From: Burkholderiaceae bacterium
GTDB taxonomy: Bacteria > Pseudomonadota > Gammaproteobacteria > Burkholderiales > Burkholderiaceae_C
Assembly (NCBI GenBank): GCA_017992055.1
Contig: JAGOPK010000001.1
Location: 124,001 to 188,000 of the forward strand
DNA length: 64,000 bases
Direction of reading: 5' to 3'
In this document: positions 1-64,000 of the stretch, piece after piece
How the letters are laid out: each line of letters begins with the position of its first letter
Position numbering within the stretch: position 1 is the first letter of the stretch
Notes under the pieces: model-generated
The model's database searches: none
The model's input: the letters and a program-made list of their open reading frames with translations, nothing else
Told to the model about the DNA's origin: nothing
Translations under genes and position numbers: made by a program

Positions 1-1
1 C

Positions 2-813
<812 letters not shown>

Positions 814-817
<4 letters not shown>

Positions 818-1797
818 CGATCACCGCGCCGCTGCTCGAGGTCACCGACCTGAAGAAGCACTTTGCCGGCAGCCGCCGCTGGTTCGGCGCCCAGCCGCCC
901 GTGGTGCAGGCGGTGGACGGCGTGAGCTTCACGCTGGCGCGGGGCGAGACGCTGTCCCTGGTGGGCGAGTCCGGCTGCGGCAAGACCACCACCGCCAAGT
1001 CGGTGCTGCGCCTGATCGAGCCCACCTCGGGCAGCGTCAGGCTCAATGGCGAGGAGCTGACCACGCTGTCGCCCGAACAGATGCGGCTGCGCCGGCGCGA
1101 TCTGCAGATCATCTTCCAGGACCCGTATGCCTCGCTGAACCCGCGCCTGCCGGCCGGCGACATCGTCGCCGAGCCGCTGCGCAACTACGGCATGGCCGAC
1201 AAGGGCCAGCGCGCGGCGCGCGCCGCCGAGCTGTTCGCCAAGGTCGGGCTGCGGCCCGAGGCGGTGCACAAGTATCCGCACGAGTTCTCCGGCGGCCAGC
1301 GCCAGCGGCTGGGCATCGCCCGCGCGCTGGCGCTCAACCCGCAGCTGATCGTCTGCGACGAGCCGGTGTCGGCACTCGACGTGTCGGTGCAGGCCCAGGT
1401 CATCAACCTGCTGATGGACCTGCAGCAGGAGCTGGGCATCGCCTACCTGTTCGTGGCCCACGACCTGGCCGTGGTGCGCCACATCAGCCACCGCGTGGCG
1501 GTGATGTACCTGGGCCGCATCGTCGAGATCGCCGACCGCGACACGCTGTTCAGCCGGCCTCAGCACCCCTACACCCAGGTGCTGCTGTCGGCCGCGCCGG
1601 TGCCCGATCCGCGCCGGCCGCCGCTGCGCCTGCTGCTGGAGGGCGACCCGCCCAGCCCGGCGCGGCCGCCCTCGGGCTGCCGCTTCCACACCCGCTGCCC
1701 GCGCGCCCAGGCGCGCTGCCGCGACGAGGCGCCGCCGCTGACCGAGCGGCCCGTGCCCGGCGGCGGCAGCCAGTGGGTGGCCTGCCACGTGATCTGA
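814..1797 (+). CDS. Dipeptide/oligopeptide ABC transporter ATP-binding subunit (DppF/OppF-like)
   Basis: This 327-residue protein is the second ATPase of the peptide importer. Walker [10 protein letters not shown] lies at residues 51-59, followed by the Q-loop [11 protein letters not shown], the signature [15 protein letters not shown], Walker [13 protein letters not shown] and the H-loop VAHDLAVV. The C-terminus carries the oligopeptide-transporter extension with spaced cysteines ([14 protein letters not shown]). Length matches OppF/DppF. It overlaps the previous gene by 4 bp and is followed 31 bp later by a D-aminoacylase, so one operon is likely. The binding protein and permeases are presumably upstream of the window. 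Confidence 0.92.
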
Positions 1798-1828
1798 GCG
1801 TCCAACCCGCATCCAACGGAGCCCTGCC

Positions 1829-3295
1829 ATGCCCGACCACGACCTGATCATCCGCGGCGGCACCGTCATCGACGGCAGCCGCGCGCCCCGCTTCGAGGCC
1901 GACGTGGCGATCTCCGGCGGCCGCATCGTCGCCGTCGGCGACCTGGGCCCGGCCACCGCCGCCGACGAGCTGGACGCGCGCGGCCTGATCGTCGCGCCCG
2001 GCTTCATCGACTGCCACACCCACGACGACCAGGCCCTGCTGTCGCAGCCGGACATGGTGTTCAAGCTGTCGCAGGGCGTGACCACGGTGATCGCCGGCAA
2101 CTGCGGCATCAGCCTGGCGCCGCTGCAGCCCGACACGCCGCTGCCGGCGCCGCTGAACCTGCTGCAGGCCAGCGAGCGCGCCCGCTTCGCCACGCTGGGC
2201 GCCTATTTCGACGAGCTGGGCCGCACGCCGGCGGCGCTCAACGTGGCCAGCCTGGTCGGCCATTCCACGCTGCGCGTGCGCAGCATGGCCGAGCTGGACC
2301 GCGTGGCCAGCGGCGACGAGATCGCCAGCATGCAGGCCCTGCTGCAGCAGGCCCTGGACGATGGCGCGCTGGGCCTGTCCACCGGCACCTTCTACCCGCC
2401 GGCCTTCCATGCCAGCACCGAGGAGATCATCGCCGTGGGCCGGCCGATGACCGGCCGCGGCGGCCTGTACGTGACGCACATGCGCGACGAGAGCGACCGC
2501 GTGATGGAGTCGCTGGACGAGAGCTTCCGCATCGGCCGCGAGCTGGACGTGCCGGTGGTCATCTCGCACCACAAGGTGCAGAACAAGGCCAACTTCGGCC
2601 GCTCGGCCCAGACCCTGGCTCATCTGCGCCAGACCATGCAGTGCCAGTGCGTGGCGCTGGACTGTTACCCCTACACCGCCGGCTCGACCATGATCCGCAC
2701 CGACCGCGGCATGAACGACGGCCGCGTGCTGATCGCCTCCAGCCTGCCCCACCCCGAATGCGCCGGCCGCGACCTGGCCGACATCGCGCGCGACTGGGGC
2801 GTGGACGAGCCCGAGGCCGCGCGCCGGCTGCAGCCCGGTGCGGCGATCTACTTTCTGATGGACGAGCCCGACGTGCAGGCCATCCTGGGCTTCGACGAGA
2901 CCATGATCGGCTCCGACGGCATCCCGGTGGGCGACAAGCCGCACCCGCGGCTGTGGGGCACCTTCCCGCGCGTGCTGGGCCATTACAGCCGCGGCCTGGG
3001 CCTGTTTCCGCTGGAAACCGCGGTGTGGAAGATGAGCGGCCTGACCGCGCGCAACTTCGGCCTGGCCGGACGCGGCCTGCTGCAGCCCGGCCATGCCGCC
3101 GACGTGGTGCTGTTCGACGCCGGCACGGTGATCGACCGCGCCAGCTACGAATCACCCACCGAGCCCGCCGCCGGCATTGCCGCGGTGCTGGTCAACGGCT
3201 GCCTCAGCTGGCAGCAGGGCCGCCCGCTGGGCGCGCGCGCCGGCCAGGTGATCCGCCGCGACCCCCATGCCAACCGCACGGCCCAGCCGCGCTGA
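1829..3295 (+). CDS. N-acyl-D-amino-acid deacylase (D-aminoacylase, amidohydrolase family)
   Basis: The family hydrolyses N-acyl-D-amino acids to the free D-amino acid and an organic acid with a zinc-dependent amidohydrolase fold. The N-terminal beta-sandwich start (DLIIRGGTVIDG) and the metal-binding HTHDD (His63, His65) are clear. They are followed by the Cys of NCGIS (Cys92), YVTHMRDE, VVISHHK and GSDG, in the usual order. Length (488) is normal. The ATG is preceded by a purine-rich AACGGAG. It sits between peptide-importer ATPases and a RidA protein, so the operon looks dedicated to D-amino-acid or D-peptide use. Substrate stereospecificity (D-Glu, D-Asp or broad) cannot be told from the sequence. 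Confidence 0.87.
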   Translation: MPDHDLIIRGGTVIDGSRAPRFEADVAISGGRIVAVGDLGPATAADELDARGLIVAPGFIDCHTHDDQALLSQPDMVFKLSQGVTTVIAGNCGISLAPLQPDTPLPAPLNLLQASERARFATLGAYFDELGRTPAALNVASLVGHSTLRVRSMAELDRVASGDEIASMQALLQQALDDGALGLSTGTFYPPAFHASTEEIIAVGRPMTGRGGLYVTHMRDESDRVMESLDESFRIGRELDVPVVISHHKVQNKANFGRSAQTLAHLRQTMQCQCVALDCYPYTAGSTMIRTDRGMNDGRVLIASSLPHPECAGRDLADIARDWGVDEPEAARRLQPGAAIYFLMDEPDVQAILGFDETMIGSDGIPVGDKPHPRLWGTFPRVLGHYSRGLGLFPLETAVWKMSGLTARNFGLAGRGLLQPGHAADVVLFDAGTVIDRASYESPTEPAAGIAAVLVNGCLSWQQGRPLGARAGQVIRRDPHANRTAQPR

Positions 3296-3307
3296 GGAGA
3301 ACCGCAG

Positions 3308-3685
3308 ATGAGCACCCCCATCGAACGCTTTGCCCCGACCCTGCCGATGCCGTTTTCGCAGGCCGTCAAGGCCGGCGGCTTCGTCTTCCTGTCCGGCCAG
3401 CTGGCCATGGACGGCGAAGGCCGGCTGATCGGCGACGATGTCACCACCCAGACCCGCGTGGTGCTGGAGCGCATCCGCGATACGCTGGCGCGCGCCGGCG
3501 CCGGCATGGGCGACGTGGTGCGCGTGGGCGTGTGGCTGGCCGACCTGGCCGACTTCGCGGCCTTCAATGCCGAATACCGCCAGCACTTCAGCGAAGGTTT
3601 TCCGGCCCGCTCCACCGTCGAGGCGCGGCTGTATGCCGGCGCCCGGGTGGAGATCGAGGTCCAGGCCTATCTGGGCCAGGGCTGA
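3308..3685 (+). CDS. RidA/YjgF/YER057c family protein
   Basis: RidA proteins are small cytosolic enamine/imine deaminases that remove reactive 2-aminoacrylate-type intermediates of amino acid breakdown. The 125-residue chain has the family core: AGGFVFLSGQLAMD near the N-terminus, LARAGAGMGDVVRVGVWL in the middle, and FPARSTVEARLYAGARVEIEVQAYL at the end, including the Arg of the substrate pocket. It starts 12 bp after the D-aminoacylase with a GAGGAGAA ribosome site. Because imines arise during D-amino acid oxidation, a support role in this operon is plausible but inferred. Confidence 0.88.
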   Translation: MSTPIERFAPTLPMPFSQAVKAGGFVFLSGQLAMDGEGRLIGDDVTTQTRVVLERIRDTLARAGAGMGDVVRVGVWLADLADFAAFNAEYRQHFSEGFPARSTVEARLYAGARVEIEVQAYLGQG

Positions 3686-3754
3686 GCCGGCACCGGCCTC
3701 AACCTGAGGCCAACCCTGAGCAGCGGCGGTGCGGCGATCCGCAAGAATGCGCCG

Positions 3755-4240
3755 ATGCAAGCCGCCCTGCCCCATGCCAAGACCGAGGCCGGCCGTGCCG
3801 AGGTCAGGGCGCGGGCGCTGCCGCTGTCGCGCAGCGCGCGCAACCTGCTGCTGATCATCGAGCCGGCGCGTCCGGCGGCCGACTGGCTGGCCATGGTCAA
3901 CGGCGGCCCGGCCGAGCTGCAGGCCCTGCTGGATGCCGGCCTGGTGGTGGCTTTGGCGCCGGCGCCGGCGCCGGCCGCGCCCGACCCGGGCTGGTCGCAG
4001 GCGCGGCTGGAGGCCGCGCTCGATGGCCTGGGCTACCGCACGCTGTACGACCGCCTCACCGAAAGGGCGCGGCCGGCGCTGGGCCTGATCAAGGGCTACA
4101 AGCTGATCCTGGAGCTGGAGCGCTGCCAGGGCCCGCTGGAGGTGCGCGCGCTGGCCGTGCGCTTTGTGCGCCAGGTGCGCGAGATCGACGGTGCTGCCGT
4201 GGCCGACCAGCTGGCCCGGCAGCTGGCCGCTCCCGAGTGA
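3755..4240 (+). CDS. Hypothetical protein, 161 aa
   Basis: I do not recognise a named domain. The chain has an N-terminal segment reading LSRSARNLLLIIEPARPAADWL. This resembles the start of small regulatory proteins in which a winged-helix-like unit scores 'block' state, but that is a loose impression. An Ala-Pro linker (about residues 68-77, encoded by GGCGCC repeats) joins it to a mostly helical C-terminus. No signal peptide or membrane segment is visible. It lies 69 bp after the RidA gene and 30 bp before rsmE on the same strand. Codon usage matches its neighbours, so it is probably a real gene of unknown role. Confidence 0.6.
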   Translation: MQAALPHAKTEAGRAEVRARALPLSRSARNLLLIIEPARPAADWLAMVNGGPAELQALLDAGLVVALAPAPAPAAPDPGWSQARLEAALDGLGYRTLYDRLTERARPALGLIKGYKLILELERCQGPLEVRALAVRFVRQVREIDGAAVADQLARQLAAPE

Positions 4241-4270
4241 CGTCCGCATGCCCTGGGGCACACTCCGGCC

Positions 4271-5050
4271 ATGGCCGCCGTTCCCCGCATCTTTGTCGAA
4301 TCCCCTCTGAGCGCCGGCAGCGAGCTGCCGCTGCCCGCCAATGCCAGCCGCCATGTGCAGGTGCTGCGCCTGCAGCCCGGTGATGCGCTGTGGCTGTTCG
4401 ACGGCCTGGGCGGCCAGTGGCGGGCCGAGGTGGCGCTGATGGGCCGCAAGGAGGTGGTCGCGCGCGCGCTGCAGCACCAGGCGCTGGACTGCGAGCTGCC
4501 GCAGCCGGTGACCCTGGCCCTGGGCATGCCGGCCAACGAGCGCATGGACACGCTGGTGGAAAAGGCCACCGAGCTGGGCGCGGCGCGCATCCAGCCCCTG
4601 GTCACCGATCGCTCGGTGCTGCGCGTGGACGGTGAGCGTGCCGAGCGCAAGGCCCGCCACTGGCAGGCCATTGCCGTGGCCGCCTGCGAGCAGAGCGGAC
4701 GCAACCGCGTGCCCGAGATCGCCGCGCCCGTCACGCTGGCCCAGTACCTGGCCGGCGCGCCGCTGGCGGCGGGGCAGCAGGGCCTGCAGCTGAGCCTGGC
4801 CGACGGCGTGCAGCGGCTGGCGCAGCGGCTGGCCGCGACGGCGGCCACGGCCGACGCGGGCGGCTGGCTGCTGCTGTCCGGTCCCGAGGGCGGCCTCACG
4901 GCCGCCGAGCAGGCCCAGGCCGCCGCGCAGGGCTTTGCCCCGGTCAGCCTGGGCGCACGCGTGCTGCGCGCCGACACCGCGCCGCTGGCGGCGCTGGCGG
5001 TGATCGCCGCGCTGACCGAGGGTGAAGGCGAAGGCGAGGCCCGCGCATGA
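4271..5050 (+). CDS. rsmE: 16S rRNA (uracil(1498)-N3)-methyltransferase RsmE
   Basis: RsmE methylates U1498 of 16S rRNA using S-adenosylmethionine and is a SPOUT (trefoil-knot) enzyme. The N-terminal PUA-like part includes RHVQVLRLQPGDALWLFDG. The SPOUT core shows ALGMPANERMDTLVEKATELGA, then EQSGRNRVPEI, and the knot motifs LLSGPEGGLTAAE and LGARVLRADTAPLAAL near the C-terminus. The 259-residue length is usual, though there is an Ala/Gly-rich insert before the knot. The stop overlaps the ATG of the following transporter gene (ATGA at 5047). Confidence 0.93.
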   Translation: MAAVPRIFVESPLSAGSELPLPANASRHVQVLRLQPGDALWLFDGLGGQWRAEVALMGRKEVVARALQHQALDCELPQPVTLALGMPANERMDTLVEKATELGAARIQPLVTDRSVLRVDGERAERKARHWQAIAVAACEQSGRNRVPEIAAPVTLAQYLAGAPLAAGQQGLQLSLADGVQRLAQRLAATAATADAGGWLLLSGPEGGLTAAEQAQAAAQGFAPVSLGARVLRADTAPLAALAVIAALTEGEGEGEARA

Positions 5051-6225
5051 ACCGCAAGCTGGCTCTGCTGGTGGCCTGCTCGGGCCTGCTGATGGTCAAC
5101 AACGTGACCTTCATCGCCATCAACGGCCTGGTCGGCCTGGCGCTGGCGCCGGTGGCCTGGATGGCCACGCTGCCGATCACCGGCTATGTCTTCGGCGGCG
5201 CCCTGGCCACCGGCATTGTCGCGCGCACGCAGCGGCGCTGGGGCCGCCAGCGCAGCTTCCAGCTGGGCCTGGGGGTGGCCATCGTCAGCGCCGGCCTGTG
5301 CGCGCTGGCGGTGGCCCAGCGCAACTTCTGGCTGCTGAATGCGGCCACGCTGCTGGCCGGCTTCTACAACGCCAATGGCTCGCTGTACCGCTTTGCCGCC
5401 ATCGAGCTGGTGCCGGCCCAGGCCAAGGAGCGCGCCATCTCCTGGGTGCTGGCCGGCGGCATCCTGGGCGGCGTGGTCGGCCCCAACCTGGCCACCGCCA
5501 CGCGCAATGCGCTGGCCACCGAGCCCTTTGTCGGCGCCTACCTGGCGCTGATGGCGCTGGCCGTGCTGAGCCTGGCGCTGATGAGCTTCATCCCCTTCCC
5601 GCCGCTGCCCGGCCAGGGTGGCAGCGCGGTCCAGGGCCGGCCGCTGGGCCAGATCCTGCGCCAGCCGGTGTTCATCATCGCCGCCGCCTGCTGCGCCATC
5701 GGTTATGGCGTGATGAACCTGCTGATGGCCGCCACGCCGATTGCCATGGCCCAGTGCAGCCACCCGTTCAGCGCCGCCGCCCTGGTGCTGGAATGGCATG
5801 TGCTGGCGATGTTCGTGCCCAGCTTCTTCACCGGCCGGCTGATCCAGCGCTTTGGCGTGCTGCCCATCCTGGTCACCGGCCTGGCGCTGAACCTGGCCTG
5901 CGTGGTGGTGGCGCTGCAGGGCGTGGAGCTGATGCACTTCGGCGTTGCGCTGGCCACGCTGGGCCTGGGCTGGAACTTCCTGTTCATCGGCGGCACCACG
6001 CTGGCCACCGAGGCCTGGCGGCCCGAGGAGAAGACCCGCGCCCAGGCGGCGCTGGACTTCTGCGTCTATGCCACGATGACGCTGACCTCGTTCTCGTCCG
6101 GCGCCCTGGTCACCACCGGCGGCTGGACGGCGATGAACCTGGGCTCGCTGGCGCCGCTGGCCCTGCTGGCGGCGGCCCTGCTGTGGCTGGCGCGGCTGCG
6201 CCGGCCGCGGCCGGCGCTGGCCTGA
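5047..6225 (+). CDS. Major facilitator superfamily transporter
   Basis: This 392-residue protein is almost entirely hydrophobic with about 12 predicted membrane segments, typical of MFS permeases. An MFS loop-type motif with positive charges (ARTQRRWGRQRSF) lies between the second and third helices, and a charged central loop (about residues 185-200) separates the halves. The gene overlaps rsmE by 4 bp. The substrate cannot be inferred, and neither the MFS neighbours nor the following kinases point to one. It resembles YbfB/DHA-like efflux permeases in general layout only. Confidence 0.8.
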   Translation: MNRKLALLVACSGLLMVNNVTFIAINGLVGLALAPVAWMATLPITGYVFGGALATGIVARTQRRWGRQRSFQLGLGVAIVSAGLCALAVAQRNFWLLNAATLLAGFYNANGSLYRFAAIELVPAQAKERAISWVLAGGILGGVVGPNLATATRNALATEPFVGAYLALMALAVLSLALMSFIPFPPLPGQGGSAVQGRPLGQILRQPVFIIAAACCAIGYGVMNLLMAATPIAMAQCSHPFSAAALVLEWHVLAMFVPSFFTGRLIQRFGVLPILVTGLALNLACVVVALQGVELMHFGVALATLGLGWNFLFIGGTTLATEAWRPEEKTRAQAALDFCVYATMTLTSFSSGALVTTGGWTAMNLGSLAPLALLAAALLWLARLRRPRPALA

Positions 6226-6313
6226 GCGGCGCCACGACCGTCTGCACCACCGGCACGACCGTTCATGCCGCCGGGCCTGACGTGGCGGTGCGCGCACCGC
6301 TAGGCTGTCGCTC

Positions 6314-7561
6314 ATGAACCTGTCGCCCCCCCTGCCCGCGCCGGACGACCAGACCCTGGCCGGCGTGCGCCCCGGGCCGCTGCTGCGCCTGTACCTGCGC
6401 TGGGCCGAGCCCTGGTACCGGCGCATGCCGCCGGCCACCGAGGACTGGGCGCGCCGCGTCGACCTGTGGCTGTACGGCACACGCGCCGGCCGGCTGGCGG
6501 CGCTGGCCTTCAGCGCCGCCATCGTGCTCACCGCCCTGGGCCTGCGCCAGAGCGGCATGCCCTGGTGGATCGCCGGCGGCCTGGGCCTGGTGCTGTGGCT
6601 GGGCCTGATGGCCCTGCTGGCCAAGCCCTGGGTCCAGCCCGAGGGCATCAACCGGCGCTGGTTCCTGCGTGGCGCGGTGATCGCGCCGCTGCTGGGCCTG
6701 TCGGGTGCGGTCTGCGGTGCGCTGCTGGCCCTGGTGCTGCGCGACGGCGGGCTGGACATGGCCGCCGTCGCGCCGCGCCTGGCGCGCACGATGTGGCGGG
6801 CCACGCCCATCGTCCTCAGCATCATCGCCGCCGGCCTGCTGCTGCAATGGGGCGTGGCCCAGTGGCGCCGCCACCAGATGCAGCAGGCCCTGGCCCAGGT
6901 GCAGCAACTGCAGCTGGTGCACGAGCGTGATGCCGCGGCGCTGCGCATGCGCGAGGCCGAGCTGCGCCTGCTGCAGGCCCAGGTGCGGCCGCACTTCATC
7001 TTCAATACGCTGGCCGCGGTGCAGCACTGGGTGGACACCGGCGATGCCCGCGCCGCGCCGCTGCTGCGTGCGCTGACGGCCTTCTTGCGCGGCGCCACCG
7101 AGCAGCTGGGCCAGTCCCGGGTGCGCCTGGCCGACGAGGCGGCCACGGTCGGCCACTACCTGCAGATCATGCAGGCGCGGCTGGGCGAGCGGCTGCGCAG
7201 CCACATCGACATCGCGCCCACGCTGGCCGACCGGCCGCTGCCACCGGGCCTGCTGCTGACCCTGGTGGAAAACGCCGTCGAGCATGGCGTCAGCCCGGCC
7301 CTGGCCGGTGCCGAGCTGCGTGTGCTGGCGCGCCCCGAGGCCGATGGCTGGAGCCTGGTGGTGGCCGACGACGGCGTGGGCCTGCCGCCGGGCGGCGAGC
7401 CCGTGCCCGAGGCCGGCCGCGGCGTGGGCCTGGCCAACTGCCGCGCCCGCCTGGCCCATCACTTCGGCGACGCGGCCACGCTGAGCCTGGCCGACGGCCG
7501 GCCGGGCACGGTGGCCACGCTGCGCTTTCGCGACAGCGCCAACGCAGGCCCGGCCGCATGA
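6314..7561 (+). CDS. Membrane sensor histidine kinase, LytS/YehU-type (His_kinase family)
   Basis: The N-terminal half has several membrane helices (roughly residues 55-185), followed by a coiled-coil stretch and the His_kinase phosphoacceptor motif QVRPHFIFNTLAAVQHWV with His227. The C-terminal ATPase has the N-box LTLVENAVEHGV and the G-box VADDGVGLPPGG followed by GRGVGLANCRARL. It starts 88 bp after the MFS gene, and its stop overlaps the next kinase (ATGA at 7558). It probably signals to the LytTR regulator at 8655. The input signal is unknown. Long identical DNA stretches show that the next kinase is a duplicate. Confidence 0.87.
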   Translation: MNLSPPLPAPDDQTLAGVRPGPLLRLYLRWAEPWYRRMPPATEDWARRVDLWLYGTRAGRLAALAFSAAIVLTALGLRQSGMPWWIAGGLGLVLWLGLMALLAKPWVQPEGINRRWFLRGAVIAPLLGLSGAVCGALLALVLRDGGLDMAAVAPRLARTMWRATPIVLSIIAAGLLLQWGVAQWRRHQMQQALAQVQQLQLVHERDAAALRMREAELRLLQAQVRPHFIFNTLAAVQHWVDTGDARAAPLLRALTAFLRGATEQLGQSRVRLADEAATVGHYLQIMQARLGERLRSHIDIAPTLADRPLPPGLLLTLVENAVEHGVSPALAGAELRVLARPEADGWSLVVADDGVGLPPGGEPVPEAGRGVGLANCRARLAHHFGDAATLSLADGRPGTVATLRFRDSANAGPAA

Positions 7562-8658
7562 GCACCGGATCGCACACGCCGCGCCGCCCCTGGCAGGACA
7601 TCGACTGGAGCCAGCTCTGGTATCCCGGCCCGCGCCGCGTGTTCACGCCGGCCGAGATGGCCCGCGCCGGCGGCGACCAGCCCAGCGCCAGCTTCGTGAT
7701 GGTGCTGGCGGTGACGCTGCTCGGCCCCGCCCTGGCCCTGCTGACCACGGCGCCCGACGGCCAGGGCGCACGCACCTTTGCGCTGCTGGTGGCGGCCCTG
7801 GTGCTGATCTGGCGCGGCGCCATGGCGCTGTGGGCGCGGCCGACGCGGCGGCGGCTGATGGCGCTGAGCTGCGTGGCCGCGCTGCTGCTGCTGGGCTTCA
7901 TGCTGGGCCTGCGCTGGCGCCTGCCGCCGGGCGAGGCGCGCAGCTTCGTCTTCAATGTGGCGGCCCTGCTGACCACGCTGGCCATGCTGGGCTTCTGGGT
8001 GCTGGCGCTGTTCCGCGCCCACCAGATCGAGGCCCGGCTGCGCGAGGCCGACCAGCGCGAGCATGCGCTGCAGGCCGCGCGCCAGCTGGCCGCGGCCCAG
8101 GTGCAGCCGCATTTCCTGGCCAATGCCCTGGCCGCGCTGCAGCATTGGGTGCAGGTCAAGGACGACCGCGCCGCGCCCATGCTCGACGCCCTGCACGGCT
8201 TTCTGCGCGCCACGCTGCCGCTGTTCGAGCGCGAGCAGCTGCGCCTGGGCGAGGAGCTGGAGGCGGCGCGCCGCTACCTGGACGTGATGCGCCTGCGCCT
8301 GGGCGAGCGCCTGGCCGTGGGCTTTGACACCGACCCGGCGGTGGACGCCGTGCTGCTGCCACCGGGCCTGCTGCTGACCCTGGTGGAAAACGCCGTCGAG
8401 CATGGCGTGCAGGCCAGCCTGCACGGCGCTGAGATCCTGGTGCGCAGCGGCCGCGACGGCCCGGTCTGCTGGATCGAGGTCGCCGACAGCGGCCCGGGCC
8501 TGCTGCCCGGCGCCGACCCCGAGGCCGGCCGCGGCGTGGGCCTGGCCAATGCCCGTGCCCGCCTGGCCCTGGCCCATGGCGACGCTGCCCGCCTGACCCT
8601 GAGCCCGCGCCAGCCCGGTGGCTGCCTGGCGCGCATCGAACTTCCGCTGACCCCATGA
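7558..8658 (+). CDS. Second LytS-type sensor histidine kinase (tandem paralogue)
   Basis: This 366-residue protein also has N-terminal membrane helices (about residues 40-150) and a coiled coil. Its phosphoacceptor motif is QVQPHFLANALAALQHWV with His185, where the usual HFxFN has become HFLAN. The ATP-binding part has LTLVENAVEHGV and VADSGPGLLPG followed by GRGVGLANARARL. A 53-bp stretch encoding the N-box (8356-8408) is identical to 7238-7290 in the upstream kinase. It overlaps both neighbours by 4 bp. It could form a heterodimer with the first kinase or sense a different cue; neither can be decided from sequence. Confidence 0.86.
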   Translation: MSTGSHTPRRPWQDIDWSQLWYPGPRRVFTPAEMARAGGDQPSASFVMVLAVTLLGPALALLTTAPDGQGARTFALLVAALVLIWRGAMALWARPTRRRLMALSCVAALLLLGFMLGLRWRLPPGEARSFVFNVAALLTTLAMLGFWVLALFRAHQIEARLREADQREHALQAARQLAAAQVQPHFLANALAALQHWVQVKDDRAAPMLDALHGFLRATLPLFEREQLRLGEELEAARRYLDVMRLRLGERLAVGFDTDPAVDAVLLPPGLLLTLVENAVEHGVQASLHGAEILVRSGRDGPVCWIEVADSGPGLLPGADPEAGRGVGLANARARLALAHGDAARLTLSPRQPGGCLARIELPLTP

Positions 8659-9461
8659 ACCCGAACCAGACCCCAACCCAGACGCATCTCACCGCCCTGA
8701 TCGCCGACGACGAAGAAGCCCCGCGGGCCCAGCTGCGCGCGGCGCTGGCGGCGGTGTGGCCCGAGCTGCAGATCGTGGCCGAGGCGGTCAACGGCGTCGA
8801 TGCCTGGGATGCCTACCTGGAGCACGAGCCCGACGTCTGCTTCCTCGACATCCGCATGCCCGGCGCCAGCGGCATCGAGGTCGCGCAGCGCATCCAGGGC
8901 CGCACGCCGGTGGTGTTTGTCACCGCCTTTGGCGACCATGCGCTGGCCGCCTTCGAGGCCGGCGCGGTGGACTACCTGCTCAAGCCGGTGGAGCGCGAGC
9001 GCGTGGCCCAGACCGCGGCCCGGCTGCGCCAGCGCCTGAGCGAGCCGGCGCTGGCCGGCGCCCAGGTGCAGCACAACCTGGCGGCGCTGATGGACCAGCT
9101 GATGCGCCAGCAGCGCCGCACGCCGCGCCTGGCCACGCTGCAGGCCGCGGTGGGCCGCGAGGTGCGGCTGATCCGCATCGACGACGTGCTGTATTTCGAG
9201 AGCGACAGCCGCTACACCCGCGTGGTCTACCGCAGCGAGGGCGTCGATGCCGAGGCCTTGCTGCGCCTGCCGCTGAAGGAGCTGCTGCCGCAGCTGGACG
9301 ACGAGGCCTTCTGGCAGGTGCACCGCTCGGTGATCGTGCGCCGCGATCTGGTGGCCGCGGCCGTGCGCACCGGCGACAACCAGATGCACCTGACGCTGCG
9401 CGGCCGGCCCGAGACCCTGCCCGTATCGCGCCATTTCCAGCCCTTGTTCAAGGGCCAATAG
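8655..9461 (+). CDS. LytTR-family response regulator (AlgR/LytR-like)
   Basis: The receiver domain occupies about residues 14-130, with phosphoacceptor Asp65 in VCFLDIRMPGASG, conserved Thr in VFVTAFGDHAL and Lys in YLLKPVERERV. The C-terminal LytTR DNA-binding domain (about residues 165-265) reads VRLIRIDDVLYFESDSRYTRVVY, then FWQVHRSVIVRRD and TLPVSRHFQPLF. It is the output partner of the two overlapping kinases upstream. LytTR regulators bind imperfect direct repeats about 10 bp apart. No target in this window can be assigned with confidence. Confidence 0.92.
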   Translation: MNPNQTPTQTHLTALIADDEEAPRAQLRAALAAVWPELQIVAEAVNGVDAWDAYLEHEPDVCFLDIRMPGASGIEVAQRIQGRTPVVFVTAFGDHALAAFEAGAVDYLLKPVERERVAQTAARLRQRLSEPALAGAQVQHNLAALMDQLMRQQRRTPRLATLQAAVGREVRLIRIDDVLYFESDSRYTRVVYRSEGVDAEALLRLPLKELLPQLDDEAFWQVHRSVIVRRDLVAAAVRTGDNQMHLTLRGRPETLPVSRHFQPLFKGQ

Positions 9462-9474
9462 AGCCCCCAGGGCC

Positions 9475-9541
9475 GGGCTGCGCCCAGCCCACCCCCCGAG
9501 GGGGTGGTGAGTCAACTTGGGGCGGCCCGGCGTTGACTCAC
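9475..9541. repeat. Cluster of three inverted repeats between the LytTR regulator and the subtilase
   Basis: Three hairpin-forming repeats follow each other. GGGCTG/CAGCCC spans 9475-9490, CCACCCCC/GGGGGTGG spans 9489-9507, and a perfect 10-bp pair GTGAGTCAAC/GTTGACTCAC spans 9507-9516 and 9532-9541. The first two could terminate the two-component operon, though no U-tract follows. The right arm of the third contains TTGACT, a possible -35 for the subtilase gene with TACATT at 9559-9564 (a long 20-bp spacer). The pair could therefore also be an operator. Confidence 0.6.
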
Positions 9542-9595
9542 GAGCCCTTGCGTTCGCGTACATTGCGCGCCACTTTTCCCATCCTCCAGACGACC

Positions 9596-11410
9596 ATGAA
9601 CGCTCGTTTCACGCTCAGCGCACTGGCCCTGGCCGCGGCCTTGACCGCCCAGGCGCAAACCCAGACGCCACCGCCCGCACCGGCCCGCCAGGTCATCAGC
9701 TCGGCCGACCAGCTGCCGCGGCGCACGGTGCAGCTGCCGGCCCTGCCCAGCGTGCTGCTGGCCGGCCCGCGCGAGGCCTTGCAGCCGCTGGCCGAGGCCG
9801 GCGAGCGCCAGTTGCGCGACGACCTGGCGCGCTACGACATCCAGGACGCCGCCACCCAGCGCGCCTACCACGGCCTGCTGCTGACGCTGGCGCAGTGGCG
9901 TGGCGACTGGGCCGCGCTGCCGCCGCTGATCGAGCGCCTGCGTGCGCTGCAGGACAAGCCCGGCCCACGCGCCACCACCGGCGTGCTGGCCACGCTGCTG
10001 GCCGAGCAGCAGGCCGGCGCCAAGGACGCGGCCTGGCTGCGCACCGAGGTGCAGCGGCGCTACGGCGCGCTGGCCTGGGCCGATGCCGGCGACAGCATCA
10101 AGGGCCTGAAGGGCAGCCTGGAACTGCTCAACCCGGCCCTGGTCAAGGGCAGCTTCGAGCAGCAGCTGGACGTGATGGCGCGCAATGCCAATCTGCAGGT
10201 GCCCGAGGCCCTGGTCGGCGCCATCCTCGGCGCCCGCGTGCAGCAGGACCTGGTCTATCCGCAGCGTGATGCCATCGTCGCCGGCCTGCAGGCGGTGATC
10301 GACGCCAATGCCACGCCGGCCGTGGCCAAGCCCGATGTCTGGACGCCGCGGCAGTTCGCCATCGCCGCCGATGCGCGGGCCACGCCGGTGAATGTGGCGG
10401 TGTGGGATTCGGGCGTGGACCTGGCGCTGTTCAAGCCCGCGCCGGGGCGCGGCATCGCCTTCGACAGCGATGCCCGGCCCAGCACCGAGCTGCTGCGCCC
10501 GCTGGGCGAGGCCCAGTCGCGCTGGCCGCAGCTGCGCCAGCAGCTCAAGGGCGCGATGGACCTGCGTGCGGCGCTCGACACCGAGGACGCGCGCGCCCTC
10601 AAGCGCAGCGTGGCGGCGCTCAAGCCCGAGCAGGCCAAGGGCTTCCAGGAAGACCTGGCCCTGGCCGGCCTCTACACCCACGGCACGCATGTGGCCGGCA
10701 TCGCGGTGGCCGGCAACCCGTTTGCCCGGGTTTATGCCGCCACCATGCTGTGGCGCCACACGCTGCCGCCGGACCTGCCCAGCGACGAGCGGGCCCAGCG
10801 CACGGCCGCCTCGTACAAGGCCACGGTGGACAGCTTCAAGGCCCAGGGCGTGCGCGTGGTCAACATGAGCTGGCGCTATGGCGCCGCGGCCTACGAGGGC
10901 GCGCTGGCCTGGCACAACGCCGGCAAGGACGCGGCCGAGCGCCAGCAGACCGCGCGCCGGCTGTTCGGCATCGAGCGTGATGCGCTGCGCGAGGCCATTG
11001 CCGGCGCGCCGGGCATCCTGTTCGTCGCCGGCTCGGGCAACGAGGACAACAGCGCCGACTTCGAGGAATACATCCCCGCCGGCTTCAACCTGCCCAACCT
11101 GATCACCGTGGGCGCGGTCAATACCGCCGGCGAGGAGACCAGCTTCTCGACCTTTGGCAAGACCGTGGCCGTGCATGCCAACGGCTTCGAGGTCGACAGC
11201 CTGCTGCCCGGCGGCGACCGCGCGCGGCTCAGCGGCACCAGCATGGCCAGCCCGCAGGTGGCCAACCTGGCCGCCAAGCTGCTGGCGCTGAACCCCTCGC
11301 TGAGCGTGGCCCAGCTGAAGGCCGCCATCGTCGACGGCGCCGATGCCCGCGGCCGCGTGCGCCTGGTCAACCCGCGCAAGAGCGCCGAGCTGCTGGGCCT
11401 GAAGCCCTGA
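9596..11410 (+). CDS. Secreted subtilisin-like serine protease (peptidase S8)
   Basis: The ATG at 9596 gives a 604-residue protein with a Sec signal peptide (MNARFTLSALALAAALTAQAQ). The open frame extends further upstream, but only through the previous gene. A long N-terminal region (about residues 22-260) precedes the catalytic domain. The triad is Asp271 (VAVWDSGVD), His362 (THGTHVAGI) and Ser549 (SGTSMASPQ), with the oxyanion Asn in VAGSGNEDN. The Asp-to-His distance (91) is far longer than in subtilisin (32), so there is an insertion of roughly 60 residues, rich in Lys, Glu and Ala. It is probably exported and autoprocessed; its substrate is unknown. Confidence 0.9.
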   Translation: MNARFTLSALALAAALTAQAQTQTPPPAPARQVISSADQLPRRTVQLPALPSVLLAGPREALQPLAEAGERQLRDDLARYDIQDAATQRAYHGLLLTLAQWRGDWAALPPLIERLRALQDKPGPRATTGVLATLLAEQQAGAKDAAWLRTEVQRRYGALAWADAGDSIKGLKGSLELLNPALVKGSFEQQLDVMARNANLQVPEALVGAILGARVQQDLVYPQRDAIVAGLQAVIDANATPAVAKPDVWTPRQFAIAADARATPVNVAVWDSGVDLALFKPAPGRGIAFDSDARPSTELLRPLGEAQSRWPQLRQQLKGAMDLRAALDTEDARALKRSVAALKPEQAKGFQEDLALAGLYTHGTHVAGIAVAGNPFARVYAATMLWRHTLPPDLPSDERAQRTAASYKATVDSFKAQGVRVVNMSWRYGAAAYEGALAWHNAGKDAAERQQTARRLFGIERDALREAIAGAPGILFVAGSGNEDNSADFEEYIPAGFNLPNLITVGAVNTAGEETSFSTFGKTVAVHANGFEVDSLLPGGDRARLSGTSMASPQVANLAAKLLALNPSLSVAQLKAAIVDGADARGRVRLVNPRKSAELLGLKP

Positions 11411-11415
11411 GCAGG

Positions 11416-11443
11416 CCCGGCGCCGCGTACCCGCGGCGCCGGG
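11416..11443. terminator. Bidirectional hairpin between convergent subtilase and ggt
   Basis: A perfect 12-bp inverted repeat, CCCGGCGCCGCG and CGCGGCGCCGGG around a 4-nt TACC loop, lies between the stop of the subtilase (11410) and the stop of ggt (11452). It sits at a convergent junction and is very stable. It lacks a U-tract on either side, so it may act as an mRNA 3'-end barrier more than as a classic intrinsic terminator. Confidence 0.6.
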
Positions 11444-11451
11444 TGCCCCAC

Positions 11452-13428
11452 TTATGGCTTGAAGGTATCGCCCAGAACGAGGCCTTCGCGCCGCGGGTCG
11501 GTGCTGCCGGCCCAGGCCGGCCGGTTGTTCACCGTCACGCGCAGGATGCTGCCGATGCCGCTGGACTGCGAGGCCGTGGAGATGGTGTGACCCATGGCCC
11601 GCAGCCCGGTGATCAGCGCATCGTTGGCACCGCTGTTGGTGATGTCCAGGTTGGGATGCTCACCGCCCAGCGTGGTGGTGGCGCTGTTGCTGGCGCCGAA
11701 GTCGATCAGGTTGGTCGACTGCTGTGCATCCAGGCCCCAGTCCAGCGTGCCGACCAGGGTCTTGACCACGTACTGGATGATGGTGGCGCCGCCCGGCGAG
11801 CCGGTGGCCATCAGGAAGTCGCCGGTGGAGCCATCGGCATTGCGCTTGAACACCAGGGTCGGCGCCATCGAGCTGCGCGGCCGCTTGCCGCCGGCCACGC
11901 GGTTGGCAATGGGCTTGCCGGCGCTGTCGGTGGGTGCGGCCGAGAAGTCGGTCAGCTGGTTGTTCAGGATGAAGCCCTTGGCGAAGTGGTACGAGCCCAT
12001 GCCGGCTTCCACCGTCGTCGTCATCGACACCACATTGCCCTGCATGTCGACGATGCTGAAGTGCGTGGTGCCGGCCTCCGGCGTGCGGTCCACCCCCAGC
12101 GGCGTGCTGGTGGCAAACGTGCCGGCGGTGGCCGTGCCCATGCTGCGGCTCAGGCTGATCAGGTCGGCGCGGCTGCTCAGATAGGTCTTGTCCAGCATGG
12201 CCGCGGTGCTGCCGCCGGGCAGAGGCACGAAGTCGGTGTCGGCCACATACACATCGCGGTCGGCATAGGCCAGGCGCTCGGCCTCGCTGACCAGGTGCAC
12301 GCCCATCACCGCCGGCTTGCCACCTTCGACATTCAGGCCGGTGACCGGGTACAGGCCGAGGTTGAAGTTCTCCAGGATGCCCAGCGACTGGGCCACGGCC
12401 AGGCCACCCGAGGACGGCGGCGGCATGCCGCAGACGCGCCAGCTGCGGTAGTCGATGCAGGCGGCGTCGCGCTTCTTGGCCTGGTAGCCGGCCAGGTCGG
12501 CCAGCGTGGTCTTGCCCGGGGTGATGACCGAGCCGTCGGCGCCGGTGGTCTGGCCGATCTTGTCGACGATGGCCTGGGCGATGGCGCCGGTGTAGAAGGC
12601 ATTGGCGCCGCCGGCGGCAATGGCCTTCAGCGTCTCGGCATAGGCCGGGTTGGTGAGCTTGTCGCCGGCCGCCTTGGGCGTGCCGTCGGCATTGAAGAAG
12701 TAGGCCGCGGCCTCGGCATCGCGCTTGAGGTTGCTGCCGGCGCCGGCGATGGCATCGCCCATGCGGCGCGGGATCAGGAAGCCGTCGCTGGCCAGGGTCA
12801 CGGCATTGCCGAACAGGTCCTTCCAGGCCAGCTTGCCATGCTCGGAATGGGCCAGCTCCAGCATGCGCACGGCGCCAGGCGTGCCGATGGAGCGGCCGCT
12901 GGCGCGGGCGCTGGGCTTGGGCGTGGTGCGGTCGCTGGTGTCGTCGACGTAGCGCAGGTAGTTCTCGCTGGCCGTGGCCGGCGCGGTCTCGCGGCCGTCA
13001 TAGGTCTGCACCGTGCGCGTGGCGGCGTTGTAGTGCAGCATGAAGGAGCCACCGCCCAGGCCGCTGCTCTGCGGCTCGACCAGGCCCAGCACGGCCTGCA
13101 CGGCCACCGCCGCATCCACCGCGCTGCCGCCCTTGGCCAGGATCTCGCAGCCGGCCTTGCTGGCCAGCGGCGTGGCCGAGGTGACCATGAAGCTGTGTGC
13201 ATGCACCGTGGTCTTGCCGGTGCGGTAGCCCGAGGCCAGCTCGGGCGCGGCCGGGTCGCCGGGGTTGCCCGAGCCCACGGTCACCGAGCTGCCGTCGCTT
13301 TGCAGCACCTGGCAGGCGGTGGACAGGGCCTGGGGCGCTTCGAGGTCGCTGCTGCCACCGCAGGCGCCCAGCGCCAGCACGGCGGCGGTCGCGGGTGCGC
13401 TGAGCGCGAAGAGGATGCGTCGATTCAT
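11452..13428 (-). CDS. ggt: Gamma-glutamyltransferase (gamma-glutamyltranspeptidase), lipoprotein form
   Basis: The enzyme cleaves gamma-glutamyl bonds of glutathione and gamma-glutamyl compounds, releasing glutamate in the periplasm. The start at 13428 gives 658 residues beginning with a lipoprotein signal (lipobox LGAC, Cys23), so it is probably membrane-anchored. The N-terminal domain has GGSAVDAAVAVQAVLGLVEPQSSGLGGG. The autoprocessing Gly-Thr and catalytic Thr454 lie in GTTHFSIVD, followed by the oxyanion region (GGKRPRSSMAPT, GSPGG). It has its own sigma-54-type promoter (13476-13491) and lies downstream of aauR. In Pseudomonas putida a ggt gene is part of the AauRS regulon, which this layout echoes. 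Confidence 0.93.
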   Translation of the reverse strand: MNRRILFALSAPATAAVLALGACGGSSDLEAPQALSTACQVLQSDGSSVTVGSGNPGDPAAPELASGYRTGKTTVHAHSFMVTSATPLASKAGCEILAKGGSAVDAAVAVQAVLGLVEPQSSGLGGGSFMLHYNAATRTVQTYDGRETAPATASENYLRYVDDTSDRTTPKPSARASGRSIGTPGAVRMLELAHSEHGKLAWKDLFGNAVTLASDGFLIPRRMGDAIAGAGSNLKRDAEAAAYFFNADGTPKAAGDKLTNPAYAETLKAIAAGGANAFYTGAIAQAIVDKIGQTTGADGSVITPGKTTLADLAGYQAKKRDAACIDYRSWRVCGMPPPSSGGLAVAQSLGILENFNLGLYPVTGLNVEGGKPAVMGVHLVSEAERLAYADRDVYVADTDFVPLPGGSTAAMLDKTYLSSRADLISLSRSMGTATAGTFATSTPLGVDRTPEAGTTHFSIVDMQGNVVSMTTTVEAGMGSYHFAKGFILNNQLTDFSAAPTDSAGKPIANRVAGGKRPRSSMAPTLVFKRNADGSTGDFLMATGSPGGATIIQYVVKTLVGTLDWGLDAQQSTNLIDFGASNSATTTLGGEHPNLDITNSGANDALITGLRAMGHTISTASQSSGIGSILRVTVNNRPAWAGSTDPRREGLVLGDTFKP

Positions 13429-13475
13429 CGTTAGGTCTTTCCCATCAGGGCGGGGTTGGAGGGCTGCTGCTGCAT

Positions 13476-13491
13476 CGCATGGAGCGTGCCA
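13476..13491 (-). promoter_or_regulatory. Sigma-54 (-24/-12) promoter for ggt
   Basis: Read on the minus strand, the bases TGGCACGCTCCATGCG match TGGCACG-N4-TTGCW perfectly in the -24 element and with TGC of the -12 element, with the required GG-N10-GC spacing. The predicted start point, about 13465, leaves a 37-nt leader with GGGAAAG before the ggt ATG. This is a direct sequence match; activity is inferred. Confidence 0.72.
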
Positions 13492-13599
13492 CCAGCGGCC
13501 GCGCGTCACAAGGGGGCCACAAGCCCGCAACAGGCGCTGCAATGCAGCCGGAAACTGCAGCCAAGCGCCCGGCCGACGTGGCAGCGGCCGGCGGCAGGG

Positions 13600-13611
13600 A
13601 CGGAGATCCGT
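13600..13611. promoter_or_regulatory. Putative AauR-type upstream activating site, ggt-proximal copy
   Basis: ACGGAGATCCGT is an inverted repeat (ACGGA/TCCGT) centred about 140 bp upstream of the predicted ggt start point. The core CGG-N4-CCG resembles the TTCGG-N4-CCGAA element I recall for Pseudomonas putida AauR. A lone CGG-N4-CCG occurs by chance roughly once per 500-600 bp at this G+C, so the weight lies in its pairing with 13631-13642. Confidence 0.5.
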
Positions 13612-13630
13612 GCCTGGGTGGCCGCAGCGG

Positions 13631-13642
13631 TCGGTTCTCCGT
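13631..13642. promoter_or_regulatory. Putative AauR-type upstream activating site, ggt-distal copy
   Basis: TCGGTTCTCCGT contains CGG-N4-CCG and is centred 31 bp from the proximal copy, close to three helical turns and about 170 bp upstream of the predicted ggt start point. The operon promoter at 22351 has the same two-site arrangement with a 30-bp spacing. Confidence 0.45.
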
Positions 13643-13682
13643 CTGTCGCGCATCGCCACGGCCGGGCTTTGCACGCCCGGCC

Positions 13683-15066
<1,384 letters not shown>

Positions 15067-15074
<8 letters not shown>

Positions 15075-17027
15075 CGCCGGCATTGTCGGACCTCGGCGGC
15101 TGCGGCAGCACGATGCGGAACAGCGCGCCGCCACCAACACCGGCATCGGCATCGGCCGGCGCGTCGCCGGCGCGCAGCGCGCCGCCGAACTCGCGCACGA
15201 TGTCGCGCGAGATGGTCAGGCCCAGGCCCAGGCCGGCGCCCTTGGCCTTGGTGGTGAAGAAGGGCTCGAACAGCGCGGCCTCGTCGCGGCCGCCCAGGCC
15301 GGGGCCGCTGTCGCCAACCTCGATGATCACCGCGCCACGCTGCAGCAGCGGCGTATCGGCCGCGCCCAGGGCCACGGCGGCGGCCGGCGACAGCGGCCGC
15401 GTCTCCAGCGTCAGCACACGCGCCCGGTCGGGGCCGTTCTGGGCCATCGCGTCCAGCGCATTGGCGATCAGGTTGATCAGCACCTGCTCCAGCCGGTTGG
15501 CCTCGCACCAGACCTGCGGGCCGCCCGGCAGGCAGCGATCGACCACGCGCACCTGCTCGCGGCGCAGCCGCTGGTCGAACAGGAACAGCGCATTGGCCAT
15601 GGCCTGGGCCACGTCGGTGGCCTCGGGCTGGGGCCGGGTCTTGCGTGCAAAGCCCTTCAGCGGCTGGATGATGGCGCCCATCTGGTCGGCCAGCCGGGCG
15701 ATGATGCCCAGGTTGCCCGACAGGGTCTGCAGGTCGCCGCGCTTGAGGAACTCCAGCGCATTGCCCGACAGCGTGCGGATCGCGCCCAGCGGCTGCGTCA
15801 GCTCGTGGGTGATGCCGGTGGCCATCTGGCCCAGCACGGCCATCTTGGCCGCCTGCACCAGCTCGTCCTGGGTGGCGCGCAGGCTGCGCTCGGCCTGCTG
15901 GCGCTCGGCCACCTCCTTGCGCAGCCGGGCGATGGCCGCGGTCAGGTCGGCGGTGCGGCGCGCCACCTTCTGCTCCAGCTCGGTGTTGACCTGCTCCAGC
16001 CGCAGCCGCGCCAGCTGGCGCTGGCGCTGGTGCTCGTGGCGCTGCAGCAGGAACAGGCCCAGCAGCAGCACGAAGCCGCAGGCCACCGCCGACATCAGCG
16101 CCAGGCCCAGCGCCTGGCTGCGCACGCCCTGCAGGTCCGAGAACATCAGCAGCCGCCAGTCCATGCCGTCGATGGAGCGGCCCAGCACCAGCATGCCCGG
16201 CGGCCCGGGGCGGTGGCGCGGGCTGCCGCCCAGGCTGGCCTCGACCACCTGGCCCTCGTCGGGCGGCACCGGGTCCACCGCCAGCGGAAAGCGCGGGATG
16301 CGCTGGTTGTTGTACTGCCGGGTCAGCTGCAGGTCGACGCGGCGCTCCAGCGGCAGCTCGGCCAGCGCGGTGGTGCGCCAGGCGCGCTGCGAGCTGGCGA
16401 TGACCACCTGGTTGGCATCGAACAGCAGGGCCGGCGCGCCCAGCATGGTCCAGGTCTCGTCGATGGGCGCCAGGCTGATCTTGATGGTGGCCACGCCGAT
16501 CACGCGCGCGCCGTCGCGCACCGGGTGCGAGACGAAGTAGCCCGGCTGGCCGCCGCCCACGCCGATGGCGAAGTGGCTGCCGACGCGGCCCGACAGCGCA
16601 TCGAGGAAATAGCTGCGGAAGGACACGTCCTCGCCGAGCAGGCTGTCGTCGGCCTGGCTGGTATTGCTGGAGGCCACCACCAGGCCGCGTGCATCGGTGA
16701 CAAACACCGCCAGGCTGCCCAGGTGGGCATTGAGCCGGCGCAGATAGCTGTCCACCGGCGGCTTGGGCGCGCCCTGGGCCGCGCCGCGCGGGGCGCTGAG
16801 CAGGCGCAGCACGTCGGGGTTGAGCTGCACCGTGGCCGGCACATGCTCCAGCCGGCGGATGGTGCCCACCACCGTGGCGCCAAACAGGTCCAGCCGGTGC
16901 AGCGACTCGCTGCGCAGCGCGGCGATGCCACGCAGCTCGCCGACACGAAAACCCAGCCAGGCGCTGCCGCCCATCAGCAGCAGGCCGGCGATCACCGCCA
17001 GCAGGCGCAGCGGCCCGGGCGCGGGGG

Positions 17028-17031
<4 letters not shown>
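15067..17031 (-). CDS. aauS: Sensor histidine kinase, AauS/DctB-like
   Basis: This 654-residue kinase has an N-terminal membrane helix (about residues 8-28), a periplasmic double-Cache-like sensor (about 30-300) and a second helix (about 305-330). A coiled coil follows, then phosphoacceptor His409 in [14 protein letters not shown], and the ATPase domain with [22 protein letters not shown] and [14 protein letters not shown]. The start codon is TTG, overlapping the stop of gltL as TTGA (17028-17031), which implies translational coupling. It lies in an operon with an aspartate/glutamate importer, so the likely ligand is an acidic amino acid; this is inferred. Confidence 0.84.
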
Positions 17032-17762
<731 letters not shown>

Positions 17763-17780
17763 GGCAAACCCCGGTGAACG

Positions 17781-18446
17781 TTAGCGGATGATTTGGATCT
17801 TGGCCTGCAGCCGGCGCACCAGCATCGACAGGCTGAAACAGATCGCGAAGTAGACGACGGCGGCGACCAGGTAGGTCTCGACCGGGCGGTTGAAGTTCTT
17901 GCCCGCGACCTCGAAGCCCTTCAGCAGGTCATAGGCGCCGATGGCATAGACCAGCGAGGTGTCCTGGAACAGGATGATGGTCTGCGTCAGCAGCACCGGC
18001 AGCATGTTGCGGAAGGCCTGCGGCAGCACCACCAGGCCCATGGTCTGGCCATAGCTCATGCCCAGGGCCTGGCCGGCGAAGACCTGGCCACGCGGCACGC
18101 TCTGGATGCCGGCGCGCATGATCTCGGAGTAATACGCGGCCTCGAACAGCGTGAAGGTGATGATGGCCGACAGCTCGGCGCCCATGGGCCGGCCGATCAG
18201 CAGCGGGATCAGCAGGAAGAACCACAGGATGACCATCACCAGCGGCACGCTGCGCATGGTGTTGACATAGGCCGCGGCCGGCAGCACCAGCCAGGTCTTG
18301 CCCGACAGCCGCATCAGCGCCAGCAGCGTGCCCAGCACGATGCCGCCGATCATGGCGATGACCGTCAGCTGCAGCGAGAACACCAGGCCCTTGGCGACGA
18401 AGCTGGACAGCGTGCTCCAGCTGAGGAAGGCGAAGTCGAGGTTCAT
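17781..18446 (-). CDS. gltK: Glutamate/aspartate ABC transporter permease GltK
   Basis: This 221-residue inner-membrane permease has five hydrophobic helices, with the EAA-type loop EIMRAGIQSVPRGQVFAGQALGMSYGQTMGLVVLPQAFRNMLP that contacts the ATPase described here in outline (about residues 108-150). Its length and the C-terminal RRLQAKIQIIR resemble GltK/AatM. Its start lies 1 bp after the stop of gltJ, and 18 bp separate it from gltL, so it is one transcription unit. Confidence 0.92.
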   Translation of the reverse strand: MNLDFAFLSWSTLSSFVAKGLVFSLQLTVIAMIGGIVLGTLLALMRLSGKTWLVLPAAAYVNTMRSVPLVMVILWFFLLIPLLIGRPMGAELSAIITFTLFEAAYYSEIMRAGIQSVPRGQVFAGQALGMSYGQTMGLVVLPQAFRNMLPVLLTQTIILFQDTSLVYAIGAYDLLKGFEVAGKNFNRPVETYLVAAVVYFAICFSLSMLVRRLQAKIQIIR

Positions 18447-18447
18447 C

Positions 18448-19191
18448 TCACTTGCCTCCGCCGATGAGGCCCGGCACCTGGGTGCGCCGCTCGATGAACA
18501 AGGCCACGCGGTTGATGGCGAAGGCCGAGATGAAGTACAGCAGCGACACCGCCAGGTAGATCTCGATGCCGCGCGAGGTTTCTTCCTGCGCCTGCATCGC
18601 GAACATGGTCAGCTCGGCGATGCTCACCGCAAAGGCCACCGACGAGTTCTTGATGATGTTCATCGACTCGCTGGTCAGCGGCGGGATGACGATGCGGAAG
18701 GCCATCGGCAGCAGCACGTAGCGGTAGGTCTGCGGCAGCGTCAGGCCCAGCGCCAGGCCGGCATAGCGCTGGCCGCGCGGCAGGCTCTGGATGCCGGCCT
18801 TGACCTGCTCGGCGATGCGCGCCGAGGTGAACAGGCCCAGGCCCATGACCACCAGTACCAGGCTGGGCAGGCCCTTGAACGCCGGCACCAGGGCCGGCAG
18901 CACGTGGTACCAGAGGAAGATCTGCACCAGCAGCGGGATGTTGCGGAACAGCTCGGTCCAGGCATTGCCGAACCACACCAGGCCCTTGACCGGGGTGGTG
19001 CGCAGCACGCCGACGATGGAGCCGGCCACCAGGGCCAGCACCAGCGACAGCAGGGCCACGGTCAGGGTCCAGCCCCAGGCCGCGGCCATCCATTGCAGAT
19101 AGGTCTGGTCCTGCCCGCTGCTCAGGCAGCTGGCGACGACCTCGCCGCTCACGGTGTCCTTGCAGAACACCTGCCAATCCCAGTTGCTCAC
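18448..19191 (-). CDS. gltJ: Glutamate/aspartate ABC transporter permease GltJ
   Basis: This 247-residue permease starts with GTG behind a strong GGAGGA ribosome site. The opening (MSNWDWQVFCKDTV) and a short extracytoplasmic segment before the first helix are typical of GltJ/AatQ. The EAA loop (about residues 135-180) includes GIQSLPRGQRYAGLALG and is followed by a final helix pair. It lies between gltI (80 bp upstream) and gltK. Confidence 0.92.
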   Translation of the reverse strand: MSNWDWQVFCKDTVSGEVVASCLSSGQDQTYLQWMAAAWGWTLTVALLSLVLALVAGSIVGVLRTTPVKGLVWFGNAWTELFRNIPLLVQIFLWYHVLPALVPAFKGLPSLVLVVMGLGLFTSARIAEQVKAGIQSLPRGQRYAGLALGLTLPQTYRYVLLPMAFRIVIPPLTSESMNIIKNSSVAFAVSIAELTMFAMQAQEETSRGIEIYLAVSLLYFISAFAINRVALFIERRTQVPGLIGGGK

Positions 19192-19271
19192 GCGTCCTCC
19201 CGCTTTGACATTGGGGGCCGGGCCCGCTGCTGGCTGCAGCCGGTGCCCGGCGCGATCAGGTCAGTGCCCGA

Positions 19272-20180
19272 TCACTTCTTCGCGTAGTCTTCCATCGGCT
19301 TGTCGTTGGGCGCGGCCCAGGCCGCCTTGGTGGCGTCGCTCAGCGCCAGGCCCACCTTGGTATTGGTCGGCGGGATCGGCTGCATGAACCACTTGTCGTA
19401 CAGCTTGGCCAGCTCGCCGCTCTTGACCATGCCCTGGATGCTGGTGTCCACGGCCTTCTTGAAGGCGGCGTCGTCCTTGCGCAGCATGCAGGCGATGGGC
19501 TCGACCGACAGCACCTCGCCGACGATCTTGTAGTCGGCCGGGGCCTTGGACTTGCTGATGTTGCCGGCCAGGATCTGGCCGTCCATCACGAAGGCGTCGG
19601 CGCGGCCCGACTCCAGCAGCAGGAAGCTGTCGGCGTGGTCCTTGCCGAACACTTCCTTGAAGTCCACGCCGGTGGCGCGCTCGTGCTTGCGCAGCGTCTG
19701 CACGCTGGTCGTGCCGGTGGTGGTGGCCACGGTCTTGCCGGCCAGCTGGGCGATCGAGCTGATGCCCGAGTTGGCCTTGACGGCGATGCGCACTTCCTCG
19801 ACGTAGGTGGTCATCGCGAAGGACACGTCCTTCTGGCGCGCGGCGTTGTTGGTGGTCGAGCCGCATTCCAGGTCGACGGTGCCGTTCTGCACCAGCGGGA
19901 TGCGGTTCTGCGAGGTCACGACCTGGAACTTGACGTCCAGCTTGGGCATGGCCAGCTGCTTCTGCAGGTCGGCGGCGATGCGCTGGGCCATCTCGGTGTG
20001 GAAGCCCACGTACTTGCCGTCGCCCAGCGTATAGGCCAGGGCGCCGGAGGACTCGCGTGCGCCCAGCGTGATGCTGCCGCTGTCCTTGATCTTCTTCAGC
20101 GTGTCGGCCTGGGCCGGGGCGGCCACCGCCAGCAGGGCGGACAGGGCCAGCGTGGAAAGCACGGGGGTCTTCAGGGTCAT
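19272..20180 (-). CDS. gltI: Glutamate/aspartate periplasmic binding protein
   Basis: This 302-residue binding protein has a cleavable signal (about residues 1-22, ending in APAQA). The ligand pocket region TSQNRIPLVQNGTVDLECG and the later GTTSVQTL and DAFVMDGQILAG are characteristic of GltI/AatJ. I chose the ATG at 20180 over one four codons upstream because GGAG lies 7 nt ahead of it. A 67-bp segment (19852-19918) is almost identical in DNA to the paralogue at 21405-22337. It captures aspartate and glutamate for GltJKL. Confidence 0.93.
   Translation of the reverse strand: MTLKTPVLSTLALSALLAVAAPAQADTLKKIKDSGSITLGARESSGALAYTLGDGKYVGFHTEMAQRIAADLQKQLAMPKLDVKFQVVTSQNRIPLVQNGTVDLECGSTTNNAARQKDVSFAMTTYVEEVRIAVKANSGISSIAQLAGKTVATTTGTTSVQTLRKHERATGVDFKEVFGKDHADSFLLLESGRADAFVMDGQILAGNISKSKAPADYKIVGEVLSVEPIACMLRKDDAAFKKAVDTSIQGMVKSGELAKLYDKWFMQPIPPTNTKVGLALSDATKAAWAAPNDKPMEDYAKK
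19852..19918 (-). repeat. 67-bp near-identical segment shared by gltI and the second binding-protein gene (copy 1)
   Basis: This segment, which encodes TSQNRIPLVQNGTVDLECG and flanks, is identical at 66 of 67 positions to 21970-22036. The rest of the two genes is clearly diverged, so the patch suggests recent gene conversion or very strong DNA-level constraint. Confidence 0.8.
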
Positions 20181-20266
20181 GGGGGTCTCCAACGAGAGAG
20201 GTGCGCGATGCGCGGGAACGGTGACGGTACACCAGCGGCCGCGGCGCGGCCGGCGTGGCAGGGGCT

Positions 20267-22337
<2,071 letters not shown>

Positions 22338-22350
22338 GGCGGCGGCTGTT

Positions 22351-22366
22351 TGCACGCTCCGTGCCA
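22351..22366 (-). promoter_or_regulatory. Sigma-54 (-24/-12) promoter for the binding protein-ansB-gltIJKL-aauSR operon
   Basis: On the minus strand TGGCACGGAGCGTGCA matches TGGCACG exactly and TTGCA at four of five bases, with GG-N10-GC spacing. The predicted start point is near 22340, 3 nt before the ATG at 22337. That short leader is the one awkward point. The identical -24 element upstream of ggt supports it. Confidence 0.68.
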
Positions 22367-22465
22367 CCCGGATTCACTCAGGGATTGCCCTTGGATTGGG
22401 CCCGCATGGAGCCGGCTTGGCGCTGGCCACGGCGCCCGCAGCGGCTGGCCGTGCCGGTTCGGCGG

Positions 22466-22477
22466 TCGGATTTCCGA
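22466..22477. promoter_or_regulatory. Putative AauR-type upstream activating site, operon-proximal copy
   Basis: TCGGATTTCCGA is a TCGGA/TCCGA inverted repeat, matching eight of ten fixed bases of TTCGG-N4-CCGAA. It is centred about 131 bp upstream of the predicted operon start point, in the gap between rlmL and the second binding-protein gene. Confidence 0.55.
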
Positions 22478-22495
22478 GGGCGGCGGGGGGCGCGG

Positions 22496-22507
22496 ACGGA
22501 TTTCCGT
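22496..22507. promoter_or_regulatory. Putative AauR-type upstream activating site, operon-distal copy
   Basis: ACGGATTTCCGT forms the core of a longer inverted repeat, GGACGGA/TCCGTCC (22494-22509). Its centre is exactly 30 bp from the proximal copy and it shares the same ATTT spacer. Confidence 0.55.
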
Positions 22508-22518
22508 CCGTCGCCCGC

Positions 22519-23966
<1,448 letters not shown>

Positions 23967-23970
<4 letters not shown>

Positions 23971-25511
23971 AGCGACTTTCTGAGGTTGGCCGGCGCGATC
24001 TTCAGCGCCTCGCGGTACTTGGCCACCGTGCGCCGGGCGACCTGGATGCCCTGCTCGGCCAGCATGTCCGACAGCTGGCTGTCCGACAGCGGCTTGGCCG
24101 CATCCTCGTTGCCCACCAGCTGCTTGATCAGCGCGCGCACGGCCGTGCTGCTGGCATTGCCGCCGGCCTCGGTGTTGAGGCTGGAGCCGAAGAAGTACTT
24201 CAGCTCGAAGGTGCCGAACGGCGTGTTCATGTACTTGGCCGTGGTCACCCGCGAGATCGTGCTCTCGTGCAGGCCCAGCTCGTCGGCGATCTCGCGCAGC
24301 ACCAGCGGCTTCATCGCGATCTCGCCATGGGTGAAGAAGCCCTTCTGCCGCTCGACGATGGCCTGGCTGACGCGCAGGATGGTGTCGAAGCGCTGCAGGA
24401 TGTTCTTCATGAACCAGCGCGCCTCCTGCAGCCGCGACGACAGGCCCTGGGCCGAGCCGTTGCGCTGGCCGCGGATGGCCTGGGCATACAGGTCGTTGAT
24501 GCGCAGCTTGGGCATCACGTCGGGATTGAGCACGACCTTGAAGCCGCGGCCCGACTTCTGCACGATCACGTCGGGCACGATGATGTTGGCCTCGGCGCGC
24601 GCAAACTGCCGGCCCGGCTTGGGCTCGCAGGCCAGGATCATGCCCTGGGCCTCGCGCAGCAGGAACTCGTCCGAGCCGGTCAGCTGCATCAGCTTCTTGG
24701 CATCACGCCGGGCCAGCAGGTCCAGGTGCTTGTCGCAGATGCGCAGCGCCAGGCGCTGGGCGGCGCACGGCGGCTGCTCGCGCAGCTGCAGCTGCAGGCA
24801 TTCGCTGAGGTTGGCCGCGCCCACGCCCACCGGCTCCAGGCTTTGCAGCCACTTCAGGCCGCAGCGCAGCCGCGACAGCAGGTTGTCGCGCACGTCCTCG
24901 GCATCGTCGGCATCGGGATCGTGGCCCAGGGCCTGGGCCAGGCGCTCGGCGATGTCCTCCAGCGGGTCGGCCAGCCAGCCGTCCTCGTCCAGGCTCTCGA
25001 TCAGCACCATCACCGTGGCCGCGTCCTCGTCGGACAGGCGCATGCCCAGCAGCTGGCGGCGCAAATGCTCCTGCAGCGTGGGGCCGGAGCTGGCGGCGTC
25101 CACCGGCTCGAAGTCGTCGTCGCCGCCGCTGCTGGCGCTGGCCTGGCTGGGCAGCTCGCGGATGCCGTCGAAGTCGTCGCGCTCGGTGCCGTTTTCCCAG
25201 TCCTCGCGCTCGGTGGTGCCGAATTCGGCCGAGTCCATGCCGGCCGGCTCGTCGGCCGTGCTGTCCTCGCGCTCGCTCTGGCGTTCCTTGGCCAGCTCCT
25301 GGCCGCTGTCGGGCAGGCTCACCCGCTCCAGGCCATAGGCGCTGGACGAGTCGGCGCCTTCTTCCACTTCCAGGAAGGGATTGGCTTCGAGCATCTGCTC
25401 GATTTCCTGGTGCAGCTCCAGCGTGGACAGCTGCAGCAGGCGGATCGATTGCTGCAGCTGCGGCGTCAGCGCCAGGTGCTGCGACAGGCGGACCTGCAAT
25501 GAAGGCTTCAT
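23967..25511 (-). CDS. rpoN: RNA polymerase sigma-54 factor RpoN
   Basis: This 514-residue sigma factor recognises -24/-12 promoters and needs AAA+ activators. Region I is the Gln/Leu-rich start (QVRLSQHLALTPQLQQSIRLLQLSTLELHQEIEQ in outline, residues 6-40). An acidic region II spans about 45-115. The core-binding and helix-turn-helix parts follow, ending with the RpoN box ARRTVAKYREAL and NLRKSL. It follows lptB by 16 bp, the classic lptB-rpoN order, and overlaps rlmL. The sigma-54 promoters found in this window need this protein. Confidence 0.95.
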
Positions 25512-25527
25512 GACTGCGCGCCCGCCC

Positions 25528-26304
25528 TCACATCTTGAAGTGCTCGCCGAGGTAGACCCGGCGCACGTCGGCGTTTTCGACGATCTCGGCCGGCGTGCCC
25601 TCGGCCAGCACGCGCCCGTCGCTGATGATGTAGGCGCGGTCGCAGATGCCCAGCATCTCGCGCACGTTGTGGTCGGTGATCAGCACGCCGATGCCACGCT
25701 GGCGCAGAAAGCCGATGATGCGCTGGATCTCCAGCACCGCGATCGGATCGACGCCGGCAAAGGGCTCGTCGAGCAGGATGAAGCGCGGCTGGGTGGCCAG
25801 CGCGCGGGCGATCTCCACGCGCCGCCGCTCGCCGCCCGACAGCGCCGGCGCCGGGCTGTGGCGCAGCTTCTCGATGCTCAGGTCGTGCAGCAGGCCGTCC
25901 AGGCGCTGCTGCACCTCGGCGGCGGGCAGCGGCCGGCCGTTGGCGCCCACCTGCAGCTCCAGCACCGCGCGGATGTTCTCCTCGACCGTCAGCTTGCGGA
26001 AGATCGAGGCCTCCTGCGGCAGGTAGCTCAGGCCCATGCGCGCGCGCTGGTGGATGGGCTTGGCATGCACGGCGACGCCGTCGATGTGGATGCTGCCGGC
26101 ATCGGCCCGCACCAGGCCCACCACCATGTAGAAGGTGGTGGTCTTGCCGGCGCCGTTGGGGCCCAGCAGGCCCACCACCTCGCCGGCGCCCACGGCCAGG
26201 TGCACTTCCTTGACCACCTGGCGCGAGCCGTAGCGCTTTTGCAGGCCGGCCACTTCCAGCCGGCTGGAGGCGATGGACGCCACCGCCGGAGCCTGCGCCG
26301 TCAC
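25528..26304 (-). CDS. lptB: LPS export ABC transporter ATP-binding protein LptB
   Basis: LptB powers extraction of lipopolysaccharide from the inner membrane with LptFG. The 258-residue protein has Walker [10 protein letters not shown] at 47-55, the Q-loop [14 protein letters not shown], the signature [15 protein letters not shown] and Walker [20 protein letters not shown]. The H-loop is [11 protein letters not shown] and the C-terminus YLGEHFKM is typical. A GTG start overlaps the lptA stop as GTGA. About 15 extra N-terminal residues precede the usual start. Confidence 0.95.
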
Positions 26305-26924
26305 CGGCGCTCCCCCAGCGTGGCCGAGTTCTTCAGCGCCGCCGAGGCGGCCTCGGCCGAGGCGGCGGCCGCGGCCTCGCCACGCGGCGTGATCACCGCG
26401 CGCACCCGGCCGCCGGGATTGGAGGCGGTGGCGGCGCCACCCTGCACGCTCAGCTCCTCGGCCATGCCGTCCCAGAGGATGGACGCGCCCTGCATCTCGT
26501 CGACCACCACGCCGGCGCGCAGCCGCCGCACCACCGCCGCGCCCTCGAACTTGACGCGGCCGCTGCGGCTGTCGTAATCGATCAGCTGGGCCTGGCCCTC
26601 GATGGTCTCGTCCAGGCCGTCACGCTTTTGCCGCACCCGCGCCGGCCCGGCCTCGTTGCCCTGGGCCAGCACCTGCTGCCAGCCTTCGGGCGTCTCGCGC
26701 AGCTCCAGGCGCTCGGCGCGCAGCTGCAGCGTGCCCTGGGCGATGACCACGTTGCCGCTGCACTGGCTGGTCTTCTTCAGGTAGTTGGCGACGCAGGGCT
26801 TGTCGGACTCCAGCGTCATCGGCCGCGTGCGGTCGCCACGTTCGGCCTGCACCACGCCCACCGCCGACAGCGCCAACAGGCCGGCGACGGCGATTTGCAG
26901 GGGAGGGAGGCTCAGGGAAAGCAT
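26301..26924 (-). CDS. lptA: LPS transport periplasmic protein LptA
   Basis: LptA is the periplasmic bridge of the LPS export machine. The ATG at 26924 gives 207 residues with a signal peptide (about residues 1-26). The OstA-like beta-jellyroll reads [42 protein letters not shown] in outline, followed by [21 protein letters not shown]. The C-terminus is Ala-rich. It is coupled to lptB and rpoN. No lptC or kdsC lies directly upstream, where they commonly sit. Confidence 0.9.
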
Positions 26925-26948
26925 GGATCGGCACAAAACTTGCAGACC

Positions 26949-26954
26949 ATTCTA
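26949..26954 (-). promoter_or_regulatory. Candidate -10 element for lptA-lptB-rpoN-rlmL
   Basis: On the minus strand TAGAAT lies 24 nt upstream of the lptA ATG, in an AT-richer gap between dsbA and lptA. It predicts a leader of about 18 nt. No convincing -35 hexamer is seen at 16-18 bp, so this is tentative. Confidence 0.35.
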
Positions 26955-27015
26955 GTCCGAAGTTCCGGCCGATCCACCAGCGGCAGATGCCAATTCTGTG
27001 GCATCCGCGCCCCGG

Positions 27016-27642
27016 TCATTTGCGGGCCTGGGCGATCAGCGCCGAGGCCACGGCCAGCGCACGCTCCTCGGTGCCGGCGATCGACGGCGCGGTGCGCCAG
27101 CGGCCGGCCACGCCCAGCGTGGGCACGCCCTCGATGCCATAGGCCTCGGCCTGCTGCTTGGACTGGCGCACCTTGGTGGCCACGGCAAAGCTCTTCATCG
27201 TGTCGACGACCTTGGCCGCATCGGCGCCCTGGGCCTTCAGGAAGGCGGCGATGTCCTCGTCGCTGTTCATCGCCCGGCGCTCCACATGGATGGCGGCAAA
27301 CACCTTGCGGTGCAGCGTCTCCACCAGGCCCAGCGACTCCAGCGCATAGAACAGGCGCTGCAGCGGCTCCTGGTTGGCGCGGAACGAGATCGAGATGCGG
27401 CGGAACGCCACCTGGTCGGCCGGCAACTGCTTGGCCCAGGCGTCCAGCGCCGGCTCGAAGGCATTGCAGTGCGGGCACCAGTAGCCGAAGAACTCGACCA
27501 CCTCGATCTTGCCCGGCGCCACCGGCAGCGGCTTGTCCAGCTTCTTGTAGTCGCGGCCCTCGACGGGCCCGCCCTGGGCCCAGGCCAGGCCGGGCATGGC
27601 GGCCACACCGGCCAGGCACAGGGCGATATCACGACGCTTCAT
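27016..27642 (-). CDS. dsbA: Thiol:disulfide interchange protein DsbA
   Basis: DsbA introduces disulfide bonds into exported proteins. The start at 27642 gives 208 residues with a signal peptide (MKRRDIALCLAGVAAMPGLAWA). The active site is Cys56-Pro-His-Cys59 in FFGYWCPHC, and the cis-Pro loop is EGVPTLGVAG near the C-terminus. An open frame 26 codons longer lacks a signal peptide and is rejected. It follows the SPOR gene by 85 bp in the order argS-SPOR-dsbA common in Burkholderiales. Confidence 0.93.
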   Translation of the reverse strand: MKRRDIALCLAGVAAMPGLAWAQGGPVEGRDYKKLDKPLPVAPGKIEVVEFFGYWCPHCNAFEPALDAWAKQLPADQVAFRRISISFRANQEPLQRLFYALESLGLVETLHRKVFAAIHVERRAMNSDEDIAAFLKAQGADAAKVVDTMKSFAVATKVRQSKQQAEAYGIEGVPTLGVAGRWRTAPSIAGTEERALAVASALIAQARK

Positions 27643-27727
27643 CTCGGGAATCCTTTCCAAACTCGGCTGGCGGCCGGGGCCGCGACGGCGGTGGGAGTCG
27701 GGCCAGCGCCGCAGGTTCAATGGCTGG

Positions 27728-28456
27728 TCAGCGTTCCACCCGCACCAGGGTCGACTCGACGCCGGCCGTGCCCAGCTTGTCGCGCAGGTCGTCTGCGCCT
27801 TCGCGGCTGTCGAACGGCCCCAGGCGCACGCGGTAGACGGTGCGGCCGGACTGCTCGCGCGCCATCACCTTGGCCTGGTGGCCCTGCATCGCCAGGCGTG
27901 CACGCTGGGCCTCGGCATCGTCGGCGGTGGAATAGGCGCCGGCCTGCACATAGAACTGCGCGGCCGCGGCCGAGGCGGCCGGCGCGGGCGCCGTGCCCGG
28001 CCGGGCCGCCGGGTTGGAGCCCAGCAGGGCCGCGGCGTCGCGGGCGGTGACGGCCGAGGCCGCGGCCCGCACCGACGGGGCGGCCGGCACGGGGGCCGGT
28101 GCCGGCGCGGTCACGGCCACCGGTGCCGGCGTGGTGACGGCGGGCTGGGCCGGCACCTGCGCGGCGGGCTGGGTCGGCGCCGGGGCCGGTGCCGGTGCGG
28201 CTGCCGAGGCCGCGCCGGACGCCGGCCGGGCCGGCGTCTTGCCGGCCAGCGGGGCGTTCGGGTCCCAGTTCTTGTTGCGCTCGGCCTCGGCCGCGTCCTG
28301 GGCCGCGGTGCGCTGTGGCAGCTTGTCGACGAAGGGCACCGGCGCCTTGGTGATGTACAGCGCCACGCCCAGGGCCACGCCCAGGCCGATCAGCAGGCCG
28401 ACCACCAGGCCGACGCCGAAGCCGCCGCGTGCGGGCGCTCGTGCCGGGGAGTTCAT
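27728..28456 (-). CDS. SPOR-domain membrane protein (FtsN-like)
   Basis: This 242-residue protein has a short basic cytoplasmic tail and one membrane helix (about residues 14-34). A long Ala/Pro-rich periplasmic linker (about 75-160) leads to a C-terminal SPOR domain ([26 protein letters not shown] and [22 protein letters not shown]). SPOR domains bind denuded peptidoglycan at the septum, so a role in cell division or wall remodelling is likely. It overlaps argS by 4 bp. It resembles FtsN in layout but I would not assign that name. Confidence 0.85.
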
Positions 28457-30165
28457 GCCGCGGCCTCCGGCGCAGCCTCACGCGCCATGGCCTCGGGGGC
28501 GCCGACGCCCAGCAGGGCCAGCGCATTGCGCAGCACCTGGCGCGTGGCCGCCAGCAGCGCCATGCGCGCGGCGGCCAGCCCGGCGTCGTCGACCAGGAAG
28601 CGCTCGGCCGCATACCAGCTGTGGAAGGCGCCGGCCAGGTCGCGCAGGTAGAAGGTCACGTCGTGCGGCGCCAGGCCGGCGGCGGCGGCGGCCAGCATGT
28701 CGGGATAGGCCGCCAGCTTGAGCATCAGCGCGGTCTCGGTCGGTGCCGTCAGGCGCGACAGGTCGGCCGAGGCGGGGTCCACCGTACCGCCGGTCTTCTC
28801 GTCCCAGGCCTTCAGCACCGAGCAGATGCGCGCATGGGCGTACTGCACGTAGAACACCGGGTTCTCGTCGTTGGCCGCCAGCGCCAGGTCGATGTCGAAG
28901 GTGAACTCGGTGTCGCCCTTGCGGCTGTTCAGGAAGAAACGCACCGCGTCGCGGCTGGTCCAGTCGATCAGGTCGCGCATGGTCACGTAGCTGCCGGCGC
29001 GCTTGCTGAGCTTGACCTCCTGGCCGCCGCGCATCACCAGCACCATCTTGTGCAGCACGTAGTCGGGGAAGCCTTCGGGGATGCCCAGGTCGGCCGCCTG
29101 CAGGCCGCCACGCACGCGGGCGATGGTGCCGTGGTGGTCGGTGCCCTGCACGTTGATGCACTTGGAGAAGCCGCGCTCGAACTTGTGGATGTGGTAGGCC
29201 ACGTCGGGCACGAAATAGGTGTACGAGCCGTCGGACTTGCGCATCACGCGGTCCTTGTCGTCACCGTAGTCGGTGCTGCGCAGCCACAGCGCGCCGTCCT
29301 GCTCGAAGGTCTTGCCGTTGGCGATCAGGCGCTGCACCGCCGCATCCACCCGGCCCGAGCTGTAGAGGCTGGATTCGAGGTAGTAGTGGTCGAACTTCAG
29401 GCCGAAGGCCTGCAGGTCCAGGTCCTGCTCGTGGCGCAGATAGGCCACGGCAAACTGGCGGATGCCGTCCAGATCCTCGGGGTCGCCCGAGGCCGTGAAT
29501 TCGCGGTCGTCGGCCTTCACCGTCTGCCGGTCGCGGAAGGCGTCGGCGATGTCCTGGATGTAGTCGCCGTTGTAGGCCGCCTCGGGCCAGCCGGCGTCGC
29601 CGGGCTTCAGGCCCTTCAGCCGGCACTGCGTGCTGTGCGCCAGCGTGGCGATCTGCACGCCGGCGTCGTTGTAATAGAACTCGCGTGTCACCGCCCAGCC
29701 CTGGCTGGCAAACAGGCTGCACAGCGCATCGCCCAGCGCCGCCTGGCGCGCATGGCCCAGGTGCAGCGGGCCGGTGGGGTTGGCCGAGACGAACTCGACC
29801 ATCACGCTGCGGCCATGGGCCGGCTGCCGGCCGAAGCCGTCGGCCGCGGCCAGCACCTCGGCCACCACCGCCTGCTTGGCGGCGGCCTTGAGCCGCAGGT
29901 TGATGAAGCCGGGGCCGGCGATCTCCAGCGCCTCCACCCACTGCTGCACCGCCGGCTGGGCCTGCAGCGCCGTCACCAGCTCGGTGGCCAGCTCGCGCGG
30001 GTTGCGCTTGGCCGGTCGCGCCAGCTGCATGGCCGCGGTGATGGCGAAATCGCCATGCGCAGCCTGCTTGGGCGACTCGAAGGCGGGGGTGAAGGACGCG
30101 TCGGGCGCGATCTGGCGCACCGCGGCGCCCAGCGCCGCCAGCAGCGCCTGCTTGGCTTGGATCAT
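28453..30165 (-). CDS. argS: Arginyl-tRNA synthetase
   Basis: ArgS charges tRNA-Arg with arginine. The 570-residue class I synthetase has the N-terminal Add-1 tRNA-binding domain and the HIGH-type motif HLGH in [22 protein letters not shown]-like site reads [16 protein letters not shown], and the C-terminal anticodon-binding domain starts around residue 450 ([16 protein letters not shown]). The length is normal. It is first in the minus-strand run argS-SPOR-dsbA. Confidence 0.96.
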
Positions 30166-30280
30166 GGGCCGGGATTCTACGGGGCGGGTCTGCGCTCACC
30201 GGTGGTTGCAAATTCGCGGGATGGCGTGGCTTCAGCCCGGCGATCCCAATGCCGACATCACGGTGTCGAACCGCCCGCAA

Positions 30281-31642
30281 ATGTCCGCTCCCGCCGCCTT
30301 TCCCCCGCCTGCCGCCGCCGATGCCGCCGCCCTGCCCGAGCGCATCGGCAAGTACCGGGTGCTCAAGCGCCTGGGCGAAGGTGCGACCAGCGAGGTGTTC
30401 CTGGCCGAGGACGAGTTCCATCAGCGCCAGGTGGCCATCAAGCGAGCGCGCTCGGCGGCCAGCCAGTCCGGCGACGACCTGCACTACCGCGAGCGCTTCT
30501 TTGCCGCCGAGGCCGACCTGGTGGGCAAGCTGCAGCATCCCAACGTGGTGCAGATCTACGACGCCGTGGCCGACCCGATCCAGCCCTATCTGGTGATGGA
30601 GTACGTGCCCGGCGTGACGCTGCGCCGCTTCTGCCGCGCCGACACCCTGCTGTCGCTGGAGCAGGTGGTGGAAATCGGCTTCAAGTGCGCGATGGCCCTG
30701 GGCTATGTCGCGCGCAAGGGCCTGATCCACCGCGACGTCAAGCCGGCCAACATCCTGGCCCTGGTCAAGGACGAGCGCGTCACCGACATCAAGATCACCG
30801 ATTTCGGCAGCGTGTTCGACCAGACCAGCGACCGCACCCAGGTGTTCCGCGTCGGCTCGCTGGCCTATATGTCGCCCGAGCAGCTGGACGGCAGCACGCT
30901 GGACGCGCGCGCCGACATCTACTCGCTGGCGGCGGTGCTGTACCACCTGATCTCGGGCAAGCCGCCTTTCGACGCCGCCAACCAGGTGGCGCTGATGCAC
31001 CACATCTACCATGCCGAGCCCAAGCCGCTGGGCGAGCTGCGCGACGGCGTGCCGCCGCGCATGGCCGCGCTGCTGCAGCGCTCGCTGGCCAAACGGGCGG
31101 CCGAGCGGCCGGCCAGCTGGGACGAGTTCGCCCGCGAATGGTCGCTGCTGGTGGCCAATGGCGAGGTGCCGGTGGCGCGCCAGCAGGACGTGCTGGACTC
31201 CGAGCGCTTCACCATCCTGCGCGAGCTGGAGTTCTTCTCCGGCTTCGGCGACGTCGAGCTGTGGGAGGTGGTGCACCGCGCCCAGTGGCTGCGCCACCGC
31301 CATGGCGCGGCGCTGTACCGCAAGGGCGAGACCGGCAATACCTTCCACATCATCGCCCGCGGCCGCATCGACGTGTACCGCGACGGCCAGCGCGTGGCCC
31401 AGCTGGGCAGCGGCACCTCGGTGGGCGAGATGGTCTACCTGGCGCCCAGCCCCGACCTGCGCGTGCATGCCGCCGACGTGATGGTGGCCGAGCCGGCCAC
31501 CACCATCGCCTTCACGCCGGCGACCATGCAGCTGTTCAGCCCCAGCACCCGCCACCTGTTCGACCAGGCCTTCATCCAGGTGCTGGTGCGCCGCCTGCAC
31601 GCGGCGCACGAAGCCCTGGCGCACCCGCGGCGCATCCTCTGA
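30281..31642 (+). CDS. Serine/threonine protein kinase with C-terminal cyclic-nucleotide-binding-like domain
   Basis: The kinase domain (about residues 20-290) has the Gly-rich loop LGEGATSEVFLA, the Lys of VAIKRAR, the catalytic loop LIHRDVKPANIL, ITDFGSV and YMSPEQLDG. The C-terminal third (about 310-430) reads FFSGFGDVELWEVV, GETGNTFHIIARGRIDVYRDG and GTSVGEMVYLA, the fold of a cNMP-binding effector domain. No membrane segment is visible, so it is probably cytosolic. The ATG at 30281 is chosen; an in-frame ATG at 30221 would add 20 residues, and neither has a strong ribosome site. It may be controlled by a cyclic nucleotide; partners are unknown. Confidence 0.83.
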   Translation: MSAPAAFPPPAAADAAALPERIGKYRVLKRLGEGATSEVFLAEDEFHQRQVAIKRARSAASQSGDDLHYRERFFAAEADLVGKLQHPNVVQIYDAVADPIQPYLVMEYVPGVTLRRFCRADTLLSLEQVVEIGFKCAMALGYVARKGLIHRDVKPANILALVKDERVTDIKITDFGSVFDQTSDRTQVFRVGSLAYMSPEQLDGSTLDARADIYSLAAVLYHLISGKPPFDAANQVALMHHIYHAEPKPLGELRDGVPPRMAALLQRSLAKRAAERPASWDEFAREWSLLVANGEVPVARQQDVLDSERFTILRELEFFSGFGDVELWEVVHRAQWLRHRHGAALYRKGETGNTFHIIARGRIDVYRDGQRVAQLGSGTSVGEMVYLAPSPDLRVHAADVMVAEPATTIAFTPATMQLFSPSTRHLFDQAFIQVLVRRLHAAHEALAHPRRIL

Positions 31643-31758
31643 AGCCGGCTGTGCACCGCCCCGGCGGCGCTTGCGTTGACGCATTGCCGGCCACCGGGCG
31701 CAGTGCTCCAATGGCCGCGGGCCGTCCGGCCCGGCAACAACGAGGACGAGGAACCCCC

Positions 31759-32046
31759 ATGATCAAGACGCTGAGCATCGCTGCGGCCCTGGCCCTGGCC
31801 CTGGCCCTGGCCACCGGCACCACCGCCGTCTACGCCGCCGACCAGGCCGCCTGCGAGAAGCAGGCCGAGGAGAAGAAGCTGCACGGCGCAGCCAAGAACA
31901 GCTTCGTCAAGAAGTGCGCCGGCGGCGGCGAGGCCGCCAAGTCGCCGGCGGCCGAGAAATGCGAAGCCACCGCCGCCGAGAAGAAGCTGCACGGCGCGGC
32001 CAAGAACAGCTTCGTCAAGAAGTGCGTCAGCGACGCCGCCAAGTGA
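31759..32046 (+). CDS. PsiF-repeat small secreted protein
   Basis: This 95-residue protein has a signal peptide and two copies of the PsiF motif EKKLHGAAKNSFVKKC, joined by a Gly/Ala/Lys linker. The family is named after an E. coli phosphate-starvation-inducible gene of unknown function. The four cysteines could form disulfides in the periplasm. A GAGGACGAGGAA ribosome site precedes the ATG. The signal peptide region is encoded by four tandem CTGGCC hexamers (31789-31812), giving Leu-Ala repeats. Confidence 0.85.
   Translation: MIKTLSIAAALALALALATGTTAVYAADQAACEKQAEEKKLHGAAKNSFVKKCAGGGEAAKSPAAEKCEATAAEKKLHGAAKNSFVKKCVSDAAK
31789..31812 (+). repeat. Tandem CTGGCC hexamer repeat (4 copies) inside the PsiF signal peptide
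   Basis: Four exact CTGGCC units encode alternating Leu and Ala in the hydrophobic core of the signal peptide. Changes in copy number would lengthen or shorten the core by two residues and keep the frame. Confidence 0.8.
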
Positions 32047-32073
32047 GGTGCAGCCGGGCCGGCGGCCCGGCGA

Positions 32074-32529
32074 TCAGACGCTGAACAGCCCGCGCGCCAG
32101 CAGCACGCCCAGCAGCGGCAGCACCAGCATGGCGTGCGAGGCGGTCATCACCCGCTTGCGCAGCGTGGCCACGGCCGCGGCCGCGGGCAGCTGCTGAGCG
32201 GTGTGCCACTGGCGCGCCCACTGGCCGATCTCGCGGTGCGTGCGCCAGCCGGCGGCCAGCATCGCCGCCACCAGCGCCAGCTTGGCCCACAGCAGCGGCT
32301 GGGCCGCGGTCCAGGCCCAGCCCTTGGCGCCCCACAGCACACGCGCCAGGCCGCTGGCCAGCACGATCCAGCCTGCCGCATGGGCCACGCGGTCCACCGT
32401 CACCAGGCGCAGCAGCGCCGCGCCGTTCAGCCATTCCACCCGCGCCAGCGCCGCCGTGCTGGACAGGAACACCACCCAGCTGAGGATGGCCAGCAGGTGC
32501 AGGTAGGCGAGCAGGGACTCCAGCCACAT
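32074..32529 (-). CDS. DUF2214-like integral membrane protein
   Basis: The ATG at 32529 gives 151 residues with four hydrophobic helices (around 5-25, 45-65, 75-95 and 128-148). The pattern LLAYLHLLAILSWVVFLSS, DRVAHAAGWIVLASGLARVLWGAKG and LPLLGVLLARG recalls the DUF2214/CopD-like small membrane proteins with conserved His near helix ends. No function is known. It lies 28 bp downstream of ssb on the same strand; a longer open frame runs into ssb and is not used. Confidence 0.72.
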   Translation of the reverse strand: MWLESLLAYLHLLAILSWVVFLSSTAALARVEWLNGAALLRLVTVDRVAHAAGWIVLASGLARVLWGAKGWAWTAAQPLLWAKLALVAAMLAAGWRTHREIGQWARQWHTAQQLPAAAAVATLRKRVMTASHAMLVLPLLGVLLARGLFSV

Positions 32530-32557
32530 CGCGGTCAGCCGACCCAAGCCGTCGGGG

Positions 32558-33079
32558 TCAGAACGGAATGTCGTCGTCCATGTCGTCGAAGCCGGTGGCC
32601 GACTTCGGCGCCGGCCGCTGGGCGGGCGCGGCCGAGCGCTGCGGCGCGGCAGCCGGGGCGCGGCGCGGCGCCGGGGCCGGGCTGCCGCCGGCATCGCCGT
32701 AGTCGTCGCCGCCGCCCATGCCACCACCACCGCCCATGCCGCCTTCACGGCCACCCAGCAGCTGCATCTGCTCGGCAAAGATCTCGGTGGTGTACTTCTC
32801 GACGCCGTCCTTGTCGGTCCACTTGCGCGTCTTCAGCCGGCCTTCCACGTACACCGGGCGGCCCTTCTTCAGGTATTCGCCGGCGATCTCGGCCAGGCGG
32901 TCGAAAAACACCACGCGGTGCCATTCGGTCTCTTCCTGGCGCTCGCCCGAATCCTTGCTCTTCCAGTTGCGGGTGGTGGCCAGGCTGACGTTGCAGACCG
33001 CGCCGCCATTGGGCGTGTAGCGCACCTCGGGGTCGCGCCCCAGGTTGCCGATGAGGATGACTTTGTTGACCGAGGCCAT
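32558..33079 (-). CDS. ssb: Single-stranded DNA-binding protein
   Basis: This 173-residue SSB has an OB-fold N-terminal domain ([24 protein letters not shown], then [21 protein letters not shown] and [16 protein letters not shown]). A Gly-rich stretch and an Ala/Pro-rich linker follow, then the acidic tip DDMDDDIPF used to recruit replication and repair partners. Length and tail are canonical. It acts as a tetramer in replication, repair and recombination. Confidence 0.96.
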
Positions 33080-33146
33080 GGACGGGGCTCCTGCTGGGCG
33101 CTGAAATTCGGGAAGCGGCGGATTGTCCGCGATCGCGCGGGCAGCG

Positions 33147-33905
33147 TCATCGCCCCGGCGGGGGGACGCCGCGGCCGCCGAAGATGGCCGTGCCCACGCG
33201 CACCATCGTGGCGCCTTCGGCGACGGCCGCCTCCAGGTCGGCGCTCATGCCCATGCTCAGTGCGTCCAGTGGCGGCGCGCCGGGCGGCAGCCCGGCGTTG
33301 ACCGCCGCCAGCAGCTCGCGCAGCGCACGGTGCGGCGCGCGCTGCTGTTGCAGGTCGCCGGCCGGCTCGGGAATGGCCATCAGCCCGCGCAGCCGCACGC
33401 GCTGGGCCGGCAGCGCAGCCACCGCGGCGGCCAGCGCCGCCACCTCGGCCGGCGCCACGCCGCTCTTGCTGGCCTCGCCGCTGATGTTGACCTGCAGGCA
33501 CAGCTGCAGCGGGCCCAGCGTGGGCGGGCGCTGCTCGGCCAGGCGCTGGGCGATCTTCAGCCGGTCCACGCTGTGCACCCAGTCGAAGGCCTCGGCCACC
33601 GGCCGCGTCTTGTTGCTCTGCAGCGGGCCGATCAGATGCCATTCGATCTGCCGGCGCAGCGCATGCAGGCTGGCGATCTTGTCCAGCGCCTCCTGCACAT
33701 AGTTCTCGCCGAAGGCGCGTGCGCCGGCGGCATGGGCGGCGGCCACGGCCTCGGCCGGGAAGGTCTTGCTCACCGCCAGCAGCGTGACCTGGTCCTCGCC
33801 GCGGCCGGCGGCGTGACAGGCGGCCGCGATGCGCGCCCCCACGGCCTGCAGCCGACCGGCGATGCCGCCGATATCCACCGTTGCACTGTCGCTCGTCATA
33901 ATCAT
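33147..33905 (-). CDS. PLP-binding homeostasis protein, YggS/PLPBP family
   Basis: Proteins of this family bind pyridoxal phosphate and maintain vitamin B6 and amino/keto acid balance. The Schiff-base Lys is in [11 protein letters not shown] (Lys47 from this start), followed by [47 protein letters not shown] and [13 protein letters not shown]. Start codons at 33905 and 33899 are both possible; 33905 has AGG six bases ahead. It is divergent from pilT with only 31 bp between starts, the usual arrangement of yggS and pilT. Confidence 0.9.
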
Positions 33906-33936
33906 TTCAAGCCTACCGCACCCGGAACCCGTCACC

Positions 33937-34980
33937 ATGGACATCACGCAACTGCTGGCCTTCTCGGTCAAGAACAAGGCCTCTGACCTGCATTTGTCGG
34001 CCGGCCTGCCGCCGATGATCCGCGTGCATGGCGACGTGCGCCGCATCAATGTCGAGCCGCTGGACCACAAGGCGGTGCACGCCATGGTCTACGACATCAT
34101 GAACGACTCGCAGCGCAAGGCCTACGAAGACACGCTGGAGTGCGATTTCTCGTTCGAGATCCAGGGCCTGGCGCGCTTTCGCGTCAATGCCTTCAACCAG
34201 AACCGCGGCGCCGGCGCGGTGTTCCGCACCATTCCCAGCAAGATCCTGACGCTGGAGCAACTGGCCGCGCCGAAGATCTTTGCCGACCTGGCGCTGCGCC
34301 CGCGTGGCCTGGTGCTGGTGACCGGGCCCACCGGCTCGGGCAAGAGCACCACGCTGGCGGCGATGATCAACCACCTGAACGAAAACGAGTACGGCCACGT
34401 GCTGACGGTGGAAGACCCGATCGAGTTCGTGCACGAGAGCAAGAAGTGCCTGGTCAACCAGCGCGAGGTGGGCCCGCACACGATGAGCTTCAACAACGCG
34501 CTGCGCTCGGCGCTGCGCGAGGACCCGGACGCCATCCTGGTGGGCGAAATGCGCGACCTGGAGACCATCCGCCTGGCGCTGACCGCGGCCGAGACCGGCC
34601 ACCTGGTGTTCGGCACCTTGCACACCAGCAGCGCGGCCAAGACCATCGACCGCGTGGTCGACGTGTTCCCGGCGGCCGAGAAGGAGATGGTGCGGGCGAT
34701 GCTGTCCGAATCGCTGATCGCGGTGATCTCGCAGTCGCTGTGCAAGCTGAAGGACGGCTCGGGCCGGGTGGCGGCGCACGAGATCATGATCGGCACGCCG
34801 GCCATCCGCAACCTGATCCGCGAGAACAAGATCGCGCAGATGTATTCGTCGATCCAGACCGGCCAGACCCTGGGCATGCAGACGCTGGACCAGAACCTCA
34901 CCGACCTGGTGCGGCGCAACGTCATCAGCCCGGCCGAGGCCCGGGCCAAGGCGAAGATTCCGGAAAACTTCCCGGGGTGA
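33937..34980 (+). CDS. pilT: Type IV pilus retraction ATPase PilT
   Basis: PilT is the hexameric motor that depolymerises type IV pili for twitching. The 347-residue protein has the N-terminal DLHLSAGLPPMIRVHGDVRRI, Walker A GPTGSGKST at about 130-138, the Asp box LTVEDPIEFVHE, Walker B AILVGEMRDLET and the His box GHLVFGTLHTSSA. The C-terminal AIRNLIRENK motif is needed for retraction in characterised PilT. It is followed by pilU after 140 bp. Confidence 0.96.
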   Translation: MDITQLLAFSVKNKASDLHLSAGLPPMIRVHGDVRRINVEPLDHKAVHAMVYDIMNDSQRKAYEDTLECDFSFEIQGLARFRVNAFNQNRGAGAVFRTIPSKILTLEQLAAPKIFADLALRPRGLVLVTGPTGSGKSTTLAAMINHLNENEYGHVLTVEDPIEFVHESKKCLVNQREVGPHTMSFNNALRSALREDPDAILVGEMRDLETIRLALTAAETGHLVFGTLHTSSAAKTIDRVVDVFPAAEKEMVRAMLSESLIAVISQSLCKLKDGSGRVAAHEIMIGTPAIRNLIRENKIAQMYSSIQTGQTLGMQTLDQNLTDLVRRNVISPAEARAKAKIPENFPG

Positions 34981-34987
34981 GGCTGGA

Positions 34988-35017
34988 CGCCAGGAGGTCC
35001 CTGCGGACCTCATGGCG
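34988..35017. terminator. Strong hairpin just after pilT
   Basis: CGCCAGGAGGTCC and GGACCTCATGGCG pair over 13 positions with a single G-A mismatch around a CTGC loop, starting 8 nt after the pilT stop. There is no U-tract, so it may protect or weaken the pilT transcript end instead of ending it. It would allow different levels of pilT and pilU. Confidence 0.5.
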
Positions 35018-35120
35018 CCTGCCGAACCGCCCGAGCTCTGCGAGGGCGTGGGAGGGCCGTGGCGGTGCGCTGGCCCCTGGTCCACAATGATCAAACGGTG
35101 CATGCCAGGGGGTATGACAG

Positions 35121-36257
35121 ATGGAACGCGAACAGGCCTCGAAATTCGTCAACGACCTGCTGCGCCTGATGGTGGCGCGCGGCGGCTCGGATCTGTTCCT
35201 CACCGCCGACTTCCCGCCGGCGATCAAGGTCGACGGCAAGGTCACGCGGGTGTCGCCGCAGCCGCTGACCGGCCTGCACACGCTGGCGCTGGCGCGCTCG
35301 GTGATGAACGAGCGCCAGGCCGCCGAGTTCGAGCGCACCAAGGAGTGCAATTTCGCGATCTCGCCGCATGGCATCGGCCGCTTCCGCGTCAATGCCTTCA
35401 TGCAGCAGGGCCATGTGGGCATGGTCATGCGCACCATCCCGCAGACCCTGCCGACCATCGACGGCCTGCAGCTGCCGCCGGTGCTCAAGGAGGTGGCGAT
35501 GACCAAGCGCGGCCTGGTGATCTTTGTCGGCGCCACCGGCTCGGGCAAGAGCACCTCGCTGGCGGCCATGGTCGACCACCGCAACGAGAACAGCTACGGC
35601 CACATCATCACCATCGAGGATCCGGTGGAGTTCGTGCATGCGCACAAGAACTGCATCGTCACCCAGCGTGAGGTCGGCATCGACACCGACGGCTGGGAGC
35701 AGGCGCTGAAGAACACGCTGCGCCAGGCGCCCGACGTGATCCTGATGGGCGAAATCCGCGACCGCGAGACCATGGAGCATGCGGTGGCCTTCGCCGAGAC
35801 TGGCCACCTGTGCCTGGCCACCCTGCATGCCAACAGCGCCAACCAGGCGCTGGACCGCATCATCAACTTCTTCCCCGAAGAGCGGCGCCAGCAGCTGCTG
35901 ATGGACCTGAGCCTGAACCTGCGCTCGCTGGTGTCGCAGCGCCTGATGCCGCGCGAGGAGGGCAAGGGCCGCATCGCCGCGGTGGAGATCCTGCTCAACA
36001 CGCCGCTGGTGTCCGACCTGATCTTCAAGGGCGAGGTGGCCGAGATCAAGGATCTGATGAAGCGCAGCCGCGAGCTGGGCATGCAGACCTTCGACCAGGC
36101 GCTGTTCGACCTGTACGAGCGTGGCGAGATCAGCTACGAGGATGCGCTGCGCAATGCCGACTCGGTCAACGACCTGCGGTTGCAGATCAAGCTGCACAGC
36201 CAGCGTGCGCGCACGCGCGATCTGTCTGCAGGCACCGAGCACCTGAGCATCATGTGA
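35121..36257 (+). CDS. pilU: PilT-dependent type IV pilus ATPase PilU
   Basis: PilU is a PilT paralogue that assists forceful retraction. The 378-residue protein has GGSDLFLTADFPPAIKVDGKV, Walker A GATGSGKSTS, the Asp box ITIEDPVEFVHAH, Walker B VILMGEIRDRET and the His box GHLCLATLHANSA. It has the longer C-terminal tail typical of PilU, and lacks the AIRNLIRE motif of PilT, having LVSDLIFKGEVAEIKDLM there. The pilT-pilU order is conserved. Confidence 0.95.
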   Translation: MEREQASKFVNDLLRLMVARGGSDLFLTADFPPAIKVDGKVTRVSPQPLTGLHTLALARSVMNERQAAEFERTKECNFAISPHGIGRFRVNAFMQQGHVGMVMRTIPQTLPTIDGLQLPPVLKEVAMTKRGLVIFVGATGSGKSTSLAAMVDHRNENSYGHIITIEDPVEFVHAHKNCIVTQREVGIDTDGWEQALKNTLRQAPDVILMGEIRDRETMEHAVAFAETGHLCLATLHANSANQALDRIINFFPEERRQQLLMDLSLNLRSLVSQRLMPREEGKGRIAAVEILLNTPLVSDLIFKGEVAEIKDLMKRSRELGMQTFDQALFDLYERGEISYEDALRNADSVNDLRLQIKLHSQRARTRDLSAGTEHLSIM

Positions 36258-36286
36258 CGCGGCGGGGCCGCCCTAAACTCGCGGCC

Positions 36287-37207
36287 ATGAGCACCCCTGC
36301 CACCGCGGCCGCCAAGGCCTACACCGCTGTTCCTCCCCGTCGTGTCGCCTTTCTGGGCCTGGGCGTGATGGGTTATCCGATGGCCGGCCACCTGGCCCGC
36401 GCCGGCCACCAGGTGGCGGTCTACAACCGCACCGCGGCCAAGGCCCAGGCCTGGGCGGCCGAGTTCGGCGGCACGGCCGCGGCCACGCCGCGCGAGGCGG
36501 CGGCTGCGAACGGCGGCGCCGAGTTCGTGTTCGCCTGCGTCGGCAACGACGACGACCTGCGTTCGGTGGTGCTGGGCCAGGACGGCGCTTTCGCCGGCAT
36601 GGCCGGCGGCGCGGTGTTCGTCGACCACACCACGGCCTCGGCCGAGGTGGCGCGTGAACTGCACGCCGCGGCGCAGGCGCTGGGCCTGCACTTCGTCGAT
36701 GCGCCGGTGTCGGGCGGCCAGGCCGGCGCCGTCAACGGCGCGCTGACCGTGATGTGCGGCGGCGATGCCGCGCCCTTCGAGGCCATGCAGCCGGTGGCGA
36801 TGGCGTTTTCGCGCGCCGTCACCCGCGTCGGCGAGGCCGGTGCCGGCCAACTGGCCAAGATGGTCAACCAGGTCTGCATCGCCGGCCTGGTGCAGGGCCT
36901 GTCCGAGGCCATCGCCTTCGGTCAGCGCGCCGGACTGGACATGAAGCAGGTGCTGGACGTCATCGGCAAGGGCGCGGCCCAGAGCTGGCAGATGGACAAC
37001 CGTGGCAAGACCATGGTCGACGACCAGTTCAATTTCGGCTTTGCCGTGGACTGGATGCGCAAGGACCTGGGCCTGGTGCTGGACGAGGCGCGCCGCAACG
37101 GTGCCCGCGTGCCGGTGACGGCCCTGGTCGACCAGTTTTATGCCGATGTGCAGGCCCAGGGCGGTGGCCGCTGGGACACCTCCAGCCTGATCAAGCGGCT
37201 GAAGTGA
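36287..37207 (+). CDS. NAD(P)-dependent beta-hydroxyacid dehydrogenase (3-hydroxyisobutyrate dehydrogenase family)
   Basis: The 306-residue enzyme begins its Rossmann fold with VAFLGLGVMGYPMAGHLARAG after a 17-residue Ala-rich tail. The substrate motif DAPVSGGQAGA and the catalytic Lys in GQLAKMVNQ are present, and the C-terminal all-helical domain ends ALVDQFYADVQAQGGGRWDTSSL. The family reduces or oxidises short beta-hydroxyacids such as 3-hydroxyisobutyrate or tartronate semialdehyde. The neighbours do not indicate which. TAAACT at 36274-36279 is a possible -10 that would place transcription start at the ATG. Confidence 0.88.
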   Translation: MSTPATAAAKAYTAVPPRRVAFLGLGVMGYPMAGHLARAGHQVAVYNRTAAKAQAWAAEFGGTAAATPREAAAANGGAEFVFACVGNDDDLRSVVLGQDGAFAGMAGGAVFVDHTTASAEVARELHAAAQALGLHFVDAPVSGGQAGAVNGALTVMCGGDAAPFEAMQPVAMAFSRAVTRVGEAGAGQLAKMVNQVCIAGLVQGLSEAIAFGQRAGLDMKQVLDVIGKGAAQSWQMDNRGKTMVDDQFNFGFAVDWMRKDLGLVLDEARRNGARVPVTALVDQFYADVQAQGGGRWDTSSLIKRLK

Positions 37208-37222
37208 GCCCGCGGCCCGGGC

Positions 37223-37882
37223 TCACTTCTTCTCGGGCGGCGGCTGGATGCGGGCCAGCTCGGCCTCGCTGACCACCTCGAAGACGCGCACCACCTTGCT
37301 GACGCCGCTGACGCCCCGCGCCAGCTCGGCGGCGCGGCTGGCCTCGCGCTCGGTGACGATGCCCATCAGGTAGACGATGCCGCGCTCGGTGACCACCTTC
37401 AGCGCATTCGCCTGCAGGTCCTTGGCGTCGATGTAGGTCGCCTTGACCTTGCTGGTGACCACGGTGTCGCTGGCGCGCGAGGTCAGCGAGCTGGCGCCGG
37501 CCACGGCCAGCTCGTTGACCGTGCCACGCACGTTCTCGATGCGCGCCACCGCCTGCTCCACCGCCGTGCGGTCGGCCTCGTTGGCCACCTCGCCGCTGAG
37601 CAGCACGCTGCGGTTGAACGAGGTCACGTTGACATGGCCACGCTCGCCCACGGCCTCGCGCACGCGGGCGATGGCCTTCAGCTCGATGGCCTGGTCTTCC
37701 AGCTGCGCGCCCGAGGTGCGGCGGTCGGTGGCGGTGAGCACGGTGCCGACCATGGCGCCGCCCATCACCAGCGGCGCGGCACAGCCGGCCGCCAGCACGG
37801 CCGCCAGCAGCGCGGCGGCCAGGCCACCGCGGCGCAGCGCCGTGGCAGAAGAATTGTTCACGTCCAGAGTCTCACGGGTCAT
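37223..37882 (-). CDS. dolP: BON-domain outer-membrane lipoprotein, DolP-like
   Basis: This 219-residue protein has a long N-region and a lipobox LAAGC (Cys about 34), so it is lipidated. Two BON domains follow (about residues 60-130, VNVTSFNRSVLLSGEVANEADR; and 140-205, VKATYIDAKDLQANALKVVTERGIVYLMG). DolP binds anionic phospholipids and supports outer-membrane integrity in E. coli. It overlaps diaA by 4 bp, as in the E. coli yraN-diaA-dolP order. The C-terminus ends with a Pro/Lys tail. Confidence 0.9.
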   Translation of the reverse strand: MTRETLDVNNSSATALRRGGLAAALLAAVLAAGCAAPLVMGGAMVGTVLTATDRRTSGAQLEDQAIELKAIARVREAVGERGHVNVTSFNRSVLLSGEVANEADRTAVEQAVARIENVRGTVNELAVAGASSLTSRASDTVVTSKVKATYIDAKDLQANALKVVTERGIVYLMGIVTEREASRAAELARGVSGVSKVVRVFEVVSEAELARIQPPPEKK

Positions 37883-38496
37883 GCAGAGTCCTGTTCACCC
37901 AGCAGTTGCAGATCGATCGCGTCGCACAGGCAGTGCAGCACCAGCAGCTGGGCCTCGCGCACGCGCACGCGGCGGTCGTGCGGCACGGCGATCAGCACAT
38001 CGGTTTCGCCCAGCGTGGCGCGCAGCGCGCCACCGCTGCGCCCGGTCAGCGCAATCACGGTCATGTCCTTGCCCTGGGCGGCCTGGGCGGCGGCGCTGAG
38101 CGCCGGCGCGTCGCCATCGGCATCCACCAGCAGCAGCAGGTCGCCGGGCTGGCCCAGGGTATCGACCTGGCGCGACAGCACGGTGTCGGCCGCGGCCTCG
38201 CCTTGTGGTCCTGCGGCCAGCAGGCCGCCCAGCATCACGCCGTCGGCGCCCAGCGCGATGGCGGCCAGGCCGGGGCGGTCGCGCTCGAAGCGGCCGGTCA
38301 GCGCCGCGGCGGCCAGTTGGGCCAGGGCCGCGCCAGGGCCCAGGCCGGCCACCAGCACGCGCGCGCCGGACGTGAGCGCACCCACCAGGGCCTGGGCGGC
38401 CTCGGCGATCGGACGGCCCAGCACCTCGGCGGCCTGGTATTGCAGATCGGCGCTCTCGAAGAACTGCTGCTGGATGCGCTGTTCAAGCATGGACAT
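37879..38496 (-). CDS. diaA: SIS-domain protein, DiaA/GmhA-like
   Basis: This 205-residue SIS (sugar isomerase) domain protein reads VLVAGLGPGAALAQLAAAALTG, LSRQVDTLGQPGDLLLLVDADG and VIALTGRSGGALRATL, the SIS core without the full GmhA zinc set. In E. coli DiaA binds DnaA and times replication start. The genomic position between yraN and dolP supports DiaA over phosphoheptose isomerase. Some ligand residues normally seen in DiaA (GNGGS-type loop) are replaced by GLGPG, so function may differ. Confidence 0.75.
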   Translation of the reverse strand: MSMLEQRIQQQFFESADLQYQAAEVLGRPIAEAAQALVGALTSGARVLVAGLGPGAALAQLAAAALTGRFERDRPGLAAIALGADGVMLGGLLAAGPQGEAAADTVLSRQVDTLGQPGDLLLLVDADGDAPALSAAAQAAQGKDMTVIALTGRSGGALRATLGETDVLIAVPHDRRVRVREAQLLVLHCLCDAIDLQLLGEQDSA

Positions 38497-38559
38497 GCAT
38501 TATCCGACACGCTCCTGGTGCATCGGTTCCATGCACCGTCGGCGTGCGCCGCGGCCGGC

Positions 38560-38934
38560 TCAGGCGGTGAAGGCCCCGCGCAGCCACTGCAGCGAGTCGC
38601 CGTCGATGGCCACCACATCGAAGCGGCAGGGCGGCAGGACGCGGTAGCGCAGCAGCCAGTGCTGGGCGGCGCGCTGGATGCGCTGCTGCTTGAGCGCCGA
38701 CACGCTGGCCGCCGCGCCACCGTGGCGGGCATTGCGGCGCGCGCGCACCTCGACGAAGACCAGGGTGCCATCGGGCTCGCGGCAGATCAGGTCGATCTCG
38801 GCGCCGCGCCGGTGCGGGCCGCCGGCGAGCCGATAATTCCGGCACTCCAGCACCAGGCCGTGGCGCAGCAGATGGGCCAGCGCACGGTCTTCGGCGGCAT
38901 CGCCGCGGGCCTTGGAACTCTCCCCCGTGAACAT
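38560..38934 (-). CDS. YraN/UPF0102 family endonuclease-like protein
   Basis: The ATG at 38934 gives 124 residues: RGDAAEDRALAHLLRHGLVLECRNYR, then GAEIDLICREPDGTLVFVEVRAR and AALKQQRI-type segments. This is the PD-(D/E)XK-like core (Glu-x-Asp and Glu-Val-Lys/Arg) of the UPF0102 family, also known from Holliday-junction-resolvase-like folds. The last catalytic Lys is replaced by Arg (FVEVRAR). Its 5' end overlaps the rsmI start on the other strand by 8 bp. Confidence 0.86.
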   Translation of the reverse strand: MFTGESSKARGDAAEDRALAHLLRHGLVLECRNYRLAGGPHRRGAEIDLICREPDGTLVFVEVRARRNARHGGAAASVSALKQQRIQRAAQHWLLRYRVLPPCRFDVVAIDGDSLQWLRGAFTA

Positions 38935-39859
38935 CGACGCCTCCCTGCTCCAGCACGCCGCGGCAGCCGCCGCCGGCCACCAGCAGTACCCCGCCGGGGC
39001 ACTGTACGTGGTGGCCACGCCCATCGGCAACCTGGCCGACCTGAGCCTGCGTGCCCTGCACCTGCTGGGCCTGGTGGATGCCGTGGCCTGCGAGGACAAG
39101 CGCGTCACCGGTGCCCTGCTGCACCACCTGGGCCTGGACAAGCCGCTGCTGGCCCTGCACCAGCACAACGAGCACGAGGCGGCGCAGCAGGTCATCCACC
39201 GCCTGGCCCAGGGCCAGCGCGTGGCCTATGCCAGCGATGCCGGCACGCCGGCGGTGTCCGATCCCGGCGCGGTGCTGGTGGCGGCGGTGGTGGCGGCCGG
39301 CCACCGCGTGGTGCCGCTGCCCGGGCCCAGCAGCGCCACCACCGCGCTCAGCGCCGCCGGCGACGTGCTGGCCCAGGGTTATGCCTTCGTCGGCTTTGTG
39401 CCGGCCAAGGGCGCCGAGCGCCGCACGGCGCTGGCGGCGCTGGCCGCCGATGCACGCTGCCAGGTGCTGTTCGAGGCGCCGCACCGCATCGTCGCGCTGG
39501 CCGACGAGCTGGCCGCGGCCCAGCCGCAGCGCCGCGTGACGCTGGCGCGCGAGCTGAGCAAGCAGTTCGAGAGCATCGTCACCCAGGCCGCGGCCGATCT
39601 GCCGGCCTGGCTGGCCGCCGATGCCAACCGCCAGCGCGGCGAGTTCGTGCTGGTGCTGCATGCACTGCCGGCGGCGGAGGACGAGGCGGCCGTGCCGCCG
39701 GCGGTCGAGGCCTTGCTGGCGCCGCTGCTGCAGGTGCTGCCGCTGAAGCAGGCCGTGGCCCTGGTGGCCGAGGCCTGTCATGCGCCGCGCAATGCGCTGT
39801 ACCAGCGCGCGCTGGAGCTGCGCGAGGCCCAGGCCGACGCCGATCCGGACGCCGGCTGA
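38927..39859 (+). CDS. rsmI: 16S rRNA (cytidine(1402)-2'-O)-methyltransferase RsmI
   Basis: RsmI methylates the ribose of C1402 in 16S rRNA. The protein has the tetrapyrrole-methylase fold with LYVVATPIGNLADLSLRAL, CEDKRVTGALLHHLG, ISDAGTPAVSDPGA-like motif (YASDAGTPAVSDPG) and PLPGPSSATTALSAAG. A GTG at 38927 is chosen, giving 310 residues; a TTG five codons earlier is the alternative. Either way the start overlaps the divergent yraN start, so both promoters must lie inside the opposite gene. Confidence 0.93.
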   Translation: MNIDASLLQHAAAAAAGHQQYPAGALYVVATPIGNLADLSLRALHLLGLVDAVACEDKRVTGALLHHLGLDKPLLALHQHNEHEAAQQVIHRLAQGQRVAYASDAGTPAVSDPGAVLVAAVVAAGHRVVPLPGPSSATTALSAAGDVLAQGYAFVGFVPAKGAERRTALAALAADARCQVLFEAPHRIVALADELAAAQPQRRVTLARELSKQFESIVTQAAADLPAWLAADANRQRGEFVLVLHALPAAEDEAAVPPAVEALLAPLLQVLPLKQAVALVAEACHAPRNALYQRALELREAQADADPDAG

Positions 39860-39861
39860 AC

Positions 39862-40254
39862 TCAGTTCGGCGCGCTGGCCGGCGCCGCCGGCTTGTGGTG
39901 AGCCCGGTGCTGGCGGTCGTGCTTCTGGTGGCGGATGTCGGCGCTGGCGCCGTCCTGCATCTTGTGCAGGCGGTGGCGTTCCTTGGCCGTCACCGTGCCA
40001 TCGGCCTTGGCATGGGCTTCGGCATGGGCCACGGCGCGCTGCTCGCGGTGCAGCCGGCGCTGCTCGTGCGGCGTCAGCGTGCCCGAGGCCGCACCCTGGG
40101 CGATGCGTGCCTGCTGGCGGGCCTGGCGGGCGTCCACGCCTGGCGTGGAGGCGCCAGGGGTCGGCGGCGCAGGCGTCTGGGCTTGGGCCTGGGCGGCCAG
40201 CGTGGCCAGGGCCAGGGTGGAGGCGATCAAGGAGGTCTTCAGCAGGCTGCGCAT
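39862..40254 (-). CDS. Small periplasmic His-rich hypothetical protein
   Basis: The start at 40254 gives 130 residues with a signal peptide (MRSLLKTSLIASTLALATLA). The mature part has a Pro/Thr-rich segment and then two related helical units: GTLTPHEQRRLHREQ and GTVTAKERHRLHKMQ, each followed by basic, His-rich sequence. The tail is HHKPAAPASAPN. I do not recognise a named family, though similar His-rich small exported proteins are common in Burkholderiales. Metal binding is possible but untested. It ends 2 bp from the convergent rsmI stop. Confidence 0.65.
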   Translation of the reverse strand: MRSLLKTSLIASTLALATLAAQAQAQTPAPPTPGASTPGVDARQARQQARIAQGAASGTLTPHEQRRLHREQRAVAHAEAHAKADGTVTAKERHRLHKMQDGASADIRHQKHDRQHRAHHKPAAPASAPN

Positions 40255-40409
40255 GGCACAACACCTTTCGAGGCGGGGGGTGATTCGGGGCATGTCGCTT
40301 GGCCGGGCCCGGCTGCCGCTTTACAACGGCGTGCCGGCCATCGACGTGCACGCCGCCGACTGCAAAGTTGTGTGAATCCGCCGCGGCTGCACGGCCGGAA
40401 GCAGACTCC

Positions 40410-40415
40410 TAGAAT
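40410..40415 (+). promoter_or_regulatory. Candidate -10 element for tldD, implying a leaderless transcript
   Basis: TAGAAT at 40410-40415 lies 6 nt before the tldD ATG at 40422, with a poor -35 (CTGCAC) 17 bp upstream. The predicted start point falls at or next to the ATG, and no ribosome site precedes the ATG. Confidence 0.45.
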
Positions 40416-40421
40416 GGTCCG

Positions 40422-41888
40422 ATGATCTCGCGCGAACCCACCCTGGAGCGGCTGGCCACGGCCCGCCAGTTGCTGATCGAGCCGTTCGGCCTGGACGACG
40501 CCAAGCTGTCGGCGGCGCTGGGCGTGATCGGCGAGCACCGCATCGACGATGCCGACCTGTACTTCCAGATCACCCGCCACGAGGGCTGGAGCCTGGAAGA
40601 AGGCATCGTCAAGAGCGGCAGCTTCGGCATCGACCAGGGCGTGGGCGTGCGCGCCGTGGCCGGCGAGAAGACCGCCTTCGCCTACAGCGACGACATCTCC
40701 GAGGCCAGCCTGCTGGATGCCGCGCGCACCGTGCGCTCCATCGCCGCGGCCGGCCAGAGCCGGCGCATCAAGCTGGCCGGCGCCAAGCCGCGCATCGCCA
40801 GCAGCCGCGCGCTGTATGCGCCCACCGACCCCATCGGCACGCTGGACAGCGCGCAGAAGGTGGCGCTGCTGGAGCGCATCGAGAAGATGGCGCGCTCGCG
40901 CGATCCGCGCATCGTGCAGGTGATGGCCGGCGTGGCCGCCGAATACGACGTGGTGCTGGTGGCACGCGCCGATGGCACGCGCGCTGCCGATGTGCGGCCG
41001 CTGGTGCGCCTCTCCGTGACCGTGATCGCCGAGAGCAATGGCCGGCGCGAGATCGGCTCGGGCGGTGGCGGCGGGCGCTTCGGCCTGGGCTATTTCCAGG
41101 ACGAGGTGCTGAGCCAGTACGTGGACCAGGCGGTCAACGCCGCGCTGACCAACCTTGAATCGCGCCCGGCGCCGGCCGGCCAGATGACCGTGGTGCTGGG
41201 CCCGGGCTGGCCCGGCGTGCTGCTGCACGAGGCCGTGGGCCATGGCCTGGAAGGCGATTTCAACCGCAAGGGCTCCAGCGCGTTTTCGGGCCTGATCGGC
41301 CAGCGCGTGGCCGCCAAGGGCGTGACCGTGCTCGACGACGGCACCCTGCCCGACCGCCGCGGCAGCCTCAACGTCGACGACGAGGGCTGCGCCTCGCAGC
41401 GCAATGTGCTGATCGAGGACGGAATCCTCAAGGGCTACATCCAGGACGCGATGAATGCGCGGCTGATGGGCGTCAAGCCCACCGGCAACGGCCGCCGCGA
41501 GAGCTATGCCCATGTGCCGATGCCGCGCATGACCAACACCTACATGCTGGCCGGCGACAAGAGCAAGGACGAGATCGTCGCCAGCATCCAGCGCGGCCTG
41601 TACGCGACCAATTTCGGCGGCGGCCAGGTCGACATCACCAGCGGCAAGTTCGTGTTCTCGGCCAGCGAGGCCTACTGGGTGGAGAAGGGCAAGATCCTCT
41701 ACCCGGTGAAGGGCGCGACCATCATCGGCAACGGCCCCGAGTCGCTGAAGCGCGTCACGATGATCGGCAACGACCTGCAGCTGGACACCGGTGTCGGCGT
41801 CTGCGGCAAGGAAGGCCAGAGCGTGCCGGTGGGCGTGGGCCAGCCCACGCTGCGCATCGAGGGCATGACCGTCGGCGGCACGGCCTGA
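40422..41888 (+). CDS. tldD: Metalloprotease TldD
   Basis: TldD forms a heterodimeric zinc protease with TldE/PmbA, which unfolds and cleaves peptides such as microcin B17 precursor. The 488-residue protein has the zinc motif HEAVGH (His269, Glu270, His274) in LLHEAVGHGLEGDFN. The downstream Cys and glycine-rich ENGxxKG-type region (IEDGILKGYIQDAMNA) and the C-terminal VGVCGKEGQSVPVGVGQPTLR are also present. The partner gene is not in the window. The tldD-aroG order is common in Burkholderiales. Confidence 0.94.
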   Translation: MISREPTLERLATARQLLIEPFGLDDAKLSAALGVIGEHRIDDADLYFQITRHEGWSLEEGIVKSGSFGIDQGVGVRAVAGEKTAFAYSDDISEASLLDAARTVRSIAAAGQSRRIKLAGAKPRIASSRALYAPTDPIGTLDSAQKVALLERIEKMARSRDPRIVQVMAGVAAEYDVVLVARADGTRAADVRPLVRLSVTVIAESNGRREIGSGGGGGRFGLGYFQDEVLSQYVDQAVNAALTNLESRPAPAGQMTVVLGPGWPGVLLHEAVGHGLEGDFNRKGSSAFSGLIGQRVAAKGVTVLDDGTLPDRRGSLNVDDEGCASQRNVLIEDGILKGYIQDAMNARLMGVKPTGNGRRESYAHVPMPRMTNTYMLAGDKSKDEIVASIQRGLYATNFGGGQVDITSGKFVFSASEAYWVEKGKILYPVKGATIIGNGPESLKRVTMIGNDLQLDTGVGVCGKEGQSVPVGVGQPTLRIEGMTVGGTA

Positions 41889-41915
41889 GCCGCGCCGGCC
41901 TCGGCTTGCCAGCCT

Positions 41916-42983
41916 TCAGTTCGCGGCCTTGATGCGCGCCGCGAACATCTGGCCCACGGTGCCCAGGCCCTCGCCGACCACGCTGCGGTAGCGCTGCGGA
42001 TCGGCCACGGCCTGGAAGCGGGCGCTGGATTCGCTGTCCTTGTTGCCGATGGCCATGCGCAGCAGGCCGGTGGCGATGGCCCCGGCGATCTCGCCGCCGC
42101 TCTTGGCCTCCTCGCGCACCTCGGCAATGGCCGAGGGGTCCAGCGCCAGCGGCTGCTTCAGGCTCAGCGTGGTGCCGCTGTGGGCGGTGCGCAGCGTGGC
42201 ACTGGCGGTCTGGATGCTGGGATAGGCCTTGCCCGAGACCTCGGCCGTGCTCGCCAGTCGGCCCAGAAAGCCCTTGTTGTGATTGCTCAGCTTGACGAAG
42301 TGCACGCGCAGGTTCACTTCCATCAGCGTGGCCCCGCCCAGTTCCTGCTGCAGCGGCGCGGTGTCGAAGGCCGAGCCGATGACCGTGGCCACCTCGCCCA
42401 TGGCGCCGAGGCTGGCCAGCAGCCCGCCGCCTGCCGGGCGGCTGCCCTGGCCGGCGGCCATCTTGTTGACGCCGTAGATGGCCATGCCGGGCGGCGCGAC
42501 GGTGATCGAGTGCTCGTTGCGCAGCGGCGCCGGCACGCCGGTGGCGGCCAGCTTCTGCCAGGTCGGCGAGGCCAGCACCTGCTCGCTGGGCACGACCTCG
42601 AGGCCGGCCTCCGTCAATGACTGCACCAGATGCTGGTACAGGGCAGCGGCCAGGGCCTGGAAGTCGGCCTCGCCGACGCCGGCCAGCGTATAGAAGGCGC
42701 TGCTGCGCGCGCGCCCGGCCGCGGCAAAGCCCGAGGTCTCCGCCGACACCTGGTCACCGGTGACGAACTGCACCGAGAACAGCGGGATCGCCAGCCTGCG
42801 CACGCCTTTCAGCAAGGCCGCATCGCTGACCTCCAGGTGCTCGGCCGCCAGCGCCGCGGGTGCGCTGGCCAAGTTCAGCGCCACCGGCGCGGGTGGCTCG
42901 GCGGCTGGCGCCGCGGCGGGCGTCAGCAGGCACAGGGCGCAGGCCAGGGTGGCCAGGCGGTGGGGCATGGGGCAGGACATCAT
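41916..42983 (-). CDS. Hypothetical secreted protein, 355 aa
   Basis: The start at 42983 (or 42980/42968) gives about 355 residues with a Sec signal (LATLACALCLLTPAAAPAA). I do not recognise the family. Segments such as GVRRLAIPLFSVQFVTGDQ, GVGEADFQALAAALYQHLVQSLTEAGLEVVP and TLMEVNLRVHFVKLSN suggest a mixed alpha/beta fold that first computes a lipoprotein-like region, but no motif stands out. No transmembrane helix is visible beyond the signal. It is divergent from the DAHP synthase leader; nothing links it functionally to its neighbours. Confidence 0.65.
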   Translation of the reverse strand: MMSCPMPHRLATLACALCLLTPAAAPAAEPPAPVALNLASAPAALAAEHLEVSDAALLKGVRRLAIPLFSVQFVTGDQVSAETSGFAAAGRARSSAFYTLAGVGEADFQALAAALYQHLVQSLTEAGLEVVPSEQVLASPTWQKLAATGVPAPLRNEHSITVAPPGMAIYGVNKMAAGQGSRPAGGGLLASLGAMGEVATVIGSAFDTAPLQQELGGATLMEVNLRVHFVKLSNHNKGFLGRLASTAEVSGKAYPSIQTASATLRTAHSGTTLSLKQPLALDPSAIAEVREEAKSGGEIAGAIATGLLRMAIGNKDSESSARFQAVADPQRYRSVVGEGLGTVGQMFAARIKAAN

Positions 42984-43083
42984 GGCGGGGCCTTGTGGAC
43001 GGATGGACGGGGTTTCAGCCCTACGCAGGCGGCCGGCGCCAAACGGCGCAATGGGCCGCCACATCGCGCCACACCGGCCGTGC

Positions 43084-43089
43084 TACATT
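43084..43089 (+). promoter_or_regulatory. Extended -10 element for the aroG leader
   Basis: TACATT preceded by TGC (43081-43083) forms an extended -10. The predicted start point, about 43096, is almost at the leader-peptide ATG (43098), and no ribosome site precedes that ATG. The -35 is not recognisable, as is common with an extended -10. Confidence 0.5.
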
Positions 43090-43097
43090 CGCCGCCC

Positions 43098-43175
43098 ATG
43101 CGCGCTCCGCGATTTTTCTTTGCCTACTTTTGGTTCTCGCCCCTGACCGGCGGCTGGAGAGGCAAGCGCGCGTAA
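43098..43175 (+). CDS. Aromatic-rich leader peptide of the DAHP synthase attenuator
   Basis: This 25-codon frame begins MRAPRFFFAYFWF and holds five Phe, one Tyr and two Trp codons, six of the eight aromatic codons lying in seven consecutive codons with one neighbour (43113-43136). It ends with TAA at 43175, 22 nt before a strong intrinsic terminator. The composition is what a ribosome-stalling sensor of aromatic aminoacyl-tRNA needs. It is likely translated from a leaderless or near-leaderless start. It is too short and biased to be a functional protein. Confidence 0.8.
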   Translation: MRAPRFFFAYFWFSPLTGGWRGKRA

Positions 43176-43208
43176 GCACCGCAGACCGAACACCCAGAAA
43201 ACCGCCGG
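43147..43208 (+). promoter_or_regulatory. Antiterminator pairing of the aroG attenuator
   Basis: CCGGCGG at 43147-43153, inside the leader peptide just past the aromatic codons, is exactly complementary to CCGCCGG at 43202-43208, the left arm of the terminator. A ribosome stalled at the Phe/Tyr codons leaves this arm free to pair, which would break the terminator. The pairing is read directly; the mechanism is inferred from known attenuators. Confidence 0.6.
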
Positions 43209-43228
43209 CAAGCCCGGCGGTTTTTTTT
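43198..43228 (+). terminator. Intrinsic terminator of the aroG attenuator
   Basis: ACCGCCGG (43201-43208) pairs with CCGGCGGT (43214-43221) around a 5-nt loop, and AAA/TTT extends the stem to 11 bp. A run of eight T follows (43221-43228). It lies between the leader peptide and the DAHP synthase ATG at 43271, so it would cut off aroG transcription unless an antiterminator forms. Confidence 0.9.
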
Positions 43229-43270
43229 CGCCCCTGCACATCCGTTCCCCACGTTTCCCAGGAGTTCACG

Positions 43271-44428
43271 ATGGCCCCGAAGTCCCCCGCCCGCGCCGCC
43301 GGCGCCTCTGCCAGCACCGAACCGGGCTATGGCTATGCGCTGTCCGAGAAGACCAGCCAGACCGACGACCAGCGCATCCAGGAGGTGACACCCTTGCCGC
43401 CGCCCGAACACCTGATCCGCTTCTTCCCGATTGCCGGCACGCCGGTGGAGCAGCTGATCGCCGGCACGCGCCAGACCGTGCGCCGCATCATGGAAGGCCA
43501 GGACGACCGCCTGCTGGTGGTCATCGGTCCCTGCTCGATCCACGATCCCGCAGCGGCCCTGGAGTACGCGCGCAAGCTCAAGCTGGAGCGCGAGAAGTAC
43601 AAGGACACGCTGGAGATCGTGATGCGCGTGTACTTCGAGAAGCCGCGCACCACGGTGGGCTGGAAGGGCCTGATCAACGACCCCTACCTGGACGAGAGCT
43701 ACCGCATCCACGAGGGCCTGCGCATCGCGCGCCAGCTGCTGCTGGACATCAACCGCCTGGGCGTGCCGGCGGGCAGCGAGTTCCTGGACGTGATCAGCCC
43801 GCAGTACATCGGCGACCTGATCAGCTGGGGCGCGATCGGCGCGCGCACCACCGAAAGCCAGGTGCACCGCGAGCTGGCCTCGGGCCTGAGCGCACCGATC
43901 GGCTTCAAGAACGGCACCGACGGCAACCTGAAGATCGCCACCGACGCCATCCAGGCCGCCAGCCGGCCGCACCACTTCATGTCGGTGCACAAGAACGGCC
44001 AGGTGGCCATCGTGCAGACCAAGGGCAACAAGGACTGCCATGTGATCCTGCGCGGCGGCAAGGCGCCCAACTACGACGCCGCCAGCGTGGCCGCGGCCTG
44101 CGCCGAGCTGGAAGCGGCCAAGCTGCCCTGCCAGCTGATGATTGACTGCAGCCATGCCAACAGCAGCAAGCAGCACCAGCGCCAGATCGACGTGGCGCGA
44201 GACATCGGCGAGCAATTGGCGGCGGGCAGCCGCTGCATCTTCGGCGTGATGGTCGAAAGCCATCTGCATGCCGGCGCGCAGAAGTTCAGCCCCGGCAAGG
44301 ACGATCCGGCGGCGCTGGCCTATGGCCAGAGCATCACCGATGCCTGCATCGGCTGGGACGACTCGGTGGGCGTGCTGGACACGCTGAGCCAGGCGGTGAA
44401 GGCGCGCCGCGCCCGGACGGCGGGCTGA
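43271..44428 (+). CDS. aroG: 3-deoxy-7-phosphoheptulonate (DAHP) synthase, class I
   Basis: The enzyme condenses phosphoenolpyruvate and erythrose 4-phosphate in the first step of the shikimate pathway. The 385-residue protein has VIGPCSIHDPAAALEYA, MRVYFEKPRTTVGWKGLINDP, SEFLDVISPQYIGDLISWGAIGARTTESQ in outline, GFKNGTDGNLKIA and IDCSHANSSKQH. This is the AroAI-alpha subfamily with allosteric aromatic amino acid control in E. coli. AGGAG lies 7 nt before the ATG. It is expressed through the attenuator at 43098-43228. Which aromatic acid inhibits the enzyme cannot be told. Confidence 0.95.
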   Translation: MAPKSPARAAGASASTEPGYGYALSEKTSQTDDQRIQEVTPLPPPEHLIRFFPIAGTPVEQLIAGTRQTVRRIMEGQDDRLLVVIGPCSIHDPAAALEYARKLKLEREKYKDTLEIVMRVYFEKPRTTVGWKGLINDPYLDESYRIHEGLRIARQLLLDINRLGVPAGSEFLDVISPQYIGDLISWGAIGARTTESQVHRELASGLSAPIGFKNGTDGNLKIATDAIQAASRPHHFMSVHKNGQVAIVQTKGNKDCHVILRGGKAPNYDAASVAAACAELEAAKLPCQLMIDCSHANSSKQHQRQIDVARDIGEQLAAGSRCIFGVMVESHLHAGAQKFSPGKDDPAALAYGQSITDACIGWDDSVGVLDTLSQAVKARRARTAG

Positions 44429-44432
44429 TCGC

Positions 44433-47168
44433 TCAGCGCCCGCCGGCGGCGCGGTAGCTGGCCAGGTGGTCGCCGTTCAGCGGCCGCAGCTGGCCGGCGC
44501 GCTCGTAGGCCGTGCGTGAGCGGGCGAACCAGGCGGCTCGCTCGGCCGGCAGGGCCTGGCCCAGGAACAGGCAGGCCTCGCCCAGGTTGAGCATCGCGTC
44601 GCCGGCCTTGGGCGCCTGGGCCAGCTGCTCCAGCACCGGCACCTGGGCGCGCGCCAGCGCCAGGCCGTCGCGCTCGGCGCCGGCGTGGCTGGACCACAGC
44701 GCACGCGCCTGCTGCAGCCGCATCCAGGCCAGCATGCGCCGTGGATGCTCGGCCTGCGGCTGCTCGTCGGCCCTGGCCTGCCACAGCGCCACCGCCTCGG
44801 CCAGCACGCGGGCGGCCTCGGCGGCATCGTCCGGCCGGCCGCTGGCCAGCAGGGCCCGGCCATGGTGCTGGGCCACACGCGGCCGCGCCTCCAGCCATTT
44901 GTTGCCGGCACCGTTTTCGCGCGCCAGCCCCTGCACATGCTGCCAGGCCACGCGGGTGGCGGCCAGCGCGGCGGCGCCGTCGCCCAGGCGCAGCAGGATC
45001 ACGCCGCCATTGGTGGCCTCGGTGACCAGGCCGTCGCGGGCCACCACATCAGCCGGCGACTGCTCCACCGCGCGCTCGCGGTAGCGGATGGCCTGCTGCG
45101 CATGCTGGCGCGCCGGCTCCAGCTGGCCCAGGCGCGCATGGCTGATGGCGCGGCCGCCGTGCAGGGTGCCCAGCAGGTCGCCGGTGGCACGGTCGGCGCG
45201 CTCGGCATCCAGGCGCTTCAGCTCGGCCTCGGTCTCGGCCAGCAGGGCCAGCGCGCGCTCGGGCTGGTTCAGGCTGGCGATGCTTTGCTGGTCGTAGAAG
45301 CTGGCCAGGGCCAGACCCAGCGCGGCGCGGCGCACGGCCACCTGGCGGCGGCCGTCGCCGGCCAGATCCGGCAGGGCCTGGTCGGCCAGGCCGCGGGCGC
45401 GCTCGACCAGCGTCACGCCGCTGGCCGGATCACCGGCGGCGCGATGCGTCTGGGCCAGGATCTGCAGCGCGCGCAAATAGGCTTCGACGAAGCCGGCATC
45501 GCCGCGGCGCAGCGGCCAGGCGCGCTCGGCCAGGGCCACGGCGCGCTCGGCATGGCGGCGTGCATCGGGCAGCTTCTTCAGCGACACGCCGGTGTCGTTG
45601 CCCTGCAGCTCGGCCAGGCGCGCATAGGCGGCGGTCAGGTCGGCCTGCCAGTCGGCATCGTCGCCCATCTGGTCGGCCAGGCGGTCGAGGTTGGCGATCA
45701 GGCCCTTCAGCAGTTCCTCCTTGACCGCCAGGCCGCCGGGCAGCGAGGTGATGGCATCGCCCTGGCGCAGCACCACCTCGTGGGTGATGGCGCGCACCTG
45801 GTCCAGCCGGGCCTGGGCCAGGTCGCGCGCGGCGGCGGCGCGCTGGCCCTGCCACAGGCTGAGGCCCAGGCCACCCACCAGGCCGGCCAGGCCCAGGGCC
45901 GCGGCGGCACTGGCCAGGCGGTTGCGGCGCAGCGCCTTGCCGGCACGGTCCAGCCAGGACGCCGGCCGGGCGGCGACCGGATAGCCGCCCAGATAGGCGC
46001 GGATGTCGGCGGCAAAGGCCTCGACGCTGGGATAGCGGCCGTCCGGGCTCTTGTCCAGCGCCTTCAGCAGCACATTGTCCAGGTCGCCCTGCAGGCGGCG
46101 GCGCGTGGCCAGCCACTGCGCGTCGCCAGCCAGGCCGGGGCCGCCGCTGGTCTCGGCGGTCAGCGCGCTGGGCCGGGCCGGGGCTTCTTCCAGCACGCAG
46201 CGTGCGGCCTCCTGGGCGCTGGTGGCGCCGCGGCCATAGGGGCGCTGGCCGGTGAGCATCACATACAGCAGCACGCCCAGGCTGTAGACATCGGTGGCCG
46301 TGCCCACGGCCTCGCCGCGCACCTGCTCGGGGCTGGCGTAGTGCGGCGTGAACGGGCGCTCGCCGACCAGGGTGGCGCCGGCATCGGCGCCTTCCAGCGG
46401 GTCCAGCGCCTTGGCGATGCCGAAGTCCAGCAGCTTGACCTGGCCCGGCTCGCCCGGGCGCTGGCCGGGCGCGACCAGCACATTGCCCGGCTTCAGGTCG
46501 CGGTGCACCAGCAGCTGGCGGTGGGCATGGGCCACGGCATCGGCCAGCTGCAGGAACAGCGCCAGCCGCGCCTCCAGCGCCAGCGTGGCGCAGGCCTGGT
46601 CGATGGGCCGGCCGTCGACCGCCTCCATCACGAAGTACGGCTGGCCCGAAGGCGTGCGGCCGGCGTCGAGCAGGCGCGCGATGTGCGGATGGTTCAGCCG
46701 CGCCAGCGCCTGCTGCTCCTGGGCGAAGCGCTCCAGCACACGCTGGCTGTCCAGCCCGGCGCGCAGCACCTTGATCGCCGCCCAGCCCTGGTAGGCGCCA
46801 TCGGCGCGCTGGGCGCGCCAGACCTCGCCCATGCCGCCGCGGCCCAGCAGGGACTCGACCCGCCAGGCGCCCAGGCGCTGGCCGGCCAGCGGTTCGGCGG
46901 CCGCGGCCTGCAGCGCGCTGGCCGGCGTGGCCAGAAAGCCCGCGCCGGCAGCGTCGCCTTGACGCGTGCCGGAATCCGCGTCGCCGGCCTCGCCGTCGTC
47001 GTCCAGCGCATGGGCCAGCAGCGAGCGCACCTCGTCCAGCAGCGCGGCGTCGGTGCCGGATTGGGCCAGCGCCTGCAGCTCGGCCTGGCGCGCCGCGGCC
47101 GGCAGGGCCAGCAGGCGCTCGAACAGCTGGCGCACGGTCTGCCAGTCGGGCTGGGGGCGGGTGGGCAT
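44433..47168 (-). CDS. Membrane serine/threonine protein kinase with C-terminal TPR-like sensor region
   Basis: The start at 47168 gives 911 residues. The N-terminal segment (1-90) is helical, and the kinase domain (about 100-400) has GRGGMGEVWRAQ, catalytic Lys133 in AAIKVL, HRDLKPGN (222-229), LLDFGIAK and YASPEQVRGEAVG. A membrane helix lies around 418-440. The remaining 470 residues are extracytoplasmic, Ala-rich and helical with TPR-like repeats, probably a sensor. Divergently encoded 0.6 kb away is a TIGR02999-type ECF sigma factor, so this kinase probably phosphorylates it, as known for the Vibrio PknT/EcfP pair. Confidence 0.88.
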   Translation of the reverse strand: MPTRPQPDWQTVRQLFERLLALPAAARQAELQALAQSGTDAALLDEVRSLLAHALDDDGEAGDADSGTRQGDAAGAGFLATPASALQAAAAEPLAGQRLGAWRVESLLGRGGMGEVWRAQRADGAYQGWAAIKVLRAGLDSQRVLERFAQEQQALARLNHPHIARLLDAGRTPSGQPYFVMEAVDGRPIDQACATLALEARLALFLQLADAVAHAHRQLLVHRDLKPGNVLVAPGQRPGEPGQVKLLDFGIAKALDPLEGADAGATLVGERPFTPHYASPEQVRGEAVGTATDVYSLGVLLYVMLTGQRPYGRGATSAQEAARCVLEEAPARPSALTAETSGGPGLAGDAQWLATRRRLQGDLDNVLLKALDKSPDGRYPSVEAFAADIRAYLGGYPVAARPASWLDRAGKALRRNRLASAAAALGLAGLVGGLGLSLWQGQRAAAARDLAQARLDQVRAITHEVVLRQGDAITSLPGGLAVKEELLKGLIANLDRLADQMGDDADWQADLTAAYARLAELQGNDTGVSLKKLPDARRHAERAVALAERAWPLRRGDAGFVEAYLRALQILAQTHRAAGDPASGVTLVERARGLADQALPDLAGDGRRQVAVRRAALGLALASFYDQQSIASLNQPERALALLAETEAELKRLDAERADRATGDLLGTLHGGRAISHARLGQLEPARQHAQQAIRYRERAVEQSPADVVARDGLVTEATNGGVILLRLGDGAAALAATRVAWQHVQGLARENGAGNKWLEARPRVAQHHGRALLASGRPDDAAEAARVLAEAVALWQARADEQPQAEHPRRMLAWMRLQQARALWSSHAGAERDGLALARAQVPVLEQLAQAPKAGDAMLNLGEACLFLGQALPAERAAWFARSRTAYERAGQLRPLNGDHLASYRAAGGR

Positions 47169-47391
47169 GGGGCGAAGAGGCCGAAGGGGCCGAAGGGCCA
47201 ACGATGTCCACGACATCATCAGGGAGAAACCGGGGGCGCAGCCCGGCGGGCCGGGTGCTGTTGTGTAGCAGACGCCGCAGCGGCGCGCCAAAAGGCGCAT
47301 GGCCCTGCGATGGAGTGGGGCATCCAGACCGGTCGGTCTGTGGCCCGCGACCAACGCCCACCCCCTGGCCGGGCGGTCGGGATTGACGGCG

Positions 47392-47410
47392 ATTGCTGCG
47401 TCGCAACAAT
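47392..47410. promoter_or_regulatory. Imperfect palindrome upstream of the 76-aa gene
   Basis: ATTGCTGCGTCGCAACAAT is an odd-centred palindrome with eight of nine base pairs matching, 39 nt upstream of the ATG at 47449. It lies in the 280-bp gap between the kinase and the sigma-factor region and could be an operator. Nothing else recognisable was seen in that gap. Confidence 0.4.
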
Positions 47411-47448
47411 GGCGCCATGGCCCCGCAGCGGGCAGTCGCCCCGTCACC

Positions 47449-47679
47449 ATGAACGCCCTGTCCCAGCCCGAGCAACGCCAGCTCAGCCTCGTCGAGATCG
47501 TCGACTTCAAGTGGCTGATGGCCGGCGCCGGCCATGGCGTGCATGTCGAGCGGCTGCAGACCGACCCGGTCTATGCCCAGCAATGCCTGTGCCAGGCGGT
47601 GGGTTCGCGGGTGCCGGCGCTGCGCGCGGCGGCCCGGCACATCGCGCGCTGCCTGGGCGTGGTGCTGCCCAGCAACTGA
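47449..47679 (+). CDS. Small hypothetical protein, 76 aa
   Basis: A short frame with good coding character, it contains IVDFKWLMAGAGHGVHVERLQTDPVYAQQCL and a C-terminal LRAAARHIARCLGVVLPSN. No domain is recognised; the Trp, His and Cys placement suggests a compact helical protein. It is encoded between the divergent kinase and ECF sigma genes, on the sigma strand, 113 bp before it. It could be linked to that system, but small unlinked proteins of this style also occur widely in Burkholderiales. Confidence 0.6.
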   Translation: MNALSQPEQRQLSLVEIVDFKWLMAGAGHGVHVERLQTDPVYAQQCLCQAVGSRVPALRAAARHIARCLGVVLPSN

Positions 47680-47792
47680 GCATTGCTGCGCAGCCGGCGG
47701 CGCCAGGCCGCGGGCGCGCCGCGGCGGCCGTGACATGCCGCATGGCCGGCCGGTCCGGGCGCTGGGCACAATCGGCCCAGGAGGTGGGGCTG

Positions 47793-48443
47793 ATGTTGTC
47801 GTCGATGTCGTCGGGTTCCGACGCGCCACAGCTGGGCGAGGTCACGCAGTGGCTGGCCGATCTGGCCGCCCAATCACCGGGTCAGGCACCAGGTCAGGCC
47901 CCGGGTCCGATGTCGGGCCACGACCGGGCCAATGCCGACCGGCTGTTTGCCCTGCTCTACGACGATCTGCGCCGCATCGCGCGCGGCCACATGCGCCGCG
48001 AGGCCTCGGAGCACACGCTCAGTGCCACCGGCCTGGCCCATGAGGCCTGGTTCCGCATGGCCGAGCAGACGCGCACGCAGTGGAAGAACCGCAGCCACTT
48101 CCTGGCCGTGGCCTCGACCATGATGCGCCGCATCCTGATCAACCACGAGATGGCGCGCCGCGCCGCCAAGCGCGATGCCGAACTGGTGCCGGTGACGCTG
48201 TCGGGCCTGGAGCAGATCGGCGTGGCGCCCGATCGCGATGTGGTGGCGGTGCACGAGGCCCTGCTGGCCTTCGAGGCCCTGGACGCGCGTGCCGCCAAGG
48301 TGGTGGAGCTGCGCTTCTTCGGCGGGCTGGAAAACGAGGAGGTGGCCGAGGTGCTGGGCATCTCGCTGGCCACGGTCAAGCGCGACTGGGCCGTGGCCCG
48401 GGCCTGGCTGCACCGCGAGCTGGGCGCGTCGCCCGCGGCTTGA
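47793..48443 (+). CDS. ECF-type RNA polymerase sigma factor, TIGR02999 family (ECF43-like)
   Basis: This 216-residue sigma factor has region 2 (about residues 48-115, LFALLYDDLRRIARGHM and FLAVASTMMRRILINHEMARRAAKR) and region 4 (about 150-210, FEALDARAAKVVELRFFGGLENEEVAEVLGISLATVKRDWAVARAWL in outline). The acidic DAED-like patch of region 2.2 is missing; that stretch is TLSATGLAHEAW (75-86), with Ser and Thr in place of acids. In this family Thr phosphorylation supplies the charge and allows RNA polymerase binding. CAGGAGGT precedes the ATG. It is divergent from a Ser/Thr kinase, which fits that mechanism. Confidence 0.88.
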   Translation: MLSSMSSGSDAPQLGEVTQWLADLAAQSPGQAPGQAPGPMSGHDRANADRLFALLYDDLRRIARGHMRREASEHTLSATGLAHEAWFRMAEQTRTQWKNRSHFLAVASTMMRRILINHEMARRAAKRDAELVPVTLSGLEQIGVAPDRDVVAVHEALLAFEALDARAAKVVELRFFGGLENEEVAEVLGISLATVKRDWAVARAWLHRELGASPAA

Positions 48444-48546
48444 TTTCGCGGCTTGACTTCGCTTAAGCGCCGCTGCCAGCGCGGCCGCTAGACTGGCCGC
48501 GTTCCCCCATTCCCCCAGGGTCCAGACGGAGACGGCGAGGCAGGCG

Positions 48547-48864
48547 ATGCGACAGGACGTGACGGTGGTGTTCGGGCCCGGCGAGGCCGTGCAGATCCCG
48601 GTGGCTGCGGGCCAGCCGCTGGCCTCGCCCGACGAGGGCCGGCGCTGGCTGGACGAGCAGTTCGTGGCACTGGACTGCGAGCCGCTGCGCGCCAGCGGCA
48701 AGGTGCTGATCGCCGACAAGCTGCTGGCGATTGCGCTGAGCGTGGGCCGCCAGCGCTTCGACACCGATGCCGCCTTCCGCGAGGCCTATGCGCGCGCGGC
48801 GCTGGCGGCGATGGCGCGGGCCGTGGTGCGCGTGGACCTGGTCGACGGCCGGGTGGTTGCCTGA
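48547..48864 (+). CDS. Hypothetical protein, 105 aa
   Basis: I do not recognise a domain. The chain reads VTVVFGPGEAVQIPVAAGQPLASPDEGRRWLDEQF and then LRASGKVLIADKLLAIALSVG and AAFREAYARAALAAMARAVVRVDLVDGRVV, giving an N-terminal beta portion and helical C-terminus. No signal peptide or membrane segment is present. It starts 103 bp after the ECF sigma gene and ends 11 bp before the convergent cobalamin adenosyltransferase gene. It may be regulated with the sigma factor, but nothing in the sequence proves it. Confidence 0.6.
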   Translation: MRQDVTVVFGPGEAVQIPVAAGQPLASPDEGRRWLDEQFVALDCEPLRASGKVLIADKLLAIALSVGRQRFDTDAAFREAYARAALAAMARAVVRVDLVDGRVVA

Positions 48865-48875
48865 TGGCGGCCTGA

Positions 48876-49454
48876 TCAGTCGGCGGCCTGGCGCGACAGG
48901 CGCTCGCTCTTCCAGTACACATCGTCGCCGCCCAGGCCATCGAGGTTGGCGCGGTTCAGCACCCGGGCCAGCACGAACATCAGGTCCGACAGCCGGTTCA
49001 GGTACTGGCGCGGCGTGGCATTGACGGCTTCGTGGGCCGTCAGCGCCACCACCGCACGCTCGGCGCGGCGCGCGATGCTGCGGCTGACATGGGCCAGCGC
49101 GGCGCTGCGCGTGCCGGCCGGCAGGATGAACTCGGCCAGCCGCGGCAGCGTGGCATTGTGTTCGGCCAGGGCCTGGTCCAGCGTCAGCAGGGCCGACTCC
49201 TTCAGCAGCGTGTAGCCGGGAATCGACAGCTCGCCGCCCAGGTTGAACAGCTCGTGCTGCACCGTGACCAGCAGCTCGCGCACCGCATCGGGAAGCGGCT
49301 CGGCCAGCAGCACGCCCAGGCTGGAGTTCAGCTCGTCCACATCGCCCATGGCCTGCACGCGCAAATGGTCCTTGGCCACGCGTGTGCCGTCGCCCAGGCC
49401 GGTGGTGCCGTCGTCGCCGGTGCGGGTGGCGATCTGCGTCAGTCGGTTGCTCAT
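48876..49454 (-). CDS. Cob(I)alamin adenosyltransferase, PduO-type
   Basis: The enzyme transfers adenosine from ATP to cob(I)alamin, making coenzyme B12. The 192-residue PduO/MMAB-type protein has IATRTGDDGTTGLGDGTRVAKDH, MGDVDELNSSLGVL, IPAGTRSAALAHVSRSIARRAERAVV in variant form (ILPAGTRSAALAHVSRSIAR) and YLNRLSDLMFVLARVLN. Length is normal. It stands alone, without other cobalamin genes, which is common for the PduO type. Confidence 0.94.
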   Translation of the reverse strand: MSNRLTQIATRTGDDGTTGLGDGTRVAKDHLRVQAMGDVDELNSSLGVLLAEPLPDAVRELLVTVQHELFNLGGELSIPGYTLLKESALLTLDQALAEHNATLPRLAEFILPAGTRSAALAHVSRSIARRAERAVVALTAHEAVNATPRQYLNRLSDLMFVLARVLNRANLDGLGGDDVYWKSERLSRQAAD

Positions 49455-49561
49455 GGCGCAATGTTAGGCGCGATGATCGCCGCCGCGCCGGCAGGGTTGC
49501 ACGCCGGGCGACGGGCCTGCCGGCATACCATCGCGGCTCAGCCTCCAGAGCCTGCACCACC

Positions 49562-50968
49562 ATGACCGCCACCCCGCCCCAGCACCTGCGTCGCTCGGCG
49601 CCTGCCGCCCTGATCGACGCCCTGAGCCAGCGCTTCGGCGAGCGCTTCTCCACCGCCGCCTCGGTCTGCGAGCAGCACGGCCGCGACGAATCCACCTACC
49701 CGGTGACGCCGCCCGACGCGGTGGTGTTCGCCGAGTCGGTGGACGACGTGGCCGACGCCGTGCGCCTGGCCGCGGCCCACCAGGTGCCGGTGATCCCGTT
49801 CGGCGTGGGCTCGTCGCTGGAAGGCCATCTGCTGGCCGTGCAGGGCGGCATCAGCATCGACTGCAGCCGCATGAACCGTGTGCTGCGCGTCAATGCCGAG
49901 GACCTGACGGCCACGGTGCAGGCTGGCGTCACCCGCGAGCAGCTCAACGCCGAGATCCGCGATACCGGCCTGTTCTTTCCCATCGATCCCGGCGCCAATG
50001 CCACGATTGGCGGCATGAGCGCCACCCGCGCCAGCGGCACCAATGCCGTGCGCTACGGCACCATGCGCGAAAACGTGCTCGGCCTGACCGTGGTCAGCGC
50101 CAGCGGCGAGGTGCTGCGCACCGGCACGCGCGCGCGCAAGAGCAGCGCCGGCTACGACCTGACGCGCCTGCTGGTCGGCAGCGAAGGCACGCTGGGCGTG
50201 ATGTGCGAGATCACCGTGCGCCTGTATCCGCAGCCCGAGGCGGTGAGCGCGGCCATCTGCACCTTTCCCAGCATCGATGCGGCGGTGCAGACCACCATCC
50301 AGACCATCCAGATGGGCGTGCCGATCGCGCGCTGCGAGTTGCTGGACGCCAATGCCATCCGCGCGGTCAATGCCTATGCCAAGTTGGGCCTGGCCGAGGC
50401 GCCGATGCTGCTGATGGAGTTCCATGGCAGCGCCGCCGGCGTCCAGGAGCAGGCCGAGACGGTGCAGGACATCGCGCGCGAATTTGGCGGCGCCGACTTC
50501 CAGTGGGCGACCACGCCGGAGGAGCGCACCAAGCTGTGGACCGCGCGCCACCGCGCCTATTTCGCCGCGCTGCAGACGCGGCCCGGCTGTCGCTGCCAGA
50601 GCACCGACACCTGCGTGCCGATCTCGCGCCTGGCCGAGAGCATCAACGAGAGCGTGGCCGAGGCCGAGGCCTCGGGCATCCCGTACTGGATCGTCGGCCA
50701 CGTCGGCGACGGCAACTTCCACCTCAGCTACCTGATGGACCCGGACGATGCCGACGAATGCGCGCGCGTCGAGCAGCTGAATGTGCAGATGGTGCAGCGC
50801 GCGCTGCGCCTGGAAGGCACCTGCAGCGGCGAGCACGGCATCGGCCTGCACAAGATGGGCTACCTGGTCGACGAGGCCGGCGCCGGTGCGGTGGACATGA
50901 TGCGCACCATCAAGCGTGCGCTGGACCCGCACAACATTATGAACCCGGGCAAGGTGTTCACGGTGTGA
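49562..50968 (+). CDS. FAD-linked D-lactate dehydrogenase (cytochrome) / glycolate oxidase-like
   Basis: This 468-residue flavoprotein has the VAO-type FAD domain (VPVIPFGVGSSLEGHLLAVQGGISID, then GLFFPIDPGANATIGGMSATRASGTNAVRYGTMRENVLGLTV in outline). GSEGTLGVMCEITVRLYPQPE follows, and the C-terminal substrate domain has VGHVGDGNFHLSYLMDPDD and CSGEHGIGLHKMGYL. It matches the D-lactate dehydrogenase (cytochrome) family; glycolate or D-2-hydroxyglutarate activity cannot be excluded. It stands alone without an iron-sulfur partner gene. Confidence 0.88.
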   Translation: MTATPPQHLRRSAPAALIDALSQRFGERFSTAASVCEQHGRDESTYPVTPPDAVVFAESVDDVADAVRLAAAHQVPVIPFGVGSSLEGHLLAVQGGISIDCSRMNRVLRVNAEDLTATVQAGVTREQLNAEIRDTGLFFPIDPGANATIGGMSATRASGTNAVRYGTMRENVLGLTVVSASGEVLRTGTRARKSSAGYDLTRLLVGSEGTLGVMCEITVRLYPQPEAVSAAICTFPSIDAAVQTTIQTIQMGVPIARCELLDANAIRAVNAYAKLGLAEAPMLLMEFHGSAAGVQEQAETVQDIAREFGGADFQWATTPEERTKLWTARHRAYFAALQTRPGCRCQSTDTCVPISRLAESINESVAEAEASGIPYWIVGHVGDGNFHLSYLMDPDDADECARVEQLNVQMVQRALRLEGTCSGEHGIGLHKMGYLVDEAGAGAVDMMRTIKRALDPHNIMNPGKVFTV

Positions 50969-51011
50969 GTGCAGGGCGGCCCGGCCGCCCTGCAGCGGGT
51001 TCGGCAGGGCC

Positions 51012-51791
51012 TCAGGCCTGGCGGCGGCGGCTCCAGCCCAGACCCAGCAGGGCGACGGCGGCCAGGGCCAGCGAGGCGGGCTCGGGCACGGCGGTGACCG
51101 AGGCATCGCGCACCTGGTAGCCGTCGTCGCCGGACACGTAGTTGGCCTGGGTGTCGCCGAACACCCAGTTCACGCCATAGGCCTTGTTGGTGCCCAGTTC
51201 GCGCGGCGCGCCGGTGCCCAGGCCCGGCCAGGAGGCCGCCAGTTCGGCGGCCGACGGCGGCGCGATGACGAAGTTGGCCAGATCGGCAAACACCAGGCCG
51301 ACACCGGAACTGGGCAGCCAGGACTTGTCGTTGGTCTCATAGACCTTCAGCGTCTTGGTCTTCAGGATGTCCCAGGTGATGTCGTAGGTCTGGTCCAGGC
51401 CGGCCTGGTAGACGCTGCTCCACTCGCCGTTCGAGGGCTCGTTGGCCACCACCGCATAGCGGCCGGCGCCGTCGGTGATCCAGAAGTTCAGGTAGGGCGC
51501 ATAGCGTGCGCCGGTGTTCGTGGCATAGCGCGTGGCATCGTCCACCCGCGTGATGCTCAGCGTGGCAATCTCGCCCAGCTTCTTGCCGTCGATGTCCGAC
51601 GAACCCAGAGCGGCCTTCTCGCCGCCGGCGTCGATGATGAACTCGGTGACGCCGCCGCCGAGGTCGTTGATGGTGGGCGCGTTGCGGATGGTGTAGCTGA
51701 CAAAGCCGGCCTGGGCCGCGGTCGACGCGGCCAGTGCCAGCAGCGTGACGGCAACTGCCGTCACGCGCGATGGTGAAAGGATCAAGGGCAC
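51012..51791 (-). CDS. PEP-CTERM sorting domain protein
   Basis: This is an exported protein destined for exosortase processing. A GTG at 51791, six nt after AGGAGGT, gives 259 residues with a signal peptide ending ASTAAQA. The C-terminal tripartite sorting signal VPEPASLALAAVALLGLGWSRRRQA (spacing as described for EpsH substrates; here residues 235-259) has the PEP motif, a membrane helix and a basic tail. The mature part is beta-rich and of unknown function. A sigma-54-like promoter lies upstream. No exosortase gene is in the window. Confidence 0.88.
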   Translation of the reverse strand: MPLILSPSRVTAVAVTLLALAASTAAQAGFVSYTIRNAPTINDLGGGVTEFIIDAGGEKAALGSSDIDGKKLGEIATLSITRVDDATRYATNTGARYAPYLNFWITDGAGRYAVVANEPSNGEWSSVYQAGLDQTYDITWDILKTKTLKVYETNDKSWLPSSGVGLVFADLANFVIAPPSAAELAASWPGLGTGAPRELGTNKAYGVNWVFGDTQANYVSGDDGYQVRDASVTAVPEPASLALAAVALLGLGWSRRRQA

Positions 51792-51859
51792 TGCATACCT
51801 CCTGGTTTGACGGTCCTGCCAAGCCCCCATGGTGATTGGCGCAGGAGCCGCTTACTTTT

Positions 51860-51875
51860 TGCAATATTCAGGCCG
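51860..51875 (-). promoter_or_regulatory. Sigma-54-like promoter of the PEP-CTERM gene
   Basis: On the minus strand CGGCCTGAATATTGCA keeps the invariant GG-N10-GC, a perfect TTGCA -12 element and a partial -24 (GGC, G). The predicted start point is near 51849, giving a leader of about 58 nt. In Zoogloea a PEP-CTERM gene is known to need RpoN and the PrsK-PrsR pair, which makes this match more believable. Confidence 0.55.
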
Positions 51876-51878
51876 GAT

Positions 51879-51895
51879 TGCACAGTCATGGTGCA
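51879..51895. promoter_or_regulatory. NtrC-like palindrome TGCAC-N7-GTGCA
   Basis: TGCACAGTCATGGTGCA resembles the NtrC enhancer TGCACCA-N3-TGGTGCA at 12 of 14 fixed bases. It lies 4 bp upstream of the PEP-CTERM -24 element, closer than normal for an enhancer. It also lies about 300 bp upstream of the polyamine operon. It could serve either gene or be coincidental. Confidence 0.4.
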
Positions 51896-52024
51896 AGTTA
51901 TTGTCGCCCCTGGCATTTTTCTGGTGCCTAGCGCCGTTGCGCAGCGTCCGCTGAAGCTCTCTCTGGCAACTCTGTCAAGCCGACCGACTGCGGGTGACTA
52001 CCAGGGCCGTGCGCAGAGATGGGT

Positions 52025-52085
52025 CGATGCACCAAGGCATCGCCCAAACATGGGGCTAACCCGTGCTATCTCTTTTGGAGATAGC
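52025..52085. repeat. Two inverted repeats in the leader of the polyamine transport operon
   Basis: CGATGC/GCATCG (52025-52042) and GCTATCTC/GAGATAGC (52065-52085) are perfect inverted repeats 42 bp apart centre to centre. They lie 100-160 bp before the ATG at 52189. The 397-bp gap 51792-52188 is clearly more AT-rich than its surroundings. The repeats could be operators or mRNA hairpins for this operon, or distant enhancer sites for the PEP-CTERM promoter. Neither is followed by a U-tract. Confidence 0.5.
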
Positions 52086-52188
52086 CAAGCGGCGGTGGAT
52101 TGAATTTCCGCCGCCCTGGCCGGCTGGCTATCGTGCGCCGCAGCCGAGGGGTGATCGCTCGGCGTCCAACCTCCGGAGGCCTTGCACC

Positions 52189-53370
52189 ATGCCGCTCGTC
52201 CATCGTCTGTTCCCGCTTGCCGCGCTGGCCGCTGCCGCCAGTTTTGCGCTGGGCACCGCCCCGGCCCTGGCGCAGAAGGCGCCGCTCAAGGCCCTGGGCA
52301 AGGGCGAAGGCCAGGTCGACATCGTCGCCTGGGCCGGCTACATCGAGCGTGGCGCCACCGACAAGAACTTCGACTGGGTCACCGATTTCGAGAAGAAGAC
52401 CGGCTGCAAGGTCAATGTCAAGACCGCCGGCACCTCCGACGAAATGGTGGCGCTGATGAACGAAGGCGGCTTCGACCTGGTCACCGCCTCGGGCGATGCC
52501 AGCACGCGCCTGATCCGCGGCAAGAAGGTTCAGGCCATCAACACCGCGCTGATCCCCAGCTACAAGAACATCGACCCGCGGCTGCAGAAGGCGCCCTGGC
52601 ACTTCGAGAACGGCCAGCACTACGGCGTGCCCTACCAATGGGGCTGGAACGTGCTGATGTACAACACCAAGGTCTTCGGCAGCCAGGCACCCAGCAGCTG
52701 GAGCGTGGTGTTCGAAGAAACCACGCTGCCTGATGGCAAGAGCAACAAGGGCCGGGTGCAGGCCTTCGACGGCCCGATCTACATCGCCGATGCGGCGCTG
52801 TACCTGATGAAGAAGAACCCGGGGCTGGGCATCAAGGACCCGTACGAGCTGAACGAGGCCCAGTACAAGGCCGCACTCGACCTGCTGCGCGCCCAGCGCA
52901 AGCTGGTGGGCAAGTACTGGCACGACGCCTTCGTGCAGATCGACGACTTCACCAACGAGGGTGTGGTGGCCTCGGGCAGCTGGCAGTTCCAGGCCAACAT
53001 CCTGAAGAGCAAGAAGGCCGCGGTGGCCACCGTGGTGCCGGTCGAAGGCGCCACCGGCTGGGCCGACAGCACCATGCTGCATGCCGAGGCCAAACATCCG
53101 AACTGCGCGTACATGTGGCTGGAGCATTCGCTGAACCCCAAGCTGCAGGGCGATCTGTCGGCCTGGTTCGGCTCGGTGCCGGCGGTGCCGGCGGCCTGCA
53201 AGGGCAACAAGCTGCTGGGCGACGACGGCTGCGCACGCCAGGGCTACAACGACTTCGACAAGATCTCGTTCTGGCGCACGCCGGTGGCCCAGTGCAAGAC
53301 GCAGAACAATGCCTGCGTGCCGTACCACAAGTGGGCCTCGGACTACATCGCCGTGCTGGGCGGGCGCTGA
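52189..53370 (+). CDS. Polyamine-type ABC transporter periplasmic binding protein (YdcS/PotD-like)
   Basis: The ATG at 52189, behind CCGGAGG, gives 393 residues with a Sec signal ([18 protein letters not shown]). The mature chain starts [52 protein letters not shown] in outline and has the Trp/Tyr-rich [16 protein letters not shown] pocket of PotD-like binding proteins. Cysteine pairs in the C-terminus suggest disulfides. With the three transport genes and aldehyde dehydrogenase that follow, it matches E. coli ydcSTUV-patD. The ligand is probably a polyamine or related amine. Confidence 0.9.
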
Positions 53371-53377
53371 TCCGCGC

Positions 53378-54388
<1,011 letters not shown>

Positions 54389-54406
54389 AGCCAGCGCCTG
54401 AACACC

Positions 54407-55309
54407 ATGCGCCGCCTGCTGTCCGACCAGCTGCACCGCCACCCGGCCTGGCTGATGGCGGCCTTGCTGGCGCCGCCGCTGCTGTGGTTCGGCCCGGTCT
54501 ACCTGGGCAGCCTGGCGGCGCTGCTGGCCAATGCGCTGTTCCGCCTGGACGACTTCACCGGCCAGGTGGTGCGCGAGATCGGCCTGTCCAATTTCGTCGC
54601 GCTGCTGGAGCCGGCCAACCTGGACGCGGCGCGGCGCTCCATCGGCATGGCCCTGGCCGTCACCCTGGCCTGCAGCGCGCTGGCCTTTCCGCTGGCCCTG
54701 GTGATGGCGCGCGCCGGCGGCGCGCGCAAGGCCGTGCTCTACATCGCCGTGATGCTGCCGCTGTGGAGCAGCTACCTGGTGCGGCTGTATGCCTGGAAGC
54801 TGCTGCTGGCCAAGGAGGGTGCGATCAGCTGGGCCGCCGAGCGCCTGCATGCCGGCTGGGTCATCGAGGGCCTGCTGGCCCTGCCGCTGATCGGCGGGCC
54901 GTCGCTGAGCTTCTCGACCCTGGGCACCTTCGTGGTCTTCGTCTACATGTGGCTGCCCTTCATGGTGCTGCCGCTGGTGGCGGCCATCGAGCGCATCCCG
55001 GCCAGCACGCTGGAGGCCTCGGCCGACCTGGGCGCCCAGCCGTCCACCACCTTCCGCCGCATCGTGCTGCCGCTGGCCATGCCGGGGCTGGCGGCGGGCT
55101 CGATCTTCACCTTCAGCCTGACGCTGGGCGACTACATCATTCCCCAGGTCATCGGCGACTCCACGCTGTACATCGGCCAGGTCATCTTCCGCCAGCAGGG
55201 CGTGGCCGGCAACCTGCCGTTCGCGGCGGCGTTTTCGCTGGTGCCCATCGTGGCCATTGCGCTGTACCTGTGGTGGGCCAAGCGCAAGGGGGCTTTCGAT
55301 GCGCTCTAG
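54407..55309 (+). CDS. Polyamine-type ABC transporter permease (YdcU/PotB-like)
   Basis: This 300-residue inner-membrane permease has about six helices, a periplasmic loop after the first, and the EAA loop [39 protein letters not shown] in outline. The [11 protein letters not shown] segment is typical of PotB-type permeases. It starts 18 bp after the ATPase gene, and its end overlaps the next permease by 11 bp. Confidence 0.91.
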
Positions 55310-56090
55310 GCTGCTGTCCATCGCCGCCTGGGCCGTGGTGGCCTTTCTGCATCTGCCGCTGGCGCTGATCGTGCTGTACGCCTTCAGCGCCGAGGACAAA
55401 AGCTACGTCTTCCCGCCGCCGGCGCTGACCACGCAATGGTTCGGCGTGGCCTGGCAGCGCGAGGACCTGTGGCAGGCCATGCGCCTGAGCTTCGAGGTCG
55501 CGGCCTGGAGCACGGCCATCGCCCTGGTGCTGGGCACGCTGGCCGCCGGCGCGCTGGCGCGGGCGCGCTTCTTCGGCCGCGATGCGGTGTCGCTGCTGTT
55601 CATCCTGCCGATTGCCCTGCCCGGCGTGATCACCGGCATTGCGCTGCGCAGCGCGTACCACACGCTGGAGATCCCGTTCTCGTTCTGGACCATCGTCATC
55701 GGCCATGCCACCTTCTGCGTGGTGGTGGTGTTCAACAACGCGGTGGCGCGGCTGCGGCGGCTCAACCCCAACCTGATCGAGGCCAGCATGGACCTGGGCG
55801 CCGATCTGTTCCAGACCCTGCGCCACGTGGTGCTGCCGCAGCTGGGCTCGGCCCTGCTGGCCGGCGCGCTGCTGGCCTTTGCGCTGAGCTTCGATGAAGT
55901 GATCGTCACCACCTTCACCGCCGGCCAGCAGACCACGCTGCCGATCTGGATGCTGCAGGAGCTGATCCGCCCGCGCCAGCGACCGGTGACCAATGTGGTC
56001 GCGGTGCTGATCATCGCGCTGACCTTCGTGCCCATCCTGCTGGCCTATCTGCTGACCCGCGCCGACGAGCCGGCGCAACACCAACGCTGA
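55299..56090 (+). CDS. Polyamine-type ABC transporter permease (YdcV/PotC-like)
   Basis: This 263-residue permease has six helices and the EAA loop [32 protein letters not shown] in outline, followed by [25 protein letters not shown], the PotC signature. The ATG at 55299 overlaps the previous gene by 11 bp. The earlier in-frame ATG at 55257 lies inside it and lacks the basic start. The aldehyde dehydrogenase follows after 11 bp. Confidence 0.91.
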
Positions 56091-56101
56091 AGGAGCCTTC
56101 C

Positions 56102-57538
56102 ATGGACATCACCTTGCCGACCGAACTGTTCATCGACGGCGCCTTCCAGCGTGGCGAGGGCGAGGCCGAGCGTGTGCTGAACCCGGCCACCGGCGCCCTG
56201 CTGGTCGAGGTGCCCGAGGCCAGCGCCGAGCAGCTGCACAAGGCGGTGTCGGCCGCGCACCGCGCCTTCGACGGCTGGCGCGATACCACGCCGATGGAGC
56301 GCTCGCGCCTGCTGCTGAAGCTGGCCGATGCCATCGAGGCCCAGGCCGAGACGCTGGCGCGGCTGGAAAGCCTGAACTGCGGCAAGCCCTATGCGCGCGC
56401 GCTGGGCGACGAGATCCCGGCCGTGGCCGACTGCTTCCGCTTTTTTGCCGGCGCCTGCCGCACCATGCATGGCGCGGTGGCCGGCGAGTACCTGGCCGGC
56501 CACACCAGCCTGATCCGCCGCGATCCGCTGGGCGTGGTGGGGTCCATCGCTCCCTGGAACTACCCGCTGATGATGGCGGCCTGGAAGACCGCGCCGGCCC
56601 TGGCCGCCGGCAACACCGTGGTGCTCAAGCCCAGCGAGCAGACGCCGCTGACCGCGCTGGCGCTGGCGCGCATCGCCGCCGACATCCTGCCCAAGGGCGT
56701 GCTGAACATCGTCACCGGCCGCGGCGCCAGCGTGGGCCAGCCGCTGGTCGAGCATCCCAAGGTGGCCATGGTCAGCCTCACCGGCGACGTGGCCACCGGC
56801 CGCAAGATCCTGCAGGCGGCCAGCGATACGCTCAAGCGCACCCACCTGGAGCTGGGTGGCAAGGCGCCGGTGATCGTGTTCGACGATGCCGACCTGGGCG
56901 CGGTGGTCGAGGGCCTGCGCACCTTCGGCTACTACAACGCCGGCCAGGACTGCACGGCGGCCTGCCGCGTCTACGCCGGCGCCAGGATCTACGACAAGCT
57001 GGTGGCCGAGCTGAGCGGCGCGGTCAAGACCATCCAGGTCGGCCTGCCCGACGACGAAGGCGTGGAGATCGGCCCGCTGATCAGCGAGCGCCAGCGCAAC
57101 CGCGTGGCCAGCTTCGTCGAGCGCGCGCAGATGGTCGGCCACATGGAGGTCACGGCCGGCGGCCGGCTGCGCCCCGGCGGCGGCTTCTTCTACGAGCCCA
57201 CGGTGATCGCCGGTGCGCGCCAGGACGACGAGATCGTGCGCCGCGAGGTCTTCGGTCCGGTGGTCAGCGTCACCCGCTTCAGCGACACCGACCAGGCCGT
57301 CGATTGGGCCAACGACAGCGACTACGGCCTGGCCTCGTCGGTGTGGACCCAGGACGTGGGCCGGGCGATGCAGGTGGCGCGCCGCCTGCAGTACGGCTGC
57401 ACCTGGATCAACACCCACTTCATGCTGGTCAACGAGATGCCGCACGGCGGCCTGAAGAGCAGCGGCTACGGCAAGGACCTGAGCGTGTACGCGCTGGAGG
57501 ACTACACCGTGGCGCGCCACGTGATGGTCAAGTTCTGA
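56102..57538 (+). CDS. Aldehyde dehydrogenase, gamma-aminobutyraldehyde dehydrogenase (PatD)-like
   Basis: The enzyme oxidises aminoaldehydes from polyamine breakdown, such as 4-aminobutanal to GABA, with NAD. The 478-residue ALDH has the NAD motif [37 protein letters not shown] in outline, general base Glu250 in LELGGKAP and nucleophile Cys284 in [13 protein letters not shown]. The C-terminal [13 protein letters not shown] is typical. Its position in a YdcSTUV-like operon supports a PatD (YdcW)-type role; betaine aldehyde is a less likely alternative substrate. GAAGGAG precedes the ATG. Confidence 0.9.
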
Positions 57539-57555
57539 CGCGCTGACGCGCCGCC

Positions 57556-58476
57556 TCAGGTCCGGCGCAGCCGGCTCTGCTCGCGCGCCAGCGCGATGAA
57601 CTCGGCCGCCGCGGGCTTCAGCGCCAGGCCGCGGCGCCAGACCAGGCCCACGTCCACCGTGGGCAGCTCGTCGCGCAGCGGGCGCACGTCCACATGCTCG
57701 GCGTCCAGGGTCCAGGGCCGGTACAGAAAGTCCGGCAGCACGGCCAGGCCCAGGCCGGCGCCGACCAGCGAGCGCACCGCCTCCAGCGACGAGGTGCGCA
57801 TCAGGCTGCGCGGCTTGAGCTGGTGGCGCTGCCAGGTGCTGCGCATCAGGTCGCCGATGCGGTCGGCCTCCAGCACGATCTGGTCGCAGCCGGCGCAATC
57901 GGCCAGCGTCAGCTCGTCGCGGCCGGCCAGCGGGTGGCTGGAGGCCAGCCACACCCGGTTGGGCGAGCGTGTCAGCGTCTCGGCCACCAGGGCCTGGCCC
58001 TCGCCCAGCGCATTGCTGACCATGATGGCCACGTCGATCTCGCCATTGATCAGCAGGTGTTCCAGGAAGCGCGGCGTCTCCTCGGTCACCTGCACCTGCA
58101 CCTGCGGGCAGTTGCGGCGAAAGCGCGACAGCAGATCGCTGAGGTAGTAGCCGGCCACCAGGCTGGTGACGCCCACGCCCAGCGATCCGGCCAGCGGCTG
58201 GGCCTGCTCGCCGCCATGCAGGCGCACGGCCTCGGACACCGCGCCCAGCACCTTGCGCGCGCTGGCCAGGAAGCGGTGGCCCTGGGGCGTCAGCAGCATG
58301 CCGCGTGAACTGCGCTCGAACAGCGCCTGGCCCAGCTCGGCCTCCAGCTCCAGCATGGCCTTGGTCACCGCGCTCTGGGCGATGGCCAGCTCGCGCGAGG
58401 CCGCGGCCACCGAGCCGCTTTCGGCCACCGCGATGAAGTAGCGGAACTGGCGCAGCGTCAGGTGGCGCGGGTTCAC
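57556..58476 (-). CDS. LysR-family transcriptional regulator
   Basis: This 306-residue regulator has an N-terminal winged helix-turn-helix (LTLRQFRYFIAVAESGSVAAASRELAIAQSAVTKAMLELEAEL in outline) and a LysR substrate-binding domain (about 90-295). It starts with GTG 7 bp after parB on the same strand, and converges on the aldehyde dehydrogenase gene with an 17-bp gap. It is not divergent from a target gene, so its regulon is unclear; the neighbouring polyamine operon is a candidate. E. coli uses a MocR-type regulator (YdcR) at that operon. Confidence 0.9.
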   Translation of the reverse strand: MNPRHLTLRQFRYFIAVAESGSVAAASRELAIAQSAVTKAMLELEAELGQALFERSSRGMLLTPQGHRFLASARKVLGAVSEAVRLHGGEQAQPLAGSLGVGVTSLVAGYYLSDLLSRFRRNCPQVQVQVTEETPRFLEHLLINGEIDVAIMVSNALGEGQALVAETLTRSPNRVWLASSHPLAGRDELTLADCAGCDQIVLEADRIGDLMRSTWQRHQLKPRSLMRTSSLEAVRSLVGAGLGLAVLPDFLYRPWTLDAEHVDVRPLRDELPTVDVGLVWRRGLALKPAAAEFIALAREQSRLRRT

Positions 58477-58483
58477 TGCTGGG

Positions 58484-59383
58484 TCAGCGTTCCGTCGCGC
58501 CCAGCTTGTCCAGCAGGCCGTTCAGCTCGTCCAGCGAGCCGAAGCTGATCGCCACCTCGCCCTGCTGGCCGCGCTTGGTGCTGCGGTGCACGCGGATCTC
58601 CACCGCCGCGGCCAGCGCATCGGCCAGCTGCTCTTCCAGGCGCACGATGTCGCGTGGCTTGTCCTTCTTCACCCGCAGCAGCGGCGTCTGCGGGCCACCG
58701 ACCAGGCTTTGGGCCTTGGCCACCAGCTTCTCGGCCTCGCGCACGCTCAGCTTCTTGGCCACGATCTCGTTGGCGCTGAGGATCTGCTGGCCCTGCTCCA
58801 GGCCCAGCAGCGCACGCGCATGGCCCATGTCCAGGTCGCCGGCCATCAGCATCTGCTGCACCGGCGCGGTCAGGTTGAGCAGGCGCAGCAGGTTGCTGGC
58901 GGCGCTGCGCGAGCGGCCCACGGCCTGGGCCGCGGCCTCGTGCGTCAGGCCGAACTCGTCGACCAGGCGCTTGATGCCCTGGGCCTCTTCCAGCGGATTG
59001 AGGTCCTCGCGCTGGATGTTCTCGATCAGCGCCATCACGGCGGCGGCCTCGTCGGGCACCTCCTTGACCAGCACCGGCACCTCGTCCAGCCCGGCCAGCT
59101 GGGCGGCGCGGAAGCGGCGCTCGCCGGCGATGATCTCGTAGGCGCTGGGGCCCACCGGCCGCACCAGGATGGGCTGCATGATGCCCTGCGACTTGATGGA
59201 CTCGGCCAGCTCGTACAGCGAGCCCTCGTCCATGCGCGTGCGCGGCTGGTATTTGCCGGCCTGCAGGCGATCGACCTTCAGCGTCGTGGGCCGGCCGGCG
59301 GGGGCGGTGGCAGCCTCGCTGACCTTGGGGCCGAGCAGCGCTTCCAGGCCCAGGCCCAGGCCCTTGGGTTTCTTGGTGACCAT
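58484..59383 (-). CDS. parB: Chromosome-partitioning protein ParB
   Basis: ParB binds parS centromeres, spreads as a CTP-dependent clamp and works with ParA. The 299-residue protein has the start MVTKKPKGLGLGLEALLG and the CTPase core PIL-type motif (SIKSQGIMQPILVRPVG, IIAGERRFRAAQLAG). It also has ALIENIQREDLNPLEEAQGIKRL, an HTH (LTHEAAAQAVGRSRSAASNLLRLL) and the C-terminal dimerisation tail. No parA lies within this window: only a hydrolase gene is upstream. No TGTTTCACGTGAAACA-type parS was seen. Confidence 0.94.
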   Translation of the reverse strand: MVTKKPKGLGLGLEALLGPKVSEAATAPAGRPTTLKVDRLQAGKYQPRTRMDEGSLYELAESIKSQGIMQPILVRPVGPSAYEIIAGERRFRAAQLAGLDEVPVLVKEVPDEAAAVMALIENIQREDLNPLEEAQGIKRLVDEFGLTHEAAAQAVGRSRSAASNLLRLLNLTAPVQQMLMAGDLDMGHARALLGLEQGQQILSANEIVAKKLSVREAEKLVAKAQSLVGGPQTPLLRVKKDKPRDIVRLEEQLADALAAAVEIRVHRSTKRGQQGEVAISFGSLDELNGLLDKLGATER

Positions 59384-59399
59384 GGCGCGGGATTGTCTG

Positions 59400-59984
59400 T
59401 CAGTTGCCGGCGCCCAGGCCTGCGGGCACACCCAGGCCGGCGCCACGCAGCAGGCCGGCCAGCAGGGCCTGGCCGGCCGGCCAGTCGCCCAGGCCGCTGG
59501 CGCTGTTGAGGTGGCCGGCGGCGCCGGCGCGGTGCAGGCCGGCGCCCCAGGCGGCGGCCAGGGCCGGACCATGCTGCGGGCCGGCATAGGGGTCGTCGTC
59601 GCTGACCACGGCCAGGGCAGCAAAGGGCAGGCGCGGCGCCGGCAGCGGTGTCCAGGCCTGCAGCTGCGGCGGCATGTCGGCGCGGGCGATGTCGGGCGGC
59701 GCCACCAGCAGGGCGCCGGCCACGCGTGCCGTGTGCTGCGAATGCGCGGCCCAGGCCGAGACCAGGGCGCAGCCCAGGCTGTGGGCCACCAGCACGGCCG
59801 GGCGGTCGTCGGCCAGCAGGCTTTCTTCCAGCCGCATCATCCAGTCGCCGCGGCGCGGCCACCACCAGTCGTCCTGCTGCACCCGCTCGAAGCCGAAACG
59901 CCGCTGCCAGCGGCTCTGCCAGTGCTCGGCATCCGAGTCCTGCCAGCCGGGCAGCAACAGCACACGCGCTTCGGTCACAGGCAT
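59400..59984 (-). CDS. RBBP9/YdeN-family alpha/beta hydrolase
   Basis: This 194-residue serine hydrolase has [22 protein letters not shown] at the start, the nucleophile Ser in [15 protein letters not shown], and VVSDDDPYA and [16 protein letters not shown] supplying the Asp and His. This is the RBBP9/YdeN family, whose substrates are largely unknown. It lies 16 bp upstream of parB on the same strand and is divergent from argC. In related bacteria a hydrolase of this kind is often found between parA and parB. Confidence 0.88.
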
Positions 59985-60051
59985 TGGCTTATCCTCCAGG
60001 GTTCACCCGGATTCTTTACCGACACCCGTCCTTTTTTCTCTCGGAGCGCCC

Positions 60052-60993
60052 ATGAGCTACCGCATCTATGTCGACGGACAGGAGGGCACGACCGGCCTGC
60101 GCATCCACGAGATGCTGGCGCGCCGCAGCGATGTGGAGGTGCTGAGCATCGCCGCCGACAAGCGCAAGGACCCCGCCGAGCGCGCCCGCCTGCTGAATGC
60201 CTCGGACGTGTCCTTCCTGTGCCTGCCCGATGCGGCGGCGCGCGAGGCCGCGGCCCTGGTCACCAACCCGACCACCTGCTTGATCGACGCCAGCACCGCC
60301 CACCGCACCCAGGCCGGCTGGGCCTATGGCCTGCCCGAGCTGGCCGCCGGCCAGCGCGAGGCCATCCGTGCCAGCAAGCGCATCGCCAACCCGGGCTGCC
60401 ATGCCACGGCCTTCATCCTGCTGCTGCGCCCGCTGGTCGATGCCGGCCTGGTGCCGCGTGGTCTGCCGGTCGGCGCCACCTCGATCACCGGCTACTCGGG
60501 CGGTGGCAAGAGCATGATCAACCAGTACCAGGCCGGCGGTGACCCGCAGCTCACCGCGCCGCGGCCCTATGGCCTGACGCTCAAGCACAAGCATTTGCCG
60601 GAGATGGCGGCCCACACCGGCCTGATCCATGCGCCGGCCTTCATGCCGGTGGTGGCCAATTTCTACAAGGGCCTGGCGGTCAGCGTGCCGCTGCACTTCT
60701 CGCAGCTGGCCGCCGGCACCGACGGCGCGGCGCTGCAGCGCGCGCTGGCCGCGCACTATGCCGGCCAGCGTTTCGTCACGGTCAAGCCGCTGGCCGACCC
60801 GGCGACGCTGGAATCCGGCTTCTTCGACGTGCAGGCCTGCAACGACAGCAACCAGGCCGAGCTGTTCGTGTTTGCCAACGACCAGCAGGCCCTGCTGATC
60901 GCCCGCCTGGACAACCTGGGCAAGGGCGCCAGCGGCGCTGCCGTGCAGTGCATGAACATCCACCTGGGGCTGGACGAAGGCCTGGGGCTTTGA
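60052..60993 (+). CDS. argC: N-acetyl-gamma-glutamyl-phosphate reductase, type 2
   Basis: ArgC reduces N-acetylglutamyl phosphate in arginine biosynthesis using NADPH. The 313-residue short (type 2) form has the start [20 protein letters not shown], the catalytic Cys116 in [29 protein letters not shown] and [10 protein letters not shown]. Type 2 enzymes have Gly-x-x-Gly-Thr-Thr-Gly-Leu near the N-terminus, as here. GGAG precedes the ATG. It is not linked to other arg genes in the window. Confidence 0.93.
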
Positions 60994-61002
60994 CCGTCGG
61001 CT

Positions 61003-61437
61003 TCAAGCCGTCAGATGGGTGAAGCGAGCGCGGCCCAGCAGTCGTTTGAAGTCGCGGTCGAAACTGACCAGGTGCTCGCCCTGCTGGTCCACGGCAGCGG
61101 CGAGCCAGGCATCCGGTAGCTCGTTGCCGGCCAGTTGACGGTCCAGGCACAGCTGTCGGAGCTTCGGCCATTCAGGCCCCAGCACCGCCAGCCGCACGCC
61201 AGGCCGTGCCAGCAGCGCGTCGGCAAAGGCCATGGCTTCGGCCATGGGCGTGGCCTGCTGAAAGATCTTCGGACTGGTCACCAGGCGCAGAAAGCTGGCC
61301 AGCACCATGGGCATCAGCGTGAAGGTGGAGCCGGACTCTGTGGCGGCCAGCGCCTGCTCCAGCCAGGCCAGGGCGGTCGTGTGGTGGGGGTGGTCGCTGC
61401 GCGAGGCCGCGACCAGCACGTTCACATCAGGCGTCAT
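61003..61437 (-). CDS. VapC-like PIN-domain toxin
   Basis: This 144-residue PIN-domain protein has the start MTPDVNVLVAASRSD with the first acidic residue Asp4, a middle segment MVLASFLRLVTSPKIF, and LAGNELPDAWLAAAVDQQGEHLVSFDRDFKRL carrying the later acidic residues. PIN toxins are metal-dependent RNases that cut tRNA or mRNA. It overlaps the upstream antitoxin by 11 bp on the same strand. The family assignment is good; toxicity is untested. Confidence 0.87.
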   Translation of the reverse strand: MTPDVNVLVAASRSDHPHHTTALAWLEQALAATESGSTFTLMPMVLASFLRLVTSPKIFQQATPMAEAMAFADALLARPGVRLAVLGPEWPKLRQLCLDRQLAGNELPDAWLAAAVDQQGEHLVSFDRDFKRLLGRARFTHLTA

Positions 61438-61672
61438 CGCCCAGCGCCGCCAGCAAGGCCTTGTTGCTGCTGGCGTCCACGCCGGCCACCAGGCCGCCGC
61501 GACCCTTGAACACAGGCAGCCGCGCGCTGGCCGGCGCCGACCGCGTGGCCGGGGCACGCAAGCGCCACTGCAGCCCTTCTTCGATCAGCCGCGTCAGGCT
61601 GGTGCGCTGCTGCGCCGCCAGTGTCTTGGCATCGGCCAGCAACTGATCGTTGATGTTCAGTGTGGTCTTCAT
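61427..61672 (-). CDS. VapB-like antitoxin
   Basis: This 81-residue protein has a ribbon-helix-helix-like start (MKTTLNINDQLLADAKTLAAQQ, then TSLTRLIEEGLQWRLR), so it likely binds DNA as a dimer. An extended C-terminus (residues 42-81) would neutralise the toxin. I chose the ATG at 61672 because the longer frame (61726) includes the operator. It is followed by, and overlaps, the PIN toxin gene. Confidence 0.85.
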   Translation of the reverse strand: MKTTLNINDQLLADAKTLAAQQRTSLTRLIEEGLQWRLRAPATRSAPASARLPVFKGRGGLVAGVDASSNKALLAALGDDA

Positions 61673-61681
61673 GGGTTGATG

Positions 61682-61697
61682 ATACAGAAATCTGTAT
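61682..61697. promoter_or_regulatory. Operator of the VapBC-like operon
   Basis: ATACAGAAATCTGTAT is a perfect 7-bp inverted repeat (ATACAGA/TCTGTAT) with an AA spacer, 9 nt upstream of the antitoxin ATG. TATCAT, on the minus strand at its 3' end, could be the -10. This is the expected place for autorepression by the antitoxin-toxin complex. Confidence 0.7.
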
Positions 61698-61706
61698 TTT
61701 TCTGCC

Positions 61707-62474
61707 TCAGCGCCCGCCGCTGACATCCAGGATCGCGCCGGTGGTGTAGCTGGCCGCCGGCGACAGCAGCCAGACGATGGCCGCGGCGATTTCGTCGGCG
61801 CGGCCCGGGCGCTGCATCGGGATCAGCGAGGCCGCCTTGGCCGGGCGGTCACCGTCGCCGCTGTGGATGTGGATCTCGGTCTCGATGATGCCGGGCCGCA
61901 CGGCATTCACGCGCACGCCCTCGGCCGCCAGCTCCTGGGCCAGGCCCACGGTGAAGGTGTCGATGGCACCCTTGCTGGCCGCATAGTCCACGTACATGGC
62001 CGGCGAGCCCAGGCGGGCCGCGGCGCTGGACAGGTTGACGATGGCACCGCCCTGGCCGCCATGGCGCGTGCTCATGCGCCGCACCGCCTCGCGTGCGCAC
62101 AGCAGGCTGCCCGTCAGGTTGACGGCCCACATGCGCGTCCAGCGTGCCACGTCCATCTGGTCCAGCCGCGCCTGCATGTCGACGATGCCGGCGTTGTTGA
62201 CCAGGCCGGCCAGCCGGCCCGGGCCCAGCTCGGCATCGATGCGGCCGAACATCGCCAGCACCGCGGCCTCGTCGGCCACGTCGGCGGCCACGGTGATGGC
62301 GCGTCGCCCGGCGGCGCGCACCTGGCCGGCCACGGCCTCGGCGGCTGCGGCGTCGCGGGCGTAGTTGACGGCCACATCCCAGCCGGCCGCGGCGGCGGCC
62401 ACGGCGGTGGCGGCACCGATGCCGCGGCTGGCGCCGGTGATCAGCAGGACGGGGGCAGGCAGGTGGGTGCTCAT
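61707..62474 (-). CDS. Short-chain dehydrogenase/reductase (SDR)
   Basis: This 255-residue classical SDR has the cofactor motif TGASRGIG (13-20), NNAGIVDMQ, the catalytic Ser in NLSSAAARLG and Tyr-x3-Lys in YAASKGAID. RPGIIETEIH and the C-terminal GAILDVSGG complete the fold. It resembles glucose 1-dehydrogenase/FabG-type oxidoreductases; the substrate cannot be told. NYARDAAAAE after the third strand suggests NADP use. It lies 35 bp downstream of the toxin-antitoxin operator, on the same strand. Confidence 0.9.
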   Translation of the reverse strand: MSTHLPAPVLLITGASRGIGAATAVAAAAAGWDVAVNYARDAAAAEAVAGQVRAAGRRAITVAADVADEAAVLAMFGRIDAELGPGRLAGLVNNAGIVDMQARLDQMDVARWTRMWAVNLTGSLLCAREAVRRMSTRHGGQGGAIVNLSSAAARLGSPAMYVDYAASKGAIDTFTVGLAQELAAEGVRVNAVRPGIIETEIHIHSGDGDRPAKAASLIPMQRPGRADEIAAAIVWLLSPAASYTTGAILDVSGGR

Positions 62475-62571
62475 GGGCGGTGTTCCGGATCGGGGCTCCA
62501 GCCGATGTTAGGCGGCGCCGCTGGCGGCTACAGTGGCAGGCAAACCACGCTTCCTGCAGGAGACCGCCCCG

Positions 62572-63600
62572 ATGGCCTTGAACCGCCGCAGCTTCTCGGC
62601 TGCCACCACCGCCGGCCTGCTGGCCGCCCCCGCCCTGCTGCGCGCCCAGGCACTTGAAAAGCCCCAGCTGACCCTGGCCGTGGGCGGCAAGAACCTGCTG
62701 TACTACCTGCCGCTGACCATTGCCGAGCAGCTGGGCTACTTCAAGGACCAGGGCCTGGACCTGAAGATCGTCGACTTCGCCGGTGGCAGCCAGGCCCTGC
62801 GCGCCCTGGTCGGCGGCTCGGCCGACGTGGTCTCGGGCGCCTTCGAGCACACCGTCAACCTGCAGCCCAAGGGCCAGCGCCTGCGCGCCATCGTGCTGAT
62901 GGGCCGGGCGCCGCAGATCGTGCTGGGCGTCAACCCGAAGACCATGCCCGGCTTCAAGACCGTGGCCGACCTGAAGGGCAAGAAGATCGGCGTCACCGCG
63001 CCGGGCAGCTCCACCAATGTGATGGCCAACTTCGTGCTGGCCAAGGCCGGGCTCAAGCCCAGCGACGTGTCCATCATCGGCGTCGGCGCCGGCAATGGCG
63101 CGGTGGCGGCGATGCGCTCGGGCCAGGTCGATGCGATCAGCAACCTCGACCCGGTGATCTCGCTGCTGTCGCGCTCGGGCGACCTGAAGATCGTGTCCGA
63201 CACGCGCATCGTCGCCGAGGCCGACAAGGTGTTTGGCGGCCCGATGCCGGCGGCCTGCCTGTACCTGAAGCAGGAGTTCCTGGACAAGCATCCGCGCACC
63301 GCCCAGGCCCTGGCCACGGCCATCGTGCGTGCCAACCAGTGGATCCAGAAGGCCGGCCCCGGCGACATCATCAAGGCCGTGCCCGAGAGCTATCTGCTGG
63401 GCGACCGAGCGGTCTACATCGACGCCTTCCTGGCCGCCAAGGGCGCGCTGTCGCCCGACGGCCTGTTCCCCGAGAAGGGCCCGGAAACCGCCTTCCGCGC
63501 GCTGGCCTCGATCGACGCCGAGATCGCCAAGGCCACGGTGGACCTGAAAGCGGTCTACACCAACGATTTTGTGCGCGCCGCCTTGGCCGCGAAGAAGTGA
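62572..63600 (+). CDS. ABC transporter substrate-binding protein, NMT1/TauA/SsuA-type
   Basis: The 342-residue protein starts with ALNRRSFSAATTAGLLAAPALLRA, a twin-arginine-like signal (NRRSF). The mature chain has LTIAEQLGYFKDQGLDLKIVDFAGGSQALRALVGGSADVVSGAFEH, GVNPKTMPGFKTVADLKGKKIGVTAPGSSTNVMANFVLAKAGLKPSDV in outline and SGQVDAISNLDPV. This is the family that binds nitrate, sulfonates, taurine or pyrimidine precursors. GCAGGAGA precedes the ATG. The matching permease and ATPase are not in the window. A gene of the SRPBCC type follows after 13 bp. Confidence 0.87.
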   Translation: MALNRRSFSAATTAGLLAAPALLRAQALEKPQLTLAVGGKNLLYYLPLTIAEQLGYFKDQGLDLKIVDFAGGSQALRALVGGSADVVSGAFEHTVNLQPKGQRLRAIVLMGRAPQIVLGVNPKTMPGFKTVADLKGKKIGVTAPGSSTNVMANFVLAKAGLKPSDVSIIGVGAGNGAVAAMRSGQVDAISNLDPVISLLSRSGDLKIVSDTRIVAEADKVFGGPMPAACLYLKQEFLDKHPRTAQALATAIVRANQWIQKAGPGDIIKAVPESYLLGDRAVYIDAFLAAKGALSPDGLFPEKGPETAFRALASIDAEIAKATVDLKAVYTNDFVRAALAAKK

Positions 63601-63613
63601 AAGGAGTGCTGCG

Positions 63614-64000
63614 ATGAGCACCGAGCTGATCCTGGAACGCGTGGTGCCGCTGACGCCCGAGGAGCTGTGGCGCGGCTGGACCGAGCCCGAGCTGCTGAAG
63701 ACCTGGTTCTGCCCCAGGCCCTGGCAGACCACGCTGGCCGAGATCGACCTGCGTCCGGGCGGCCTGTTCCGCACCGTGATGGAGGGACCGGATGGCGAGC
63801 GCTTCGACGGCAGCGGCTGCTGGCTGGTGGTGGAGCCGCCGCACCGCCTGGTGTGGACCAGCGCGCTGGGCCCGGGCTTTGCGCCGCTGGCCCCTGGCGC
63901 GCCGTTTGTCTTCAGCTGTGAGCTGCGCTTCGATCCGGTGGAGGGTGGCACGCGCTACACGGCCCGCGCCGTGCATGCCACGGCCGAGGCGGCGCAGCAG
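63614..64000 (+). CDS. SRPBCC/AHSA1-domain protein, 3' truncated by window
   Basis: The frame opens at ATG 63614 behind AAGGAG and stays open to the window end (129 codons). The start TELILERVVPLTPEELWRGWTEPELLKTWFCPRPW and later GGLFRTVMEGPDGERFDGSGCWLVVEPPHRLVWTSALGPG in outline are typical of the AHSA1-like START fold (a hydrophobic ligand-binding cavity). RFDPVEGGTRYTARAVHAT follows. The C-terminus is missing. It is 13 bp after the substrate-binding protein and may be in one operon; a functional link is unclear. Confidence 0.85.
   Translation, partial: MSTELILERVVPLTPEELWRGWTEPELLKTWFCPRPWQTTLAEIDLRPGGLFRTVMEGPDGERFDGSGCWLVVEPPHRLVWTSALGPGFAPLAPGAPFVFSCELRFDPVEGGTRYTARAVHATAEAAQQ

Follow-up and report, generated by a model that had tools for sequence, protein, structure and literature searches.

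A probable aromatic-codon transcription attenuator upstream of one of two class I DAHP synthase genes in a Burkholderiaceae genome and its relatives

The locus described here provides a candidate answer to the question by what means many Burkholderiales control an entry enzyme of aromatic amino acid synthesis. The window, i.e. the whole stretch of source DNA analysed (64,000 nt), contains a class I 3-deoxy-7-phosphoheptulonate (DAHP) synthase gene, preceded by a short frame with many aromatic codons and by an intrinsic terminator. An initial annotation had read this arrangement as transcription attenuation of the trpL/pheL type. The reading favoured here, to which a probability of about 0.9 is assigned, is that a ribosome-mediated attenuator of that kind controls this gene, one of the two class I DAHP synthases of the genome. 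Judging from the sequences, the switch would very probably turn the gene on when aromatic amino acids run short.

Layout of the leader region

The elements of the region are the following; all lie on the + strand.

43081-43089 (+): extended -10 promoter element, TGC-TACATT, read from the sequence
43098-43175 (+): leader peptide frame, MRAPRFFFAYFWFSPLTGGWRGKRA, 25 codons and TAA, read from the sequence
43125-43136 (+): proposed stall codons Tyr-Phe-Trp-Phe, placed by geometry (spacing, hairpin, codon conservation)
43129-43143 (+): proposed arm 1, 5' side of the 1:2 hairpin (core 43134-43143), from the fold and the swapped-halves test
43147-43153 (+): arm 2, 5' arm of the antiterminator, CCGGCGG, from the sequence and from pairing in the alignment
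43198-43208 (+): arm 3, left arm of the terminator, AAAACCGCCGG, from the sequence and from pairing in the alignment
43214-43224 (+): arm 4, right arm of the terminator, CCGGCGGTTTT, from the sequence and from pairing in the alignment
43221-43228 (+): T run of eight T, four of them also in the stem, read from the sequence
43271-44428 (+): class I DAHP synthase, the gene proposed to be regulated, from TIGR00034 and PF00793

The leader frame opens with the ATG at 43098, 8 nt after the end of the -10 hexamer (43084-43089), and closes with the TAA at 43173-43175. Eight of its 25 codons are aromatic (five Phe, one Tyr and two Trp), and no Shine-Dalgarno sequence is seen before its ATG. The intrinsic terminator (43198-43228) is composed of an 11-bp stem and a 5-nt loop. 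Within arm 3, the CCGCCGG at 43202-43208 is the exact reverse complement of arm 2; arm 2 in turn shares bases with the 3' strand of the proposed 1:2 hairpin (43149-43161, with outer pairs reaching 43166). The sequence agrees with the initial annotation on the 25-codon aromatic frame, on the terminator with its 11-bp stem and eight T, and on the exact 7-base complementarity of 43147-43153 with 43202-43208. The downstream gene matches TIGR00034 with 536.9 bits, the cut-off being 173.2, and matches PF00793 as well; an AGGAG is located 6 nt upstream of its start at 43271.

Taken alone, the window is a weak case for an attenuator. A simple scan found neither a terminator nor a promoter, and the fold of 43088-43235 is mildly better than those of shuffled sequences (z = -1.70, with 13 of 200 shuffles as good). 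The 25-residue leader peptide matches no NCBIfam or Pfam family, and Rfam, including T-box, gave no match at gathering score in the window or in 10 loci from several families, so that the element is likely to be missed in annotation. Automatic annotation could, in addition, pick wrong starts and hide the leader, because both frames stay open upstream, the leader frame over 42630-43175 (+, 181 codons) and the DAHP synthase frame over 42860-44428 (+, 522 codons). The leader promoter is adjoined by a divergent frame of 382 codons, 41916-43064 (-), which belongs to no NCBIfam family and has a sub-threshold Pfam match only (PBP_like, E = 0.006).

Occurrence among relatives and restriction to one paralog

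A search of 149 related genomes for the DAHP synthase gave a match in 132, and upstream sequence was taken at 110 places; six same-family genomes with a match were left unfetched (G011, G019, G029, G059, G062 and G087). The gene start could be placed in 108 of the 110 (exceptions L102 and L103), corresponding to 83 same-family orthologs, 24 orthologs from other families and the second paralog of the own genome (L109). One same-family locus, L014, has 33 nt upstream only, which leaves 82 assessable same-family orthologs. Of these 82 fetched orthologs, 81 have a frame of 12-32 codons that starts with ATG and contains an aromatic cluster, and in the remaining one (L051) the core FGFYFWFSVPGG is kept inside a longer frame. 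The initial annotation had made its case depend on persistence of the element in close relatives, and the leader does persist there. The orthologs from other families have a leader in 11 of 24 cases and none in 13. A hairpin with at least five T in 7 lies downstream of all 92 leaders (the pick for L065 looks wrong by eye). Leaders in relatives were chosen for aromatic content, and their aromatic richness is therefore not independent. Comparison of the sequences establishes the leader with its frame and the terminator; the relatives take the case far beyond chance, which their conservation of the arrangement rules out as its origin.

Named genomes were scanned over the best 80 of 589 loci, ranked by similarity to this DAHP synthase paralog. 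Sixty of these best 80 pass the joint criteria of leader, terminator and length, L152 being not assessable; the passing loci include Variovorax, Polaromonas, Acidovorax, Hydrogenophaga, Rhizobacter, Burkholderia, Caballeronia, Paraburkholderia, Trinickia, Cupriavidus lacunae, Massilia and Janthinobacterium. Within the same best 80, the element is absent from Polynucleobacter (L142, L143, L145), from two other Cupriavidus loci (L149, L151), and from Thauera (L168), Rhodocyclus (L185) and Azoarcus (L188). Some of the named loci may be the other DAHP synthase paralog. DAHP synthases 65-71% identical to that of the window were also encountered in bins labelled Planctomycetota, Verrucomicrobiia and Gemmataceae (L159, L161, L170), on contigs that are possibly misbinned; no leader was found before these three genes.

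A covariance model, built on 50 hand-picked diverse loci, was run with stricter filters on 300 genomes of the order, which is read as Burkholderiales from the genus names given above. Matches of any kind at E <= 0.01 were obtained in 135 of the 300, many of them to the terminator end only. Full-length matches at E <= 5.3e-6 were found in 77 of the 300 genomes, distributed over 14 families, and 8 of these 77 had given loci to the training alignment; the search of Burkholderiales for leader plus terminator upstream of DAHP synthase, proposed in the initial annotation, thus had a positive outcome. Two weaker full-length matches, in G163 and G367, lie above the 5.3e-6 threshold. At that threshold, a full-length match is missing from the other 223 genomes of the order, a figure to be read with the fact that divergent copies can escape the model. 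DAHP synthase is present in all 76 other genomes with a full-length match, and 75 of the 77 matches end 8-141 nt upstream of the DAHP synthase match, on the same strand. In G241 and G295 the element match overlaps a DAHP synthase protein alignment starting at query residue 3; this overlap is read as over-extension of the alignment, since those of the same genus begin near query residue 28-30. Among 274 genomes of the class, two full-length matches were found in one family of another order (G398 and G550); a DAHP synthase follows the element in both genomes, and the leaders are MNAARASFYFWYYFPKPLAEEGLRSP (ATG) and MNTPCARFYRWYYFPKPPAEEGVRAF (GTG start).

The own genome gave one full-length match below E = 1, a second one being at E = 2.83. 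It contains a second DAHP synthase, which is without the element, and control over entry into the whole shikimate pathway, claimed initially, had to be abandoned. In the own genome and 20 others, none of the 21 second DAHP synthases has an aromatic leader plus terminator: L208 shows a frame with 4 aromatics in 9 and no terminator, while L192, L193, L196 and L204 show weak hairpins and no aromatic frame. Occurrence of the element before the second DAHP synthase as well was rejected on these counts, and the element is, by sequence comparison, a property of one paralog.

Leader start, alternative pairings and proposed mechanism

In 117 of 147 leaders the ATG is preceded by a TAnnnT hexamer whose first base lies 17-11 nt upstream of it, and 109 of the 117 also carry the TG of an extended -10; control windows gave 15, 5 and 2. 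An SD-like motif before the ATG was seen in 1 of the 147. The promoter spacing, as established by this comparison, and the missing Shine-Dalgarno suggest that the leader of the window is leaderless. The near-leaderless start of the initial annotation would hold for most leaders and is not universal: in at least seven Burkholderia-type loci (L163, L164, L166, L172, L173, L180, L181) a TATAAA lies some 43 nt upstream of the leader ATG and a Shine-Dalgarno is not obvious, so that the leaderless arrangement is clade-specific.

The frame itself was evaluated on 186 stretches, with no selection on aromatic content except for one F-W motif. Of these, 108 have an extended -10 together with the F-W motif, and in 107 of the 108 the aromatic frame begins at the first ATG downstream of the -10, as would be expected if the leader frame were under selection and translated. 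Sixteen apparent out-of-frame cases were inspected: 15 of them are due to an earlier TTTTGG in another frame, and L159 has no leader.

Pairing was tested on an alignment of 50 sequences by shuffles and permutations that ignore relatedness, so that a result of 0/500 is not a probability. For the 3:4 pairing, 94.9% of cells are paired, and 12 cells are changed on both sides vs 3.1 in shuffled alignments (0/500). For 2:3, the corresponding figures are 96.0% and 14 vs 3.4 (0/500), and the covariation score is 0.173 vs 0.111 (0/500), falling to 0.065 or less when the partner is slid by 1-3 columns. On the two measures least affected by relatedness, 2:3 shows 3 doubly changed pairs vs 1.5 (35/500 shuffles) and 6 further pair types vs 5.5 (232/500), while 3:4 is at 18/500 on both; arms 2, 3 and 4 are highly conserved and offer little variation for such tests. 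Among single cases, the clearest are L038, L059, L061 and L077, where the terminator arm CCGTCGG is found with a leader arm CCGACG(G): 2:3 is kept Watson-Crick, and one 3:4 pair is turned into G-U. L071 has the same terminator arm without a matching leader change. The covariation of the two alternative pairings, suggested initially as a check, is thus observed, both being kept with compensating changes and well above the slid controls; the excess over shuffles holds for doubly changed cells and does not extend to every measure.

Over the 147 loci, arm 2 and arm 3 of the same locus score 20.39 together vs 18.85 when permuted, the best of 5000 permutations reaching 19.38. Where CCGCCGG is absent (47 loci), the own 2:3 pairing scores higher than the median of the other pairings in 24 loci, the same in 8 and lower in 15. 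Measured from the first base of the last aromatic codon, arm 2 begins 8-16 nt downstream in 132 of the 147, a narrow spacing that, like the compensated pairings, is a result of sequence comparison. Three of 92 arm 2 picks (L035, L045, L105) fell inside or before the aromatic core, probably by chance; the analysis of the 147 loci is restricted to a narrower region.

The antiterminator/terminator pair of the initial annotation is retained; an arm 1 was absent from its list and is proposed here. After the aromatic core, 43129-43143 is predicted to pair with 43149-43166 in a hairpin built on UUCUC/GAGAG, which would engage part of arm 2 (-15.1 kcal/mol for a piece of 48 nt, -14.8 kcal/mol for 43129-43166). 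GAGAG is present in the region after the core in 118 of 147 leaders. Own halves of the hairpin fold better than swapped ones (mean -12.99 vs -12.27 kcal/mol, 0/5000 permutations), in a test where the control piece is itself borderline (247/5000), and the own energy is below the row median in 63% of rows. RNAalifold gave no consensus pairs in the 1:2 region, we think because the length of the inner loop differs between clades, and the outer helix, when scored in a fixed register, did not stand out from shuffles (56/500). On this mixed evidence, an arm 1 hairpin that sequesters arm 2, in a register drifting between clades, is likely.

In the absence of a ribosome, the predicted best fold of 43098-43228 contains the 1:2 hairpin and 3:4 (-50.0 kcal/mol). 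Until arm 4 has been made, the best predicted fold has 2:3, and no ribosome is needed for this (43098-43213, -32.1 kcal/mol); with the first part masked, 43147-43213 folds as 2:3 (-24.1 kcal/mol), and when arm 4 is included 3:4 wins over 2:3 (43147-43224, -28.9 kcal/mol). Regulation must therefore be kinetic, as 2:3 is favoured before arm 4 and 3:4 wins after it. Transcription would start at the leader ATG or a few nt from it, and a ribosome would translate the leader while RNA polymerase moves on. With charged tRNA-Phe, tRNA-Tyr and tRNA-Trp plentiful, the ribosome would pass the FFFAYFWF codons, the 1:2 hairpin would form behind it, 3:4 would fold and transcription would stop before the gene. 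With an aromatic tRNA in short supply, the ribosome would stall on Tyr-Phe-Trp-Phe, covering arm 1; arm 2 would then pair with arm 3, no terminator would form and the DAHP synthase would be transcribed. The trpL/pheL-type attenuation read initially from one sequence is upheld by the conserved aromatic leader, the terminator, the compensated antiterminator and the restriction to one paralog.

Amino acids sensed, other explanations and known systems

Tyr-Phe-Trp-Phe is the most conserved stretch of the leaders, its last position being aromatic by construction. The core peptide is conserved across leaders, while outside it the peptide varies in sequence and in length (18-30 residues). Counted from the first base of its A site, a ribosome covers about 13-15 nt in the downstream direction. 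With this footprint, a stall at Tyr43125, Phe43128, Trp43131 or Phe43134 would hide arm 1 wholly or in part, and arm 2 would stay free or almost free. From this stall geometry we infer a three-way sensing of charged tRNA-Phe, tRNA-Tyr and tRNA-Trp. The proposal that all three are sensed, already made in the initial annotation, is in keeping with the 100 of 147 leaders that have Phe, Tyr and Trp all within the last four core codons, and is weakened by the 19 of 147 that lack Trp and the 7 that lack Tyr.

The same attenuator could essentially sense Phe alone, or Phe and Tyr, its Trp codons being incidental. Phe is the commonest aromatic residue (on average 4.46 per leader, with 1.59 Tyr and 0.95 Trp, over the 147) and the only one never missing (0 of 147). 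A precedent is aroR of C. glutamicum: according to the accessible text of PMC11802643, the aroF operon responds there to limitation of Phe and not of Tyr. The conservation of the Tyr-Phe-Trp-Phe stretch, with the reservation made above for its last position, and the concentration of all three residues at codons where a stall covers arm 1 and not arm 2, speak against it, and we regard it as possible but less likely than not.

The terminated leader RNA, or the peptide, could act in trans, as proposed for rnTrpL and peTrpL of S. meliloti, attenuation in cis being secondary. A leaderless leader with a strong terminator would free an RNA of about 130 nt, as in S. meliloti (PMC7298713, accessible part), and a conserved core peptide would suit such a role. 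An explanation in cis, however, is asked for by the 2:3 pairing and by the location immediately upstream of a single DAHP synthase paralog, and the peptide is variable outside its core; a mainly trans function is thus unlikely. A constitutive partial terminator with a fortuitous short frame, and no translation-based regulation, would agree with the z of only -1.70 obtained for the single-sequence fold, but the joint conservation of the frame, its aromatic codons, the pairing of arm 2 with arm 3 and the spacing of arm 2 makes it highly improbable. The initial annotation names TyrR as the regulator used by E. coli aroG. A repressor like TrpR or TyrR, or else a T-box, could control the gene and leave the leader a by-product. 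This explanation has a parallel in the use of TyrR for aroF and of TrpR for aroH in E. coli (PMC5343134, accessible part, a comparative paper reconstructing the TrpR and TyrR regulons in gammaproteobacteria), and is the least probable explanation of all, as the Trp repressor family PF01371 was found in 0 of the 31 genomes searched (the control was positive in E. coli and B. subtilis) and no Rfam family, T-box included, reached gathering score in the window.

Ribosome-mediated attenuation in cis, the reading preferred here, is a well known kind of regulation, and its DAHP synthase case is known from aroR; at this Burkholderiales gene it seems little described. The trpL (trp operon) and pheL (pheA) attenuators of E. 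coli likewise have a leader peptide of regulatory codons, alternative 1:2, 2:3 and 3:4 pairings and an intrinsic terminator. They control end branches and respond to one amino acid, whereas the element described here precedes the first common enzyme and has mixed codons; both are named in the accessible text of PMC11802643. Closer in its target is C. glutamicum aroR, located upstream of aroF, a DAHP synthase gene: it has a short leader with Phe-Tyr-Phe, read as ribosome-mediated attenuation in the accessible parts of PMC4046766 and PMC11802643. It belongs to another phylum, has Phe-Tyr-Phe only and, as stated above, is said to respond to Phe and not to Tyr, whereas the core of the window element is longer and has Phe, Tyr and Trp; the likeness is supposed to be due to convergence. 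The transcript of S. meliloti trpL begins at the leader ATG (PMC7298713, accessible part), as the promoter spacing suggests here; that leader is concerned with Trp only, lies before trpE(G), and has a reported role in trans. Leaderless leaders are also described in Streptomyces lividans (PMC8079986, accessible part). In Shewanella, RNA motifs computed as cis-regulatory precede the DAHP synthase genes aroF and aroH (PMC2659441), and a table in the same paper lists, as prior knowledge, "Attenuator sensing tyr-tRNA" for aroF, citing work in E. coli; this is another lineage, and the accessible text describes no leader of the form found in the window.

No description of the element in Burkholderiales was found in the literature searched, most subscription journals and supplements lying outside it. 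A study of Burkholderia cenocepacia with a table of 82 short 5' UTRs (PMC5688073, accessible part) might include it, and the accessible texts of PMC4603805 and PMC2965389 have nothing on this DAHP synthase gene. Special points of the element are its mostly leaderless form and its mixed aromatic codons. Putting these together, we tentatively suggest, at somewhat less than even odds, that one mostly leaderless leader integrates the charging of Phe, Tyr and Trp tRNAs in one stall window and thereby gates the committed shikimate step, in many Burkholderiales families and in one further order or more, lineages in which the genomes searched gave no Trp repressor; the terminated leader RNA may also act in trans. 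The element would be a compact natural object for direct tests of three-amino-acid sensing and of attenuation from a leaderless start.

Codon usage differs between leader and gene. It was counted in 58 of the 60 named loci, L153 and L189 being dropped. UUU and UUC are found in a ratio of 167:86 among the Phe codons of these leaders, and of 60:317 in the first 300 codons of the downstream DAHP synthase matches at the same 58 loci. The preference for UUU would fit slower decoding at the stall site; alternatively, it could reflect a need for U-rich RNA. The share of UUU is greater in the leader than in the gene in 57 of the 58 loci, and in the window the DAHP synthase has 0 UUU and 8 UUC, the leader 3 UUU and 2 UUC.
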